This document shows positions 1 to 64,000 of a DNA stretch of 64,000 nt, piece by piece. Position 1 is the first letter of the stretch. Every line of letters starts with the position of its first letter. The stretch is from Chaetoderma sp. LZ-2023a (taxonomy: Eukaryota > Mollusca > Caudofoveata > Chaetodermatida > Chaetodermatidae). Where the stretch lies: NCBI GenBank assembly GCA_034401795.1, contig CM067373.1, positions 89,486,996-89,550,995 on the forward strand, written 5' to 3'. The translations under genes and the position numbers were made by a program. The notes below the pieces were generated by a model that was not told where the DNA came from, searched no databases, and saw only the letters and a list, made by a program, of their open reading frames with translations.

Positions 1-198
1 TTAATAATAATAATATCTGTCATAATGGTAACTACCAAACAACTGCCTCTACCATCACAGCCTAAAAAAAAAATTAAAAAAATTAATACTTTGTCATTGA
101 TAATAAGAATATGTAATATAGAATTATTAACTTAAGCAAGATAAGCACACATCCCTCTCATGTCTTTCCCTGTAAAAATGTAAATTGTCATACGTCTA

Positions 199-409
199 TT
201 AACTGTTGGACTGCTGGAAGTCAGCGGACAATAATTCCAATTGGCAATGACTGGATTGACTGAGTATTTTAGAAAAAATTTGACTGAAAGTTGCTTGTGG
301 CTTAGCCGCCGACAACGTTCGGTCAGATTGTTTTAGAGGTACTCGGCATACCTTGAGTTAGGCTCCATGGAAAATGTAGACTGCAGAGGCTTGGCAGCGA
401 GACAGTTAA
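199..409. mobile_element. FB4 TTAA-ended MITE
   Basis: A 211-bp block begins TTAACTGT and ends ACAGTTAA, so the ends are inverted and both carry TTAA. The interior shares 'caataattcca...ggcaat', a TTTGACTGAAAGTTG core and 'ctgcagaggcttggcag' with a second copy near 27890-28084. No coding capacity. The stretch 410-628 that follows holds nothing I can identify. Confidence 0.5.
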
Positions 410-628
410 CTATATGTATATATAATACTATAACATGTTAACCTTATGTATTCAGTATTTTCATGTCCTATATTGTTGTTATATGTTATATGTAGGGGTC
501 CACCGCCACATAGGCTCTGCCTTTGGTGGACTACCTGTTGTGAAACTGTAAATGTATATTCTATATCAAAGTAAATAATCTTGAGCTTGAACATGTCCGC
601 CTCTTCTTTTGTCATTGCGGTGTACGAC

Positions 629-972
629 TCACATGCGTGACTTCCTGGCGATGTGACTTCCGCTGTAAAGTCGTACTTTACTTCCAGCATTTCCCAAAAT
701 CTCTAGTCTTACCTCAAACAGAAAAACAGTTTTGGAGTTTACTACAGCTTCCGGTAGGCTATTCCATAGGTCCACTACTCTGCTGGTGAATGAGTACTTC
801 CTGATATCCAGTCTGCATCCCTTCTTAAGAAGTCTCCAATTGTTCCCTCTCGTGACACTTTCTTTGACGGTTTCCATCATATTTACGGTTACTTCTGGGT
901 CATATATACCCCTCAGGATCGTAAAGGTCTCTATCATATCTCCTCTCATGCGTCTGTATCTCAGGCATGAAA
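629..972 (-). pseudogene. LINE reverse-transcriptase C-terminal tail, distal half
   Basis: Minus-strand reading gives RYRRMRGDMIETF, then GIYDPEV, then RKYSFTSRVVDLWNSLPEAV. This is the characteristic tail found after the RT domain of CR1/jockey-like non-LTR elements. It starts abruptly at LRYRR at 972, and the preceding residues ...KLALLT are found at about 2246-2260, so the same copy was split by an insertion. No upstream RT core or endonuclease is present. The fragment is dead. Confidence 0.8.
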
Positions 973-2245
973 CTTTTATCTGATCCTACTCGAAAATCTG
1001 ATTCATCACAAGTAAGAAAAATAATGGATTTTCTTCTGTTCTTGTGTTGTATTTTGTTTTATCTTTACCTCACGACAACTGTCAAAAGATTGATCAAGGA
1101 ATACGCATTAACGTCATTGCGCAGAAAGGAATTCCGCAGAGCGAAATCTGATTGGCCGCCGTATCATACTTTAGCCAATCAGAATTCATGCTGCAGAATT
1201 CCGACAGCTGTTATCACGCCCGCCGCTAGCATAGACGATGCAAATTAATAAAATAACACTGCATGATTTTGAACGAGAACCAGCGTGAAGACTGGAAACA
1301 ATTATATCAGATTTTATTTGGTCTGTAATATTAAATATTAATTTGCCCCACTGTAGACCTGTTCAAATTCGCTCACCACTTAGCGGTCTTATCCATTGAT
1401 CTCACGACGTAGCCGGGATGTGTGAAATTAACCCAGTTAACACTGCAGCCAAAACTGCCACAACAGACAGAAGACTGGAAATAATTAGGCCTAAATTATT
1501 TATTTTAAGGCTGTTTCTCACTTAGAATAAATCTGTAATTTTATATGTGGAATGAATTTTGATCTGATTCGTTTAAAAATGCTAAATATATTGTATAAAG
1601 TTACATAAAAACGTATAACGGTAAAGCAAGAGATTAACTTCCCCCTCATCCACCTTGGAACAAGCTGTGGTATTGATAAGGGATTAAGGGTGTGTGATTT
1701 CCTATCAACCTAAAAAGTTTTAAAGTTTAAATCTTTCAGGGTCAGAAGAATGTTTAACCATGCAGCTCAATGACTAATGGATAAATAGCGTGACCTGTTG
1801 TAATGACGTCATCAGAATGGAATGTGGGTAGTGCAAATGGTATTCCCCACTGACTAACACTCAGAATGAGGCAAGAAAAAAAAAAGGTGTCGTCTATTTA
1901 TGTAATTATGAAAAGCGAACAACAACGGATTATTTTGTACTTTAAATCATTTTATTAGCGCAAACAAACCATGAATTAAATGAACACAGATTATTTTGGA
2001 GTTTATTAAGTTTTTATTACCTTAGACAAAGACTGGATTATTACTTAAAGACTATTACTGGACCGAATAGAGGTAAGAGTATGACATTTCTAACTTAGTT
2101 ATTTATATTATGCTCACAGTTAAAAGTGCAATATCGTCCTGTCGGTATTGACGATATTTACGATTTTTCAAAATTATGACGATTTCGGTATCAGTATTCA
2201 GTATATCGCGATATTGATGATAATATCGAAAAATCGCCCAACCCT
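973..2245. mobile_element. Insertion splitting the LINE; hAT-like right end
   Basis: These roughly 1.27 kb separate two halves of one LINE reading frame. The right boundary reads ...AAATCGCCCAACCCTG, so on the minus strand the element opens CAGGGTTGGGCGATTTTTCG followed by TATCG-rich sequence, typical of hAT termini. The left boundary does not show the matching CAGGG end or a clean 8-bp duplication, so the left side may be deleted or rearranged. The interior has only short chance ORFs. Confidence 0.45.
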
Positions 2246-2630
2246 GGTTAGGAGTGCTAGTTTTCTTAGTCTTTCCATGTAATCTAGCTCTTTGAGTGAG
2301 GGGACTAATTTTGTTGCTCTCCTCTGCAAAATTTCAAGCACTAAGATACCATTCTTTGTATGTGGACCCCATACACTCACCGCTTATTTCATATGTGGTC
2401 TCACGAGTGCTTTGAACAGGCAACTGAACATCTCTTCATCGAGGTATGTAAAAGATTTTCTAATCAGGCCCATGATGCCGTTTACCTTGTTCACTTGTGC
2501 TTGCATATGGGCTTTAAAAGTTATGTTTTTGTCGACAACTATTCCTATATCCTTTTCTTTGTCCACATTGTCAAGAATAACCTTTTCTCCCTTCGTGTTG
2601 TATTTAAGTGGTAGGTTCTATCTTTCTCAA
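2246..2630 (-). pseudogene. LINE reverse-transcriptase C-terminal region, proximal half
   Basis: The minus-strand reading runs from about LPLKYNTKGEKV through DKEKDIGIVVDKNITFK, GLIRKSFTYLDEEMF, LFKALVRPHMKYAVSVWGP and LQRRATKLVPSLKEL to MERLRKLALLT. This is the thumb/connector region of CR1/jockey-type LINE reverse transcriptases. It continues in frame with the fragment at 629-972 once the intervening 1.27 kb is ignored. The RT catalytic core is absent. The sequence from 2631 to 2868 has no recognised feature. Confidence 0.8.
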
Positions 2631-2868
2631 CTGTCGACCTTCTACTCTGAACCGTCATTATCTTACACAAGTAGTAAGGTAGAGTCACCACCATTTTAGG
2701 TGACTAATTTGGCTGGTTAAATAATGTGTTTAAGAGGTAGCTGTCACATAAATGCTTCAGTGAAGACAAAAAATAAAGTACAGGGAAATTTACACATGGT
2801 TGCTTGAACATCATGCAATTTCAATTCTGTGAATGATTTTGTGTGAAATGAACCTTCAGTGAAAATAA

Positions 2869-3931
2869 TTAAATAATGGAGGCAGTTTTCAATCGCCTGA
2901 TGAAAAATACCAAAATTCTAATTATTCCAGTAACATTATATTCGTTGTCATAATTAAATCGTATTAGCAAGGGTTCCCTTATAAACTCTAAACTAGATTG
3001 ATTGGTCAATGATGGGCCATAATTCATATGGGTGACAAATTCTGTTAGTGCTGTGGGACCGTGTTCCAAGATCATGAATATGTCGTCTATGTAGCGAACA
3101 TATAGGGCTGGTAGACGGGGGGGGGGGGGGGGGGGGGGGGGCATTGGACATGAGCTTTTCTTCTAGATCTGCCATGAAGGTGTATGTGCATGCCGCTTTG
3201 CTGCCCATGGCTGTACCTCCTATTTGTAGGTAGTTGTTGCCGTTGAATTCAAAGTTGTTGCATTCTAGTACTAGCTTCAGCAGATTCAGGACGTTTCTGG
3301 TGGAAATGGTGCCTGGGACGCCATGTTTCATGCAATGTTTAGCCACTGATGATAGTTTCATATAGAATTTCTCATCTGAAAGTTGCCTGATGGTCTCAGT
3401 TATGTAATCTTCACGTGTTTGCACAACTGTGGCCTGGCCTTTGTCAGCCTTTTTAATGGCGACGGAGTGGTCAGTTTGTAGTTTAGCCAGGGCTTTCTGT
3501 TCTCGTGTTGAGAGGTTATTACAGGGAATTCTGCTGTGTATATGTTTGCTGAATTCGAACCTGATTGCTTTGAAGAAAGATTCAAAGGCAATGGCTAGAG
3601 TGGGTGGTGGCATGGCAGTTTTCTTTGGTGAAAACCTTTTATCCAATAGTAATTGGAAAGGTGTTTTTGTAGATTCTGGTTTTTTGGCGGGTGCTTGGAG
3701 GAAAGCATAAGGGGGTTGTGGGTGGAAGGTGAAGTAGTGGATCAGGCGCATTCGTCTAATGAATGCTTGAAGGTCTGCATAGAGAGAGCCCATGTATGGT
3801 TCAGATATGATGGGACTGAAGCCCAAACCTTTATCTAAGACACTTATTGTGTCGACGTTAAGATCTTGAGTTGTGAAGTTAAAGACAAACGAAGATGGGT
3901 ACATTTGAAGGTTTTTATTAGGTGTGTCCAC
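2869..3931 (-). pseudogene. Penelope-like element reverse transcriptase, internally deleted
   Basis: Reading the minus strand, GLGFSPI, then RRMRLIHYF, then LSTREQKALAKLQTD and IKKADKGQATVV match the N-terminal part of Penelope-like RTs. About 170 residues that should hold the first catalytic aspartate are missing between KFYMKLSS and VAKHCMKHG. The frame resumes with GGTAMGSKAACTYTFMADLEEKL and, after a poly-C tract that shifts the frame, YVRYIDDIFMI with the Y-x-D-D motif. No GIY-YIG endonuclease follows. The copy cannot be active. A gag-like section precedes it at 4020-4914. Confidence 0.82.
3117..3141. repeat. 25-bp poly-G tract inside the RT pseudogene
   Basis: An uninterrupted G run lies between the EEKLMSN and PALYVRYIDD parts of the RT and moves the reading frame. 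It may be a real slippage product or a sequencing/assembly weak point. Confidence 0.9.
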
Positions 3932-4019
3932 ACTGTTATTGTTACAAAATTGGTGGTGGACACACCTGAAAGTGGCTTAGTGTTGTGTTGAGAGGTGGTG
4001 TGCTAGCAGACGTGGATGG

Positions 4020-4914
4020 TGTAGTCATCTTCTGTTGGCCCTCAGTGTGGAAATCATCTGGTACATTTCTTCAATGGCATCTGAGCTATTGGTTCCTATC
4101 AGTGGGCGAGGTGGCCTGTTGTAGTCCTTATTGCGGGCCAGTATCTGCCTGCTCTGGCAGCGTTGTTGCTGTGCCTGTCTGTAAGGCTTCCTCCTGTAGC
4201 TTTGGGTGTTATTGCCAAGTGCCAGGGGGGATGCCTTGAGCCCTCTTGTTCTGAGGGCGGTATTTTGATCTGCGTTGTTTCGGGCTGCTGGAGCATTGTC
4301 GCTATTCATGCCTTGCCGTTGTAGTTGCAATGGCTTTCTGGGCTTCCCTGGTGGTGGCAGGGTCAGTGGCTTCCATGAAGGCCCTTTTGAAACCTGTTGT
4401 GTCGTGGTACACCACTGCAAGTTTGTTTGCAGTGTGAGTGGCCAATAAACTAGTCAGTTTGTGACTAACGTCAGTGTGGAGGTTGGTCCACTCTACCAGG
4501 AATGTAGGATCTGTTTCTTCTGGCTTGAACGGCACTGAAGCCTTTAACATGGGCGGGATCGTCTTCTTATCCACCGCCTCTTGGAAGTTGGAGCTATCAT
4601 GTTGGAATTCCAACCTGGATTCCCTGCATGTGGAGTTATACCATAATTTGTATGCATTAACATTCTCAGATGGGATCCCTGGTTTGGTGCTTCTGTCGGC
4701 TTGTAGAAGGGAGGGCTTCTTTAGGCTCCTTGATCCTTCTTCTTTTGCTCTCTATGGATAGCATGGGTGGCAGCGGGGCTACCGGGGTGAAACTGGCAGC
4801 TTTGTTGGCACTGGTGGATGCTTCTGGCTTAGCGTCTCTGACATACGTCTTCGATGGTTCTCTCAATAGCTCTAAGTCTATTGAATCAGTAGTTAGCCCT
4901 GATATGGAAGGCAT
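4020..4914 (-). pseudogene. Penelope-like element upstream (gag-like) ORF remnants
   Basis: Three overlapping minus-strand reading frames form one broken ORF. The first part is Ser/Ala/Pro-rich (SGLTTDSIDLELLREP onwards), the second contains VEWTNLHTDVSHKL and FKRAFMEATDPATTREAQ, and the third is rich in Arg, Gln and Asn (RKPYRQAQQQRCQSRQ). It lies directly upstream of the RT pseudogene in the same direction. I infer it is the nucleic-acid-binding first ORF of the same element; assignment rests on position and composition, not on a recognised domain. Confidence 0.5.
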
Positions 4915-4973
4915 AACTATCTGTCTCTGGGACCTGAAGGTTGCTACTAGCAGTGTTCATGTCGATCTTAAAC

Positions 4974-5012
4974 AGGATAATAACTACGTTTTGAAAACGT
5001 AGTTATTATCCT
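4974..5012. repeat. Perfect 19-bp hairpin
   Basis: AGGATAATAACTACGTTTT, a single G, then its exact reverse complement. It sits exactly between the Penelope-like remnant and the tandem array that starts at 5013, so it may be the terminal palindrome of one of them. Confidence 0.85.
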
Positions 5013-5740
5013 CTTCAACCATATTTGGCTAGATGGATTCTATGGTGGTAAGCTCTAGAACTTCTATTCAGAATATTGATTGATCAGTTTTTTGGGTGAA
5101 AATCTTAGCTTTTATGACAAATCTACTGGAAATGGTCAAAATGCTACATCTCCATAGCTGCTTGACATATTTCAACCAAATTTGGCTAGACAGATTCTAT
5201 GGTCGTACGCCCTAGAACCTCTATTCAGAATTTTAATTGATCAATTTTTTGGGTGAAAATCTTAGATTTTATGACAAATCTACTGGAAATGGTCAAAATG
5301 CTACTCCTCCATAGCTGCTTGACATATTTCAACCAAATTTGGCTAGACAGATTCTATGGTCGTAAGCTCTAGAACTTCTATTCAGAATTTTAATTGATCA
5401 ATTTATTTGGATGAAAATCTTAGATTTTGTGAAAAATCTATTGGAAATGGTTAAAATGCTACTCCTCCATAGCTGCTTGACATATTTCAATCAAATTTGG
5501 GTAGATGTACTCTATGGTCATAAGCTCTAGAACTTATATTCAGAATTTTAATTGATCCATTTGTTGGGTGAAAATCTTAGATTTTATGAAAATTCTACTG
5601 GAAATGGTCAAAATGATACTCCTCCTTAGCTGCTCGATGTATTTCAACCAAATTTGTTTGTAATGACCCTATGGTGGTTAGCTCCAAAACTTCCATTCAG
5701 AATTGTGATTTGTCAGTTTTTCCGGTGGCCATCTGCTTTA
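5013..5740. repeat. Tandem array, about 157-bp unit, 4.5 copies
   Basis: The anchor 'atagctgcttgacatatttc' (or a variant) recurs with its CC at 5152, 5309, 5467 and 5624, so the unit is 157-158 bp. Each unit contains 'caaccaaatttggctaga', 'attctatggt', 'ctctagaacttctattcag' and 'ggtcaaaatgctact'. The last unit drifts to 'gaccctatggtggttagc...ccggtggccatctgc', linking it to the dispersed copies at 26580-26890, 31990-32190 and 36330-36770. Confidence 0.85.
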
Positions 5741-6374
5741 ATGTAAAGAATCATGTATATTTAAATGGGGTGTTTCAAAATAACATGAAATTTGTGTCAA
5801 CCATAATGTGAAAATTTAAAATATTCTGAAATAATGATATTTTTGTGAATTATAAATCACCAGATGTCATATTTACTGGATCTAAAACAGATCTGAAATG
5901 AACCAAGTTAAGAATCCATGAGCCATGGAAAATAGTCGTCTGATGATCGTTATGTGTGGGACAAAGGACAAATTAATCATTCAGAAAGATTGTAAATGAG
6001 GAAATGCATGAACTTAAGTGAACAGTTTTATAAGAAATACAACTATTTGAAAGAAAAACTTCAAAATACTCAGAAAAATATTTTTTTTTTTAATCAGCGC
6101 TGTCTGTTAGAGAGTCAACTTCGACAAGTGAAGAATGAAGGAATGATCAACTACTATAAAGTTAGCCAATAGCAAAAAAATGTCATTGAATTATACATAG
6201 ACAGTCTCCAGATGAACAGAGAAATGCATAATATGAATACTGTTAGTAGTGGAATAATTGTTTTCACTTGGTAGATAAAAGAATAGACATGGTATGTGGC
6301 ATTATGCATGGGACAGCCCCATTATGCATGGGGCAACTTATAGAAATACATATGTAATACAATTTTAACTTATT
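5741..6374. other. No recognised feature
   Basis: AT-rich sequence with stops in all frames; I see no exon, RNA gene or clear repeat boundary here. Confidence 0.5.
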
Positions 6375-6533
6375 TTAGCGGATCCTTTCATGTTGGTAAT
6401 CATATATCTGTTCATGCTTGAGTTCATAGAGATGATGTGGTTTATCTGTAAATTTTGGACTTAATGTTCTGGTATATACTAAATGTAACTTGAGGCTTGC
6501 CAAACAGTACATTAATATCATTCCTGCCTTTAA
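6375..6533 (-). CDS. Candidate terminal exon of an unrecognised gene
   Basis: On the minus strand a good acceptor (tgattcattccttacag) is followed at 6533 by 52 open codons and a TAA at 6375-6377. The translation includes AGMILMYCLASLKLHLVYTR, then SPKFTDKPHHLYELKHEQIY, and ends YDYQHERIR. Composition is protein-like and the exon begins in phase 0. This matches the phase-0 end of the candidate exon at 11606-11783, so the two could belong to one gene transcribed away from SRP14. I do not recognise the family. RNA evidence would be needed to exclude chance. Confidence 0.4.
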   Translation of the reverse strand, partial: LKAGMILMYCLASLKLHLVYTRTLSPKFTDKPHHLYELKHEQIYDYQHERIR

Positions 6534-6717
6534 CTGTAAGGAATGAATCAATTACAAAGGTAATTACTCCAAGAATTGTAGTTTGTCTCGCAAAACAAAA
6601 CAAATACATGTTTCTCCTTCGATCAATACTCACCATTCTATTACTTCTGATACAGCTAGCCTGGATAGCTGGGCCCTAGGATTATAGACTTAGTAAGCTT
6701 TACCGACTCCTGGAACT

Positions 6718-6747
6718 GGGTACTCGGCTCCCAACTGCCGAGTACCC
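6718..6747. repeat. 11-bp GC-rich hairpin
   Basis: GGGTACTCGGC, loop TCCCAACT, GCCGAGTACCC. Perfect arms in an otherwise AT-rich stretch; no poly-T or gene context that would mark a bacterial-type terminator. Function unknown. Confidence 0.7.
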
Positions 6748-7333
6748 GTTTGTCATGAAGCTCATTCTTGTTTGCATAGCTACAAGAGACACATGCTTTT
6801 TTGCAGTTGTAAGTCTTGAGATTATATTAAGTCTTTTCTGTGTAATTGTGATAGCCATCCATCTCTGTTGCCTTTCACAATTTCCCTGTATCTTTTTCTT
6901 AGAAACAGACATTTGCCTGGTTCCTTTAATACTAATGTTAAGAATTCTGCAATTAATGTGCAAAACACATGCCGCCAACTACTCTAAAATAACCATCTGA
7001 AAAGCATTCCCTTTTTTAAAATATATACAAAGTTTGTGAACTTGCAGCTATCAACTGAAGATGATCCGGAGCCTAGTAGAACTGAGTTTGCACTTGCAAT
7101 ACTTAGTTCAATGAGCATGCGTCACCAACAACAACTAACAAGGTGTAATACAGTACAGCTCAGAATGTAATTAACATGCCAGGATAGAAACAAAAGGAAA
7201 GGAGAACAGAAATGGTACAATCCCCAATTCGCTACGGTGCACATAAATCAAGAACGGTTTTTATTTCATTTTAGTTCTGGCCGCCACTGTAAGTTTGTTT
7301 TTTTAGCAGCTTTTGGCAGCTTTGACATAAAAA

Positions 7334-7742
7334 CAGGGCTTGAAGATATCATTAAAAAGGGCAAGGCAATGTTGCCCTAATGGCTTTCAGAATTTTATGG
7401 GCACTAAGGCAATGTCTTAGAGACTATGCCTCATGAGGAAGGGCATCAAGGCAACATTTGGACTTTCTTATGCAGTTAGGATCAAGAACCCCTTATCGTA
7501 CTTCTAGAGTATAAACATTGCAGTCAGGGTATGTTCAGTGTTGCTATCTACATTTGGATGACTGTGTACATTTACTTTGGATCATTTATTTAGCCGTCTG
7601 TATGACGGGCACCAAGGCAATAGTGGATGGCATCTAAGGCAGTTGTTGCCTTAAAAAGATAGCAAAATGGAAAGGCATCAAGACAAGAGACATGGGTAAC
7701 CAAGGCAATTGCCTTATTTGCCTCAGTTTATTTTGAGCCCTG
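7334..7742. mobile_element. hAT-like MITE with repeated AAGGCAA subterminal motif
   Basis: The block opens CAGGGCTTGAAG and closes TTTTGAGCCCTG, giving CAGGGCT inverted ends as in many hAT elements. Flanks are CATAAAAA on the left and CTAAAAAC on the right, an imperfect candidate for an 8-bp duplication. Inside, GGCANCAAGGCAAT-like motifs occur at least seven times on both sides, resembling the subterminal motif clusters that hAT transposases bind. No transposase remains. Confidence 0.6.
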
Positions 7743-9119
7743 CTAAAAACTAAAATTGTTTGGAATCTGTTCCAATCCTTTATCTAAAAACAATATATGC
7801 ACAAATGACATTTGCTGGGTGCATAGACATGATTTATACTATTCCTTGTATATATTCCTTTTATAGGAGCAGCCCAAAAGTGAGATTTATTAGTTCTAAA
7901 TTAGAAAGCTTGAAATTGGATGAAATAAGGGACAATAATTCAAAGTTATGTAATTTTGTCCCATACATAACAACATAGCTGTATGTGTTAAGTATGGAAC
8001 AGTGTATTTTCTATCACCCCTCACAATGAGATATACTGGATTTTAAGCAGTTTTTCACTTCTCTTTCATTCCTATGTAAAAGAGCAACAGAATGGAATGG
8101 TTAAACATTGACTTGAAGCTTTAGCGTAAAAATAAAATAAGTTGTTGTGTATTGGATAAAGCACTTTTTTCTCAAATATTCTATCAGATTTTGTAAATGT
8201 GTAATTCCAGACAAATGCAGATGATACAAAAGGCGTATATCTATTTAAAATAAAAATATAGATATCTACGTTCAATTAGACCAACTTACATTCATCTTAT
8301 TTCTAAGTCTGTTGCGTCAGGAATTAGGTACATCTTTAGATTTTGAGACTTCTCATGTTATGCGTGGGACATTGCCACTGACAGTAACAAAAAAACATAC
8401 AAAAATCTATCCAGGGTGCTTACGGTTGCCTTTAGATGATTTAGGCGTTACATGCCTGGTGAAGCACTAGTTTTTTATGTAATACACTTGCCAACCTTCA
8501 TTCTTTTAGACAATAACATGAGAATATAATCATGCAAAATATGCGTTATGCGTGGGACAGCCTTCCCATCAGAATTTGATTTTGTTACTTGAAATTGGGA
8601 CTATTCACACCCCTGTACCTTACTTTTTATGAAAGTTAGCATATTTAAGAAACTTCTAGTAGCATCTAGTGCAATATATGTGTTAAATGGATAATCCATT
8701 TGGAAGTATGAAAAATTAAGCATAAAATTTATGAAGTGTTACGAAAACCCCTAAATTCCAAGGTGCCTTGAAAAAAGATATATAAGCAACATGAACAAGT
8801 AAAAACTAATATGAAGTAACTAGATGCTTTTTCTCACGGTAAGACTGAGAATCTGCTTGCTGTCTTTTTGTTATACGTTTAAAACCTTCAGTTGAAATTA
8901 TGATATCCGTTCTGGTCGACACAAAATTGGCAAAAAGACGGTATGTATGAGACATGTCTGTTATTTTTCAGAAAATTTTCTTTCTAAGATGAACCTCTGA
9001 GCTACGCACATTCTAGGGAAGTCTTAGGAATTAAGAAAATGTATACAGAATATCAATAAATAGTCATGTTTATTTTACTGTAGCGTATTACGTTCGTTTC
9101 AAATTTCATATTATTTTAA
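7743..9119. other. No recognised gene
   Basis: AT-rich sequence with short chance ORFs only; no splice-bounded reading frame or repeat end that I can support. Confidence 0.4.
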
Positions 9120-9195
9120 AACACGCCAAATGCAAATGTTTCAAATGCGAATGGTCCAGGTGAGCATCACAGGCCCTTGGGCCTCTTGTTTTTTT
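9120..9195 (-). repeat. End fragment of an AACAAGAGGCCC repeat
   Basis: Read on the minus strand: AACAAGAGGCCCAAGGGCC, then TGTGATGCTCACCTGGACC and CATTCGCATTTG. The AACAAGAGG start is shared with repeat A at 18640, 44527 and 57597. Confidence 0.6.
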
Positions 9196-9627
9196 AGCTT
9201 GATACACTAGAGTAGGCTAGTATATTTGTTTTATCTTTAGGAAATGTTTTGAGACATAATTTTTCTTAACCCTCTAATGAAAGTCTCATTTTGTGTATTT
9301 CTGGGAAATATTTGGTGAAAATATATATATTGCAGAGCTGAGCATAGAGGTTTTACAAACCTGCACTCAGAAACATTACCTATAGTACCTAGAAATTCAT
9401 TGATTCAATGAGGGCATTGGGTCACTAAACAGGGATTATATTCACTATTTTAATGTGGATTTAAGCTCTACTTAAAGCAAAGGTACATTGTATACATAAC
9501 AATTATTTCAGATGACTTAGATCGCGGAAAAGAGATGCTGTGCACATATACACTGTATAATGATTGCATCCTTAAATACTTATCAACTTGTTACCATTTT
9601 GTGCAGAAATAAACTTCTCTAATGTCT

Positions 9628-9639
9628 CCCCCCCCCCCC
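9628..9639. repeat. 12-bp poly-C tract
   Basis: Uninterrupted C run; simple sequence. Confidence 0.9.
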
Positions 9640-9814
9640 TTTATCCCAATATCATTTGAGCAAAAAGTGCTTAAATTCTCCAAACTTGACAATGGGTCCA
9701 AATCTTATGGAGTAAAAATTAAATGATACTTCTTTGCCACTTCTCATGGGGAATGTGTCATGGGTGGTATATTGGCATCACGAAAGGATGTCTGGCATCA
9801 TATTGTGACAAGGG

Positions 9815-9935
9815 AAATTGCAGGGTTCGTACTGGTCATGGACGTCCTGGAGTCATGGAATTTGAAAGTTTAGGCCTGGAAAATCAGTGTTTTATCATAG
9901 GCCATGGAAAAGTCAAAGAAAATGGTAATCATGTA
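9815..9935. repeat. Short dispersed repeat with repeated 'catgga'
   Basis: 'actggtcatggacgtcctgg', 'agtcatggaatttgaaag' and 'ggccatggaaaagtc' repeat a TCATGGAA theme. It is non-coding; the 72-codon ORF over it has no family signature. Confidence 0.35.
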
Positions 9936-10324
9936 AAATAAAAAGAAATCTGTTCGCTTAAACCACCTCTATGCAATAGAAATTATGGCAACAGCTTATC
10001 AAAACAAGGCTGTGGCTTGGCTGTTGTAAGAGACAATACTCAGACATTTTGCAGAATAATTTGGATCTTAATTTGTGCAGCTACGTCATAAACACACTCC
10101 TTGTCTATCAATCCAAACATCCACACCACAGTTGCCATATCAGAAAAAAGTGGAGCTCAAAAATGCTCAAGGAACGAAATGCCATGAAGTCTGAATCAAA
10201 AACAGTGATGACCACACATGATCATTACCCACTCAAACAGCCAAAAACTCCACTAAAGGAGCAATACCTCTACGAACTTGACCTACAGAAACCCTTAAAA
10301 ATTTATCACAAAAATGACCTACAA

Positions 10325-10575
10325 CCGGTAAAAAACCTAAACCGCCAAAAGAGTTTTTCCAACGGCCAAAATGGACACAACTGGTAAAAATTCACAGCCG
10401 GTAAAAATTACCACAACCGGCAAAAATGTTGGCCAGCTGCCAAAAATGGCAAAACCGGCAAAAAACTTACAACCGCCAAAAAAAGGCACAACCGGTAAAC
10501 AAGTCACAACCAGTAAACATGACCCCAACCAGTAAAATATAGGTCAACCGGTAAAAGGGTTGACCATACCGCCAA
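10325..10575. repeat. Degenerate AACCGGYAAAAA minisatellite
   Basis: About a dozen short irregular units based on ACCGG(T/C)AAAAA or ACCGCCAAAA. In one + frame it encodes TTGK/PAKN-like runs, and the minus-strand ORFs over it are shadows. It lies just upstream of the Penelope-type endonuclease remnant and may have been part of that element. Confidence 0.7.
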
Positions 10576-11039
10576 ACCCCCAAAAATTTCAAATGGGGAA
10601 CCGTCAATCTGGGGTTTTTCTGCCCATATATAGTCAAGATCGACTCAATCCACAGGCTCGCCCAGGAAGGGGGTATAAAGGGACGAAAATTCCAGTCCAG
10701 ATCATTCAGACTTTTGGTCTCACATTGCAACCAAATGTCAGGCTAAATAACCTACAAGTAGCTGATATAACTGACTACGTTGTTATTCACTGTCATTAAA
10801 CAATGGACTCATCCAGCAAACCGTTGCCACAGGAAACGGAGATAGTCACAATACCTTCGCTGTCCGTACTGAGCCTAAACACAGTAGATTCGGACACTAC
10901 TCGCCAAGTCTAACACAGACCTGAATGCCACCATAAAACCACCACGGCTAACACCACCTGCAACCGAAGGAGTGGCAAGCTCTTCAACAGTGGACCCTCC
11001 AAGACCACAGGCTGTTAGAGCATAGAAACGGAGAAGGCT

Positions 11040-11421
11040 AGCTCACATACAGGCCTAACATACAGAGCTAAGATCATAGGCAACTGTCAGACGAGGAACA
11101 TCGTCTACCTACTAACTTGCAACAAATGTAAGAAAGAGTATGTAGGAGAAACGCTACACACCTTCAAAATCAGAATCCAAGAACATCTGAGATCGAAATC
11201 AAACCGCCATAGGAATGAATGATACGACACACCCGACTCCAAGCATTTCAATATACATGGACATTCTAGAACTGACATGCAGTCCAGAATTATCCAGGTA
11301 CTGTAACTCTCATCAGACCCGGATGATGAGAACGCCACCCCATGGAGAAAACAGAAAGAATGTCATTGGATACACCAGCTCCACACAATGGAGCCTATAG
11401 GCGTAAACCTAGCAGGATAAG
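11040..11421 (+). pseudogene. Penelope-like element GIY-YIG endonuclease domain, broken
   Basis: Plus-strand reading gives GNCQTRNIVYLLTCNKC, then KKEYVGETLHTFKIRIQEHL. This is the GIY-YIG nuclease core (the V-Y and Y-V-G segments followed by the arginine-bearing helix) that follows the RT in endonuclease-containing Penelope-like elements. The same frame continues through a TGA near 11217 and a TAA near 11302 to TPWRKQKECHWIHQLHTMEP and GVNLAG, the usual end of the domain. No RT of this copy is present upstream, so it is a 5'-truncated, decayed copy on the strand opposite to the RT remnant at 2869-3931. Confidence 0.8.
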
Positions 11422-11605
11422 GGAGGCCTCTCCCCTGGACCAACACGCCAACCACGGGCGGACACGCCCAGTACGTTGTTATTAACCAATTACTTAGTTA
11501 GCAATTGAGGTAAATCCTAACATAATTAGTTCAATACACACAGGCTACAGACTGCCAATGACAAAATAATGTTAGAAAACAAGTAGGGATCGTTACAAAC
11601 CGTAC

Positions 11606-11783
11606 CTGGAGCACAAATGGTTCATTATGTGATCCATTGAATAATAGCAAAATTAAAACTGCAATCTTGTCATCACACACATTAACCACATCTTGGCTAA
11701 TAGTGATGTCTGGGAATGTTCCTGTTGGCATATTGACAATTTTCAGAGCAAAATTTCTGATCAAACGATATTGTGACATAGCT
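11606..11783 (-). CDS. Candidate internal exon of an unrecognised gene
   Basis: On the minus strand an AG at 11784-11785 is followed by an open frame to CTCCAG at 11606 and the donor gtacgg. The translation contains SQYRLIRNFALKIVNMPTG, then TFPDITISQDVVNVCDDKI and AVLILLLFNGSHNEPFVLQ. It looks like an alpha-helical repeat or scaffold protein but I do not recognise the family. It ends in phase 0, compatible with the terminal exon candidate at 6375-6533. The gene would lie head-to-head with SRP14, whose visible exons start at 12968. Confidence 0.5.
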
Positions 11784-12967
11784 CTTGGTTGTTGTGAGAT
11801 ATGAAAACAGTATTTGCAGCAGAAATTGCAACAGTAGGGGAAATTAGGTGGAAGTAACCATCATCACCAAGCATGGAGACCATTTGTGGAGTTGGCCTAG
11901 TACCTGATAAGCTATTTTCCACGATAACCAATCATGGCAATGTAATAAGGATAATTAGTCCACCTGTGACATAGGAATGAAAGGAACAAGATTGTTTCTC
12001 ATCTTTTTCAGATCTTAGCCATTCATAGTTTGTGAAAAATAACCTTTCCAGATAATTAAACAATCTGATACCCAATATTACCAATATTGCTGGGATGGGG
12101 GTTTCGTGTCATAAGCGTCATATGTAAAGCAGTGTTAATCTGGAAATAAGTGATGAGGATCAGATTATTAAGTAATTCCAAAATGCTTACAATTTGTTTT
12201 GTTAGCCTTTTCAGATGTGGTTGTCTTCTTTAATTAGTGTTTTCAATTGAATTTGTTAAGATTTTACACATTTCACAATGATTGTTGAACTTCATTTAAG
12301 TATGAGTTAATTTCTTAATGAAATAGTTTTATGATTTACAGTAAAAGTTCCTATATAAAAGATATTGTAAAAGTAATACAAGAAAATCTTAACTTATGAC
12401 ATTGAAACCTACACATGTATCAGGTTTTCAAATTAAGAGGCATTGAAATCAAGAAAATTTACATTAGATGAGTTATCTACAAATAACATCTAGGCAAAAC
12501 AAAGTAGGCTTTTTACTGAATAATTCACATACTGTTGATAGGATATATACTAAATCTCATTCTGAGGCTCAAATGATGTATGTTCGTTGCCATGACGTTA
12601 ACATGTTTATGGCCTTAGTGACATTGCAAATACGGTAAGTACATTTTTCTGAAATAAATTTTGTTTCCAATACACCTCCTTGGGCTAAACCACTGAGAAA
12701 AGAAACATTATGACATGCTTTATAGTTAAGCAGAAATACCTAATCAAATAATATTATTTTGTGCAAAGCGTACGTCCATTACCGCAGAATTGCCCTTCTG
12801 ATTCAAATGGACCACAGTAGTTTTACATTAGTGATCCATCCATATGTGAACCAGGCCTACAGATCACAGGATCGGTGGTTTATTTCCAGCCCTGATATTT
12901 GAAAGTTGTTAGTTGATAAACAATGGGAGGATTGCAATATTATTATTTGCAATATTATTATTTTCAG
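11784..12967. other. Possible shared upstream region of divergent genes
   Basis: This lies between the minus-strand exon candidate and the first visible SRP14 exon. SRP14 exon 1 (a short one encoding about MVLL-E) should be here or further left, but no convincing ATG-to-donor segment was found. No CpG-rich promoter block is evident. Confidence 0.3.
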
Positions 12968-13040
12968 TTTCTCAGTGAGTTAACACGCCTGTTCCAAAAG
13001 TCTAAGACAGCGGGATCCTTGTCATTAACTATGAAAAGAT
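12968..13040 (+). CDS. SRP14: SRP14 exon encoding the first helix
   Basis: Acceptor ttttcag precedes 12968 and donor gtaagt follows 13040. It encodes FLSELTRLFQKSKTAGSLSL and TMKR plus the first base of a Tyr codon completed in the next exon. Confidence 0.9.
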
Positions 13041-16000
13041 GTAAGTAATCTCTGCGTAAATCAGCATTGATAATCTCATTATGCTAAAGTCAAAGATGAT
13101 GTTTGTTAACCATTTAATTGCCAAGATTGGTCAAGAGAATGGCAATTTTTGTAAAAATATTTTTGAGAATTTACCACTGGAACAACTGGCTCGATTATTG
13201 AGCCAGTTATTCTAGTGGTAAAATCTCAAATAGAATTTCTTTGCCTGCAAATATACACTTGAACACAAGATAGTGCTGAGGCCTGATTAGGCCGGCTTAA
13301 CCAGAAAACTGTTCGGAATAACTTTAGTCATATCTGACAAGTATTCACAATATGTACTTCATCGTGTCGGCACCATTACTAAGTTGCAGGCACTTTTATT
13401 GCCTTAGAGAGCAACATAAAACCATCAATGAAATAAAGTCAAGACTGACTACGGTTGTATTCATATGCTCAGAATTGAATGTGTTCACTATTCAGTGAAA
13501 ATTAAATTATTGCACTACTCCTAATTATAAAGCCAGGAATTTGCTACTGATCACAAACATCACAGAGATTAGGGAATTGGGATTTTCTTTTTTTTATGCT
13601 TCCACATGTATTCCTGTCAGGCCCATGATCATTTCACTGTCCATCATGAAGAGGTAGGGAGGGGTTTAGGGAGGGGTGGGGGGGGGGGGGGGGGGGTGCA
13701 GGATTCAGTTCACTATCTCACTCTTTAGTACTCTAAATCTGTTTCACTAAGCTGTCCTGATCATCATCTTTTAGTCATCATACACGCATCAAAGCTACAT
13801 GTAGATCAGGTATCCATGTGCCTCTTGTTCCTGAGTGACTATACACACACTACTTGTCATTCATTAAAGATTATAATATAAATGCTATTTTTTATAGATG
13901 ATGGTCGTCACAAACCAAAGCCTCGTTCCAGTAAGCCACATCAAGCTGAGAGCAAAGATTATAAGTGTCTAATAAGAGCAGCTTTGGGCAACAAGAAAAT
14001 TAGTACTGTGGTAATAATAATAATAATGCAACCACCCATTTGGGGGAATGGCAGGATGGAAATCTTTGAGGAATGTTGTCATTCTTAAACAAACATACAT
14101 AAGATTCTTCAGTGTTTTTTTGATAAAATTGGATTTCAGTGGGTTTTTTGATAAAATTGGATTTAAAAACCTGCTTTTGATTAAATACCTTTAAAACTAA
14201 ATCTTTTTCTAATGGGGGGGGGGGGGGTAAGTGTTTTTCACTGTTTTACAAACTTTTTCAGTGTTTTTCTTAAGTTGCCACTCTCATCTCTGAACAAAAG
14301 AGAAAGCCCACTAATTATTCTAAGAAAAATTTGACGTTTTTCCTGCCTTAGTCAGCAATGACTGTCAATAAAGTATTTTGAACTATCTTCAGCAAGTCTT
14401 ACAAAATTGACTGCCCTGCTGATTATTTTGAGAACAATTTTATTGAAAGTTGTTGCATCAACGATTTTCAGCGAAATTGTTATCAAATCTTTACCTAGTG
14501 ACAATTGTATTATCAGCTGATTATTTTCATAACAATTTGATGGAAAGATGTTGCTGCTATAGGTGGCAACATTTTTCAGTAAACTTGTTGTAAATATATT
14601 TGTTGCACCATAGGAACTATACAGCTAGTATTGAACTATGCTACACGCTTACTATGCTCCCACCTTTGAAGCCAGATGAAGAATACCTAGTGTTAGCATT
14701 ACAAGAATGATTTTATACCAAAAATTTTAGAAAATTTACGATTGGGTTGTTTTGCGGAAATCCTCATCTCTTGCTCCACAAATGGACATTCTCTGTCTGT
14801 AGATTTTATTATGTTTATCGCTGTTGAATATAACTTATTTAACTGTTATTACCACAAACTGCATTTCCAATGTGATTTTTATGCCACCTCTCTGTGGTGG
14901 CCATAATCTTTCAATATAAGTCATGTTTTTAGTTGCAATGCACAACTGGTATAAGTCTGTCAAATTTTTGACAATTTTGCCAAAGCTGCCTATGTCGCAA
15001 CTAGGGTGTTTGCACCTGTTTGTAATGCTAACTGAAAACTTTTTTTTTAATGAGCAATTTACGACAGTATGGTGAATATTTTCAAATTACTTTGTCTGGA
15101 CTCTTTTACTTACTTGGGCAGTGACAGCTTCCAGTCAGAGTAATTTCAATATATTTGGCAATTTGACATTGGTTTTCATTGAAACTATTGCCATGATGTG
15201 TATATATCCTGACTCATGCCATTCCACCCAACATGACTTCTAACATTCGGACATGGGCCAGGCGAGCTATGACAATGTTGAGAATCTTGCAATTGTCTCC
15301 TCTAAAATCAATTGGTGGAATAGAATAGCTTAGAGCGACATTGTTTTCAAAATTTCACCCGTTCCCATACAAATGGAACTCAATCATAACGGCTTATGAT
15401 TCTTCAATTTAACTGCTAAAAGTAAGGTGCATTTTGGTGCATTGTCCAAGTCATAGATTTAGACTTGGTTCCTCGACGTTGACCAGGACCTGTAATTTGA
15501 AAACAGGCTTAGTCATGCCGGCTAGTGATTGTGCTTTTATGTCAGTTATGTGCCCATAGAAATTATATTTACTTTAGCGAGTGTTTTGATCATATTTCGA
15601 ACTATTCTTCAAGTCTAAATCAATTAGAGATGTCCGCAACCAATGAAAATATTGAAGAAATTTAAGTTGTAAAATTTGACTTGGTGTCATGATTTTGAAA
15701 TTTCCGAACCATCCTGGTTCCTGTGACTGCTCCAAACATTCCTTCACAACCGAGCCACCAACATCAGGAATGAAGTCAGGATTTATTAACTTGGTAGATC
15801 ACTGATATGTACTCCTAACTGCCAAATCTGCCAAATAATGGCTACAATATACTACACATAGTGGTCGTAATCCTAAGACGAGCATAATTTAACTGTGCTA
15901 ATCTGTTGGCTCAGTTAATTTCAAGTAATGTTGGCTAGGAGTACACATATGTCTACATTAGATCATGGATGCTAGTAGATATGGGCAATGGCATAGTTTA

Positions 16001-19000
16001 CTGTCCACCACACATAGGCTTAAAATTACTATGTGTCACAATAATCTGCTTGTATTGACCCTTGCACGTAGCTTTATCGCTTAACCCTTACCACACTGAT
16101 GTCAAAATTTAAAATTTTTAATTAAATTAAAACATGAACTGGTGTTCATTTATCAACAAATTTGGTGGAAGATGTTGCTGTTGTAGACAGCAAGATGTTG
16201 CTGTTGTAGACAGCAACATCCTCCACCAAAATTGTTTAAAAATTTACACCAGTTTCTTTGCTATTGACCCAATAAGAGATAGAATATTGACGTCAGAGTG
16301 GTAAGGGTTAATAATTCTTTCTTATACTTTTCAGGTACAGCAAAAGGATGTCAACAGATTCCAATTGGTGAGTTCATATTTTGGGAAACATTAATCATTT
16401 AATCCAATTTCAGTTTTCTCAAAGAAAGTGTCTATTTGCAGACCAAGCAGTTATTTTTGAAATTTTTTCACTGGAATCACTGGCTCAGTTATCAAGCCAG
16501 TCATTCCAGTGCAAATATTTTTTATAAATATGTGTTTTAGTTCGGTAAATTTGCTTAATCTCCGTATTTGGTGTGTTATTGTCATAAGTGAAACTTAAGT
16601 TAATACATCTGACTTCTGCAAGAAAATTAGTTCCATTGTAATTCCAATTTAATTTGAAATATTCAAAGTATTTAAATAAAACAGTTTGTCTACAACCTGT
16701 CCCTTCCTGGTAAAATTGTTTTCAAACTTATCCTGAGCGCTATTTCCTCCCTTCCCCTTCTATCAATTTCCACAAAACTATAGATGTAAGCTGTTGAGTA
16801 TTTTGAAACTAATTTGACTGGGTGCTGTTGCTGCCCATGGCAGCAACAGCGCCCAGTCAAATTAGTTTCAAAATATTCAACAGAATGTTTATTAAATGGT
16901 AAACAACGTGTCGGACGATTAAGCGTTAAAGACAGAGTTTATCGAGTGATTTATGATGTCATCTTACACGTCACGTAGTTGATTATGACGTCATGATGGA
17001 TGGATAAACTTGGAAAGGTACATTTTATATCAAGACTATGTCCGTCATAAATTGTTGACCATTTCCCTGGCTGATCCAGAATATGATCCAGATATAGTAA
17101 CAGGCATGACAGGTACAATGATGAGAAATCTAACTTTGTTAATAACATTTCTTTTTACCTGCAGCGCTAGATGCAAGGGTTAATTCGAGCATTTAGTGTT
17201 TCTTATTTCTAAGACATTTTTCAATTGCCTGAATGCTTGCCCATGAGGTCACAAAGACAGCTTTCAGCAGCATTGTTTTCAAAATAAAATTTTTTCAATA
17301 ACTAGTTCTACTGGAGAAATCTTCTCCAAACTTTGGTGGGAGCTTGCCCGTGGGTTCCCAAAGATGTATACCAGTTTTGTGATAAAAAGCTAAACTCGAC
17401 AGCAACAACTTTCAACAACATTGTTGGCTCACCTGGCCTGGAAGATCAAGTGAGCTTTCCGATTTCAATTATCATTGGCGGGAAGTATCTTTAGAATATA
17501 GAGATCCAACTTTGTTCAAGTGAAGTCGATCGGCCAATTTGGCCAGTTGAATTGGCCGGTTGCCATCTTGGGATTTTGGCTGATTTTTAGAAACGTCATT
17601 AAAAATCTCCGAAACCATTTTGGGGATCAATTCAAAACTCATGAAACATCATCTATTGCAAAGGCTGAACCAAGTTTTTCAAGACAACCTGATGGGCTAA
17701 ATGTTTCGACGGCCATCTTTGATGACGTAGTTTTCGCGAAAAAAACTTCTTCAGAACCCCAGCTGAAATTTGGGAGATATGATTAGGGACTAAGGGGCAT
17801 TAATGTTTGTTCAAGGGAAGTTGAGACGTAAAAAAAACATGCATCGTGTTTGGTGGATATATTGGATTTTTTTATTTGACAGATTTTGAAGCCGAGATTG
17901 GTTTTATATAGGTTTTTGGGTATGCCGATTGGAAATTTCTACTTTCGAAACTCAGATGAATGGTTTAGTGGCCTTCTTGGATCTTTTTCCTGCCAAACAC
18001 TCCCATACTAAAGCAATAGTAAATGTAAAATAAATGTCTTCTCGAGAACCACTGGGCTGATTTCGTTTATATTTGGCGGAAAGCATCCTTACGGCATAGA
18101 AATCCAAGCTTGTTCAAAAGGAAGATGATCTTGAATTTTGGCCAATTTTTAGAAACATCTTTAAAAATCCTCAACGAAACCACTTGGGGGGATTGGTTTA
18201 AACCTCATGAAACATCATCTTGAGCAACAGCTAAAACAAGTTTGTTCAAGGGAACCTGATTAGCCAAGTGTTTCGACTGCCATCTTGGATGACCTAGTTT
18301 TCATGATAATGACTTCTCCAGTACCACTAAACAGATCTGGCTGAGATTGGGGAAATATGATTAGGGACTAAGGGCCATTCAAGTTTGTTCATAGAAAGTT
18401 GATACATCAAAAAAACATGGCCACCATGGATTGATCAAAACTTAGCATGTTTGGCTTGGATTTTTTGAAGATTTCTGAGAAAATCATATAAAAGACTACT
18501 TATTAACTACTCGGCCAATTTTAATAAATCTTGACCAAACCTTCACACAAATTAGATTGGTAAATTTGTCCAGTGTTCATCTCGTTTTGATCAGTTCTGC
18601 CAGTGGCCAATAATTCCATGCCCTTTGCACCTCTTGTTTGATCTACCTTTGACCTCATGGCCGCCCTCTTGAAAAATATCTCAATGATGCGGGTATTGAA
18701 CAAGTTTGTCTGTGTTAAAATTGGAGGACAATATCAAATCAATAGTTGTTATTACACCACAAACATCCATTACCGTTCAATCACTACTTGCTAAATCAAA
18801 CTATCTGCATTTAGCACCAGAATAAGATTTTTATGCTTGCTTTCATGCCCCCATATGCCTATGCCAACTCATCGTACCCTCACCCAGGCTTCTGGTAGAG
18901 TACACTCTCACCATAAAGCCTGCATTAGACTGGCACCTGTCTATACTCACTCCTCTAAGTCCTAGGTCAAAGTGCATGCGCAGAGGAGACTAAGAGTAAC

Positions 19001-22000
19001 ATAGAATCACTTTCAAGTTTTTCTGCTAACAGAAAGGTTTGTTTGTGGCAGTCTAAAGCTTTTTGTGCTTGCCAACCGTGTTACAGCTGTCTTTTAAGAG
19101 GATTACTTCTTATAAACATTGTGGTGGTCAACTATGCCTAACCATTTATACACTCATTAAACCCACTAAGTAGGAGTTCTACCATTCTGAAGAGTTCAGT
19201 TTATTTCTGTAATTTTCTAAACAATCTCTGAATTTGAATCTTCGTTTTCCCACCTTTTCTAGCATGTGCTTTCTCTGCCTTTGTTAGGCATTTGTTAGAG
19301 ATGGCTAGCGATTATCAGAAGCTGTATGCTTCATCTTTTCCTATTTTTTCGTTTTTAAGAAAATCGGCAGAAAAGGTGAAATGTTCGTCGTCAAAGTGTG
19401 ATCTCCTTCACACCTGTGAATTCGCATGGCACGTGTACCTTAAGTGTACCTCATGTACACCTCTCATTATGTGCGGATTTTGCAAGAGGTGGTCGCTTTG
19501 CAAAAGCTTTATTTTAAAGAGTGCTTCTGATCGCTCCCCTCCTGTTGCTGCGAAGGACAAAACAGTTTCTAGCCCTTCATAATTAGCTCCAGCAACCCTG
19601 GAAGGGGGGGGGGGGGGCCTTCCTCTAATAATCAGAATAGCTAGGTGGTAATGGCTCTTCGCTTTTTCGAGTCATTTGCTACAGTTTTAACGCAATCTTT
19701 GGATGAGCGCATTTCTTCGGCCATTCGGGCAGCGAAAGCTGATTAGTGATTCAGAAGGAGCCAGTCAGAATCCTAAAGACCACGTCCGTAAGTGGGGGAA
19801 ACCCGTGTCCCTCACTACGAGACAGGTGGCGAGCTCACCTAAGGCCAGGAAGAAGGATGACAAGAAGAGAAAGGTGGGCTCGTGCAGGCTACCAATTTCT
19901 CAAAGCCACGTAATTCTTGGGGCTAGGCAAGACCCACATGTAGTGGTGCCGGACGTGTCCAGTTCACCTATTGCCAATGTCAAAGTCACAGTGGTTCCAG
20001 TTATGCGCAAAGTTCGCCTGATTCGATTCCTGCTATTTTTTAGGATAATTTGAATGTTTCTTCTGGTCTGCGTATTTCCGGTCCATCTATTTTCTGTAAT
20101 TCGGTTGTTCCGGCTCTGCAGGACCTCAGTCAACTGCCGGTTTCCGTTTCCAGTTCCCTCTCTTCCGTTTCATATCCGACTTCCGGTTTTTGCTGCTCTT
20201 CCGGGTCTTCGTGATCCTGGTCAGCTTCCGCTTAGTGCTTCCGGTTTTCGTAGTTCTGCTTCCGGTTTTGCTGATCAATCGGGTCTGCATGATCCTAGTC
20301 AGCTTTCGGTGTTAGCTTCCGGTTCCTGTTCTTCCGCTTCCCGCTCAACTTCCGGGTTTTATGGATCACTTGGGTCTGCATGATCCTGGTCAATTTCCGG
20401 TTTCAGTTTCTGGTCTTCGCGCTTCCTTTTCCCGTGTGACTTCCGATTTGACTGATCTTCAGGGTCTTCAGGATCCTGGTCAGTTTCCGACTTCTGCTTC
20501 ACATATTTCCGATCTTTCCTTGACTTCCGGTTCACGTATTTACGGTTCCAAGATTTTTTCTGCTTCCGTTTTTCATTCATCCGGGGATAGGGTCGCTTAC
20601 GGTCCCAGGAACCTCAATTTCCGTGTTCGTTTTCTTAGGACCTAGTCATCATCTGGCCTAAGAGTTAGTCTTATTTCCGCAATTGCTTTAAAGAATCGGA
20701 ATATTTAATGGCTGAAAATCTTCAATCAGAGACATTGAGTCTTGAATTTATACAGACATTCAGCATTTATTCTTTAGCAGTAACAGTATTTCAATGTAAT
20801 TAAAGACTTCCGACTGGTTCCCATATGGGATTTTTGGTTTAGCTTATTTCATATGCACATACAGTAGGTTTAAATAGAACACTCAGGCGATAAGGCAGTT
20901 GTATTCTTCCGTCAAGCGTGTATTTTCAGTTAGTCTCAACGTTCCCATGCTTCGTTATTTAATTTTTTCTTCTTTCGGTTTTATTTTATTTTATTGATTT
21001 ATTTATTTCTCTTTCTGACTAAGTTTCTACGCATCATCTCTAGATACGTAATTTTTTCTTTCATCCGCCTTTAGATGGCCAGTTGTCTTTGAGCTGTTCA
21101 GCCTTTTCTCTCGCTCCTTTCACCTGTTATGTTGGCAGGTTGACATATTTATTTTAACCTAAGGGAGTTAATTCATTGCCATTTTGCTACCGTAATTTTT
21201 TATTCTAAATCTCGGTTTTTATTTCTTTTCCTTTTATGGGTTATTTCTCCTTTCTTAGTGTCTGTTTATTTTTGTGGACATTATTCTTGGTTCCATTCTC
21301 TTCTTGGGGTTCCCTCTCTTGATTCTATTCCTTTTCAGTGACTCAGTTTTCTTCTCTGTCATCATGGTTACGGCGAGTCATTTCGCCCTGGTTTCATTTC
21401 GCCTCCTTGTCATTTCAGCATTTTTCTTCCATTTTCGCTCTTATTTTTTCAAATTTTGGCCTATCATATAAATGTTTTATCCTTTTACTTAAGTTTGTTC
21501 TTTCCTTACATCCTGGCATCAGTTTTTCTCGGCTAGTAAATATTCATTTTTTGTTCTTTTCCTTCTACTTCCAGTAGCTGTCGATCGTCTTATCTGTCAG
21601 TTTGATTCTTCCTTTCCCTTTTTCTCATTTTCCCCTTTATTTCCTTTCATGATATTTTTCTATCTTTTTGTAGTTTTCCGGGTTTTTTCTCCTAGATCAG
21701 TGTTTATTGTGCTGATCCTTGGAGTTGTCTTTATCATATGCATGTCTATTTCATAGCTTTATTTTTTCTATAGACTTTTCTGTTTTCAGTTCCTTCTTGT
21801 CATTCTCAGTATAGTTTTCAGTTGTTTTTACTGTTCCTTGATTTCTGTCTTGTTGGGGCGGATGTGTGAGATCAGGTTTTCTGTCTTGTGGGGGTGGATA
21901 TGTGAGATCAGGTTTTCTGTCTTGTAAGTTTAATATCTTCTTAATAGCCTTAAGTCTCTTATTTTTTCTTGTCTGATTAGTAGGTGCCTTGAATTATTTT

Positions 22001-22710
22001 TATATTTTCCTTCCTCTTTTTAGTTGTTCTCATAGAGGTTCTTTACTAGGTCTTACTAGGTGCTGAGTGGTCGCAGGCTCTAGTCCTCTATAGCATCTTC
22101 TTCATGTGGCTCCTGGTTATCTGTGTGACTTCCGGTAATCAGGGCATTTTATAATTAAATAATACATCCTGGTTTCTCCAGGCCTTATCCAATCTATTTT
22201 TAAAGGCATTTAAACTGGGTGCATTAACTACATTGGTTGGCAGATTATTCCAAATATTTACTATTCTGGCTGGAAATGCTTTAAATCTTATATTCGTGTT
22301 AGATCTTTGTTTGCTTATTTTATGTTTATGTCCTCTTAATAGGCTGGATTTTTCGGTTGATAGCTTTAATTCAGGTGCTACTTCAGGATCATATATATTA
22401 TTAGCTAGTTTATATACTTCAATCATATCTGCCCTACGTCTTCGGTGTGATAATGTTGGTAACTTTAACACTCTCTTCTTTCCTTTCCTTTTAGTTGCCC
22501 TTTCAAGGCTGGGGGGGGATGTTTGCTGATATTACATTTCATTTAATTAGTCACATTTTGATGGTTGATTTACATTCTGCATCATGCAAGGCTGTATCTG
22601 AATACAATATTTTGGCGCAATTGTAATTTAGTCTTTGATCTTTATTTCTTTAGTATTATAGGGGCAATCCCTTTTTTAGGTTGCTTAGCAGGGCATCATT
22701 TATTAGGCGA

Positions 22711-22747
<37 letters not shown>

Positions 22748-25700
22748 CTCGCAGCTTGCCTAACTTTCATCCAAGGAGAGCAATTAATAGCTCACCTTTA
22801 ATCTTAAATCTTTGATCATGGTTTGGATATTTTACTTCTTACATGTAAGTGCAGATTTAATATATAAATTTATTTGGAAATTTTCATTCTGCTAGAGGAG
22901 CGATCACTCGCCTAACTCTGATGGTGGATAGCAATTTTTTAACTCGCCACAATTTTCTAAAAATTAAGCCCGGGTTTAGCATTAATCATTTCATGTTATG
23001 TAGATTTTCATTTTATTATTTCTTCTGTTGATAGAGTGGGAGTTCTTGCTCTATCGCTATTCTATTTTTATTGACCTTGTTCTGTCATCTATGTCTGGGT
23101 CTCTCTTATTATGTTCAAAGATTTCAGAATTTCATTTCCATTTTCTTCCTTGTTAAAGGAAGAGTTCATATCTAGAGTCATGTAGCTGTCTGTGGACAAA
23201 TTTTTACAAGGAAATTTAGGTCCAGGATTTAATCCCGCTGCATAGTTTTCAGCTACAGCAGGAATTGTTCATCTATCAATACAGTCAATTAATCCTTGGT
23301 CATCTATTTCCTCGAACATAGTTTCTACATTCAGCTCTTTCAAGAATTAATCCAGAGGTATGCAGTTTGTCATGCAGGCTAGGTTGGATTATCAAAATTC
23401 TCAAAAAGTCATGCCTAGTCCTTTCTCAAGTTTTCACCATCTAGGCGTCTCTTTCGACCTGTCTCAGGGCTTAGTCTTTCCTTCAGAGGCAAGGGTGGAG
23501 GCAATCTTGTTGACTATGGACATTCTGACATCCTCTTTCTCAGTCAGGGCAAGATTTTTTCTCAGGGTTCTAGGCTTGATGGTCAGCATTGAGAATGTCA
23601 TACTCTGGGCAGCGCTGATGAGAAGACCCTCTGGAAGCAGTCAGTTCATTCTATTTACCATCAGATTTCCATCAGAGAGCACTTGATCCCTCATTTAGAC
23701 TTTTGGAAGGATCGTTCTATGCTTCCGATAGGTGTTCCATTAGTCAAGACCTCTCCTCAGGCGATTATTTCACAGACACTTCCCAGGAGGGATGGGGAGC
23801 AGTCTGGAACTCCCTGTCGATTTCCGCTCTTTGGTCCCTGGAGGAGTCGACTGCTTTTCATCAATATCTTGGAGTTGTGGTCAGATCGAATGAGCGGCCT
23901 TAAGATCTCGATTCGATCAGCCAATTCCATGATAGTTTCCTACATCAACAGACAGAGAGGAACACAGTCTTCACTTCTTTGTATGGAAATTTGGAATCTT
24001 CTGTTGTGGTGCCGCAAGAACCAAAATTTGTTCTAGTGGCCAGTCATGTCTCAGGCAGACTGATCATTCTTGCGGACCAGTTTGTAAGACCCAGCAAGTT
24101 TGGGCACTCCGAGTGGCAGTTAAAGAAGTCGCTTGTCTAAGCGCTTTTTCAACATCAGGGTCGTCCCCACGTAGATCTCTTTGCGACATGTCTGAATGCC
24201 CAGATCGCTTTCATGTCTCCTTTTCCGGACAGTCAGGCTCTGGTGGTGGACACCCTGTCTCAGTCCTGGACAGGAATGTTTGCCTACGCATTCCCACTAA
24301 CAATTTTGATTCTGTTGGTTCTGAAGAAGGTCTTGGACCAGATCTGCGAAATTTTTCTGGTAGCCCCTTTTTGGCCGAAGAGAATCTGGTTCCTAGACCT
24401 TCTCGATCTTCTGTTAGACTTTCCTCATCTTCTTCCAGTGTCCCCAGATCTGTCAAGTAAGGGGCACATGTTTTCATCCAAATCCAGAAATCTTCAGTCT
24501 GCGTTTGGAGAATATCGAGTGTCCGGTCCCTGAGATAAAGTTTTCTTCAAGATCTCAGGAAATCCTTGTCTCTTCTAAGAGGGAGTCAACACGTCGAGTT
24601 TACAAGGGTCGTCTTAAAATCTTTGGAGAATGGTGTTCAAACTATGGTTTCTTGCCTGATTCTTTTTCTATATCCCAGGTGTCAGATTTTTTATCATATA
24701 TTTTCGATTCTTTTCAACTATCACCTATTACCATTAGGGGTTTTAGATTTTCCATGGTTTCCTCCCTTCCTTGTCTCTTTAATGCCGATATCAAGGATAC
24801 GAAGATTCTCAATGGTTTTATTAGACGCTTGGGCAATATTCGTCCTCCAGTGGCTAAGCCTTTGCCTTCTTGGAATTTGGCCTTGATTCTTCTAGTATTG
24901 GCAGGTCTCCATTTTGAACCAATTGGATCTATCAGTCTCAAACTATTGTCTCTTACCTTGTTGCCACCGCTTTAGCTAGGAAAAGATCCGAAATTCATGC
25001 TCTTTTTGCAGAAGGACAGATTTATCGAATCTGGGGACGGTCTAGTTTTATATCCCAGAAGGGTTTTTTTATCGAAGACCCAGTCTAACAGTTACCCAGC
25101 CAAGCTGATCATCTTTTTTGCCGTCCGACAAGTTCTGGTGTCCTGTCAGGGCCTTATAAGTCTATAAATGTTGTACAAATTTTAAAAGATCCGATTCTTC
25201 CCACTTTTGGGTCGAGGATGTAGCTAGACCAATTTCTAAGGCCTCGGTTGCCAGATGGATCTGTGAGACCATTAAATTATGCTATGAGATTGCCTCCCCT
25301 GGTGAGATCAATTTAGCCCATGTCAAGGCGCACGACTTTTGTGATATGACTAGCTCCTTCGCTCTTTTCGTAGGCTCATCATTGGACGATGTCATGTAAG
25401 TTGCAGGTTGGAAATCTGAATTTTATCTCTATTTAAAAGATCAGAGCCAAGCGGCCTCCTTTTTTTTTAGAAATATAACGATTTTAACAAAACAAGCCAA
25501 AGACCATTTTCCAAGCACATCTCACCAATTTCACTAGTCTGTATGTCCGTCAGAAATGGTGAGAATGTTCTCTTGTTTTGTTTATTTCATTGAGTTGACG
25601 ATTTTCATTGTTTGATAATCACTGATTTGTTATGAATGCACTATTATGTTAATTTATTAACATTTGGATATGAGTTGTTTAATTTTTATCCTTGTTTAAG

Positions 25701-26386
25701 ATTCTCAAAACTCCACCCACCAGGGATTATTAAGTGGGGCACTGACCAATTCTACGGGTTTAGCAGGTAGTGATTGAATGGTAATGGATGTTTGTGGTGT
25801 AATAACAACCCCCAACAGACCCCCCCCCCCTTGTGGATTGGTCTGTAGTTTTATTAACCACTATAAACATATCATTCAATCACTATGACATGGCCTCAGC
25901 CACCCCGTGTGGGAATGATTTGAATCTCTATTCTTTCTTGCATCTAAATTTGGAAAGTGATTCTATGTTACTCTTAGTCTCCTCTGCGCATGCACACACA
26001 CATGTACTTTGACCCAGCTCTTAGAGGAGTGAGTATAGACTGGTGCCAGTCTAATGCAGGCTGTATGGTGAGTGTACACTACCAGAAGTTCCGGTTGAGG
26101 GTACAATGAGTTGGTATAGGCATATGGGGCATGAAAGCAAGCATAAAAATCTTTTTCTGGTGCTAAATGCAGATAGTTTGATTTAGCAAGTAGTGATTGA
26201 ACAGTAAGAATGTTCATAGTGGTTAATAAAACTACAGACCAACCCACAAGGGGCCGTCTGTTGGTTTTTTTCGACAAACAGACAGATCCAAATGTACGGT
26301 CACTCCCTTCTCCTCATCACTCCCCTCTCCTCGGCACAGACAAGTTTAGGATGGGAATGAGCTTTTAGCAAGGTCAAAATGCTGTT

Positions 26387-26450
<64 letters not shown>

Positions 26451-27474
26451 CTGATGTACATTGTTTTATCCAATAAACCTTACAAACCTGAAGTTAAAAA
26501 TTCTTTATGAGTTAAGGAATATTCTGTTGAATATTTTGAAACTAATTTGACTGGGAGTTGTTTATGCCTATGGTAGACTTACAAACATGTATACAGAAAT
26601 TTGATGGGTCAATTTTTCTGGTCTGGGATTTTCCCAAGAGTGAAAATTTAACAGATTACGCCACTTTAACATCTTAGCCAATTTCAACCAAACCTGGCTC
26701 GAATGACCCTACATGGCAGTAGCCTGAGAAATGTACATACAGAAATTTGATTGGCCAATTTTTCCTGCAACCATTTTGGATTTTCCAAAGATTTACAGAA
26801 AATTGATTAAATGACTCATAACTGATTTCAACTAAACTTGGTTGAAAGGACCCATTTCCGGTAGGTTTATGTTCCAGGTGAGTGTCAAATGGCCTTGTTT
26901 AATGCTTTAATGGTCAATATTGGTAACAGAAAATCAAGATGTTTGCTTTGTGAATAGTCAGGATGCTATTGTGGAAAGTTTACAACTGGAATGACTGGCT
27001 CTGTTATCCAGCCAGTCATCATATCAATTGAAAATTCTTTTGGCTTGCAAATTAACTTTTGTCAAGACAACTGTTGAGGCATTTTGGCCGCCTTGTCCAC
27101 TAAAGGGTTAACCCTTTAATGGTCAACCCGGCCAAAACTGGCCTCTACTATGGTCTTGAGGAATGTCCATTTGCAGGTCAAGATAAGACAATTTTTGACA
27201 ATTTACCACTGGAATGACTGCCTCGATTATGGCTCGATAATCGAGCCAGTCATTCCAGTGGTATCTTGGCTTGCAAATGGACATTGAATAAGCAAAAATT
27301 TTAATTTTCATGAAAATGATTGACCACCAAAGGGCTAATAATATTATCATAATAGTAATCCTGTTTTGTTTATCATTTCAGGCATATGCAAACTTGCTAA
27401 AGGCAAATATGGATGGTTTACAGAAACGGATGAAAAAGACAGCTACAAAGACAAAAACAAAAGCCACACAATGA
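12968..27474 (+). CDS. SRP14: Signal recognition particle 14 kDa protein (SRP14), spliced, 5' exon missing
   Basis: SRP14 pairs with SRP9 on the Alu domain of the SRP RNA and supports elongation arrest during cotranslational targeting to the ER. Four exons join in frame: 12968-13040, 13898-14010, 16335-16367 and 27382-27474. The product reads FLSELTRLFQKSKTAGS, then YDGRHKPKP, YKCLIRAALGNKKISTVV, DVNRFQLAYANLLKANMDGL and a Lys/Thr-rich tail (KKTATKTKTKATQ) before TGA. Each block aligns with animal SRP14 in order. All introns start GT and end AG, with phases 1, 0 and 0. The first exon, encoding only the first few residues, was not located. Intron 3 is 11 kb because it holds DIRS-A and several foldback elements. 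There is no long Ala-rich tail of the primate kind. Identification is strong. Confidence 0.93.
13106..13300. mobile_element. FB1 foldback copy in SRP14 intron
   Basis: Begins TTAACCATTTAATTGCCAAG. The centre is a near-perfect palindrome (ACTGGAACAACTGGCTCGATTATTGAGCCAGTTATTCTAGT region). The right end is degraded near GGCCGGCTTAACC. Confidence 0.7.
13678..13696. repeat. 19-bp poly-G tract
   Basis: Uninterrupted G run within a G-rich stretch in the SRP14 intron. Confidence 0.9.
13898..14010 (+). CDS. SRP14: SRP14 central exon
   Basis: Acceptor ttttatag and donor gtaata bound 113 nt. After the split Tyr it encodes DGRHKPKPRSSKPHQAESKD and YKCLIRAALGNKKISTV, the most conserved block of the family (RA..GKKKISTVV). 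Confidence 0.92.
14214..14227. repeat. 14-bp poly-G tract
   Basis: Simple sequence in intron 2 of SRP14. The surrounding 14100-16080 is AT-rich intron with two related 'cagctgattattttNNNaacaatttNatggaaag' segments near 14420 and 14515 and no exon. Confidence 0.85.
16081..16311. mobile_element. FB3 TTAA-ended foldback MITE
   Basis: Starts TTAACCCTTACCACACTGATG and ends CAGAGTGGTAAGGGTTAA. The arms are complementary over most of the length, and the centre carries an imperfect 'agatgttgctgttgtagacagca' direct duplication. Both ends include TTAA next to CCC/GGG. Confidence 0.8.
16335..16367 (+). CDS. SRP14: SRP14 33-nt micro-exon
   Basis: Acceptor acttttcag and donor gtgagt bound eleven codons, VQQKDVNRFQL, in phase 0 on both sides. 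It follows FB3 by only 23 bp. Confidence 0.9.
16427..16550. mobile_element. FB1 core fragment
   Basis: Contains 'tctatttgcagaccaag' and the palindromic core CACTGGAATCACTGGCTCAG / TCAAGCCAGTCATTCCAGTG; both outer ends are lost. Confidence 0.65.
16791..17008 (+). mobile_element. FB2 element with intact 92-bp hairpin core
   Basis: Positions 16791-16835 and 16839-16883 are 45-bp arms with about two mismatches around a CAT loop (CTGTTGA...AGCAACAGC type). The right part carries 'aatgtttattaaatgg', 'gattaagcgttaaagac' and 'tagttgattatgacgtcat', as in the other FB2 copies. The left arm outside the core is degraded. Confidence 0.75.
17428..18640 (-). mobile_element. Repeat A, apparently full-length copy
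   Basis: On the minus strand it starts AACAAGAGGTGCAAAGGGCA at 18640 and ends GGCCAGGTGAGC at 17428. Inside, a unit of about 600 bp containing 'gccatcttggNattttggc', 'tttttagaaacNtc' and 'atgaaacatcatct' occurs twice. There is no coding capacity. It is a non-autonomous element of uncertain class, possibly Helitron-like because of its terminal hairpin in other copies. Confidence 0.6.
18745..19012 (+). repeat. DIRS-A left inverted terminal repeat
   Basis: From 18776 ('ttcaatcactacttgctaaatc') to 'catagaatcactt' at 19012 it is the reverse complement of about 25955-26204 with few differences. The outermost 18745-18786 is instead complementary to 25769-25809 in the internal region (one mismatch seen). 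Confidence 0.85.
19301..20645 (+). pseudogene. DIRS-A gag-like ORF remnants
   Basis: The first part, MASDYQKLYASSFPIFSFLR, is followed by a Cys-rich segment (KCSSSKCDLLHTC, LKCTSCTPLIMCGFCKRW) ending in a stop at 19582. A second short frame starts at about 19649 (MALRFFESFATVLTQSLDER). From 20054 the sequence encodes an internally repeated protein with units such as GLRDPGQLPLSASGF, GLHDPSQLSV and GLHDPGQFPVSVSGL, broken by at least one frameshift near 20370. Position after the left terminal repeat and the Cys-rich start fit the gag of DIRS elements; no specific domain is recognised. Confidence 0.55.
19604..19617. repeat. 14-bp poly-G tract
   Basis: G run just after the first gag stop in DIRS-A. 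Confidence 0.85.
20650..22130. other. T/C-rich spacer replacing the RT core in DIRS-A
   Basis: The + strand is strongly pyrimidine-rich with many TTTTCTT-like runs, and 'gatcaggttttctgtcttg' is directly repeated near 21870 and 21908. No RT motif is found in any frame, although this is where the palm domain should lie. Confidence 0.55.
22139..22471 (-). pseudogene. LINE RT C-terminal tail inside DIRS-A
   Basis: Minus-strand reading: RRADMIEVYKLANNIYDPEV, then LLRGHKHKISKQRSNTNIR and FPARIVNIWNNLPTNVVNAP, ending NRLDKAWRN. This is the same C-terminal module as at 629-972 but clearly a different copy. It lies opposite to DIRS-A and probably inserted into it. Confidence 0.8.
22713..22744. repeat. 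(CT)n microsatellite
   Basis: About 16 CT units in DIRS-A. Confidence 0.9.
23358..24112 (+). pseudogene. DIRS-A RT end and RNase H domain, frameshifted
   Basis: Three frames follow one another. HHLGVSFDLSQGLVFPSEAR and VRARFFLRVLGLMVSIENVI are the end of the RT connection. TDTSQEGWGAVWNS and ISALWSLEESTAFH are the RNase H start, and ISIRSANSMIVSYINRQRGT is its later part. Matching segments exist in DIRS-B (YTDASMEGWGAWLEEF and RSDNSTVVTYINCQGGT). At least two frameshifts separate the pieces. Confidence 0.75.
24113..24533 (+). pseudogene. DIRS-A region between RNase H and recombinase
   Basis: The readable frame gives MSPFPDSQALVVDTLSQSW, TGMFAYAFPLTILILLVLKK and EIFLVAPFWPKRIWFLDLLD. The same module (VDLFA..., ...W.GM.AYAFPP, ...LIAPNWPS..W..DLLDLL) follows RNase H in DIRS/Ngaro-type elements and in DIRS-B. 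Confidence 0.65.
24505..25450 (+). pseudogene. DIRS-A tyrosine recombinase, inactivated
   Basis: The N-terminal DNA-binding half is open: SSRSQEILVSSKREST, RRVYKGRLKIFGEWCSNYG, then IKDTKILNGFIRRLGNIRPP. After a stop at 24973-24975 the catalytic half is readable only across further stops: ALARKRSEIHAL (first catalytic Arg region), then VKAHDFCDMTSSFALFVG and SLDDVM-stop-VAGWKSEFYLYL. The HxxR motif reads HDFC, so the second arginine is replaced by Cys, and several stops interrupt it. Tyrosine recombinases replace the integrase of LTR elements in DIRS transposons. Confidence 0.75.
25769..25885. repeat. DIRS-A internal complementary region
   Basis: 25769-25809 is the reverse complement of the left extreme end 18745-18786 (one mismatch). 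25831-25885 is the reverse complement of the right extreme end 26191-26249 with a few changes. The two parts are joined by a short C-rich segment containing 'ccaacagac', itself complementary to the last right-end bases 'gtctgttgg' (26255-26263). Confidence 0.85.
25955..26263 (+). repeat. DIRS-A right inverted terminal repeat
   Basis: Reverse complement of the left repeat over 'aagtgattctatg' to 'tagtgattgaac', with small indels such as an extra 'cacacaca' stretch. The final 'cccacaaggggccgtctgttgg' extends past the repeat and is matched in the internal complementary region. Confidence 0.85.
26389..26448. repeat. (AT)n microsatellite, about 60 bp
   Basis: Uninterrupted AT dinucleotides in SRP14 intron 3. 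Confidence 0.95.
26525..26890. repeat. FB2 half-core followed by about 146-bp tandem unit
   Basis: 26523-26575 is one arm of the FB2 core. 'tacagaaatttgat' then recurs at 26592 and 26738 with 'caaccaaacctggct', 'gaccctacatggcagtagc' and 'gattggccaatttttcctgc', the same unit type as the array at 5013-5740. Confidence 0.6.
26899..27111. mobile_element. FB1 copy sharing its right TTAA with the next copy
   Basis: Starts TTAATGCTTTAATGGTCAAT and ends CCACTAAAGGGTTAA at 27111. The core palindrome ACTGGAATGACTGGCTC is partly decayed. The terminal TTAA at 27108-27111 is also the first TTAA of the next copy. Confidence 0.75.
27108..27337. mobile_element. FB1 copy next to the SRP14 last exon
   Basis: TTAACCCTTTAATGGTCAAC to AAAGGGCTAA. 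The palindromic core surrounds CGATTATGGCTCGATAATCG and includes 'gtccatttgcaggtcaag' and its complement. It ends 44 bp before the last SRP14 exon. Confidence 0.85.
27382..27474 (+). CDS. SRP14: SRP14 terminal coding exon
   Basis: Acceptor tatcatttcag precedes 27382. It encodes AYANLLKANMDGLQKRMKK and a basic TATKTKTKATQ tail, with TGA at 27472-27474. AY.NLLRANMDGLKKR is the family's C-terminal signature. No AATAAA is evident before the FB1 copy that begins 130 bp downstream. Confidence 0.93.
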   Translation, partial: AYANLLKANMDGLQKRMKKTATKTKTKATQ

Positions 27475-27603
27475 TACTTCATATTTTTTTCATTTACTTT
27501 TAATTGTTTAGATGTGCTAGGGCAGGTGGTGCTTTGATCTATGTACCACCAATTAGGTGAAGGGAAGAAGTAATTTTGAAAACTCCTCTGAGATGACTGG
27601 TTC

Positions 27604-27800
27604 TTAATCCTTTAATGGTCAGGACTGATCAAGAACTTTGGCTAAGTTTCTTCTTAGGGAATGTCCATTTGCAGACCAAGAGTATTTTAAGAATAATTGA
27701 GCCTGTTGTTCCAGGGGTAAAATTTCAAAATTAGTCCTCTTGGCCTACAAATGGCCATTTCTCAGGACATTTTTGATTGGCTTGACCATTAAAGGGTTAA
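27604..27800. mobile_element. FB1 copy just downstream of SRP14
   Basis: TTAATCCTTTAATGGTCAGG to CCATTAAAGGGTTAA, 197 bp with both TTAA ends. The core hairpin is partly deleted. It probably lies in the SRP14 3' UTR. Confidence 0.8.
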
Positions 27801-27889
27801 AGAGCAGGTCATGTCAGTGGAAAGCTTTGAAAATGGCGTTATTCATCACATGTACATGACCGTTTTATGTTACAAAGAGTTAGCTCCCT

Positions 27890-28085
27890 TAGACACTTGT
27901 TTAAGCGTCGCCCTACTGCAAGCCACCAGACAATAATTTCAATAGGCAATAACTCTGAACCTGCTGAATATTTTGAAAACAATTTTTCTGAAAGTTGTTA
28001 GTGCCTTTCAAAATATTTAACAAATCTTGACATCTAATTCCTGAAATACATTGTCTGCAGAAACTTAGCAGTCACACAGTTAACT
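27890..28085. mobile_element. FB4 MITE, second copy
   Basis: Shares 'caataatttcaataggcaat', the TTTTCTGAAAGTTGTTAGTG core, 'ctgcagaaacttagcag' and the ACAGTTAAC end with the element at 199-409. The left end is unclear. Confidence 0.45.
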
Positions 28086-28325
28086 CTAGATTATGCGGGA
28101 AGTTGATAATCTGAGCTTTCTGATTATGTTAAAGATTTTCATCTAGGCTAGTATAATAATAATAATTGTATGTTAGTGCCTATAGCACTATCAATTCAGA
28201 TTACTAAATTTCAGTTGCATTCATTTGTTAGTTGGTGTGTATTCTGTTAGTAATAATATGCTGTAACAGCAACCTGTTTTAACAACATTATTTGTAAATT
28301 GTACACCAGCCTTTCTTCTCTTCAG

Positions 28326-29189
28326 CAGCAATGGCTTTCAGTCAAATTAATTTCAAAATATTCAACAGAATAAGTTTTATATNNNNNNNNNNNNNNNNNN
28401 NNNNNNNNNNNNNNNNNNNNNNNNNNNNNNNNNNNNNNNNNNNNNNNNNNNNNNNNNNNNNNNNNNNNNNNNNNNNNNNNNNNNNNNNNNNNNNNNNNNN
28501 NNNNNNNNNNNNNNNNNNNNNNNNNNNNNNNNNNNNNNNNNNNNNNNNNNNNNNNNNNNNNNNNNNNNNNNNNNNNNNNNNNNNNNNNNNNNNNNNNNNN
28601 NNNNNNNNNNNNNNNNNNNNNNNNNNNNNNNNNNNNNNNNNNNNNNNNNNNNNNNNNNNNNNNNNNNNNNNNNNNNNNNNNNNNNNNNNNNNNNNNNNNN
28701 NNNNNNNNNNNNNNNNNNNNNNNNNNNNNNNNNNNNNNNNNNNNNNNNNNNNNNNNNNNNNNNNNNNNNNNNNNNNNNNNNNNNNNNNNNNNNNNNNNNN
28801 NNNNNNNNNNNNNNNNNNNNNNNNNNNNNNNNNNNNNNNNNNNNNNNNNNNNNNNNNNNNNNNNNNNNNNNNNNNNNNNNNNAGTCAAATTAATTTCAAA
28901 ATATTCAACAGAATAAGTTTTATATCATAAAGAATATACTTCTTCCGGGATTTGTCAGTGAAAGAGTTGGTATCCTGCAATAAATTGATTAGATAATCAG
29001 TTTGACGGAGAATAAGTATAATGTATGGCCAGCAATGGCTTTCAGTCAAATTAATTTCAAAATATTCAACAGAATAAGTTTTATATCATAAAGAATATAC
29101 TTCTTCCGGGATTTGTCAGTGAAAGAGTTGGTATCCTGCAATAAATTGATTAGATAATCAGTTTGACACAGAATAATTATAATGTATGG
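28326..29189. repeat. 161-bp tandem unit flanking the assembly gap
   Basis: 'agtcaaattaatttcaaaat' occurs at 28340, 28883 and 29044. The two copies right of the gap are 161 bp apart and nearly identical, including 'tatacttcttccgggatttg' and 'gtttgac...gtatggcc'. The copy left of the gap is cut off by the Ns. The unit is the right half of an FB2b element plus flank. Confidence 0.85.
28383..28882. other. Assembly gap, exactly 500 N
   Basis: The N run is a round 500, so it is probably a placeholder of unknown size. Both edges lie in the same repeat unit, so the true content may be more repeat copies, or the gap may be a false join. Confidence 0.98.
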
Positions 29190-29339
29190 CCACTTTGGAG
29201 TGAGTGGTTAGGGAGATGCAGAGCATGAGAGAAATTTTATTTATTTATTTATTCACACATGTGGTAGAAATAAATTATCTTCTTACTATGTACCTGAGCA
29301 TACAATGGTGTGATTCAAATGTTAACATCATTACAATAA

Positions 29340-29925
29340 TTATGCTCGCCACATAAGGAGAAGAGGGTATTGTGACCGAGTCTGTCTGTGTGTGCATCTG
29401 TCTGTCAATCCGTAGCTGTATCTAAAAAACTACTGATCCAATTTGGCTAAAATTTTAACACAATGAAGGAACTTGCGGTGCAAGAGAATTTCCAGACTGG
29501 TCATGGTACGGACCATATATTACGATTACTGGGGGAAAATACGAAAAATCTGGAAGATCTGAAATCTTTTTACAATGTGACAAATATAGGAGGGCAAGGG
29601 TCTGCAATCTCTAATCATCTTTGTTAGCTTATATGCTATGGCAACTGCCCATCATCCATCCATCAATTTTTCTTAAACTTACTGTCGCTTTCAACCAAAT
29701 TTGACAGAAAGCATCTTTGGGTCATAGAAAGCTAGCATTGTTTAGATGAAGCGGATTAGCTGGTCTAATTTGGTGCAAGCTGAAAGACATCTCTTCAACG
29801 GAACTTGACAAGATAATTTTCACCAAATAAGTGTGAGATGATATACAGGCAAAAATCACATAGGCAGCTTTTTCAGAAATGTCCAAAATTTGATGGCATA
29901 ATTTTTCCTCTGGTGGACCTTTCCA
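29340..29925 (+). repeat. Dispersed non-coding repeat
   Basis: 'ctgtatctaaaaNctactgatccaattt' and 'caagagNatttcc' match, in reverse complement, the insertion at 55770-56050. A second part, 'ttcaaccaaatttgacagaaagcatc', resembles repeat A text. No ORF of note. Confidence 0.5.
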
Positions 29926-30287
29926 GTTTTAGCTATGCCCCGACCATCCCTAGTTAATCTCCACCCACACCTCGCTCATGTTGTGATTGATTGCCCCCTG
30001 AAGTTCTTGACTATCTATTTCAAGAAAACTACAGGGAAACCTGTTGAATATTTTGAAACTAATTTGACTGGATTCTGGGGCTGCTTAGGGCAGCAACAGC
30101 GCCCTGTCAAATTAATTTCAAAATATTCAACAGAATGTTTATTAAATGGTAAAGACATACAATTCGTACATCGGACTATTAAGCGTTAAAGACAGACTAT
30201 ATCGAGTCATTCATGACACCATGAGAGCCTACATGTTACATAGTTGATTATGACATCATATGATTGAGTGAGGAAATGGATTCATGA
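29926..30287 (+). mobile_element. FB2 element, near complete
   Basis: Runs from 'ccagttttagctatgcccc' through the hairpin core at 30036-30134 (CCTGTTGAATATTTTGAAAC and its complement) to 'gacatcatatgattgagtg' and 'tggattcat'. Confidence 0.75.
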
Positions 30288-30574
30288 TTTACTTCAGACC
30301 CTGACCGAAACTCTTCAGACCAAGTTGGCAATAAGTGAGGAACTTTCATTCAAGTTTGTTCAAGCAGTCTTTATTTAAAAAAAAAAATAATAACTAACAA
30401 TCAAAATATAGTATTTGACAGCCATATTATAATATTTATTGTTATTAAATTATCCAAATGGTGCCCGTCTGAGAATTAGATAGAATATTAAGTTTCTAAA
30501 ACGGACTAGGTGATTACTATAGGGCTTCCCTGATTATCATGTGGTTGCTTTACCCTATCTATGCATGCCCAGCA

Positions 30575-30830
30575 CTTTTACTCTCACTAGAAGCAGGAGT
30601 AATCGAGTAGAATTTGTACCACATGATACGAATTTGTACAACGTGATACCGTTATCCGATTATCCTCTCGGGTCGTTCGGATATGTTATTGAGGTAATCG
30701 GAGTGAGTAAACGAACTTTAGGAATGTCTGAGAATTAGGTGCTGGACTGCGGAACATACTCATGATACCCTGTCAATGACCGCAATCAAGTCTCATCCAT
30801 TAACAAGATATGGTGCATACGAGTTTCTTC
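30575..30830 (+). repeat. Duplicated block X, copy 1
   Basis: About 250 bp from 'ctctcactagaagcaggagt' to 'tatggtgcatacgag', nearly identical to 33235-33480 with a handful of substitutions and small indels. Unknown nature. Confidence 0.85.
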
Positions 30831-31070
30831 TGATAAATCCTAACTGCAAAAATGATTTTATATATGTATATATATTATATCCTTGTACATGGTGTGTATA
30901 TATGGTGCTGGTACAGTTAAATGTATGTACTTCCAGGAGTGTGAGGAAATTCCTCATGGTGATCATTGAGCTACAGCAGTATGTTTGATATGTCAATCCT
31001 CTTCATGGTCATTTTGGATTCTGTTTAATTTTAGCTCACAAGGCCGAATGTGTCGCATAAATTATTTTCA

Positions 31071-31276
31071 TTAACCCTTTAATGATCAAGATGGCTTAAG
31101 AAAATAAAAAAATTTTCTTTAAGTGTCGATGTGGAGGCCCAGCAGACATTTTTTTTAAAATTAACACACTGGTACTCCAGTGCGAAAATTTCAAAAAGTG
31201 TATTCTCTTAGTCTGTATATGGACATTTCTCAAGACCATTGCAGAGGCCAGTGTTTGCTGGCTTGATGATTAAAGG
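31071..31276. mobile_element. FB1 copy, decayed core
   Basis: TTAACCCTTTAATGATCAAG start; right side 'ggacatttctcaagacca' to 'gatgattaaagg'. Confidence 0.7.
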
Positions 31277-31570
31277 TGCAGTTGTCAAGAGGCATCGGGT
31301 AGATTTTCAGCTATCTCGCTGTAAAGATCATTAGTTAGAACTACGATTGGTCAATAAAACAAAGTGAGCGAGACAGACACATTTGGGTCTCTGCTCGTTG
31401 TTATGAAAGTGTATTTACTATGCCGAGTCTGCCCACCTCATCAGCCCCAGGAGGTGTAGCTTTGCTGAATAATGGAGCGTAAAGACAGGGGCAAAGGACT
31501 GCCGCAGCATGACCTAGTTGCATATGGATTGGAGCTATTTGGGTGTTGAGCTTTTGGACTTCTGAATAGT

Positions 31571-31671
31571 ATGAAGTAAATATTAAAACAACGACCATTG
31601 TTTTGGCATGGAAAGTATGTCTCTCACAACAACAAATATGATTATTTTGTTTAATCTTGAGAGGTGAATAA
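31571..31671 (+). repeat. Duplicated block Y, copy 1
   Basis: 101 bp from 'atgaagtaaatattaaaaca' to 'gagaggtgaataa', identical to 32769-32869. Confidence 0.9.
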
Positions 31672-31929
31672 TGAAGCTTATGTTTCAGCAGTGTATGGTT
31701 TAATGACCTGACTGGCAATATTATCTCATCAAATGTGAATTGGTGACAATCGTGAATGTCAATTTAAGTTATTGTGTAAATTATGCAATAAAACAGATAT
31801 TATTAGTGAATTATCATGAATTGTTTTATTATTTGGTTATCACTACTGAACAAAGCATATGGATAATTCCTATTGCCGCATTGCTCGACATACATCATTG
31901 TAAACTCTCCTGGCCTGAAAGCCCATGGG

Positions 31930-32200
31930 CAAGTGAGTTTATGGCATGGTGAACATCTGTCCTCTGTCCATGTCATCCGTCAACTTCTTTACCGGAAATG
32001 GTCAAAGCGCTACTCCTCATTAACTGCTAGGCAGATTTCAACTTAATTTGGATGGAAGGACCCTATGGTGGTATGCTTCAGAAACTGTATACAGAATTTT
32101 GATTGGTCAATCTTTCCAGTGGCCATCTTGGATTTTCTGAACATTTTGGGCAATAATTTAAGTCTAATCCTCATTAACTGCTTGGCCACTTTCAACCAAA
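31930..32200 (+). repeat. Single unit of the 5013-type repeat
   Basis: 'tgctaggcagatttcaactt', 'gaccctatggtggtatgctt', 'tacagaattttgattggtca' and 'ccagtggccatcttggattt' give the fullest dispersed version of the unit. Confidence 0.6.
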
Positions 32201-32699
32201 CATCAGAATTGCGCTAGCATTTGCCGTGGTAGGTGCCAACAGGTATCAGGCCTGCAAAGGACAACACAACATCAACTCATCAAAGAACCAATCTAGGACC
32301 ACTAAAGATGAGAAAGAACCTAAAGGAGCTCGGGACGCTCGCAGTACACACGATACAGTCGAGAAGACTGTTTGTTGGACAAGTTCCTACTTATTCATTC
32401 ATCCATCCCAATTTATTCAACATATCATCAGCAGCTGGTCACCAGGCTTACATGTTTCACTTGTTAATCTATATGTTAATAGTGCTCCAATAACTGCTTA
32501 CAGGCTTCTTCCAGGACTCCATCAAACACTAATTTAAATTCAATATTGAACACAAGTCTTTGTTTTAAAGCAAAATTCACCTTATCATGCATATGTTATT
32601 CACTATTTCTCACATCGGTAGATTCTTTGACAAAATATTTTGGCAATCTAATGAACCACAAAGAGCAGATCTAAGTTAAGAAAATGGTGAAGAAAAGCA

Positions 32700-32768
32700 A
32701 TTGCTTCTGATCTGCAAATGGCCAATTCTCAAGATCACTGCAGAAGGCTTTTTTGGCTAGTGTTAAAT
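32700..32768. mobile_element. FB1 right-half fragment
   Basis: 'ctgatctgcaaatggcc', 'ctcaagatcactgcagaagg' and 'ttggctagtgttaaa' match one FB1 arm only. Confidence 0.55.
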
Positions 32769-32869
32769 ATGAAGTAAATATTAAAACAACGACCATTGTT
32801 TTGGCATGGAAAGTATGTCTCTCACAACAACAAATATGATTATTTTGTTTAATCTTGAGAGGTGAATAA
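32769..32869 (+). repeat. Duplicated block Y, copy 2
   Basis: Identical in sequence to 31571-31671, same orientation. Confidence 0.9.
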
Positions 32870-33234
32870 ACAAATAACGAAGAATTATATTCTGAATAAA
32901 TACTGACACAATTTATTAATCCATCAAATTAGTAAATAATAAATAAATAACCAGTAATCACATATCAATTACATCCGAACAGTACATGAGGTCATTATTA
33001 TATCATTACAGCAGAACCTATGGTATTCAGTTATATCAAATCAGGTGCTCGTTTTTTAAGATAGTGCTGTTAAAAAGCTGCTACTATCTGACGGCGTTTA
33101 ACACCACTGTTCACAAAATGCACACTTCTTGCTTATGGATTCCAATTTTCATGAACAGAAAATTATCATGGTTAATTATGAATGCAATAGCTTATCAAGG
33201 AATTGTGTCATGGATATTTTATATAACACTTACT

Positions 33235-33480
33235 CTCACTAGAAGCAGGAGTAAATTTGAGTAGAATTTGTACCACATGATACGAATTTGTACAACGTGA
33301 TACCGTTATCCGATTCTCCTCTCGGTCGTTCGGATATGTTATTGAGGTAATCGGAGTGAGTAAACGACCTTTAGGAATGTCTTTGAGAATTAGGTTCTGT
33401 ACTGCGGAACATACTCATGATACCCTGTCAATGACCGAAATCAAGTCTCATCCATTAACAATATATGGTGCATACGAGTA
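33235..33480 (+). repeat. Duplicated block X, copy 2
   Basis: Direct copy of 30575-30830. The order of blocks is X, Y, Y', X' with all four in direct orientation, so this is not one simple tandem duplication. Confidence 0.85.
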
Positions 33481-33514
33481 TAAAGATAAGACTCAAAGGT
33501 TACATACATGTATA

Positions 33515-33635
33515 TTATCGAGCCAGTCATTCCAGTGGGAAATATCCAAAAATAGTCTTCTCGTAGTCTGAAAATGGACATTTCTCAAGATGACTGCAGA
33601 AACCGTTTTAGCCGCCTTGAGTGTTAAAAGTTTAA
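33515..33635. mobile_element. FB1 right half sharing TTAA with next copy
   Basis: From the core 'cgagccagtcattccagtg' to 'gagtgttaaaagtttaa'; its last TTAA (33632-33635) is the first of the following copy. Confidence 0.65.
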
Positions 33636-33859
33636 TATGTAGTATTGATAAATTTGTTCAAAAAAATTTAAATATTTACTTATTGAATATCCATTTGCAG
33701 GCCAAGTGACTATTTTTGAAAATTTACTACTGAAATGACTGGCTCGTTTATCAAGCCAGTCATTCCTGTGGTAAATTTTCCAAAATAGTCTTCTCTTGGC
33801 CTGCATAAGGACATTCTCCAAGACCACTACAGAGGCCGGCTTTGTTATGAAAGGGTTAA
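33632..33859. mobile_element. FB1 copy, full length
   Basis: TTAATATGTAG start (decayed end) to GAAAGGGTTAA. The core ACTGAAATGACTGGCTCG / CAAGCCAGTCATTCCTGTGG is nearly palindromic. Confidence 0.75.
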
Positions 33860-33878
33860 CACAGTATATAATACCATT

Positions 33879-33880
<2 letters not shown>

Positions 33881-33926
<46 letters not shown>
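33881..33926. repeat. (AT)n microsatellite
   Basis: About 23 AT units. Confidence 0.95.
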
Positions 33927-33929
<3 letters not shown>

Positions 33930-34081
33930 TGTTGTCGATGGATGAATTGTGATGTATATCTCTTGTTTAAATATAGTATAATAACAATGTTATATCACAT
34001 TTAGCATGTTTAGTAAGTACTAGTATCCTGAAAATAAGTACATGGATATATCATTGATTCACAACTTATTGCAGTCATCTA

Positions 34082-34290
34082 TTAACCCGTACCAGGCTGA
34101 TGTCAATATTCTATCTTTTACCATGTCAATAGCAAAGAAACTGGTGTACATTTTTTAACAATTTTGGTGGATGATGTTGCCGTCTCCGATAGCAACATCT
34201 TCCACCAAATTTGTTGAAAAATGAACACGAGTTCATCTTTTCATTTAATTTGAAAATTTATAATTTTGACATCAGTGTGTTAAGGGTTAA
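34082..34290. mobile_element. FB3 MITE, second copy, opposite orientation
   Basis: TTAACCCGTACCAGGCTGATG to CATCAGTGTGTTAAGGGTTAA. The centre 'tgatgttgccgtctccgatagcaacatc' and flanking 'ttggtgga/tccaccaaa' match 16081-16311. Confidence 0.8.
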
Positions 34291-34606
34291 CATAAGATTT
34301 ATTACATATTGGTTTGCATAATTGTCATATATTTATCATTGTTTATTAGTTATATAATTTAAAATAATTACAAATAATAACAGGGCAAAAAATAAATAAA
34401 TAGCTTTTAGTAATGCATACAAAAGTAAACATGTGATTTATTAATTCATTTATAAATCACAAACCCGATTTTGGAACATATTTCACTTTCATAATATAAG
34501 ACACTAATGAGTATTTTCACAGAATATCAGAATAAAGACGTGACATATTGATCCAGTGTAGAATAACATTACCACGCTGGTGACAGAAATCTTCACAAAC
34601 AGTATA

Positions 34607-34834
34607 TTAACACTTTAATTGTCAAACGTTGTCAAGAAATTAAATCTTTCTGCTAGAAAGACATCCGTCCATTTACAGGCCACGAGAAGATTACTACCAC
34701 TGGAATCACTGGCTTGGTTATCGAGCCAGTCATTCCAGTGGTCAATTTTCAAAAATAGTCTTCTATTCACCCGTAAGTTTCATTTCTAGACCACTGTATA
34801 GGCCATTTTGAGCCAGCTTGACCATTAAAGGTTT
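34607..34834. mobile_element. FB1 copy
   Basis: TTAACACTTTAATTGTCAAA start; core CCACTGGAATCACTGGCTTG / CGAGCCAGTCATTCCAGTGG; right end 'gaccattaaaggttta'. Confidence 0.75.
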
Positions 34835-34899
34835 ACTGGAGTGACGACTAAAGATTTGCCAAAATTTTCATATTTTACGCTGAGGATTGTTTGCCCCTT

Positions 34900-35110
34900 T
34901 CATAGTGAAGCCGGCTTAAACCGGCCTCTTCAGTGGTCTTGAGGAATGTTCATGTAGAGGCCAAGAAATGAATATTTTTGAAAATTTACCACTGGAATGA
35001 CTGGCTCCATAACCAAGGCCACCATTCCAGTCGTAAATTTTCAAAAATAGTCCATTTAATAAGCAATTATTTTAATATTCTTTACCAAATTTAGCCATCA
35101 AATCATTAAA
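34900..35110. mobile_element. FB1 copy, end-decayed
   Basis: 'ccggcttaaaccggcctctt', 'gtcttgaggaatgttcat', core ACCACTGGAATGACTGGCTC, and right end 'ttagccatcaaatcattaaa'. Confidence 0.65.
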
Positions 35111-35146
35111 TTTCACATGTATTTGTAATAACTTAAGTAAATGAAA

Positions 35147-35375
35147 TTAACCCTTTAGCCATTGAATTTATTTCAAGAAAATTTTAATTTTCTCATAGAA
35201 AATGACCAAGAGCAGACCATTTGAAAATTTACCACTAGAATGACTGGCTCGGTTATCGAGCCAGTTTCAATCCAGTGGTAAATTTTCAAAAATATCTTCT
35301 CTTGGTCAGCAAATAGACATTTCCCAAGACCGCTACAAAAGCTGGTTTTGGCTGATATGAGTGTTAAAGGGTTAA
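35147..35375. mobile_element. FB1 copy, full length
   Basis: TTAACCCTTTAGCCATTGAA to GAGTGTTAAAGGGTTAA, 229 bp, with core CTGGCTCGGTTATCGAGCCAG and complementary arms. Confidence 0.85.
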
Positions 35376-35461
35376 CCTGAATATTCAACGGTTATTGCTA
35401 TGAACTTACTTTAGCATATTAGCCGTTCCAATCTGTCAATTCATCGCTGATAATGTTAACC

Positions 35462-35650
35462 TTTAACCCATGAAATTCCAGTGTCTCAATTGCAAAACAA
35501 CTACACAGCAAAGCTGGCCTGCTGAATATTTTGAAACTGATTTGACTCAAAACTGTTGCTACCATAGATAGCAACAGCTCCCAGTAATATTTGTTTCAAA
35601 ATATTCACTTGATCATAAAGAATTTGTCATTTCTGGTCTGAAATGGTTAT
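35462..35650. mobile_element. FB2b element
   Basis: TTAACCCATGAAATTCCAGTG start, then an FB2-type core 'ctgaatattttgaaactgat...gtttcaaaatattca' and 'atttctggtctgaaatgg'. The right TTAA is lost. Confidence 0.55.
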
Positions 35651-35879
35651 GTAGTAATTACAACACTGACCAGATATGATGGTCTTTTTGATGTAAGAAT
35701 GCCTCTTATATATTGAAAAACTTATTTCACTGCGTTGATACATCAGTTTCCTGTCAAATTAGTTTTAAAATATATTATAATTTTACAATATCCAAAAGTT
35801 ACGTGTATATTTTTTTGTCTTTGAAAACACATTAAGAATAGTGTGTAATCAGTCAAGTTTAACAGAATTTGGCTTACCG

Positions 35880-36010
35880 TATTCCGCTTAATAGTAGCCT
35901 ATGCTCTAATAGAAGCCCACCCCCTAACTTTGACATATGAGCTCCAATGATTTCTTAGCAGTTTCAAAACGACAAAACTCTGTATTGGAAGCCCACCCCC
36001 TAACTCAGCA
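35880..36010. repeat. Duplicated 'gaagcccaccccctaact' segment
   Basis: The 18-bp motif occurs twice about 70 bp apart next to 'accgtattccgcttaatagtag'. Likely a decayed repeat of unknown class; no gene. Confidence 0.5.
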
Positions 36011-36329
36011 GACTGTATAGGAAAATCTTTCTTAAGAGCAAATTTGTAAGAATAGCGTGTATAATAATAACAATCGTGTCACAGGGTGTGTCTACTTCAG
36101 ACCGATCTCTGCCCTGATACATTCCCGGCCCCTCTAGACGTCAATACAGGCCTCGGATTTGTAAATCTCGACCGCCTATTAGATTAATACTAGTAGTAGG
36201 CTACGTATGTTCAAGACATAATAAAGTTTATTCCACACTTTTGTAGTCAAAATGCGCGTAAAACAGTCTTGGCGTGATTAAATACCTTCCTTATAAATAT
36301 ATTTTAAGACCAAATTTATGAACCAAACA

Positions 36330-36770
36330 ACAAGCACGGGAAAATGGACCAATCAAAATTCTGTAAACAAGATCTGAAGGATACCACACTAGGGTTCTTT
36401 CATCCAAGTTTGATTGAAATCGGCCGAGTGGTTAATGAGTAGGCTTTTAAGCGATTTCCAGAAATTTTCAGAAAATCCAAGATGGCCGCCGGAAAAATTG
36501 ACCAGTAAAAATTCTGCATACAAGTTCTGAAACATACCACGGTACTATCTTGCCGGCTAAGTCTGGTTGAAATTGTTCAAGTAGTTAATGAGGAGTAGCG
36601 TTTTAAACGATTTCCCGCAAGTTTTTGGGGAAATTCAAGATGGCCGGCAGGAAAATGGACCAATCAAAATTCTGTAAACGCTAGGGTGCTTTCATCCAAG
36701 TTTGATTGAAATCGGCCCAGTGGTTAATGAGAAGCAGGCTTTTATTCAACAGCTCACCTGTATAGTTACC
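36330..36770 (-). repeat. Tandem array, about 155-bp unit, three copies, ending GCTCACCTG
   Basis: 'aaaatggaccaatcaaaatt' (or a close variant) starts at 36341, about 36493 and 36652. Units carry 'caagatggccgccgg' and 'ttgattgaaatcggcc' and are the reverse-complement form of the 5013 and 31990 units. Confidence 0.75.
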
Positions 36771-37059
36771 TTGAAAATAGTATTCTGGTAAGTCTGTGGT
36801 CAAAGTATATAAATAAACTCCACGAACGGACGGAGCTTATCTTAATACAAGTGAATTGCTCTATGATATGGCATTTGGATCCAAAGTATGGTGGTTCATT
36901 TCCATCACCTGACTGAACAAAATCCTCATATTTTCGACCTTTTTGGATATTTTGGATTTATTAATTTGTAATTGTTTTTTTGTATTTGGTCCTTCAGATA
37001 CAAAAATGTTATTGATTGCCCAGAATCATAGAGTAAAATGGTCCTCATGGTCATGAAAC

Positions 37060-37780
37060 GGATGAATCCGCTATTAGCTATGTCCCGCCCATCTTTAGCT
37101 AAGCTCTGCCCATGCTTTAAGTGTGTTGGGATCGATTTATATACTTATATATGAACCTATGCTTGTGCAATTTTTCGATTTAATCGTGAAGTTCGATTTA
37201 TTTTTAAAATCGCAATTTTTACGATGTAATTGAGGAAAAATCGGAAAATCGTCAAAAATACCATGTTTGTTTAAAATCTGAAGTGTGTACTTTTCCATCA
37301 CATTTAACAGTACATGAGTACAATTATAATCAATTCACGCCCGTGTTCATTGTGTTTATATCCTGTCATACCATGCACGTGTCAAATAATTACTAATCAC
37401 AACACAAAGCGCTACAATAAACAAACTACATGTAACAATAGCAAGGTAACACTTTGTCATTGAGAAAACCAGCTAGTTACTCCGTCGAATCGCTATATAG
37501 TTTTCTTTCTTTCGCTGCAGACCCTGAGTCTGTCGTGAAATACCAAGTATATACTTAGTTGCAGAGTGTTAGGCAATAATCAGTGAACATAATTATTTTT
37601 AATTCTAGAGTTAGCTATGGGGGCTATACAGACAAGTGTTCATGATGCACTTGGTTACAGTTACGTCATTCATTATGCATTTTGATTGTGATGTCAGCCT
37701 ACATGTGACATAATTCATTGTGATTTATGACATCATATATTTGACTGGCAGATTGGATTCATCCATTGAGTCCTTGAATT
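37060..37780 (+). mobile_element. FB2 element interrupted by about 460 bp
   Basis: The left arm 'atgtcccgcccatctttagc...tgttgggatcgattt' lies at 37077-37150. The right arm 'tgatgtcagcctacatgtga' to 'ctggcagattggattcatcc' lies at 37689-37763. The core is missing and the space between is filled by unrelated sequence rich in 'aatcg', resembling a hAT-type end. Confidence 0.5.
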
Positions 37781-37901
37781 TCACAATGTACAAACCCTAG
37801 TCGATGTTCTAGAAAGTAATACGCTTCATTTTTATTGTTTATGAAATGAACACCATCTTCAATTAAAAAGAAGCTGAATGTTTAATTAGTACATTAACAT
37901 T

Positions 37902-38134
37902 TTAACCCTTGAATTTTTTTAAGAAAATTTCAATTTTCTCATAGAAAATGTCGATTTTGCATAGAAAGAGAAGACTATTTTTGAAAATTTACTACTGGAA
38001 TGACTGGCTCGGTTATCGAGTCAGTCATTCCAGTGGTAAATTTTCTAAAATAGTCTTCTTTTGCTCTGTAAATGGATATATCTCAAGACCCCTGCAGAAA
38101 CCATTTTTAGCCGATATGAGTGTTAAAGGGTTAA
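37902..38134. mobile_element. FB1 copy in the ribonuclease T2 3' flank
   Basis: TTAACCCTTGAATTTTTTTAAG to GAGTGTTAAAGGGTTAA, 233 bp, with core CTGGCTCGGTTATCGAGTCAG. It lies 42 bp beyond the ribonuclease T2 stop codon on the transcribed strand. Confidence 0.85.
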
Positions 38135-38175
38135 TGATTAATGAGTTTGTTTTACTAAAAGCTTAATATTTTAAG

Positions 38176-38409
38176 TTACAAAGTGGGATAATATATCGGC
38201 TCTTTCCGGTTACATGGGCCATACGTTGAAAGTACTGTTGACATCTGGTAGACTAGTTGATGCACATATGATGGACCGCTATGCACCAGTACGTGTGATG
38301 AACTCTTTCCAAATCTGTCACCTGTATAGAAGCTCTTTGGACATGAGATTAGTTCAAATGACTTTGTCATGCAAATTTCTATCTCATACAAGTACTGCTT
38401 ATGAGAATG
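38176..38409 (-). CDS. RNASET2: Ribonuclease T2 terminal exon
   Basis: Acceptor gttttcag, then HSHKQYLYEIEICMTKSFEL, ISCPKSFYTG and the C-terminal CNRKEPIYYPTL before TAA (38176-38178). A GTGACA after SFYTG could be a donor, but the readthrough frame ends like known family members, so I treat the exon as uninterrupted. Confidence 0.8.
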   Translation of the reverse strand, partial: HSHKQYLYEIEICMTKSFELISCPKSFYTGDRFGKSSSHVLVHSGPSYVHQLVYQMSTVLSTYGPCNRKEPIYYPTL

Positions 38410-41400
38410 CTGAAAACAAGCGTCCAGTAATATGAACCACCTACTTTTAGAAAACATTATATATGTTCTATACTCATTCAAATTATTATATGGGATTTAT
38501 ACTAGGGCTGTGCGGTTTTGGAAAAAGTGAAACCGGTGACAGTGTTGATTATAAAACCGGTTTTAACCAGATATCCGGTTTATTGGATGGCTAATAGTAA
38601 AAAATGTAATCTCATTCGCAGTACCACGAAAATAGACTGTTTATTTTGACACGAATCTGTAATCACACTATCTTTAGTGAAACCTGCTTAATATTTAAAT
38701 AAACCATTTATGCAGACTACTGTCTCCGTATCATTATATTGATATTCACTCTGATATAAAACTCCCGGTGAAAAATATTCTCTCATTTTACCAGAAATAT
38801 GTGTACGCGCAAGTAGTCCTGCATATCTTAGTATATTTTAGAAATACCCAGCACACCGCATTCTGATTGGCTAAACCTGCTCACACCCGCTGAGCATTTA
38901 TGAAAGTGAATGCAGACATGCCTAAATATGTACAGTGGACTCACCCCTGCTACACATCAGAATGACACTGGTTGAGTTTATTTATGATGTGAGGGGCGCT
39001 TAATATAGACTAATTTTGCCAGCTGGAAGCAGCATGAGTTGTTTTTATTAGCAGTCTCACTGTGAATCCAGCTGTTATGCCAGACTTAACCCATTTTTTC
39101 CTGGGACGCGATTAGGTCTACATCTATCTAAATTAAACTAATATTAAATCACATGTAGCTGATTATTTTGACAATTCTGTACTGAATCGTGTTGCTGCCT
39201 ACGGTATGCTTGATTGACATCCATTATTTTTTCAAATAACTATAGCAGATATTCCATTGTGTAATACAAATAATACAGTTGGTACACATTACATAAGAAT
39301 GCATTCTCAAAGATAAGAGTTAAATACACACAGTCGCAGTCGCATGCAGTGTGTTTAAGATGTCTAGGCAAGTTGCTAGGCGACCAGTTTGGGTGCCTGC
39401 GAGACATGTTGAATATTACTATATACAATACACATGTTCGCATTATAGTAATAAACTCACTTCGATTCCCAGTTTGCCAGATTGTATTGTGCGTTCATAA
39501 ATCATAACATGCTATAATAAACACTAGTAGATTAGTTTCTGAACACATTATGCAATCTGTCAACATACTCGCAAGATGTGAAAAAAATGAAAATTATTTC
39601 CCCTTCCTTGTTTTATTTTATTGATTTTCTATACATTAAGTGATAATATGAATGCAATTTTATGCATTGATAATATATTATTGAAAAACAAATACTTACA
39701 AAACCGGTTTTTCATAAATATGTGGTTTTGCAGTTTTTGAACCGTCATGCTTACAAAACCGGTGATGGTTCCAGTACCGGTAAACCGCACAGCCCTAATT
39801 TATACACATGTGCATGGGTAAAAACTACAATTCCGTGGAATTAAATGTCTCGCCTGTCTCCTGTTTGTCACTGTGGCATTGACGTTTGACCATGTGACCT
39901 CCGCATTATTACGCTGCTTCCAAACATTATAGGTAAACCAGTATTCAATTTTAGTTCTAATAGGATTAACCAATCCTGAAATATAATTGATTTGTTGAAT
40001 GGAAAAATTGAAGAGGTCAAATAACAATATTAGAATTGGCCTTGACCATTGACCTCCACGTCACCATCCTGTATCCTCTTGGTATAAGCAACCATGTACC
40101 CATGTTCCATTAGGGTTAAGCAATCCCGAAATATAACATGATAAGATTTGCCAAGCCTAAGAACTTAACATTGAAAAATAACAAAGTTTTGTAGAGGTAA
40201 GAATGACCTTGACCTTCGACGTTGTGACTTCAGTGGCAACATGCTGCTTCCTAACATTATAGGTAATAATGTATCTAAGTTTAGTTTAAATAAGATTAAC
40301 TAATCCTGAAAGATAAGTCGAGAAGTTTTGCTAAACGCAAAAAATTAACATTGAAAAAACAGAGTTTTGTATCAACGTCACTTTGACCATGTGACCTCAG
40401 TATCAGCATGCTGCTTTCTAACATTATAGGTAGTTCTAATAGGATTAACCAATCCTGAAATTTAAGCCGAGAAGTTTTGCTAAACACAAAAAACTAACAT
40501 TGTTGACGCCGTCGTCGCCGTCAGAAAAGTGACACATATGTCTCGCTTTCTGCTTCGCAGGCAAGACAAAAAAGTGTAGATTAGATTCTGATCAACACTT
40601 TCAATACCATCAGCATCTTCAATCCAAATGCATGTGAAAATGTAATTGATGATGAATCCACTTTTTAGCTAAACCCCGCTCATCTCCAGCGCAGCCCCTC
40701 CCATGCTTTAGCCATGTTGGGATAGATTTCTATACTTTGAATCGTAAATTCCCTAAATCCCAATTTCATGGTAACTACAGTTAACCTGTTGAATATTTTG
40801 AAACTAATTTGACTGAGGGCTGTTGCTGCCTATAGCAGTATTGCACCCAGTTAAACTATTTTCAAAATATTCAATGGAATGTTTATTAAATAGACATATA
40901 AGTTGTACAACTGACAGACATTTCCAAGTTCATGAAAGAGTATTGTCTGTCAATTATAATTGTGATACCAACCTAATTGAACCTATATGTAACGTAATTG
41001 ATTATTACATCAATACTTGTCAGTAACAGAGTGGATTCATCCCTTGTAAGGTAATGGACGATAATTCCTATGAAGGTCAGGCAAGCTTTCAAATATTCAC
41101 TTCTACAATGGTCTTGAGAAATGTGCATTCCACTGTACATAGTGATTGGCTTGCTAACAGAGGCAGTCATTCCAGTGCTAAGTTTTTATTCTCTTGCCCC
41201 CAAAATGGGTCTCCTGTGAGAAAATTGAGGTATCAAGAAATTTATCCCATTCTCTATAGTAGCCTTTACTGTGTTACTAATTAAATAAGTTTTAAATGCT
41301 TACCTTTTTGCCAAAGAGACATCCAATGTTAAGATTTGCTTTAAAGGCTTCCTTGAAAATTGTTTCTAAATAATCAAGCTGAAAAACAAAATGATTTGGC

Positions 41401-44400
41401 AATTTAAGTAGCTAATTATTAACTTAACAAAGTGTTTTACATAAATATGGATGCTCACTCACACCTGCACACCCTTTCAGTATAAAAGACAAGGCAGATA
41501 TTGAAATAGGAAATTAATTCACAATTGTCTAAAAAATGTAATAAAATTATATTGAACATCATAAAATGACAACTCTAAAATGGACAGAGCCCAAACCCAC
41601 CACCCACTCCCAATGACTGCTGTTTAATTAACCCTTTAATGGTCCAGATTGTTCACAAAGATTTAGATTTAGCTGGTGCTCCTCTACTGAACGTCTGGTC
41701 ATATTGCAGAGCTCAGTGAATGTCCATTTGCAGGCCAAGACTATTTTTGAAAATTTACCACCGGAATGGCTGGCTTGGTTATCGATCCAGTCATTTCAGT
41801 GGTAAATCTTCAAAAATAGTCTGTACTTGGCCTGAAAATTGACATTTTAAACATCTTTAGAAGCTTGTTTTGGCCGGTTTAAGAATTGATGAATCCAGTT
41901 TCTCAGGCAATCATATGACGTCATAATCAACTATGTCACATGTAGCCTTACTTCCTAATCAATTATGTCATGAATGACGTGATTTCGTCCCTCATAAATC
42001 TGTAATAGTCCGTCAAGTTGTACGAATTGTATGTCTACTATTTAATAAACATTCTGTTGAATATTTTGAAACTAATTTGACTGGGCGCTATTGCTACCAT
42101 AGGATTGATTCCAACACAGATGAAGCGTGGGTAGAGCTTAGCTAGAGATGGGCATGGCATGGCTAAAACTGTATTCATCCACTAAAGGGTTAATAGCATA
42201 TACTCACCTCAATCACATTATTGCACTTACTGAGCTTCAAGAGTAGTTCCTACTGAATTACTTCCCTTTGCTGTGACTACAGTAACAACCAACCTCTTGT
42301 TGCAACTGAGTATATGCTGTTAATTAAATGGCAGGGTGGCAGGAAGGACTCTCCATTTACTAGCATACCAATTCACCCCATATACTTCAGAATGGCACAT
42401 ACCAGAATTTGTCAGAACTGGTGGGATTGGAGGACGGATTGAATGTAAACTTGCAGGATAAGGTGAAAAGATAAATCATGCAGATTCTTCTGATGCCTGA
42501 GGCAAAAAGAGTTAAGACATGAGGAATGTGGAACTGTTGTAACTTCGCAGATTTCCCAGAAATGTCAAAATTTTGCATAATACCACTGCCATCATATCTA
42601 TGTGGCCACCATTAAGAAAGCTAGTAGCTGAGGCGATGGACCTGAGCTAGGGCGACCTCCCATGGCAATTACATCGCGATTCTTAAATGGTTCCACAATC
42701 CAGCGCACAATATTTGTTTTGGAAACTGGACAAACAATACCTTGGACATATGGCACCCATAAATATCTGATATTGTATGATCTATTATGATATTATCATC
42801 AGTATGTGTCTTGTAAATATAGAAAGCCATGAGTGGGCACCACAAGTCATTCGATACACTAAAATGCTGCGAGCTTTGAAGCACAATAGGCTGACAAGTA
42901 TAACAGGTGGACTGAGATTTAGACAACATATCCAGTCTTGGAGGCAAAACTATCCCGTGAACAGCTACCTGGAAACAGGCTTGTTCAGTTAACCAAGCAT
43001 GGATATCCCTCTCTCCGCGATGAAACTGCAGCTAGAAGAAAGACTATTGCACGGGTTGGAGAATTTAAGTAAACAGACTCAATGGGTTCAAAATACTGAC
43101 AAGTTAGAACATGACAAGCAAGAGTGAGAATCCAAGCAAATAATAATCTTTTAGCTGGATGTCTGGTATGGAACCTACACTTGGTGAGCCCTTGGGGGGG
43201 GGGGGGGGGTTCTCGGGCATTCTACAGCAGGGATCTGCCAAGTGATGTTGAAGATCCCATTACTTGAAAACCCCCATACTACTGATAAGCTGGTATTTGC
43301 TTGCCTGTAGACAAACAACCATTTACAACATGGATGCTGGTGCTCCTGCACTGGGCGCATACTAGATGGCCTACTTTTACTAAATTTCACAGCATCTTAT
43401 ACTTAAATACAAGCATTTTTTGGTCAAATTTGGGTCTGCGACCTATATTCGAGGACGGCATTTAGTCGAGAAATGACGGTAAACAGAAAATGAATATTAC
43501 ATTAGTAACCTTCCCGGTGCCTATGGTTACTAACAGAACTGGCATCTTGAGACAATACATTTCTATACAAACTTTGAGGGATGGTATTATGAGCGACATG
43601 CATGACTTGTTTGTACAAGGTAAGTAGACGTTTCATAGAGCATGCAAATTTTATTGAGGTACTGAGCACCTGATGTATCTAACTTTACTATACAATAAAA
43701 AGGCTAGCAATAAACAATATATTAGCTCTAAATCTCGATCAAGGAACTAAAGGAGGAAGTCAAGCTAATTCACTTCTAGATAAATATATGCATTACACTG
43801 ATAAAAGTGTATGGCGGGTTATGACACATAATCTCTACTCACAAAGGAATCATAGATTACATGTGCCAGAATTTGAAATGAATCCGATCTAAACACAAAC
43901 AAGTAATTTTAAAAATGGCTAAAAAATCAAACATTCATAAAACAAATTAAACTGCAAAATATTTTAATACAGTAAGTAAAAAATATCACTTATCCATACA
44001 ATGGCTTCCTGGTGTTTTCAGTCTTAATAGGATAGTTGATCAACAACTAAACATAAGATCTAACGTCAAATCAAGCAAAAACCTGAGAGATTAACTTGTG
44101 TTTAGCTGTGTGGAGCGAAACAAGAATTGATCGTATGTCAGTTGGTATTAAAGGTTGAAGCCACAAACTATGAAAGTAACTCAGCAGAGACTAATTATGC
44201 AAAAGACCAGGGGAGAATAGTTTCACTTAGATTAAGAACGTAAGTGTTGGTGAGTTAGCAGGCTAGGAAAAGACAGTACCGCCACGATATCAGCAACCAG
44301 GTGTCTAAGATTAGATTCAAGAAAATGTACCAATGCTGATTGCTGAATTATAGAGTCTGAACTTTGATGTAACGTAATAATTTAAAGTTGCCAGACAGTT

Positions 44401-47400
44401 TTGTACAAAGGTCACAATAAGTACAACATTTCAGCTAATTTCATTGCGCTGCTTTCTCTTGGCATACTGTAGGTAACCTAGTCTTAAGCACATGAAAGAC
44501 CATATTTGAACCTATTTATAACTTAACAAGAGGCCGGGCATGTATTGCCTATAAGCATAACCCTACGGTTTTGGCCAGAATTGCAAAAAGAACAAGGATG
44601 TGTCCTATCAAATTTGGTCAAAATTGCTCCACTAGTTCTCAAGAAGACATTTTAAATTTCTTATTGCTTTAGTATGATAGCTTTTGGCGGGATAAAAATC
44701 CAAGATTGTCACTAAACCAATTATCTGACAGTTTCGAAAGTGGCAAATTTGAAATCAGCATACCCAATAAGCAATTTTGGATTCAAAAATCCATTACATA
44801 AAAAAATTCCAATATGTCGGCCAAACACTACATTTCGACTTGAGCAGGGTGGTAATGTTTTTTGACGAATCACCTTCCCGTGAACAAACTTTAATGGCCC
44901 TTAGTGCCTAATCATATCTCATATCCCGATCCGTTAAGCGGTTTTGGAGAAGACATTTTCACGAAACCTACGTCATCAAAGATGGCCACCAAATAATTGG
45001 ACTCAATTCTGAATGACCTCAATGTCCCATGCGCTCTCTACGTACAAGTGCCATGTACTATAGGACATTAAACGAAAAGGATTCATTTTCGTATACTCTT
45101 AATAATGAACCACAAAAAACACGTATCATCACCATATTCATAATAACGAAGGGTCACGTGACATTACAATTAAGCATGGACAACACATACACATGACTTA
45201 CCTTGTGGAAGATGGTTGCTGTTATCATCTCCCCATTGGTGGAGACTGATGCAGACCAAAAAAGTGGATGTTTCCATTGATTAAATGTGAAATATATAAA
45301 AAATGAGGATACCTCATCAAAATATGTACACCTAGATTAGCTTTTCAAAATCGATAAGGCGAGAGGATTCGAGGTGTCAAGGAGATAATGGTTGGTAAAA
45401 CTTGACTTACAGTGCCACTGAGCTACTGACATAATGTCGTCCACAGGAACCCCATTAAATAGGGCAGTGGAAGCCACTACGCCCCGGACACTGTGAGCCT
45501 TGGCCATGTCAACTTGTTTACCTGTGGCAGATTTATGGCAAAATTTAATACACTCTACAATCCACCTGGAAATGGTGTCCTTTGACACCCTGCCATGGGG
45601 TTCAATATATGACAACCATACTGCTGTAGGGTCTGTCCGCCATTCCTGAGTACATTATTTGTACCGGTTTAATGCTCGAACTGGACACCATGCTTTTGAA
45701 TTAGGATCATATCTAGTCAAAGCCGGTAAAAATATAGGTTGACCTGGATATTTCAAAGACTGGTTTTTAACCATGAAATTTATCCTACGTAGAAGCCTAA
45801 GGCCTTCCCCTGTAACCACAAAACAGTCTGTCTCGGCTGATAAGGCATGAATCTCACTTCTACACCTAGCCGAGGCCGCAGCATTTAAAAATACAGTTCT
45901 AAGTGTCAACATTTTCATAGAAATGGAACTTAGTGGTTCAAATGGCCTATCAGCTAGTACCTGAAGCACTAGTGATAAACTCCAAGACGGAATCACTGGG
46001 AGATTCCTTGGTCTTAGATTGCCCATGCCTTTGATTAAAGAATTTAATGTACTTACTTCATCACTTCCCCTATTAGCCAAGCAAGGGATAACTGTCATTA
46101 AAGCTGACTTATAGCCAGCAATAGAATTAGGCTCGAGGCTATAGGCATCATACAGGTGACAGAGGAAATCAGCTACTACCTGAATAGATGAATCCATTGG
46201 ATTAATACATCTTTTTGAGCACCATTCTGCAAATCTGTTAATTTTATAATTATATGCTCTGGAGGTTGACCCCCTTCTGGCTTTTGCCTTGAACATGGCT
46301 GCTTGCTCAGAAAAGCCCTACTTAATTCTAGATTCCTTGACAACATCCACGCAGTAAATTGGAACATTGACGGATTGTTGTGACGGGTCTTGCCCTGGAA
46401 GATAATATTGTCCATTAGAGGCAGAGGAACCGGATTGCAGACCAGAAGGTCCAGCAGATCCGTATACCATGATCGGCTTGGCCAATTTGGGGCGATCAGA
46501 AGCACTTGGCATTCCTCCTGTCTGATTTTCTGAAGAATTTTTGGAATCAGGATTGCTGGAGGGAATGCGTATGCATACATTCCCAACCAGCTGATAGCTA
46601 ACGCATCTGTTGCGATAGCGCTCAGATCTGGAATCGGAGAGACGTATGTCGCCATCTTCGCATTCGTCTTCATTGCGAATAAATCTATGTTGGGTTTCCC
46701 CCAGTGGTTGCACAGACAATCAGCCACACATTGATTTAGTTGCCATTCCGTAGGTAAAACACTCATCCTTCAGCTCAATGAGTCTGCTAGCAGATTTAAC
46801 CTTCCCGAAATAAGAACTGCTTTCAAGGAAATCCTGTGATTCAGGCACCAGCAAAGCAGTTTCCATGTCATCATACAGAGACTGGGCGACCTCGTTCCGC
46901 CCTGGCAGTTTATGTAAGTCACTACTGTTGAGTTGTCTGATCGTATTAGAACACTCTTGCCCTGAACTTTCTGTAAGAAAGGTTCCAGGGCCAGGACTAC
47001 TGCTCGTAATTCCAGTAGATTTATATGTTCTGTTGACTGTTCCAGATTCCAAAGCCCTGATATCGTGAATTCTTCCAGCCAAGCTCCCCACCCCTCCATC
47101 GATGCATCTGTATACATTGTTATCTGAGGGTGAGGAGGGGTTAGCATCACCCCTGCCAGGAGATTCTCTGTCTTCAACAACCATTGCAGGTGGTGAATTA
47201 AAGGCTCCAGCACTGACACGTTTGAGTCCAGTGAACCTGTACTCTGGGTCCATTGCGTCATGAGCAATAACTGGATCGGCCACCTGAGGAATGACTGGTT
47301 CCAGAGAAACCTTCAACCCCAGCCTTCTCAGGTAAACCCGTGCCAAGACATGATGACTGTTGCACACTGACTGTATTACTGAGATGAGTACTTGTACCCT

Positions 47401-50400
47401 CTCCTGAGTAGGATAAACATATCCTATCTCCAGATCGAAGAACATTCCCAGGTAAACAAACTTCTGGGATGGAGTCAGCTCTGATTTTCGAAAGTTGATT
47501 ATCCAGCCCTAGTCTGTGAGAGTTTTCAAAACCATCTCCAGATTCGCTGATAAACTTTCCTGATTGTGTGCTTTTAACAGCCAGTCGTCTATGTACGTGT
47601 GGACTGCTATGCTTCTCCTGCGGAGGTATGCTGTAATCGCAAGAACCACCCTGGTGAAGAGCCGAGGAGCCGTAGAAATTCTGAAGGGTAATACCCTGAA
47701 TTCCCACTGTCTTCCCTGCAATGCGAATCTCAGGAAGCGACGGAAACTCCTCAATATTGGAATGTGGAAATAAGCATCCTTCAAATCTATTGAAGCTGTC
47801 CACATCCCCTTCTCCAACCCTGCCAACACCGATTTTATAGTCTACATTTTGAAACTGGGTGTGTCTATGAACTTGTTCAATGGCTTGAGGTTGAGAATTG
47901 GTCTCCACCCTCCAGTGCTTTTCGTCACTAGGAACACGGTTGAATAGAAGCCCGGGCAATTTTGTGCCGGTTGAATTGCTCCTTTGAGTATGAGGGAGTT
48001 TATTTCCTCCTCTATACACAACCACTGATCTGGATCTCTTGGAATTTGAGTCCAGACTGGCACCAGAGACAGTCGTGATGGCGGGCCTGTTATCCAGTCG
48101 GGATGATACCCGACTGAAAGCCATCACAAGACTAAACGGTCCTGAGTAAACCGTTCCCACTCTTGCATGTGGTTGGCCAATCGGCCTCCAACTGGTCCAA
48201 CTAGGGAGAGAGGTGGACATAAGGAGAGCAAGAGTGGCACTGTCTCTTGGTGCAGATGCACTGGAGTAGCTCTTACTGTGGTAATCGCCCCATCAGGTAC
48301 GATTACCACGACCAGATCCTCGCGCACCACGGCCCGCACCGCGCGCACCTTGGTGCACAGGCGGCTGCCTGGCTGGCTGCGCTGGAGGAGCCTGCGGCCC
48401 CCTCGCTGCTGGCCGAAGCGCGCGCGGCCATGGCCGGCGCTGAGCTGGTGGCTGGCCTCTGACCTGGCCACCGCCACCTCGAGCCTGCAGGGGATGATAC
48501 GAAGGGGGAGCTGCACGAACGCGCTCTCTGCAGAGCACTTCAAATTGCCCAGGGTAACCGTCTCCTGGAGGTGCCTACATCCCTCACCCCCAAAAAGACC
48601 AGGACCTGTCATAGGCGTATGCAGCAGCCTATTATACAAATCCTGGGACAAGTTATCAAGAGCAAACGTGCGCCTAGCCCGGACACTCCTGGTTACAGAC
48701 CGGGTTAAACAGGCCAAAGCCAAGTTAATTCCATCTTGGGTGGCTCTCTGGACAGTCACCAGACTAGCCTGGTGCAATGCGGATGCCGTTACTACCCCTT
48801 GTAACAGCTGTGAGACATGCGAAAGCGCTGAGATAGACGCCCTCGAACTCTCTTCCGCATCGCGCAACGCGGTGTTAGCCGAACGCAAAGCGTTCGAGCA
48901 CAGTGCTCCCGTGTCAGTCCGGGAACCTGGCCGTGTATCTTCACCTAGCGCAGCGCAATCATCCGCGCTTGGCTTCGGCACTACACTGTATAACTGATAT
49001 TGATCAGCTACAATACGGCATCGCTTTGCACCTCGCGAGGGGCCTTCGCTAGACGTCCATGTGCCCTAATGGACGTCTCTGCCGCAGTGAACATATCAAC
49101 AATATGATCAGCTAACGGCAGAGATGGCATAGCAGTAACAGTCGGTTTACCTGCCAGCCATGGGCGCTGGTCCCGTTGGCTGGCCAACTTATCCACAGCA
49201 AGACCTGGCCTGACGTTTATTAGCCACTGACAAGCGTCAGACCAGTCTTCCTCTGTGGCCACCTGCGAATGCTCTACAAGACAAGGGCCTTCGTCATCCT
49301 CCTGAGCAATCGCAGGTGTATGCATGGCTGGAGGAATCGATACGCCTGGCAAGCCAGAGAAAGCATGCTGGCCTGAAAGAGCAGGCATGCCAAACTGACT
49401 GGCTTGACCAGGAGCAGGCGCCGTGGTATTGCGTGGGGAAATATTTGCCACACCAAGCCCTGGCAAGCACCAGTTACACCATCGGCAAGCCGAGGTATGC
49501 GGAAAAACTGGCCATCAGATCCAGCCCGGGCTACCTTCTGCGCCGTGAACGCTACTCCTGCGTGAGTAGTCCCATGGACAATATCGCCCATAATCCCTGC
49601 GAGGGGATGCACGTACGTCAATGTCCATGGCCACGGCGCCAGAAGGAAAACCCAGCAGATAATCCTCTTCTTCCTGGCCAGAAAGATTAGACTCTAGGTC
49701 AGCAAAGAATGCTAACCCGGACTGGCCAGGAAAAGTACCATAGGAGGAGCTGGTACCTGCAGGGTGCGGATAAACCTGGCCTGATAAGCAGGCACCAGGC
49801 TCCAGCGACACCTGACCACGAACAACCGGCGCGGCAAGCTTGCTGCCAGTGTCCTCATAGTGGATTTTGCCCTCGTCTGAATCATGGACGAAAACTGGTA
49901 GGTAGCACCGATTCATAGGCGGGGATTATCTGCTCCGGAGCAGATGAAGAGGACAATGAAAGATTTGAACCAGGAAGCATGCCACGAAGCAACTCTGGGA
50001 CCAAATCCTTAATTGTCCTCTTCATCTCTCCCATCGTCTCAATACATAAGGCCTCCATATCCATAGAGGACGAGGCCTTCCTTTTACCCTTCTTACCAGA
50101 ACCATCCTTCTTAACTTTCCTCTCCTCCTCCAGAGCCTTCTCTTTGGTCTGCAAAGATAGAAACTCAGACATTAGCTCTGCCCCCCCCCATTTTTACAGA
50201 TCTCACATTTAAGCAATGGCCCACATGGGCTGCACAGGGAGCATAAGTGAGGGGCGAATCTATCCTTGATAAATCTTCCACATGATGGACAGCCAGACCC
50301 CTGAAACAAGCCAGAGGACGAAGACAATGAGTAATTCAGTTATTGAATTAGAAACTCAAAGCCAAATATAAACAAGGAGGCTGGGGGGCCATAAAGACCA

Positions 50401-53400
50401 AGCTAATAATAAACAGCATTGGACAAAACTTTTAAATGATAGTAAGGCGCAAGGCTGATTATGATGTCATAACTTCAAAAATAAGACGTTAAATCAATCC
50501 GAAAACAAACATCCAGGTGTAAGGACGAATTGTATTCATATTCAGAACATCCTAACTGGAAAGGATAGTGTATACAGATTATACAGACATCAGATAAACA
50601 ATGATAAAATGGCAGCAGATTTCATAAGTATTTTCAAATATAATTGAAGTGCCTCATATCATAACTAAAATACCTGAGTCTTTAGCATAGACAAACCATC
50701 CGATCTGATGCACTGGAAACTCCACCAACACTATGACCTCTTAACTCTCTCCACCTATAAGGGGAAGGAAGTGGACCAAGAGGGAAAAGTAAGAAGACCT
50801 TCATCCGAGGCCTCCAACTCACTGGGCATTGAATTTTTGGTTAGATAAGCTAACAATATTAGTAGGAAATGGAACCTTGGTGGAGAGAAAAACAAACCCT
50901 CTGATGATCTGCTGTCCTGATCAATCATAGATATATACCTGTGGACATAAACACAAAGAGAGTATTAGTGAAATTAGCGCCATATAGAAATAAACCAGTT
51001 TTTTAGGCCATGTCTAATCGTGAGTCCCGGAAACACAATACAACGAGACTAAAAAGCTAAATTAGACAACCTTGTAGTTGAGTTCACCTGATGGTTAGGT
51101 CCTGGGCCCTCCTCTGGAGATTTGGCGTGCTCTAACATAATCCTTAGGTGAAAACACTCTTCTTTTAAACGAATGAATAGTTAAAAAACACCAGAAAACT
51201 TTTGAGCAAAAATAGCATGTGAACTCTCTGCCAATAAATTAGCAAAGAGGAAGTACTAGTCTGCGCATGCGCAGTGGTGGGGCTAGCATCCGCCAGCCTG
51301 TCATCTGACTACCTGCCCAGTAGGGGCAGCTAACTTTTTAAATCTGAGTGTTTATTGAGTGAAAGCGATATTTAGCAATATCAAAGAGTATTAGGGAGGT
51401 AAGTATACTCTTGAAGTGAAAACAAGGTTATCCAAGATGGCCACCAAAGTATTTGGCCAATCAAGTTCCATCGAACCAACTTGGTTTAGTTCTTGCCCTA
51501 GATGATATATTATGAGTTTGAATCAATCCTCCAAGCGGGTTTGGAGATTTTTAGACGTTTCTAAAAATTGACCAAAATCCAAGATGGCCACCATCCAAAT
51601 TGGACGATCGGCTTCGTTTGAACAAACTTAGATCTCTATGCCCAAATATAATTGATATCGGCCCGGTGGTTCTTGGGAAGAAATCGTTTAAAGAAAAAGT
51701 TGACAGATGGCCGACGGACGGTCGCCCTGGCCTAAGCTCTCTTGGCCATTCTAGCCAGGTGAGCTATTAAATATTGCTGAAATTAAGATTTTAGACATAA
51801 GGCAACATGCAGAGACAAATATAGAAACTTAGCGTTGATGCCACCTCTGCAAAACTAATATCTATGTCTCATAATCAGCTTTGCAGGTATGAGAGAAATC
51901 ATGAGATCTGATCTCTAACTCAGTATCTGACATCATAATCAAATATGTCACATACATGACATGTTGGCTGACATCACAATCAATATGACGTAGCTCCATC
52001 AAGAGGATCAAAATGTCCATCACGAGTCTATGAATGGTATGGCTTTGATGAATTTACAATTCAATGAATGTTCTGTTGAATATTTTGATAAGTGGCCTGG
52101 GAGCTGTTGCTATCGTAGGCAGCAACAGCCACCAGTCAAATTAGCTTCAAAATACTCAAAAGTTTACTTGTATAATTACCTTGAAATTTAGATTCTAGGA
52201 ATTCAGATTTCAACGTTTCAAATTACTTACAACACGTATACAAAGTGGGCGGAGTGGAGCCTAACTAGAAATGGGCGGGGCACAGGTAGAAATGGAACCC
52301 TCTATTAAATAAATCTTTCCAAATCTTCTTAACTCATACCACTCTGATATTGAAATTTCGAATTAAATGAAACAAGAGCTCCGCAAACGGCACATAATAC
52401 CCGCCATGATGACAAACCAATGAATGAGAGCTATCAGAAAATATTTATTTCTTCCTCAGCCCCATCAGACCAGTCATTCTTATGAAGTGTCAAAGCGATC
52501 TGTTAAACGGTCAAGGAGGTATTGTCCGGAAACCAATTTTCAAGATGGCTGCCGCTGACTGGCGCCCATATTAGATTTCAGATATCATAAATTTTGATAA
52601 GTTTCTTCACCAAACATATTCCAATGACTGTAGGAAGTGATCCAATAAATGAAATCCAGAAAACAACTTTCAAGAATGCCACCGGTGGCTGGCGGCCATC
52701 GTGGATTTTGGATCATTGTCAATCTCAATAGGTTTCTTCCACGGACCTAGTCCAACAACTCTATGAAGTTTCAAAGCGATCCGATAAACGGTAACAGAGT
52801 TATCATCCAGAAACCAGTTTTCAAGATGGCCGCCAGTGGCTGGTGGCCATCTTGGATTTCGGATCATCGTCGATTTCGATAGGTTTCTTCCCCAAGCCTA
52901 GTCCCACCACCCTATGAAGTTTCAATGCAGTCCGATAAATGGTAATGGAGTTATCATCTGGAAACCAATTTTCAAGAAGGCCACCAGTGGCTGGCGGCCA
53001 TCGTGGATTTTGGATCATTGTCAATCTCAATAGCTTTCTCCACACCTAGTCCAACCACCCTATGAAGTTTCAAAGGGATCCGATAAATGGTAATGGAGTT
53101 ATCATCTGGAAACGAATTTTCAAGATGGCCACCATCTTGGATTTTGGATCATTGTCGATTTCGATAGCTTTCTTCCTCAGACCTAGTCCAACCACTCTAT
53201 GAAGTTTCAAAGTAATCCAATAAACAGTAACGGAGTTATCATCCGGAAACCAATTTTCAAGATGTCCGCCGGTGGCTGGCAAACATCTTGGATTTCGGAT
53301 CATCATCGATTTCGATAGGTTTCTTCCCCAGTCCTAGTCCAACCACTCCATGAAGTTTCAAAGCAATCCGATAAATGGTAACGGAGTTATCATCCGGAGA

Positions 53401-56400
53401 CCAATTTTCAAGATGGCCACCGGTGGCTAGCAGCCATCTTAGATTTCGGATCATCGTCGATTTCGATAGGTTTCTTCCCCAGGCCTAGTCCAACCACCCT
53501 ATGAAGTTTCAATGCGATCCAACAAACAGTAACGGAGTTATCATCCGGAAACCAATTTTCAAGATGGCCGCCGGTGGCTGGCGGCCATCTTGGATTTCGG
53601 ATCATTGTTAATTTCGATAGGTTTCATCCCAAGCCCTAGTCCAACCACCCTATGAAGTTTCAATGCAATCCGAGAAACGCTAACTGAGTTATCATCTGGA
53701 AACCACTCTGCCACCCGCACAGTTGACTGCCCGCCCGCCTGCCCGCCCCGGTGGACGGCGCCATTACATAATACCCCGCCAAGTGTTCATTTTTAAACAA
53801 ATTTGCTGAAGATGTTGCTGTCGGAGACTATAACAACGTCCACCAAAATTGTTTTAAAATGTATGTTAGTTTCTTTGCTACTGACACAGCACAAAGACCC
53901 AGTAAAAGATAGAATTGTGACATCAGAGTGGTAACGCATAATGCACTGACAGATATTGTCAAATTAGATTAAGTAATATAATACAGCAACGTATGACGTA
54001 CAAGCAGACGCATAGATGTCAGCCATATCACATGTATATAATAACAAAATACTTACAGTAGTGTTTGTCCCTACAGTAACATTGTAATGGTTCAGCGTTC
54101 TGCAATAGAAAACATAGAAAAATAAGATCACTGCAGTTACAATAGTTCAACTTGATATGGTAGTCTAAAATGATGCAATATACACAAAATTACCACATGA
54201 AAAATGGAAGTTTAGCTTCAATTATTTGTTAAACATTTAATTTGCTACGAAATTGACAGCATTTACTCAAATTGTTTTCAGTAGAATTTCGAACAAGTGA
54301 TGCAACTGAAAGTTCAGTCATTACATGTACTTAGACAGATAGTAAAGATAGTTATATCTAGCAACACCCCCCCCCCATCCCCCTCCCCAACCCACCATAG
54401 TGGGGTCAACACCCTGTGCATTGACTAAGCTTGTGTATATACATGTGCATTTTGTATATAAGACACATGTAGTTCTTACGTCAATATGTCATTCTGTTGA
54501 TTGAGAGCGAGTCCTTTCTTGAAATACGAATATTCATCGGCAGTAGCCGGTATCTGAGTCGAGCAAGTTCCATGTTTCTCCCATTCATGAGACCTAAAAC
54601 AATTAAGCACAGAAATTTCAGATTCTGCATTCCATATGATATAGCCGATGTTCATTTTGGAAACAGTGTCCATGTAAGCTATTGCTGTCTAATACAGAAA
54701 CAGCTTTCAGCAACATTATTTCCTACATGTACGCCATCCTTTACTCTAGTGATTCTGCAACACTGGGCCTTTCCAGTTTTAGCTATGCCCGGCCCATCTC
54801 TAGCTAAGCTCCACCTACACTTTGCCGTGTTGGGATTGATCGATCCCTGAATGCCCTGACTATCAATTTCCTGAAAACTATATAATTAAGCTGTTGAATA
54901 TTTTGTAACTAATTTGACTGGGTGCTGTTGCTGCCTATGCAACACTTATCTACGCCATTCATGGATGGCGTCATTAATTGTGATGTCATTCTATACATCA
55001 CGTAGATGATTATGACATCAAATGAAGGGTGGATACAGTGGTAAGGCTCATTAAGCTTTTGACATCAACCGTGTAATAACAACAAGTTGGAATGGCTATA
55101 GTTGTGAGTTCGGCAGCTTTGTCAGAATGTCACAAATTTAACAGATATTATAGAGACAGAGCAAAATACTGACAAACACACGTATAATATATGGTATACT
55201 AGTTCAGGGCATAATTTAGAATTTCATATTTGCATAGCATGTATTGATATGCAAATTATAAATTGTATAGTTGCTGGCAGAAATGTATAGCAATTAACTC
55301 TTTCACAGATAAATTCCCTATATATCAATCTCGGAGCAAACAAACAGGAAAGCTGTTGAATATTTTGAAATTAATATGACTGTAAGCAATTGTAAAAGCA
55401 GCAATCACTTCGTCATTTTAATTTCACAATTTTCAATAGAATATGCTATACATAGTAAAGAATTTACTTTTTCGGGGATTTGTCGTTGAAAGGGTTAATA
55501 ATAGAATTTAAGAAAATCAATAATAAATTGCAATCCCGTACAAATTTCGCATAGCAGATACAGCTACACATGTTGCAACATGTATAGCAAATGCCTAAAC
55601 ATGTGTAGCAAATTGAAATGCAACACCAGATAAATTATGCCTTGCTAAGTAGCAAGTCACAAACACAAATTCTTTATAAATGTCTATTTGCATGGCAAGA
55701 CTTTTTTTAATTTACCACTGGAATGACTGGCTCGGCTATCAGGCCAGGCATTCCATTAGTAAAAGTTCAACAAGGTTGATAGAATCCTGGTAGAACGTTG
55801 TGGAATCCATGTATATACAGTCACACCCTTTCCTGTGTTAAAATTTGAGCCAAATCCGACCTGTCATTTCCGAGATATCCAGAGACCCAGAATTTGATCC
55901 GGAAATCCTCTTGCACAACAGGTTACTCCGGTGTGTTAACATTTAAGTGAAATTGGATCAGTAGCTTTTAGATACAGCCTGAAATAAACTTTTGGCTGAC
56001 TGACCGACCAAAGGATATGGCGGTTAAATTGAACTGCTACCAGGCGCTAAATATATCCTTCTCTTGGTCTTCAAATGGACATTCAACAAGCAAGTAGTTT
56101 GCTTATTCTTAAACAGATTTGAGCATTAAATGGCTAAAAGATTCTTATTTATGACTCATAAAAGCTACAAAAGCTAGTAATGGCAGACTTGATGATTGCG
56201 GGGTTAAATGTGGTACAATATAGGAGGAAATTCACTCTGTGTGCCGCTAAATAGCAGTACTGTAGTGAATCACTATTTCAATATCTCACGATTCAATAAA
56301 AGATCAAGATTCTTTTCTATGATACCAAACTAACAGAAATTGGACAATCGTAAACAACTGAGGATGTGTTTAATACTTTAAAGTTACTTTGACTGGAAGC

Positions 56401-59400
56401 TGTTGGTTAGAAATAGATGCCAGTCAAGCTAATTTCGAGATATTCAATAGCTTAATGCTGATTTTCAATGAGATTATTACCAATGTATGTATCCGTCGCT
56501 TCCCACTCCTTCTCACTCACCAGTTGAGGTTTCTTCGTACATTGAGACAAACGTATATTGTATAAATGTAGAGCATTCATGTTAGGTATTTAACACTTTA
56601 ATGATCAAGCAGGCCCAAACCACCCTCTTCAGTCATCTTGAAAAATGTCCATTTGCAGCCCAAGAGAAGACAATAAGTTTGATAATTTGGCTCAGTGACA
56701 AAGCCAGTCATTTCAGTAATAAATTTTTCAAAGTATTCTTCAAATGGTCTGCAAATGGACATGTTTTACTTTTCTTGAATAAATTTTAACATTAACCATT
56801 TAATGATTAAGCGGGCCAAAACTGACCTCTGCAGTAGTCTTGAGGAATGTCCATTTTCTGGCCAAGAGAAGAGTTTTTGAAAATTTACCACTAAGATAAG
56901 TGAGCCAGTCATTCCAGAGGTAAATTTTTAAAAAATAGCCTTCTCTTGGCCTGCAAATAGACATTCGATAAGTAAATATTTAGATTTTTTAATAAATTTG
57001 GCCATTAAAGGGTTCAGTATTTATAACACTGACTCACCAGAAAGAATCTACTGCTGTATCCGTGTACATGTTTGGCCAGTATTTCTCCAAATCAGCAAGT
57101 AATGGCTGCAAATTCATAATTAAAAGCCTTTGAATATTAGCCCTTACAATGCATAGGTTCAAAGACTAATTGTCAGTAAGTACCGGTACATCTAGAAGAA
57201 ATGCTGCTGCACATCATTGGAAAATGTTGCTATCTTAATCATTTAACCCTTTAAATTTCAGTGCCACAATTTCAAGAGGCCTACATGCATAGGAAGGCCG
57301 TTGATTATTTTGAAACTAATTTGACTGGAACCTTCCCAGTCAAATTAGTTTCAAAACATTCAAAAGAATATTCCTTACATCATAAAAAATAGGAGTTTCT
57401 GGTCTGTGAGGGTGAAAGGGTTAAAGCAACATTGCTTTCAAAGTAACATCTGTTATCACCAAATCAGTTAAAATGTAATTGAAGTTACAAATCCTTAATT
57501 ATTGTGGTCTAAGGATTACATGTAAGTGATTAAATGTTTATATTTTAGTACTAAATTCAATCTTAAATTTATTGGATTGCACTAATGAATTAATAACAAG
57601 AGGTCCAAGCGACATGTATTATTCATACACAAATGATATTTGAACCATTTCAACAATATCCTTCCAGTGGTCTGCAAATCGACTCTCACCTCAAGAAAGT
57701 TTTATTGAGTAATTCTGACCATATAAGCGCTAATACTTTCTTAATACATTTATGATAATTATGCTTTCTATTCTGGGCCTTGAAAGCAGGTAAACCAGAA
57801 TTGTCCCTTCATACAGATGATCGCTCATACAGATTCACCTGTACATACATGCTCATACAATGATGTTCTCAGAGTCTCCAAGATGATCATAAGCTAGAGT
57901 ATCCAGTTTTAGCTTTCCCTTACCCATCTCTAGCTAAGCTACATCCACACGTTAGCCGTGTTGGGATCGATCGAACCGCAAACATCCTGAATCTCAATTT
58001 CCAGACAACTATACAGGTAAGCTGTTGAATATTTTGAAAATAATTTGACTTTTTTACAGCGCCCAGTCAAATTAGATTCAAAATATTCAAAAGAATGGTG
58101 ATAAAATAGTAGACATACAATTTGTACAACTTGACGGGCTATTAAGCGTTTATGAAGATACATCATTCATGATGTAATTAATTGTGACATCAACCTACAT
58201 GTGACATAATTCATTATGACATCATATATTTGACTGGATTCCTCTACTAACCATTTACTCATCAAGCCAGCCCAAAATAGCCTTTGCAGGGGTCTTGCGG
58301 AATATACACTTGGCCAAGAGGACTATTTTTTTAATTTGACCACTAGAATGGCTAGCTAGATAGCCAAGTGAGTAATTCGTGCGGTATATTTTCAAAGTTA
58401 AAATAGTTTTCCCTTGACTTGCAAACGGACATTGTCAAAACAAAGAGTTTAAATTTCTTGAGCAATCTTAATGATTAAATGGTTAACACACTTCATTCTG
58501 AATTATCCAGAATCTTTGTATTAAAGGCACTGGATATAAAACAGCCAATAAGACAGAGAAACATAATGGCTGACAAACAAATCGACAGACATACTGAATT
58601 ATTGACTTATACAAACTGCAAGTCACAAGTATAAGTTTGCCTCCCAGTGATAGATAGCCTACAGGGCAATGACTTTCAAGCAAATTCTACTCATATTAGT
58701 CAGCAAAAATTTTAATTTTATAGTAGGTAGCCAATTTTAATCTAAAAGTTGAAGATATAATAAAATATATAGGACATTTCCAGTGACTCGCGTTACATTT
58801 TATTCCAATTCAGAAATTAAATTCAAACAATGACAATGAACGATATTAGTTTTACCCTACTATTTGGTGTGTCCTGAAACACATTGGCATAAGCTATAAA
58901 ATGATATAATAAATAATCACATCTGATTAAAATTATGGCTTTGATCAAATTTAATTGCAGCGTGACTTGCATTACAGTAAACGAACAACACAAAAATCTT
59001 ATTTGTTTCCATTGCAATTTCTCCTAATACAAAACACGACAGAAAATAATAAATACAATCAGTAGTCTTGCTAATAAATGAGGTTTGAAAAATGATTGTG
59101 AGTGAACTGGAATTCTACAAACAACAAGGAAAAATATTATATAATCAGCGTGACTCGCGTTACTGTGACTCAAGTTACACAATGTCCACTAACATAAAAT
59201 AATTTATTAGGCACTCTTCAGCTGGAGGAAAAGATTTAAATTCCTTAAGAGTTGTACTTCGTATGAAAATCCTCCTGCAGTGTCACTTATAAGTTAGTAA
59301 TTGAGAAAGCCAAAATGTCCACTGTGGTTATAATGAAGGGTGGCTTCAGTCTTTTAACCAGCTTTTTCTGTGGGTAGAATATCTCATCTGGGGAAGTGGG

Positions 59401-62089
59401 GCATTTCCATGGTACCATGACAAAACCTGATGGTCATCCGACTCAATTGCCGTAATCATTAATCTCTTCTAGATAAATGATACCGCCATACTAAACAGTG
59501 CACCAGTCTCCTATAGAAATGCTTAGAATATCCTTATCCTAATCAGCTTTGACATCGCTAGTCAAGATTAAGTGAACAGACTTCTCCATCTCTTACTTCA
59601 TGTAATGTAGTCTTATCTAGCCCCAGGATGGCAGTGGAATCTTCGAAGATCTTAGCTAGAGCCAATGCTTTATTAATTGTATCAATTTTCAAACATTTTA
59701 TTTCAATAACTTTAATGCTACTTGCAACTCATAGTCACTGTGAAGCTGGCCACAGGATGGATCTTTGTTTTTGACTCAATTGTTAGATATCAACAACAGG
59801 AGGAAAATATAATTTACTATCTCAGTTCATCAATGGTTATTTCCAAGATGGCTGCCGAACTATTCGGTCAATCAAGTCGTCTTGAAAAACTTGGCTTACC
59901 TCTTTGCCTAGATGAGGTTTCATAAGTTTTGAATCGACTCCCCAAGCCATTTCGGAGAACGAGATTTTCAAAGACATTTCTAAAAATCGGCTGAAATCCA
60001 AGATGGCCACCGGACAAATTGGCCGATCGACTTCGTTTGAACAAAATAAAATCTCCATGCCATAAGGATGCTTCCTGCCAAATATAATTCAAATCGGCCC
60101 AGTAGTTCTCGAGAAGACATTTTAAATTTCTCATTGCTTTAGTATGGGAGCTTTTGGCAGGAAAATGATCCAAGATTGCTGCCAAACCGTTTATCCGACA
60201 GTTTCAAAAATTGCAAATTTGAGATCAGAATACCCAAAAAACTAAATAAAACGAATTTCGGCCTCAAAATCCATCAAATAAAAAAATCAAATATGGCTGC
60301 CAAGCACACTATATTTTGATTGGTCCACCATGGCCATGTTTTTTGATGGATTAACTTCTCTTGAACAAACTTTACTGTCCCTTAATCCCTAATCATATCT
60401 GCCAAATTTCGGGCTGATCCCTTCAGCGGGTCTGGAGAAGTTATTTTCACTAAAACTAGGTCAACCAAGATGGCCACCAAACCATTTGACCAATTAAGTT
60501 CACTTGAACAAATTTGGTTGAGCTCGTGCCCTAGATCATATTTCATGAGGGTTCCTTCAATCCCTCAAGCGGTTTCGGAGATTTTTAAATACATTGCTAA
60601 AAATCGGCCAAAAGATGGCCACCGGCCTAATTGGCCGATCGGCTTCATTTGAACAAACTTGGATCCCTATGCCCTAAGAATGCTTCCTGCCAAATATAAT
60701 TGAAATTGGCCCAACGGTTCTTGAGAAGAGGTCGTTTAAAGGAAAAGTTGATGGACAGACGGGCGGACGACGGACACACGACGGATGGTCGCCACGACAT
60801 AAGCTCACTTGGCCTTTCAGGCCAGGTGAGCTAAAAACCACACCATCTGCATGTTTTAATAAAAAGCGTCTACATTAGTCGAGCATTGGTACACATAAGC
60901 TATATTTTGACATCTTTAATCGATAATTTTGCGTTTATTCACTGTCTGTTCATCGCGAACACAGGTGATGCGTAGAAGTGATAATGAAGTTGATTACGGA
61001 CAATTTTCACTACGATTAATTTATGTCAAATCTCGCCAGTCGGCATGTTTCGCTGCGCTGGATGTTTATAAAAGTTAAATGTGAAACGAACCGATGCTTA
61101 CGGTTTTTGCACTAGATGCAAAACGTTCAGGGGCGCAAAACGTTCAGGGGCGCATCGTTACATTAATTCTCAACTGGGAATCATGATTTTGTGTTTCGTA
61201 ATATTTATAATTTTGATTTTTAATATTATGTCCCGCTGTCTTTTTTAGGAAAACTTTCTCATATTTACCTTTGCCCCTTCTAGGAAATGTAATGTACCGC
61301 TAAGTTTGATTGGATCCCGGGTAGTTGGAGCCGTGGAGTTGGTATGTACGCTGGGTATTACGCAATGCACATACGAATCTTTTAAACGCATTTAAAATTT
61401 TGCGTCTGTTCGGTTTTGCTTTTAACAACGCGTTTGGCACTATCTCTGGGGGACATCAAACAAGTTCAAACTTGCTTATTTACGCATTTAATGCTCATTC
61501 TCAACGCATATATTTATTATTTTAAATACATAAAAAAAATTAACTAGAAGCGTTGTGAATGCATTGTGTTTTTAAAACCGATGTGTTGGAAATGGGCCTT
61601 CAATGCATCATGCAAACATTTCAGACCCATTCGTACGTTAAGTTAACTCTGAGCTGTACTGTAGTTGGGATATGGCCATATTCGGATTACCTTATATCGG
61701 TTGCGGCCATTTTGGATTTATGCTAATTAGCAGGCGTTACCCAATCCCAAAATGTGTGCCCTATATCAGGATTTGATTAGTACCTGTCAAAAGTCATATA
61801 TGCCAAATTTGGTGATTTCTTCCAAAAGTGAACATTCCAACCTCTAAGACAGGGGACTACTAGGATTCCCGATCTGGATAATATGCCCAAAAATCTGTAA
61901 TGAGATTGTGACAAAACCAGAAAACATGCGAGGGTTTACAATCTCTTTCTTGGTATTGTGAAAATATCTTGGCCTGTAAATTCAGAAACATATAATAAAT
62001 TGTACACTCCTACCTGCACCTTGTTTCCATTAAATGGCCATGAGCTATTACAGGAGACTGGCTCATCGGGGTTGTCATTTCGGCTGGGC
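38176..62089 (-). CDS. RNASET2: Ribonuclease T2, spliced, 5' exons outside the window
   Basis: RNase T2 enzymes are secreted or lysosomal acid endoribonucleases using two histidine-containing motifs. Six minus-strand exons join in frame: 62089-62014, 57105-57038, 54593-54480, 54099-54057, 41378-41304 and 38409-38176, about 202 codons. The visible product includes CNSSWPFN, PLLADLEKYWPNMY and the second catalytic motif HEWEKHGTC (identical to the human motif). YEIEICMTKSFELISC and a C-terminal CNRKEPIYYPTL resembling the human CEDGPVFYPPP follow. The first exon starts with the last base of the Trp codon of HGLWP, so the first catalytic His lies off the right edge. All donors are GT and acceptors AG. 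The 12.7 kb fourth visible intron holds DIRS-B. The gene looks intact where visible. Confidence 0.92.
38503..39797. mobile_element. hAT non-autonomous transposon with exact 8-bp TSD
   Basis: Inverted ends TAGGGCTGTGCGGTTT and AAACCG-CACAGCCCTA are flanked on both sides by ATTTATAC (38495-38502 and 39798-39805). Subterminal AACCGG motifs cluster at both ends. The 1.3 kb interior encodes no transposase. It lies in the last intron of ribonuclease T2. Confidence 0.9.
39815..40570. repeat. Tandem array, about 165-bp unit
   Basis: 'gctgcttcctaacattatagg' variants at 39913, 40243 and 40410 (two units, then one). Units contain 'ttgaccatgtgacctcag' and 'aggattaaccaatcctgaaa'. It ends 'gacgccgtcgtcgccgtcag' and 'atgtctcgctttctgcttcg'. 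It starts within 20 bp of the hAT element. Confidence 0.75.
40650..41043 (+). mobile_element. FB2 element
   Basis: 'gatgaatccactttttagc' start, 'ctcccatgctttagccatgt', core 'ctgttgaatattttgaaact' and its decayed complement 'attttcaaaatattcaatgg', and end 'agagtggattcatccc'. Confidence 0.7.
41095..41240. mobile_element. Decayed FB1 fragment
   Basis: 'tggtcttgagaaatgtgcatt' and 'gaggcagtcattccagtgct' are the only clear FB1 matches. Confidence 0.45.
41304..41378 (-). CDS. RNASET2: Ribonuclease T2 exon 5 of those visible
   Basis: Acceptor tttttcag, 25 codons LDYLETIFKEAFKANLNIGC and LFGKK, donor gtaagc, phase 0 at both ends. It aligns with the family block before the penultimate cysteine region. 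Confidence 0.82.
41628..42193. mobile_element. FB1 copy interrupted by an FB2 element
   Basis: The left part starts TTAACCCTTTAATGGTCCAG and runs through the core ACCGGAATGGCTGGCTTGG to 'ttggccggtttaag'. The right part 'actaaagggttaa' reappears at 42181-42193. The intervening 41886-42180 is an inserted FB2. Confidence 0.75.
41886..42180 (-). mobile_element. FB2 element nested in FB1
   Basis: Reverse orientation: 'tgatgaatccagtttctcag', 'catatgacgtcataatcaac', 'aataaacattctgttgaata', ending 'ctaaaactgtattcatcc'. The core keeps one arm only. GGATGAAT-type inverted ends are visible on both sides. Confidence 0.75.
42194..44526. other. Intron sequence without a firm feature
   Basis: AT-rich intron of ribonuclease T2. 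A 16-bp G run lies at 43194-43209. A possible + strand exon ending VQ/gtaagt at 43619 is listed as a finding. 'gaggacggcatttagtcgag' near 43450 resembles decayed repeat ends. Confidence 0.4.
44527..45005 (+). mobile_element. Repeat A, 5' part left of DIRS-B
   Basis: Starts AACAAGAGGCCGGGCATG and matches the middle of the copy at 59835-60835: 'ttctcaagaagacattttaa', 'gtatgatagcttttggcggg', 'gaacaaactttaatggccct', 'gatggccaccaaa'. It stops where DIRS-B begins. Confidence 0.65.
45337..46296 (-). pseudogene. DIRS-B tyrosine recombinase with one nonsense codon
   Basis: The N-terminal half (RRGSTSRAYNYKINRFAEWC, VVADFLCHLYDAY, LNSLIKGMGNLRP) is the core-binding domain. The catalytic half has the first Arg in ASARCRSEIHAL, then HSVRGVVASTALF (HxxR), AQWHCKSSF (W in the His/Trp position) and FTNHYLLD with the nucleophilic Tyr. 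All catalytic residues are present. A single TAA at 45655-45657 after ALNRYK splits an otherwise continuous frame, which resumes CTQEWRTDPTAVW. The recombinase integrates the circular DNA copy without target duplication. Its N-terminus overlaps the end of the RT ORF in another frame, as in many DIRS elements. Confidence 0.85.
46176..46769 (-). pseudogene. DIRS-B post-RNase H module
   Basis: VLPTEWQLNQCVADCLCNHW, GKPNIDLFAMKTNAKMATYV, AISWLGMYAYAFPPAILIP and LLIAPNWPSRSWYTDLLDLL. It is continuous in frame with RNase H except for the TGA at 46770-46772. It is the module that follows RNase H in DIRS-A too. Confidence 0.75.
46770..48126 (-). pseudogene. DIRS-B reverse transcriptase and RNase H
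   Basis: RT begins PVWTQIPRDPDQW, EEINSLILKGAIQPAQNC, PGFYSTVFLVTKSTGGWRP and NLKPLNKF. Motif A is WTASIDLKDAYFHIPI, then LPFRISTAPRLFTRVVL, and catalytic HTYIDDWLLKAHNQ. The connection QKFVYLGMFFDLEIGYVYP leads, after a frameshift near 47265, to RNase H with MYTDASMEGWGAW, ELRAVVLALEPFLQ and RSDNSTVVTYINCQ. Stops at 48124, 47842 and 47509 are TGA, TAG, TAG in an otherwise unbroken frame. Catalytic aspartates are intact. It would copy the element's RNA in virus-like particles. Confidence 0.85.
48127..50310 (-). pseudogene. DIRS-B gag-like region
   Basis: The minus strand opens with a Cys-rich segment CPSCGRFIKDRFAPHLCSLC and CGPLLKCEICKN (about 50310-50195), interrupted by a 9-bp poly-C/G run. 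Lys-rich MSEFLSLQTKEKALEEERKV follows, then acidic and Pro/Gly-rich parts in shifted frames (FPGQSGLAFFADLESNLSGQ, EDWSDACQWLINVRPGLAVD). A last long frame, 48981-48124, runs from DAEESSRASISALSHVSQLL through TRSVRARRTFALDNLSQDLY into the RT lead PVGGRLANHMQEWERF. The Cys-rich start resembles that of DIRS-A. The 48290-48530 part is strikingly GC/CpG-rich. Confidence 0.6.
51415..51770 (+). mobile_element. Repeat A, 3' part right of DIRS-B
   Basis: 'ccaagatggccaccaaag', 'ttgccctagatgatatatta', 'ggacgatcggcttcgtttga', 'gacggacggtcgcc', ending with the hairpin 'agctctcttggcc..tagccaggtgagct'. It corresponds to 60450-60835 and completes the fragment at 44527-45005. Confidence 0.65.
51896..52305 (-). 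mobile_element. FB2 element
   Basis: Reverse orientation with both core arms: 'ttctgttgaatattttgata' and 'caaattagcttcaaaatact' around GCTGTTGCTATCGTAGGCAGCAACAGC, then 'aaagtgggcggagtggagcc' and 'aaatgggcggggcacagg'. Confidence 0.7.
52329..53942. mobile_element. FB3 MITE split by a tandem-repeat element
   Basis: The left arm TTAACTCATACCACTCTGAT...ttaaatgaaac is at 52329-52372. The rest, from 'gtgttcatttttaaacaaat' to 'catcagagtggtaacgcata', is at 53783-53940. The separating 1.4 kb is the insertion described next. Confidence 0.75.
52373..53782 (+). mobile_element. Insertion made largely of a 151-bp tandem array, eight units
   Basis: It begins AAGAGCTCCGCAAACGGCA and ends GGTGGACGGCGCCATTACAT plus AATACCCCGCC. 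CATAATAC(C)CCGCC is directly repeated at 52393 and 53767. Between, 'caagatggc' recurs at 52541, 52671, 52822, 52973, 53121, 53258, 53409 and 53560, mostly 151 bp apart. Units read 'gccgccggtggctggcggcc', 'tttcgataggtttcttcccc' and 'tagtccaaccaccctatgaa'. The minus-strand 65-78 codon ORFs over it are repeat artefacts. The tandem core between short unique ends recalls bivalve pearl elements. Confidence 0.75.
54057..54099 (-). CDS. RNASET2: Ribonuclease T2 43-nt exon
   Basis: Acceptor ttctattgcag, then the last base of a split Thr codon and TLNHYNVTVGTNTT, donor gtaagt. Small, but phases match both neighbours and the position corresponds to the segment after NDIL in the family. Confidence 0.75.
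54480..54593 (-). CDS. RNASET2: Ribonuclease T2 exon with catalytic motif II
   Basis: Acceptor ttgttttag, donor gtaaga. It encodes SHEWEKHGTCSTQIPATADE and YSYFKKGLALNQQNDIL. HEWEKHGTC holds the Glu, Lys and His of the active site and a conserved disulfide Cys. Confidence 0.95.
54770..55038 (+). mobile_element. FB2 element, right core arm deleted
   Basis: 'tttccagttttagctatgcc', 'tagctaagctccacctacac', one core arm ending 'gctgttgctgcctatgcaac', then 'catcacgtagatgattatga' and 'aatgaagggtggatac'. Confidence 0.65.
55294..55498. mobile_element. FB2b element with both TTAA ends
   Basis: TTAACTCTTTCACAGATAAA to TTTGTCGTTGAAAGGGTTAA, 205 bp, enclosing 'gctgttgaatattttgaaat' and 'tttcacaattttcaatagaa'. 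Confidence 0.75.
55673..56150. mobile_element. FB1 copy split by a 280-bp insertion
   Basis: 'atgtctatttgcatggcaag' and core CCACTGGAATGACTGGCTCG are at 55680-55750. The matching right arm 'ccttctcttggtcttcaaat' and 'ggacattcaacaagcaagt' resumes only at about 56065. The insert is a reverse copy of the repeat at 29340-29480 ('aaaagctactgatccaattt'). Confidence 0.6.
56590..56795. mobile_element. FB1 copy sharing TTAA with the next
   Basis: TTAACACTTTAATGATCAAG start; 'gtccatttgcagcccaagag' and 'ggtctgcaaatggacatg' arms; last TTAA 56792-56795 is common to the next copy. Confidence 0.75.
56792..57013. mobile_element. FB1 copy abutting a ribonuclease T2 exon
   Basis: TTAACCATTTAATGATTAAG to GGCCATTAAAGGGTTC. 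It ends 25 bp from the splice donor of exon 57038-57105. Confidence 0.75.
57038..57105 (-). CDS. RNASET2: Ribonuclease T2 exon before catalytic motif II
   Basis: Acceptor atgaatttgcag, donor gtgagt. It encodes PLLADLEKYWPNMYTDTAVD and SF plus two bases of Trp. (L)LP.(L/M)..YWP is conserved in the family (human LLPEMRAYWP). Confidence 0.92.
57243..57424. mobile_element. FB2b element with short hairpin
   Basis: TTAACCCTTTAAATTTCAGT to GAGGGTGAAAGGGTTAA. The core 'gaaactaatttgactgg' meets its complement almost directly ('aaccttcc' loop). Confidence 0.8.
57597..57640 (+). repeat. Repeat A 5' end fragment
   Basis: AACAAGAGGTCCAAGCGACAT start only; it fades into unrelated sequence. Confidence 0.45.
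57898..58243 (+). mobile_element. FB2 element
   Basis: 'tccagttttagctttccctt' to 'catatatttgactggattcc'. Both core arms are present with the middle deleted to 'tttttacagcgcccagtcaa'. Confidence 0.7.
58247..58486. mobile_element. FB1 copy, moderately decayed
   Basis: CTAACCATTTACTCATCAAG to AATGATTAAATGGTTAA. The core CCACTAGAATGGCTAGC / AAGTGAGTAATTCGTG is degraded. It starts 3 bp after the FB2 copy on its left. Confidence 0.65.
58780..59190. repeat. Region with scattered GTGACTCGCGTTAC motifs
   Basis: 'gtgactcgcgttac' at about 58783 and 59151, 'gtgacttgcattac' at about 58961 and 'gtgactcaagttac' at about 59165. Unknown repeat; no gene. Confidence 0.5.
59835..60835 (+). mobile_element. Repeat A, 3' two units with terminal hairpin
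   Basis: A unit of about 616 bp ('ccaagatggNNgcc...tcaatcaagt', 'tttctaaaaatcggc', 'ggccgatcgNcttcgtttga') occurs from 59846 and again from 60464. After 'gacgggcggacgacggac' it ends with AGCTCACTTGGCC, loop TTTCA, GGCCAGGTGAGCT and TAAAA. Confidence 0.7.
60836..61935. other. No recognised gene
   Basis: Contains 'gcaaaacgttcaggggcgc' nearly repeated at 61120-61150 and AT-rich sequence with several 'acgcattta' motifs around 61380-61510. No exon could be supported. Confidence 0.4.
62014..62089 (-). CDS. RNASET2: Ribonuclease T2 first visible exon
   Basis: Acceptor tttgctcttag; the first G completes a Trp codon, then PSRNDNPDEPVSCNSSWPF and NGNKVQ, donor gtagga. CN.SWPFN matches human CNRSWPFN. 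An alternative donor six bases earlier would drop VQ. Confidence 0.88.
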
Positions 62090-62214
62090 CTAAGAGCAAA
62101 GAGAACATATTTAGTCTGATAGAAGAAGACAAGCAGCAGAGTAAACAAAGTATTTCTATAAGACAAGGGTGCCTCACCAACAAAGATATTTCTGGAATAC
62201 AATAGCCAATGAAT

Positions 62215-62815
62215 GGATCCATTGCCAGCTATGCCCCTCCTATTTCTAGTTAAGCTCCGTCAACCTTTATGCGTGATGGAAATCGATTTGAATCTTTGAA
62301 ACCCGATTCCCAGTATCTAAATTTCAAGATACAGGTAAGTTGTTGAATATTTTGATTTTCTAATTTGACTGTGGCTGTTGCTGCCTATGGCAGTCAATGG
62401 CACCTTTCCATGTCAAATTTGTTTTTAAAAATTCCACAGAATGTTTATTAACCCTTTGACCCTCAAAATTTGTTCAAGAAAATTTCAATTTTCTCATAGA
62501 AAGTGTCCATTTGCAAACCAAGAGAAGACTATTTTTGAAAATTCACACCTGGAATGACTGGAGCCAGTCATTCCAGTGGTGAATTTTCAAAGATAATCTT
62601 CTCTTGGTCTGCAAATGGACATTTCTCAAGACCACTGCAGAAGCCGTTTTTGGCTGATATGAGGGTTAAAGGGTTAAATTGTTTATTCATCAAACACAAA
62701 CTTTTTTATTTTCATTGCAGAGGTATACCTCATTTTTATTGTGACATCAGCTAACATGTGACGTACCTGACTATGATGTCAGATACTTGAGTGGCAAACC
62801 TGATCTGTCTATTAG
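62215..62815 (+). mobile_element. FB2 element split by FB1
   Basis: 'gatccattgccagctatgcc' and core 'gttgttgaatattttgattt' lead to 'ccacagaatgtttattaa' at 62451, the exact point of the FB1 insertion. After it, sequence resumes 'attgtttattcat' and ends 'gtgacgtacctgactatgat' and 'tgtcagatacttgagtgg'. Confidence 0.75.
62448..62677. mobile_element. FB1 copy inserted at TTAA inside FB2
   Basis: TTAACCCTTTGACCCTCAAA to GAGGGTTAAAGGGTTAA, 230 bp, with core CCTGGAATGACTGGAGCCAGTCATTCCAG. The FB2 sequence 'aatgtttattaaat' is interrupted exactly at TTAA, which is present on both sides. Confidence 0.9.
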
Positions 62816-62976
62816 CGAGATGATAATCAAATTTATATCTGGTTTTTAATAGAAAGCATAATTAAACATCTTTACACAACTCAAAGCTAATTTATTAACA
62901 AGTCGTGCAATAATATCTAATTATGAATCCGGAGCTAGGTAGCAATATATTTGGACTTAGAAAGCATAATTGGTTA

Positions 62977-63215
62977 TAAACCCTTTCAGTGTTGAAGACA
63001 CACACATGCACGTCCGCATACACGCCTGCATGCACGTACGCATGCACGCACACACCCACACCCACACAGGAAAACTGTTAAATATTTTGAATTTTTGATG
63101 GTGCTACCCGAGACAGCAATGACTTACAGTCAAATTAATTTCAAAATATTCAACAGAATAACTTTTATATCATAAAGAAAATACTTTTTCAGGGATTTGT
63201 CAGTGAAAGGGTTAA
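62977..63215. mobile_element. FB2b element carrying a purine-pyrimidine insert
   Basis: ATAAACCCTTTCAGTG start and TTTGTCAGTGAAAGGGTTAA end. Positions 62997-63070 are an alternating CA/CG/TG stretch ('catgcacgtacgcatgcacg'). The FB2-type core follows. Confidence 0.7.
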
Positions 63216-63231
63216 AGCGCTAGCTAATAAA

Positions 63232-63386
63232 TTAGCCCTTTATGGTCATACCGGCCAAAATCGGCCTCCGTTATGGTCTTGTGGAATGTCCATTTACGGG
63301 CCAAGAGACTCTCTTGGCCTGTAAATGGACATTCAATAGTCAGATATTTAAATTTTCTTGACCAAATTTGACCATTAAAGGGTTAA
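63232..63386. mobile_element. FB1 copy with the central hairpin removed
   Basis: TTAGCCCTTTATGGTCATAC to GACCATTAAAGGGTTAA. 'gtccatttacgggccaagag' meets 'ctcttggcctgtaaatggac' almost directly, making a 155-bp hairpin. Confidence 0.85.
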
Positions 63387-63446
63387 AAACATATTTATTA
63401 TGAATGTTCTGTTATGATTAGAAGCAATTAATTGTGCACATAAATA

Positions 63447-63678
63447 TTAACCCATTAACCCTCAAAATTGTTCAAGAAGATTTCTCATAGAAAATATCCA
63501 TTTGCAGACCAAGAGAAGACTATCTTTGACAATTTAACACTGCAATGACTGCCTCAATATCCGAGCCAGCAATTCCTGTGCTAAGTTTTCAAAAATAAGC
63601 TTCGCTTGGTCTGCAAATGGACATTTCTAAAGAACACTGCAGAAGCTGTTATTGCCAGCTTGAGTGCTAAAGGGTAAA
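63447..63678. mobile_element. FB1 copy
   Basis: TTAACCCATTAACCCTCAAA to GAGTGCTAAAGGGTAAA; core ACTGCAATGACTGCCTCAAT / CGAGCCAGCAATTCCTGTG. The last 320 bases of the window hold nothing recognised. Confidence 0.75.
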
Positions 63679-64000
63679 TGTAAAGCTATATGTAATATTA
63701 AATATATATCTCAAAATCACAATTTTAAAGCGCTAAAATAGATAAACTGTCTGTAGAGTTCAGTTACTTGCTGGTTTAACATTGGCTAAAATTTGGCGAA
63801 GAAAAAGTCTAATTGCTAATCTATTGACTTAACACTTTTGCAAAATCCAGGTCGGCCCATGATGCTGTCCATAACCTAATTGGTGATTGGGTCAGACTAG
63901 TTTCATCTTTTGCTTTAGGAAAATTCCCATCCAAATCAAAAGATCAGAGATGGTGAAAATGTTTTCAAATAATGCACAATATCAAACTTAGGTGCATTAG

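Follow-up and report, generated by a model that had tools for sequence, protein, structure and literature searches.

Introduction

In PMC3266345, 28 elements of the DIRS1-type layout are tabulated, three of them from Lottia and two from Aplysia, with lengths of 4.0-6.3 kb, and a methyltransferase domain is named for DIRS1-like elements. DIRS-1 of Dictyostelium and the elements GaDIRS1, GaDIRS2, SkoDIRS2 and TnDIRS1a (Table 3 of the same paper) possess inverted repeats, a right extension and an internal complementary region, and TnDIRS1a has GTT at its left and GAT at its right end. According to the model in PMC3266345 and PMC5633606, the DIRS RNA does not include the complete ends; the internal region serves as template for what is missing, and the joined ends give a circle that the tyrosine recombinase (YR) integrates. 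The 2017 review (PMC5633606) calls this replication model, with a block templating the missing ends, not fully proven and proposes an element without the block as a test. The same review describes TRE5-A.2 as mobilised in trans by TRE5-A.1.

The element described here lies in the window, the whole stretch of 64,000 nucleotides from Chaetoderma sp. LZ-2023a that was analysed, and it has the same arrangement of inverted repeats, right extension and internal complementary region. With a probability of about 0.75, it is one dead member of a non-autonomous family that arose from DIRS1-like retrotransposons and spread without a reverse transcriptase (RT) palm through enzymes supplied in trans. The architecture itself is already known; what is added is an amplified RT-less family and a relative with long open frames and nearly the same ends. 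Among the papers listed by searches of an open-access library, none was recognised as describing a non-autonomous DIRS element. The genome searched comprised 2.44 Gb in 2753 contigs.

Structure of the element and its internal block

The element is composed of the following parts.

18745..26265, + strand: whole element, about 7.5 kb, delimited by end repeats and copies, right end uncertain within 26264-26270
18745..18795, + strand: left tip, beginning with the core GTT and complementary to the left half of the internal block
18770..19021, + strand: left inverted terminal repeat, inner part, from the inverted-repeat comparison
25759..25809, + strand: internal complementary region, left half, with the AAC core at its end
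25807..25885, + strand: internal complementary region, right half
25946..26207, + strand: right inverted terminal repeat
26208..26265, + strand: right extension, to which the left end has no counterpart, and damaged right tip

The sequence-only reading had proposed ends of DIRS-1 type with one internal block complementary to both tips, and this was borne out by comparison of the inverted repeats. The left tip (18745-18795) was 96% complementary to 25759-25809 over 51 nt, and the right end (26210-26253) was 95% complementary to 25827-25870 over 44 nt. The inner inverted repeats were paired as 18770-18851/26126-26207 (82 nt, 98%), 18849-18885/26093-26129 (37 nt, 92%), 18899-18978/26001-26080 (80 nt, 89%) and 18972-19021/25946-25995 (50 nt, 94%). 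The longest exact inverted match of the element was at least 40 nt; none of 100 first-order Markov shuffles of it gave one longer than 16 nt. The sole direct repeat touching an element end is a 26-nt pair (25759-25784/26182-26207), which is present because the DIRS1 layout produces it. Ngaro/PAT-type YR retrotransposons carry split direct repeats at their ends, and this type was ruled out as the ends of the present element are inverted repeats.

Ends and internal block in the family copies

The left boundary equivalent to 18745 was found in 40 non-identical left ends, the window included, which were left from 67 candidates after removal of 27 right termini. These ends lie in 38 distinct flanks, two pairs sharing a flank as duplicated loci. 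A was observed at position -1 in 28 of the 40, and the first three bases, forming the left core, were GTT in 34. The majority sequence of the left tip agreed with the block at 51/51 positions. The right ends of many other copies read TCTGTTGGGGG followed by unrelated DNA, with 31 distinct ends found. The right tip of the window element reads TCTGTTGGTTTTTTT, and therefore its right end lies within 26264-26270 and is not fixable to the base. Right ends were placed for 32/40 copies and were unplaceable for 8/40, a few rows, such as L067, not being family right ends. Exactly TCTGTTGGGGG, with five G, was present in 17 of the 32 placed ends (up to one mismatch tolerated within the first six bases). 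The G run was followed by T in 19, A in 12 and C in one of these 32; in 11 of them G4-5 was followed by ATT instead of GTT, the right core of the family being variable.

The internal block with its AAC core was recovered in 31 distinct forms, a biased sample as the loci were fetched by a query containing the block. Four further copies, selected solely on their left end, were examined over their full length. L079, L080 and L081 contain the whole block; L082 stops inside it (L082:2868-2945) and continues with a stretch resembling the right extension, possibly by a hairpin deletion between block and right end. Copies lacking the block, which would have contradicted the sequence-only reading, were not found among these four, with three whole and one truncated inside. 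The less deleted copies measure about 7.2-7.5 kb and decay was present in all copies read. The first-look counts of 2222 and 4923 represent candidates, not copy numbers.

The sequence-only reading had placed the ends at 18745 and 26263; the left one is upheld by the 40 left ends, while the right one falls a few bases short (26264-26270). The block proposed at 25769-25885 is present, with 25759-25885 as better limits, and the circle junction is readable as claimed, as GTT in the tips and AAC in the block.

Coding remnants and the missing RT palm

Coding remnants were identified largely from their resemblance to another DIRS-like element in the window (45274-50219, - strand). This second DIRS-like element has a 29-nt inverted repeat (86%) at what may be its ends, and its frames are gag-like, RT (YIDD), RNase H and YR. 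Its RT/RNase H protein query gave 69120 first-look candidates. The window also contains a 327-aa open frame (2993-3976, - strand) with no Pfam match, which we take to resemble a Penelope-like RT remnant.

19364..20014, + strand: gag remnant in two broken pieces (19364-19579 and 19745-20014), by similarity to L106
20640..23360, + strand: T-rich middle segment at the expected place of the RT N-terminus and palm, limits approximate, collinear in family copies, no palm match
22139..22531, - strand: open frame of 130 aa within the middle segment, without a Pfam match
23396..23602, + strand: RT C-terminal remnant, 41% to the second DIRS-like element, E 3e-12
23626..24012, + strand: RNase H remnant, similar to the second DIRS-like element, E 6e-14
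24108..24389, + strand: linker from RNase H to YR, similar to the second DIRS-like element, E 2e-22
24541..25450, + strand: YR remnant in two frames, similar to the second DIRS-like element, E 5e-31 and 2e-19

The gag pieces matched the gag-like frame of a relative (L106) at 47.5% (80 aligned residues) and 41% (95 aligned residues). Pfam matches of the coding remnants were weak and below the cut-off. The 130-aa frame presumably resembles the tail of a LINE ORF. HxxR, which we take to be the YR motif, is HxxC in the window copy and HxxR in L039 and L081.

By similarity to the second DIRS-like element, no RT N-terminus or palm was found inside the window copy or eight other copies. Six of these nine copies are informative, because L040 and L082 are without the whole stretch and L081 carries other DNA there. 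A closer RT fragment, used as a weak control query, matched only the window and L042 out of seven sequences, and only downstream of YIDD. The sole match of the palm query (L079:3-236) is a DIRS-like RT piece in the flank just outside the element. As the palm is absent and the RT C-terminus and RNase H are present, the element was classed as a non-autonomous derivative and not as a full DIRS1-like element. In the YR of seven aligned copies, a one-base frame difference is common to four, two are in frame and the window copy is deleted at this place. On account of this shared difference part of the family may also have lacked its own YR, with the reservation that a slip in a T/C run could recur.

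A relative with a 1017-aa open frame

When one family member was used to search for YR, 43153 first-look candidates were obtained, of which 150 were scored. About 64 of the 150 scored matches (rows counted by eye) fall within a 1017-aa open frame, with 75-77% identity in the YR; a copy of this relative is found, for instance, at C8:14923398-14931297. Judging from the length of the frame, this relative would carry an RT and is a possible helper. One copy was read in pieces (L104-L107), its two ends being read separately and taken as one copy, with tips about 7.9 kb apart; a second copy (L103) was read at the right end only. In the first of these copies, the tips agree with the block of the same copy, at 53/53 positions on the left and 83/83 on the right. 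The block of L103 has a T5 run compared with T3 in the RT-less family, and the matching A5 run in the left tip of the relative (L107) was predicted from this block and found afterwards. In the relative, the left and right repeats of the single copy compared are 98.9% identical, and identity to another copy is 96.9%.

The left half of the block is the same in the relative and in the majority of the RT-less family (51/51). Identity with the relative, averaged over 27 sequences (26 family copies and the window), was 96.7% (left half of the block), 91.2% (right half), 96.0% (outer right repeat) and 91.4% (right extension). The stretch upstream of the block gave 78.0%, the one separating block and repeat 70.8% and the inner repeat 73.5%. 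Tip and block agree in the relative (83/83) as well as in the majority sequence of the family (51/51 on the left, 46 in-register sites on the right), so that the differences between the two families are common to block and tips.

At L107:549-1001, the relative copy is inserted in the RT/RNase H gene of another DIRS element, and the flank shows a readable YIDD frame. YR matches at C8:37937653, 37942910 and 37948168 are spaced by 5257-5258 bp. Head-to-tail circles were rejected for this spacing, as the L103 junction consists of the right end followed by interior gag; the array is better explained by nested insertion and unequal exchange.

Insertion sites

The right junction of L103 reads GTT-TCGG inside a gag gene, and the unoccupied gag of L105 reads CCTATT-GTT-TCGG (one target). 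No target-site duplication was visible by eye in the flanks of eight copies, in agreement with the earlier expectation of none. The joined flanks of L039 matched spanning paralogues at about 75-80% identity, not exact at the site, which is compatible with a clean insertion. For the joined flanks of L079, which contain a common repeat, no spanning empty site was found. Two copies combine a left core other than GTT with a GTT right core, namely L079 (GCT) and L080 (ATT); this pattern would fit a mismatched core for which the resolution was not the same on the left and on the right.

Probable spread of the RT-less family

The repeats of the family showed mean identities of 94.3% (left-left), 94.4% (right-right) and 94.7% (left-right within a copy). 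Such star-like divergence, with nearly equal values between and within copies, fits a burst of copies of similar age. Copies could also have arisen without reverse transcription in trans, by YR excision at the DNA level, re-integration of circles or segmental duplication. We consider this unlikely: the YR remnants and the two pairs of left ends at duplicated loci are in its favour, but the 38 distinct left flanks and the star-like divergence speak against it.

A short deletion affects the block of the window element close to its right edge, where a spacer is 4 nt long in place of the 8 nt seen in 32/37 copies. Inward of 25873, block and right tip had seemed to differ throughout the family, which was considered as a templating limit; this was rejected as a register shift from the deletion, and sites beyond 25872 were excluded from the comparison. 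Within the RT-less family, tip and block had the same base in 1/9 doubly variant cases (46 in-register sites, 37 copies); the variants were mostly private and gave no useful signal of tip-block co-variation. Between left and right repeats, 10 minor alleles were shared compared with a mean of 4.7 after reshuffling, a value reached in 34/3000 trials, weakly suggesting left-right homogenisation within copies. Chromosomal gene conversion between inverted repeats, in place of templated end repair, might likewise produce the identity of tip and block, and identity alone cannot separate the two mechanisms. It appears improbable, as tip and block drift apart in old copies, with that single identical shared variant, and the young copy of the relative is perfect in tip versus block.

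Over the RT-less segment, L039, L041, L042, L079 and L080 align collinearly with the window copy, the individual pieces being about 79-91% identical. Their flanks differ, and therefore they are not segmental duplicates of one insertion. L040, L081 and L082 each deviate from the window in this region. L081 (C9:67040200-67048800) has about 3.2 kb of other DNA in its middle, with a frame resembling another DIRS gag. That an ordinary autonomous DIRS1-like element had its RT decayed or replaced after insertion, the loss being private to the window copy, is very hard to maintain against the five collinear copies, even with the heavy degradation of the window copy and the differences in L040, L081 and L082. 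The RT thus looks to have been missing before amplification and not lost by the window copy alone. The sequence-only reading, in which the layout survives although the RT core is gone, was right on the absent palm and understated the rest, for the RT-less form itself was amplified.

For a DIRS-type family that amplified without RT, and partly without YR, a helper with matching ends is the explanation towards which we lean slightly. Enzymes supplied in trans would copy the family RNA, and the internal block would be the template for rebuilding the end sequences absent from it. The tips would be joined at the 3-bp core (GTT, with AAC in the block) to give a circle, which the tyrosine recombinase would integrate at a GTT-like site without target duplication. 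Conserved block and tips, concerted differences of the two families, the GTT core and the absence of duplication fit the published DIRS model as far as comparison of copies can tell. If true, what DIRS mobility requires in cis would mainly be the tips and the internal block. Both families would then serve as a natural experiment on the templating of ends, block and tips having changed jointly while the adjoining DNA diverged by about a quarter. A non-autonomous family and a relative with open frames in one genome separate what is carried in cis from what may be borrowed, and show which stretches stay matched.

Comparison with known systems

Long inverted terminal repeats, an internal block matching both tips, a right extension, a 3-bp junction, absence of target duplication and a broken YR were all found, as in DIRS1-like elements; an RT palm with YL/IDD before RNase H was not found in the element. 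Gag, RNase H and YR are characteristic of DIRS1-like elements, and remnants of all three are present in the window element. GaDIRS1, GaDIRS2 and SkoDIRS2 have the GTT/AAC junction of the RT-less family in PMC3266345, and the GAT right end of TnDIRS1a listed there is like the G-ATT class of the family, which may represent known variation. Compared with the DIRS1-like elements tabulated in that paper, the RT-less family has no RT N-terminus or palm, is longer (about 7.2-7.5 kb versus 4.0-6.3 kb) and has an unrelated T-rich middle. The 1017-aa-frame relative (L103-L107) is nearly identical to the RT-less family in block and tips and similar in gag, but differs in its long open frames, in the distance of about 7.9 kb between tips and in the 71-78% identity beside block and tips. 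LARD, TRIM and TRE5-A.2 (the last in PMC5633606) have likewise kept their cis ends and lost coding capacity, with enzymes presumably borrowed. Unlike them, the RT-less family, for which mobilisation in trans is presumed, possesses DIRS-type ends together with an internal template block.
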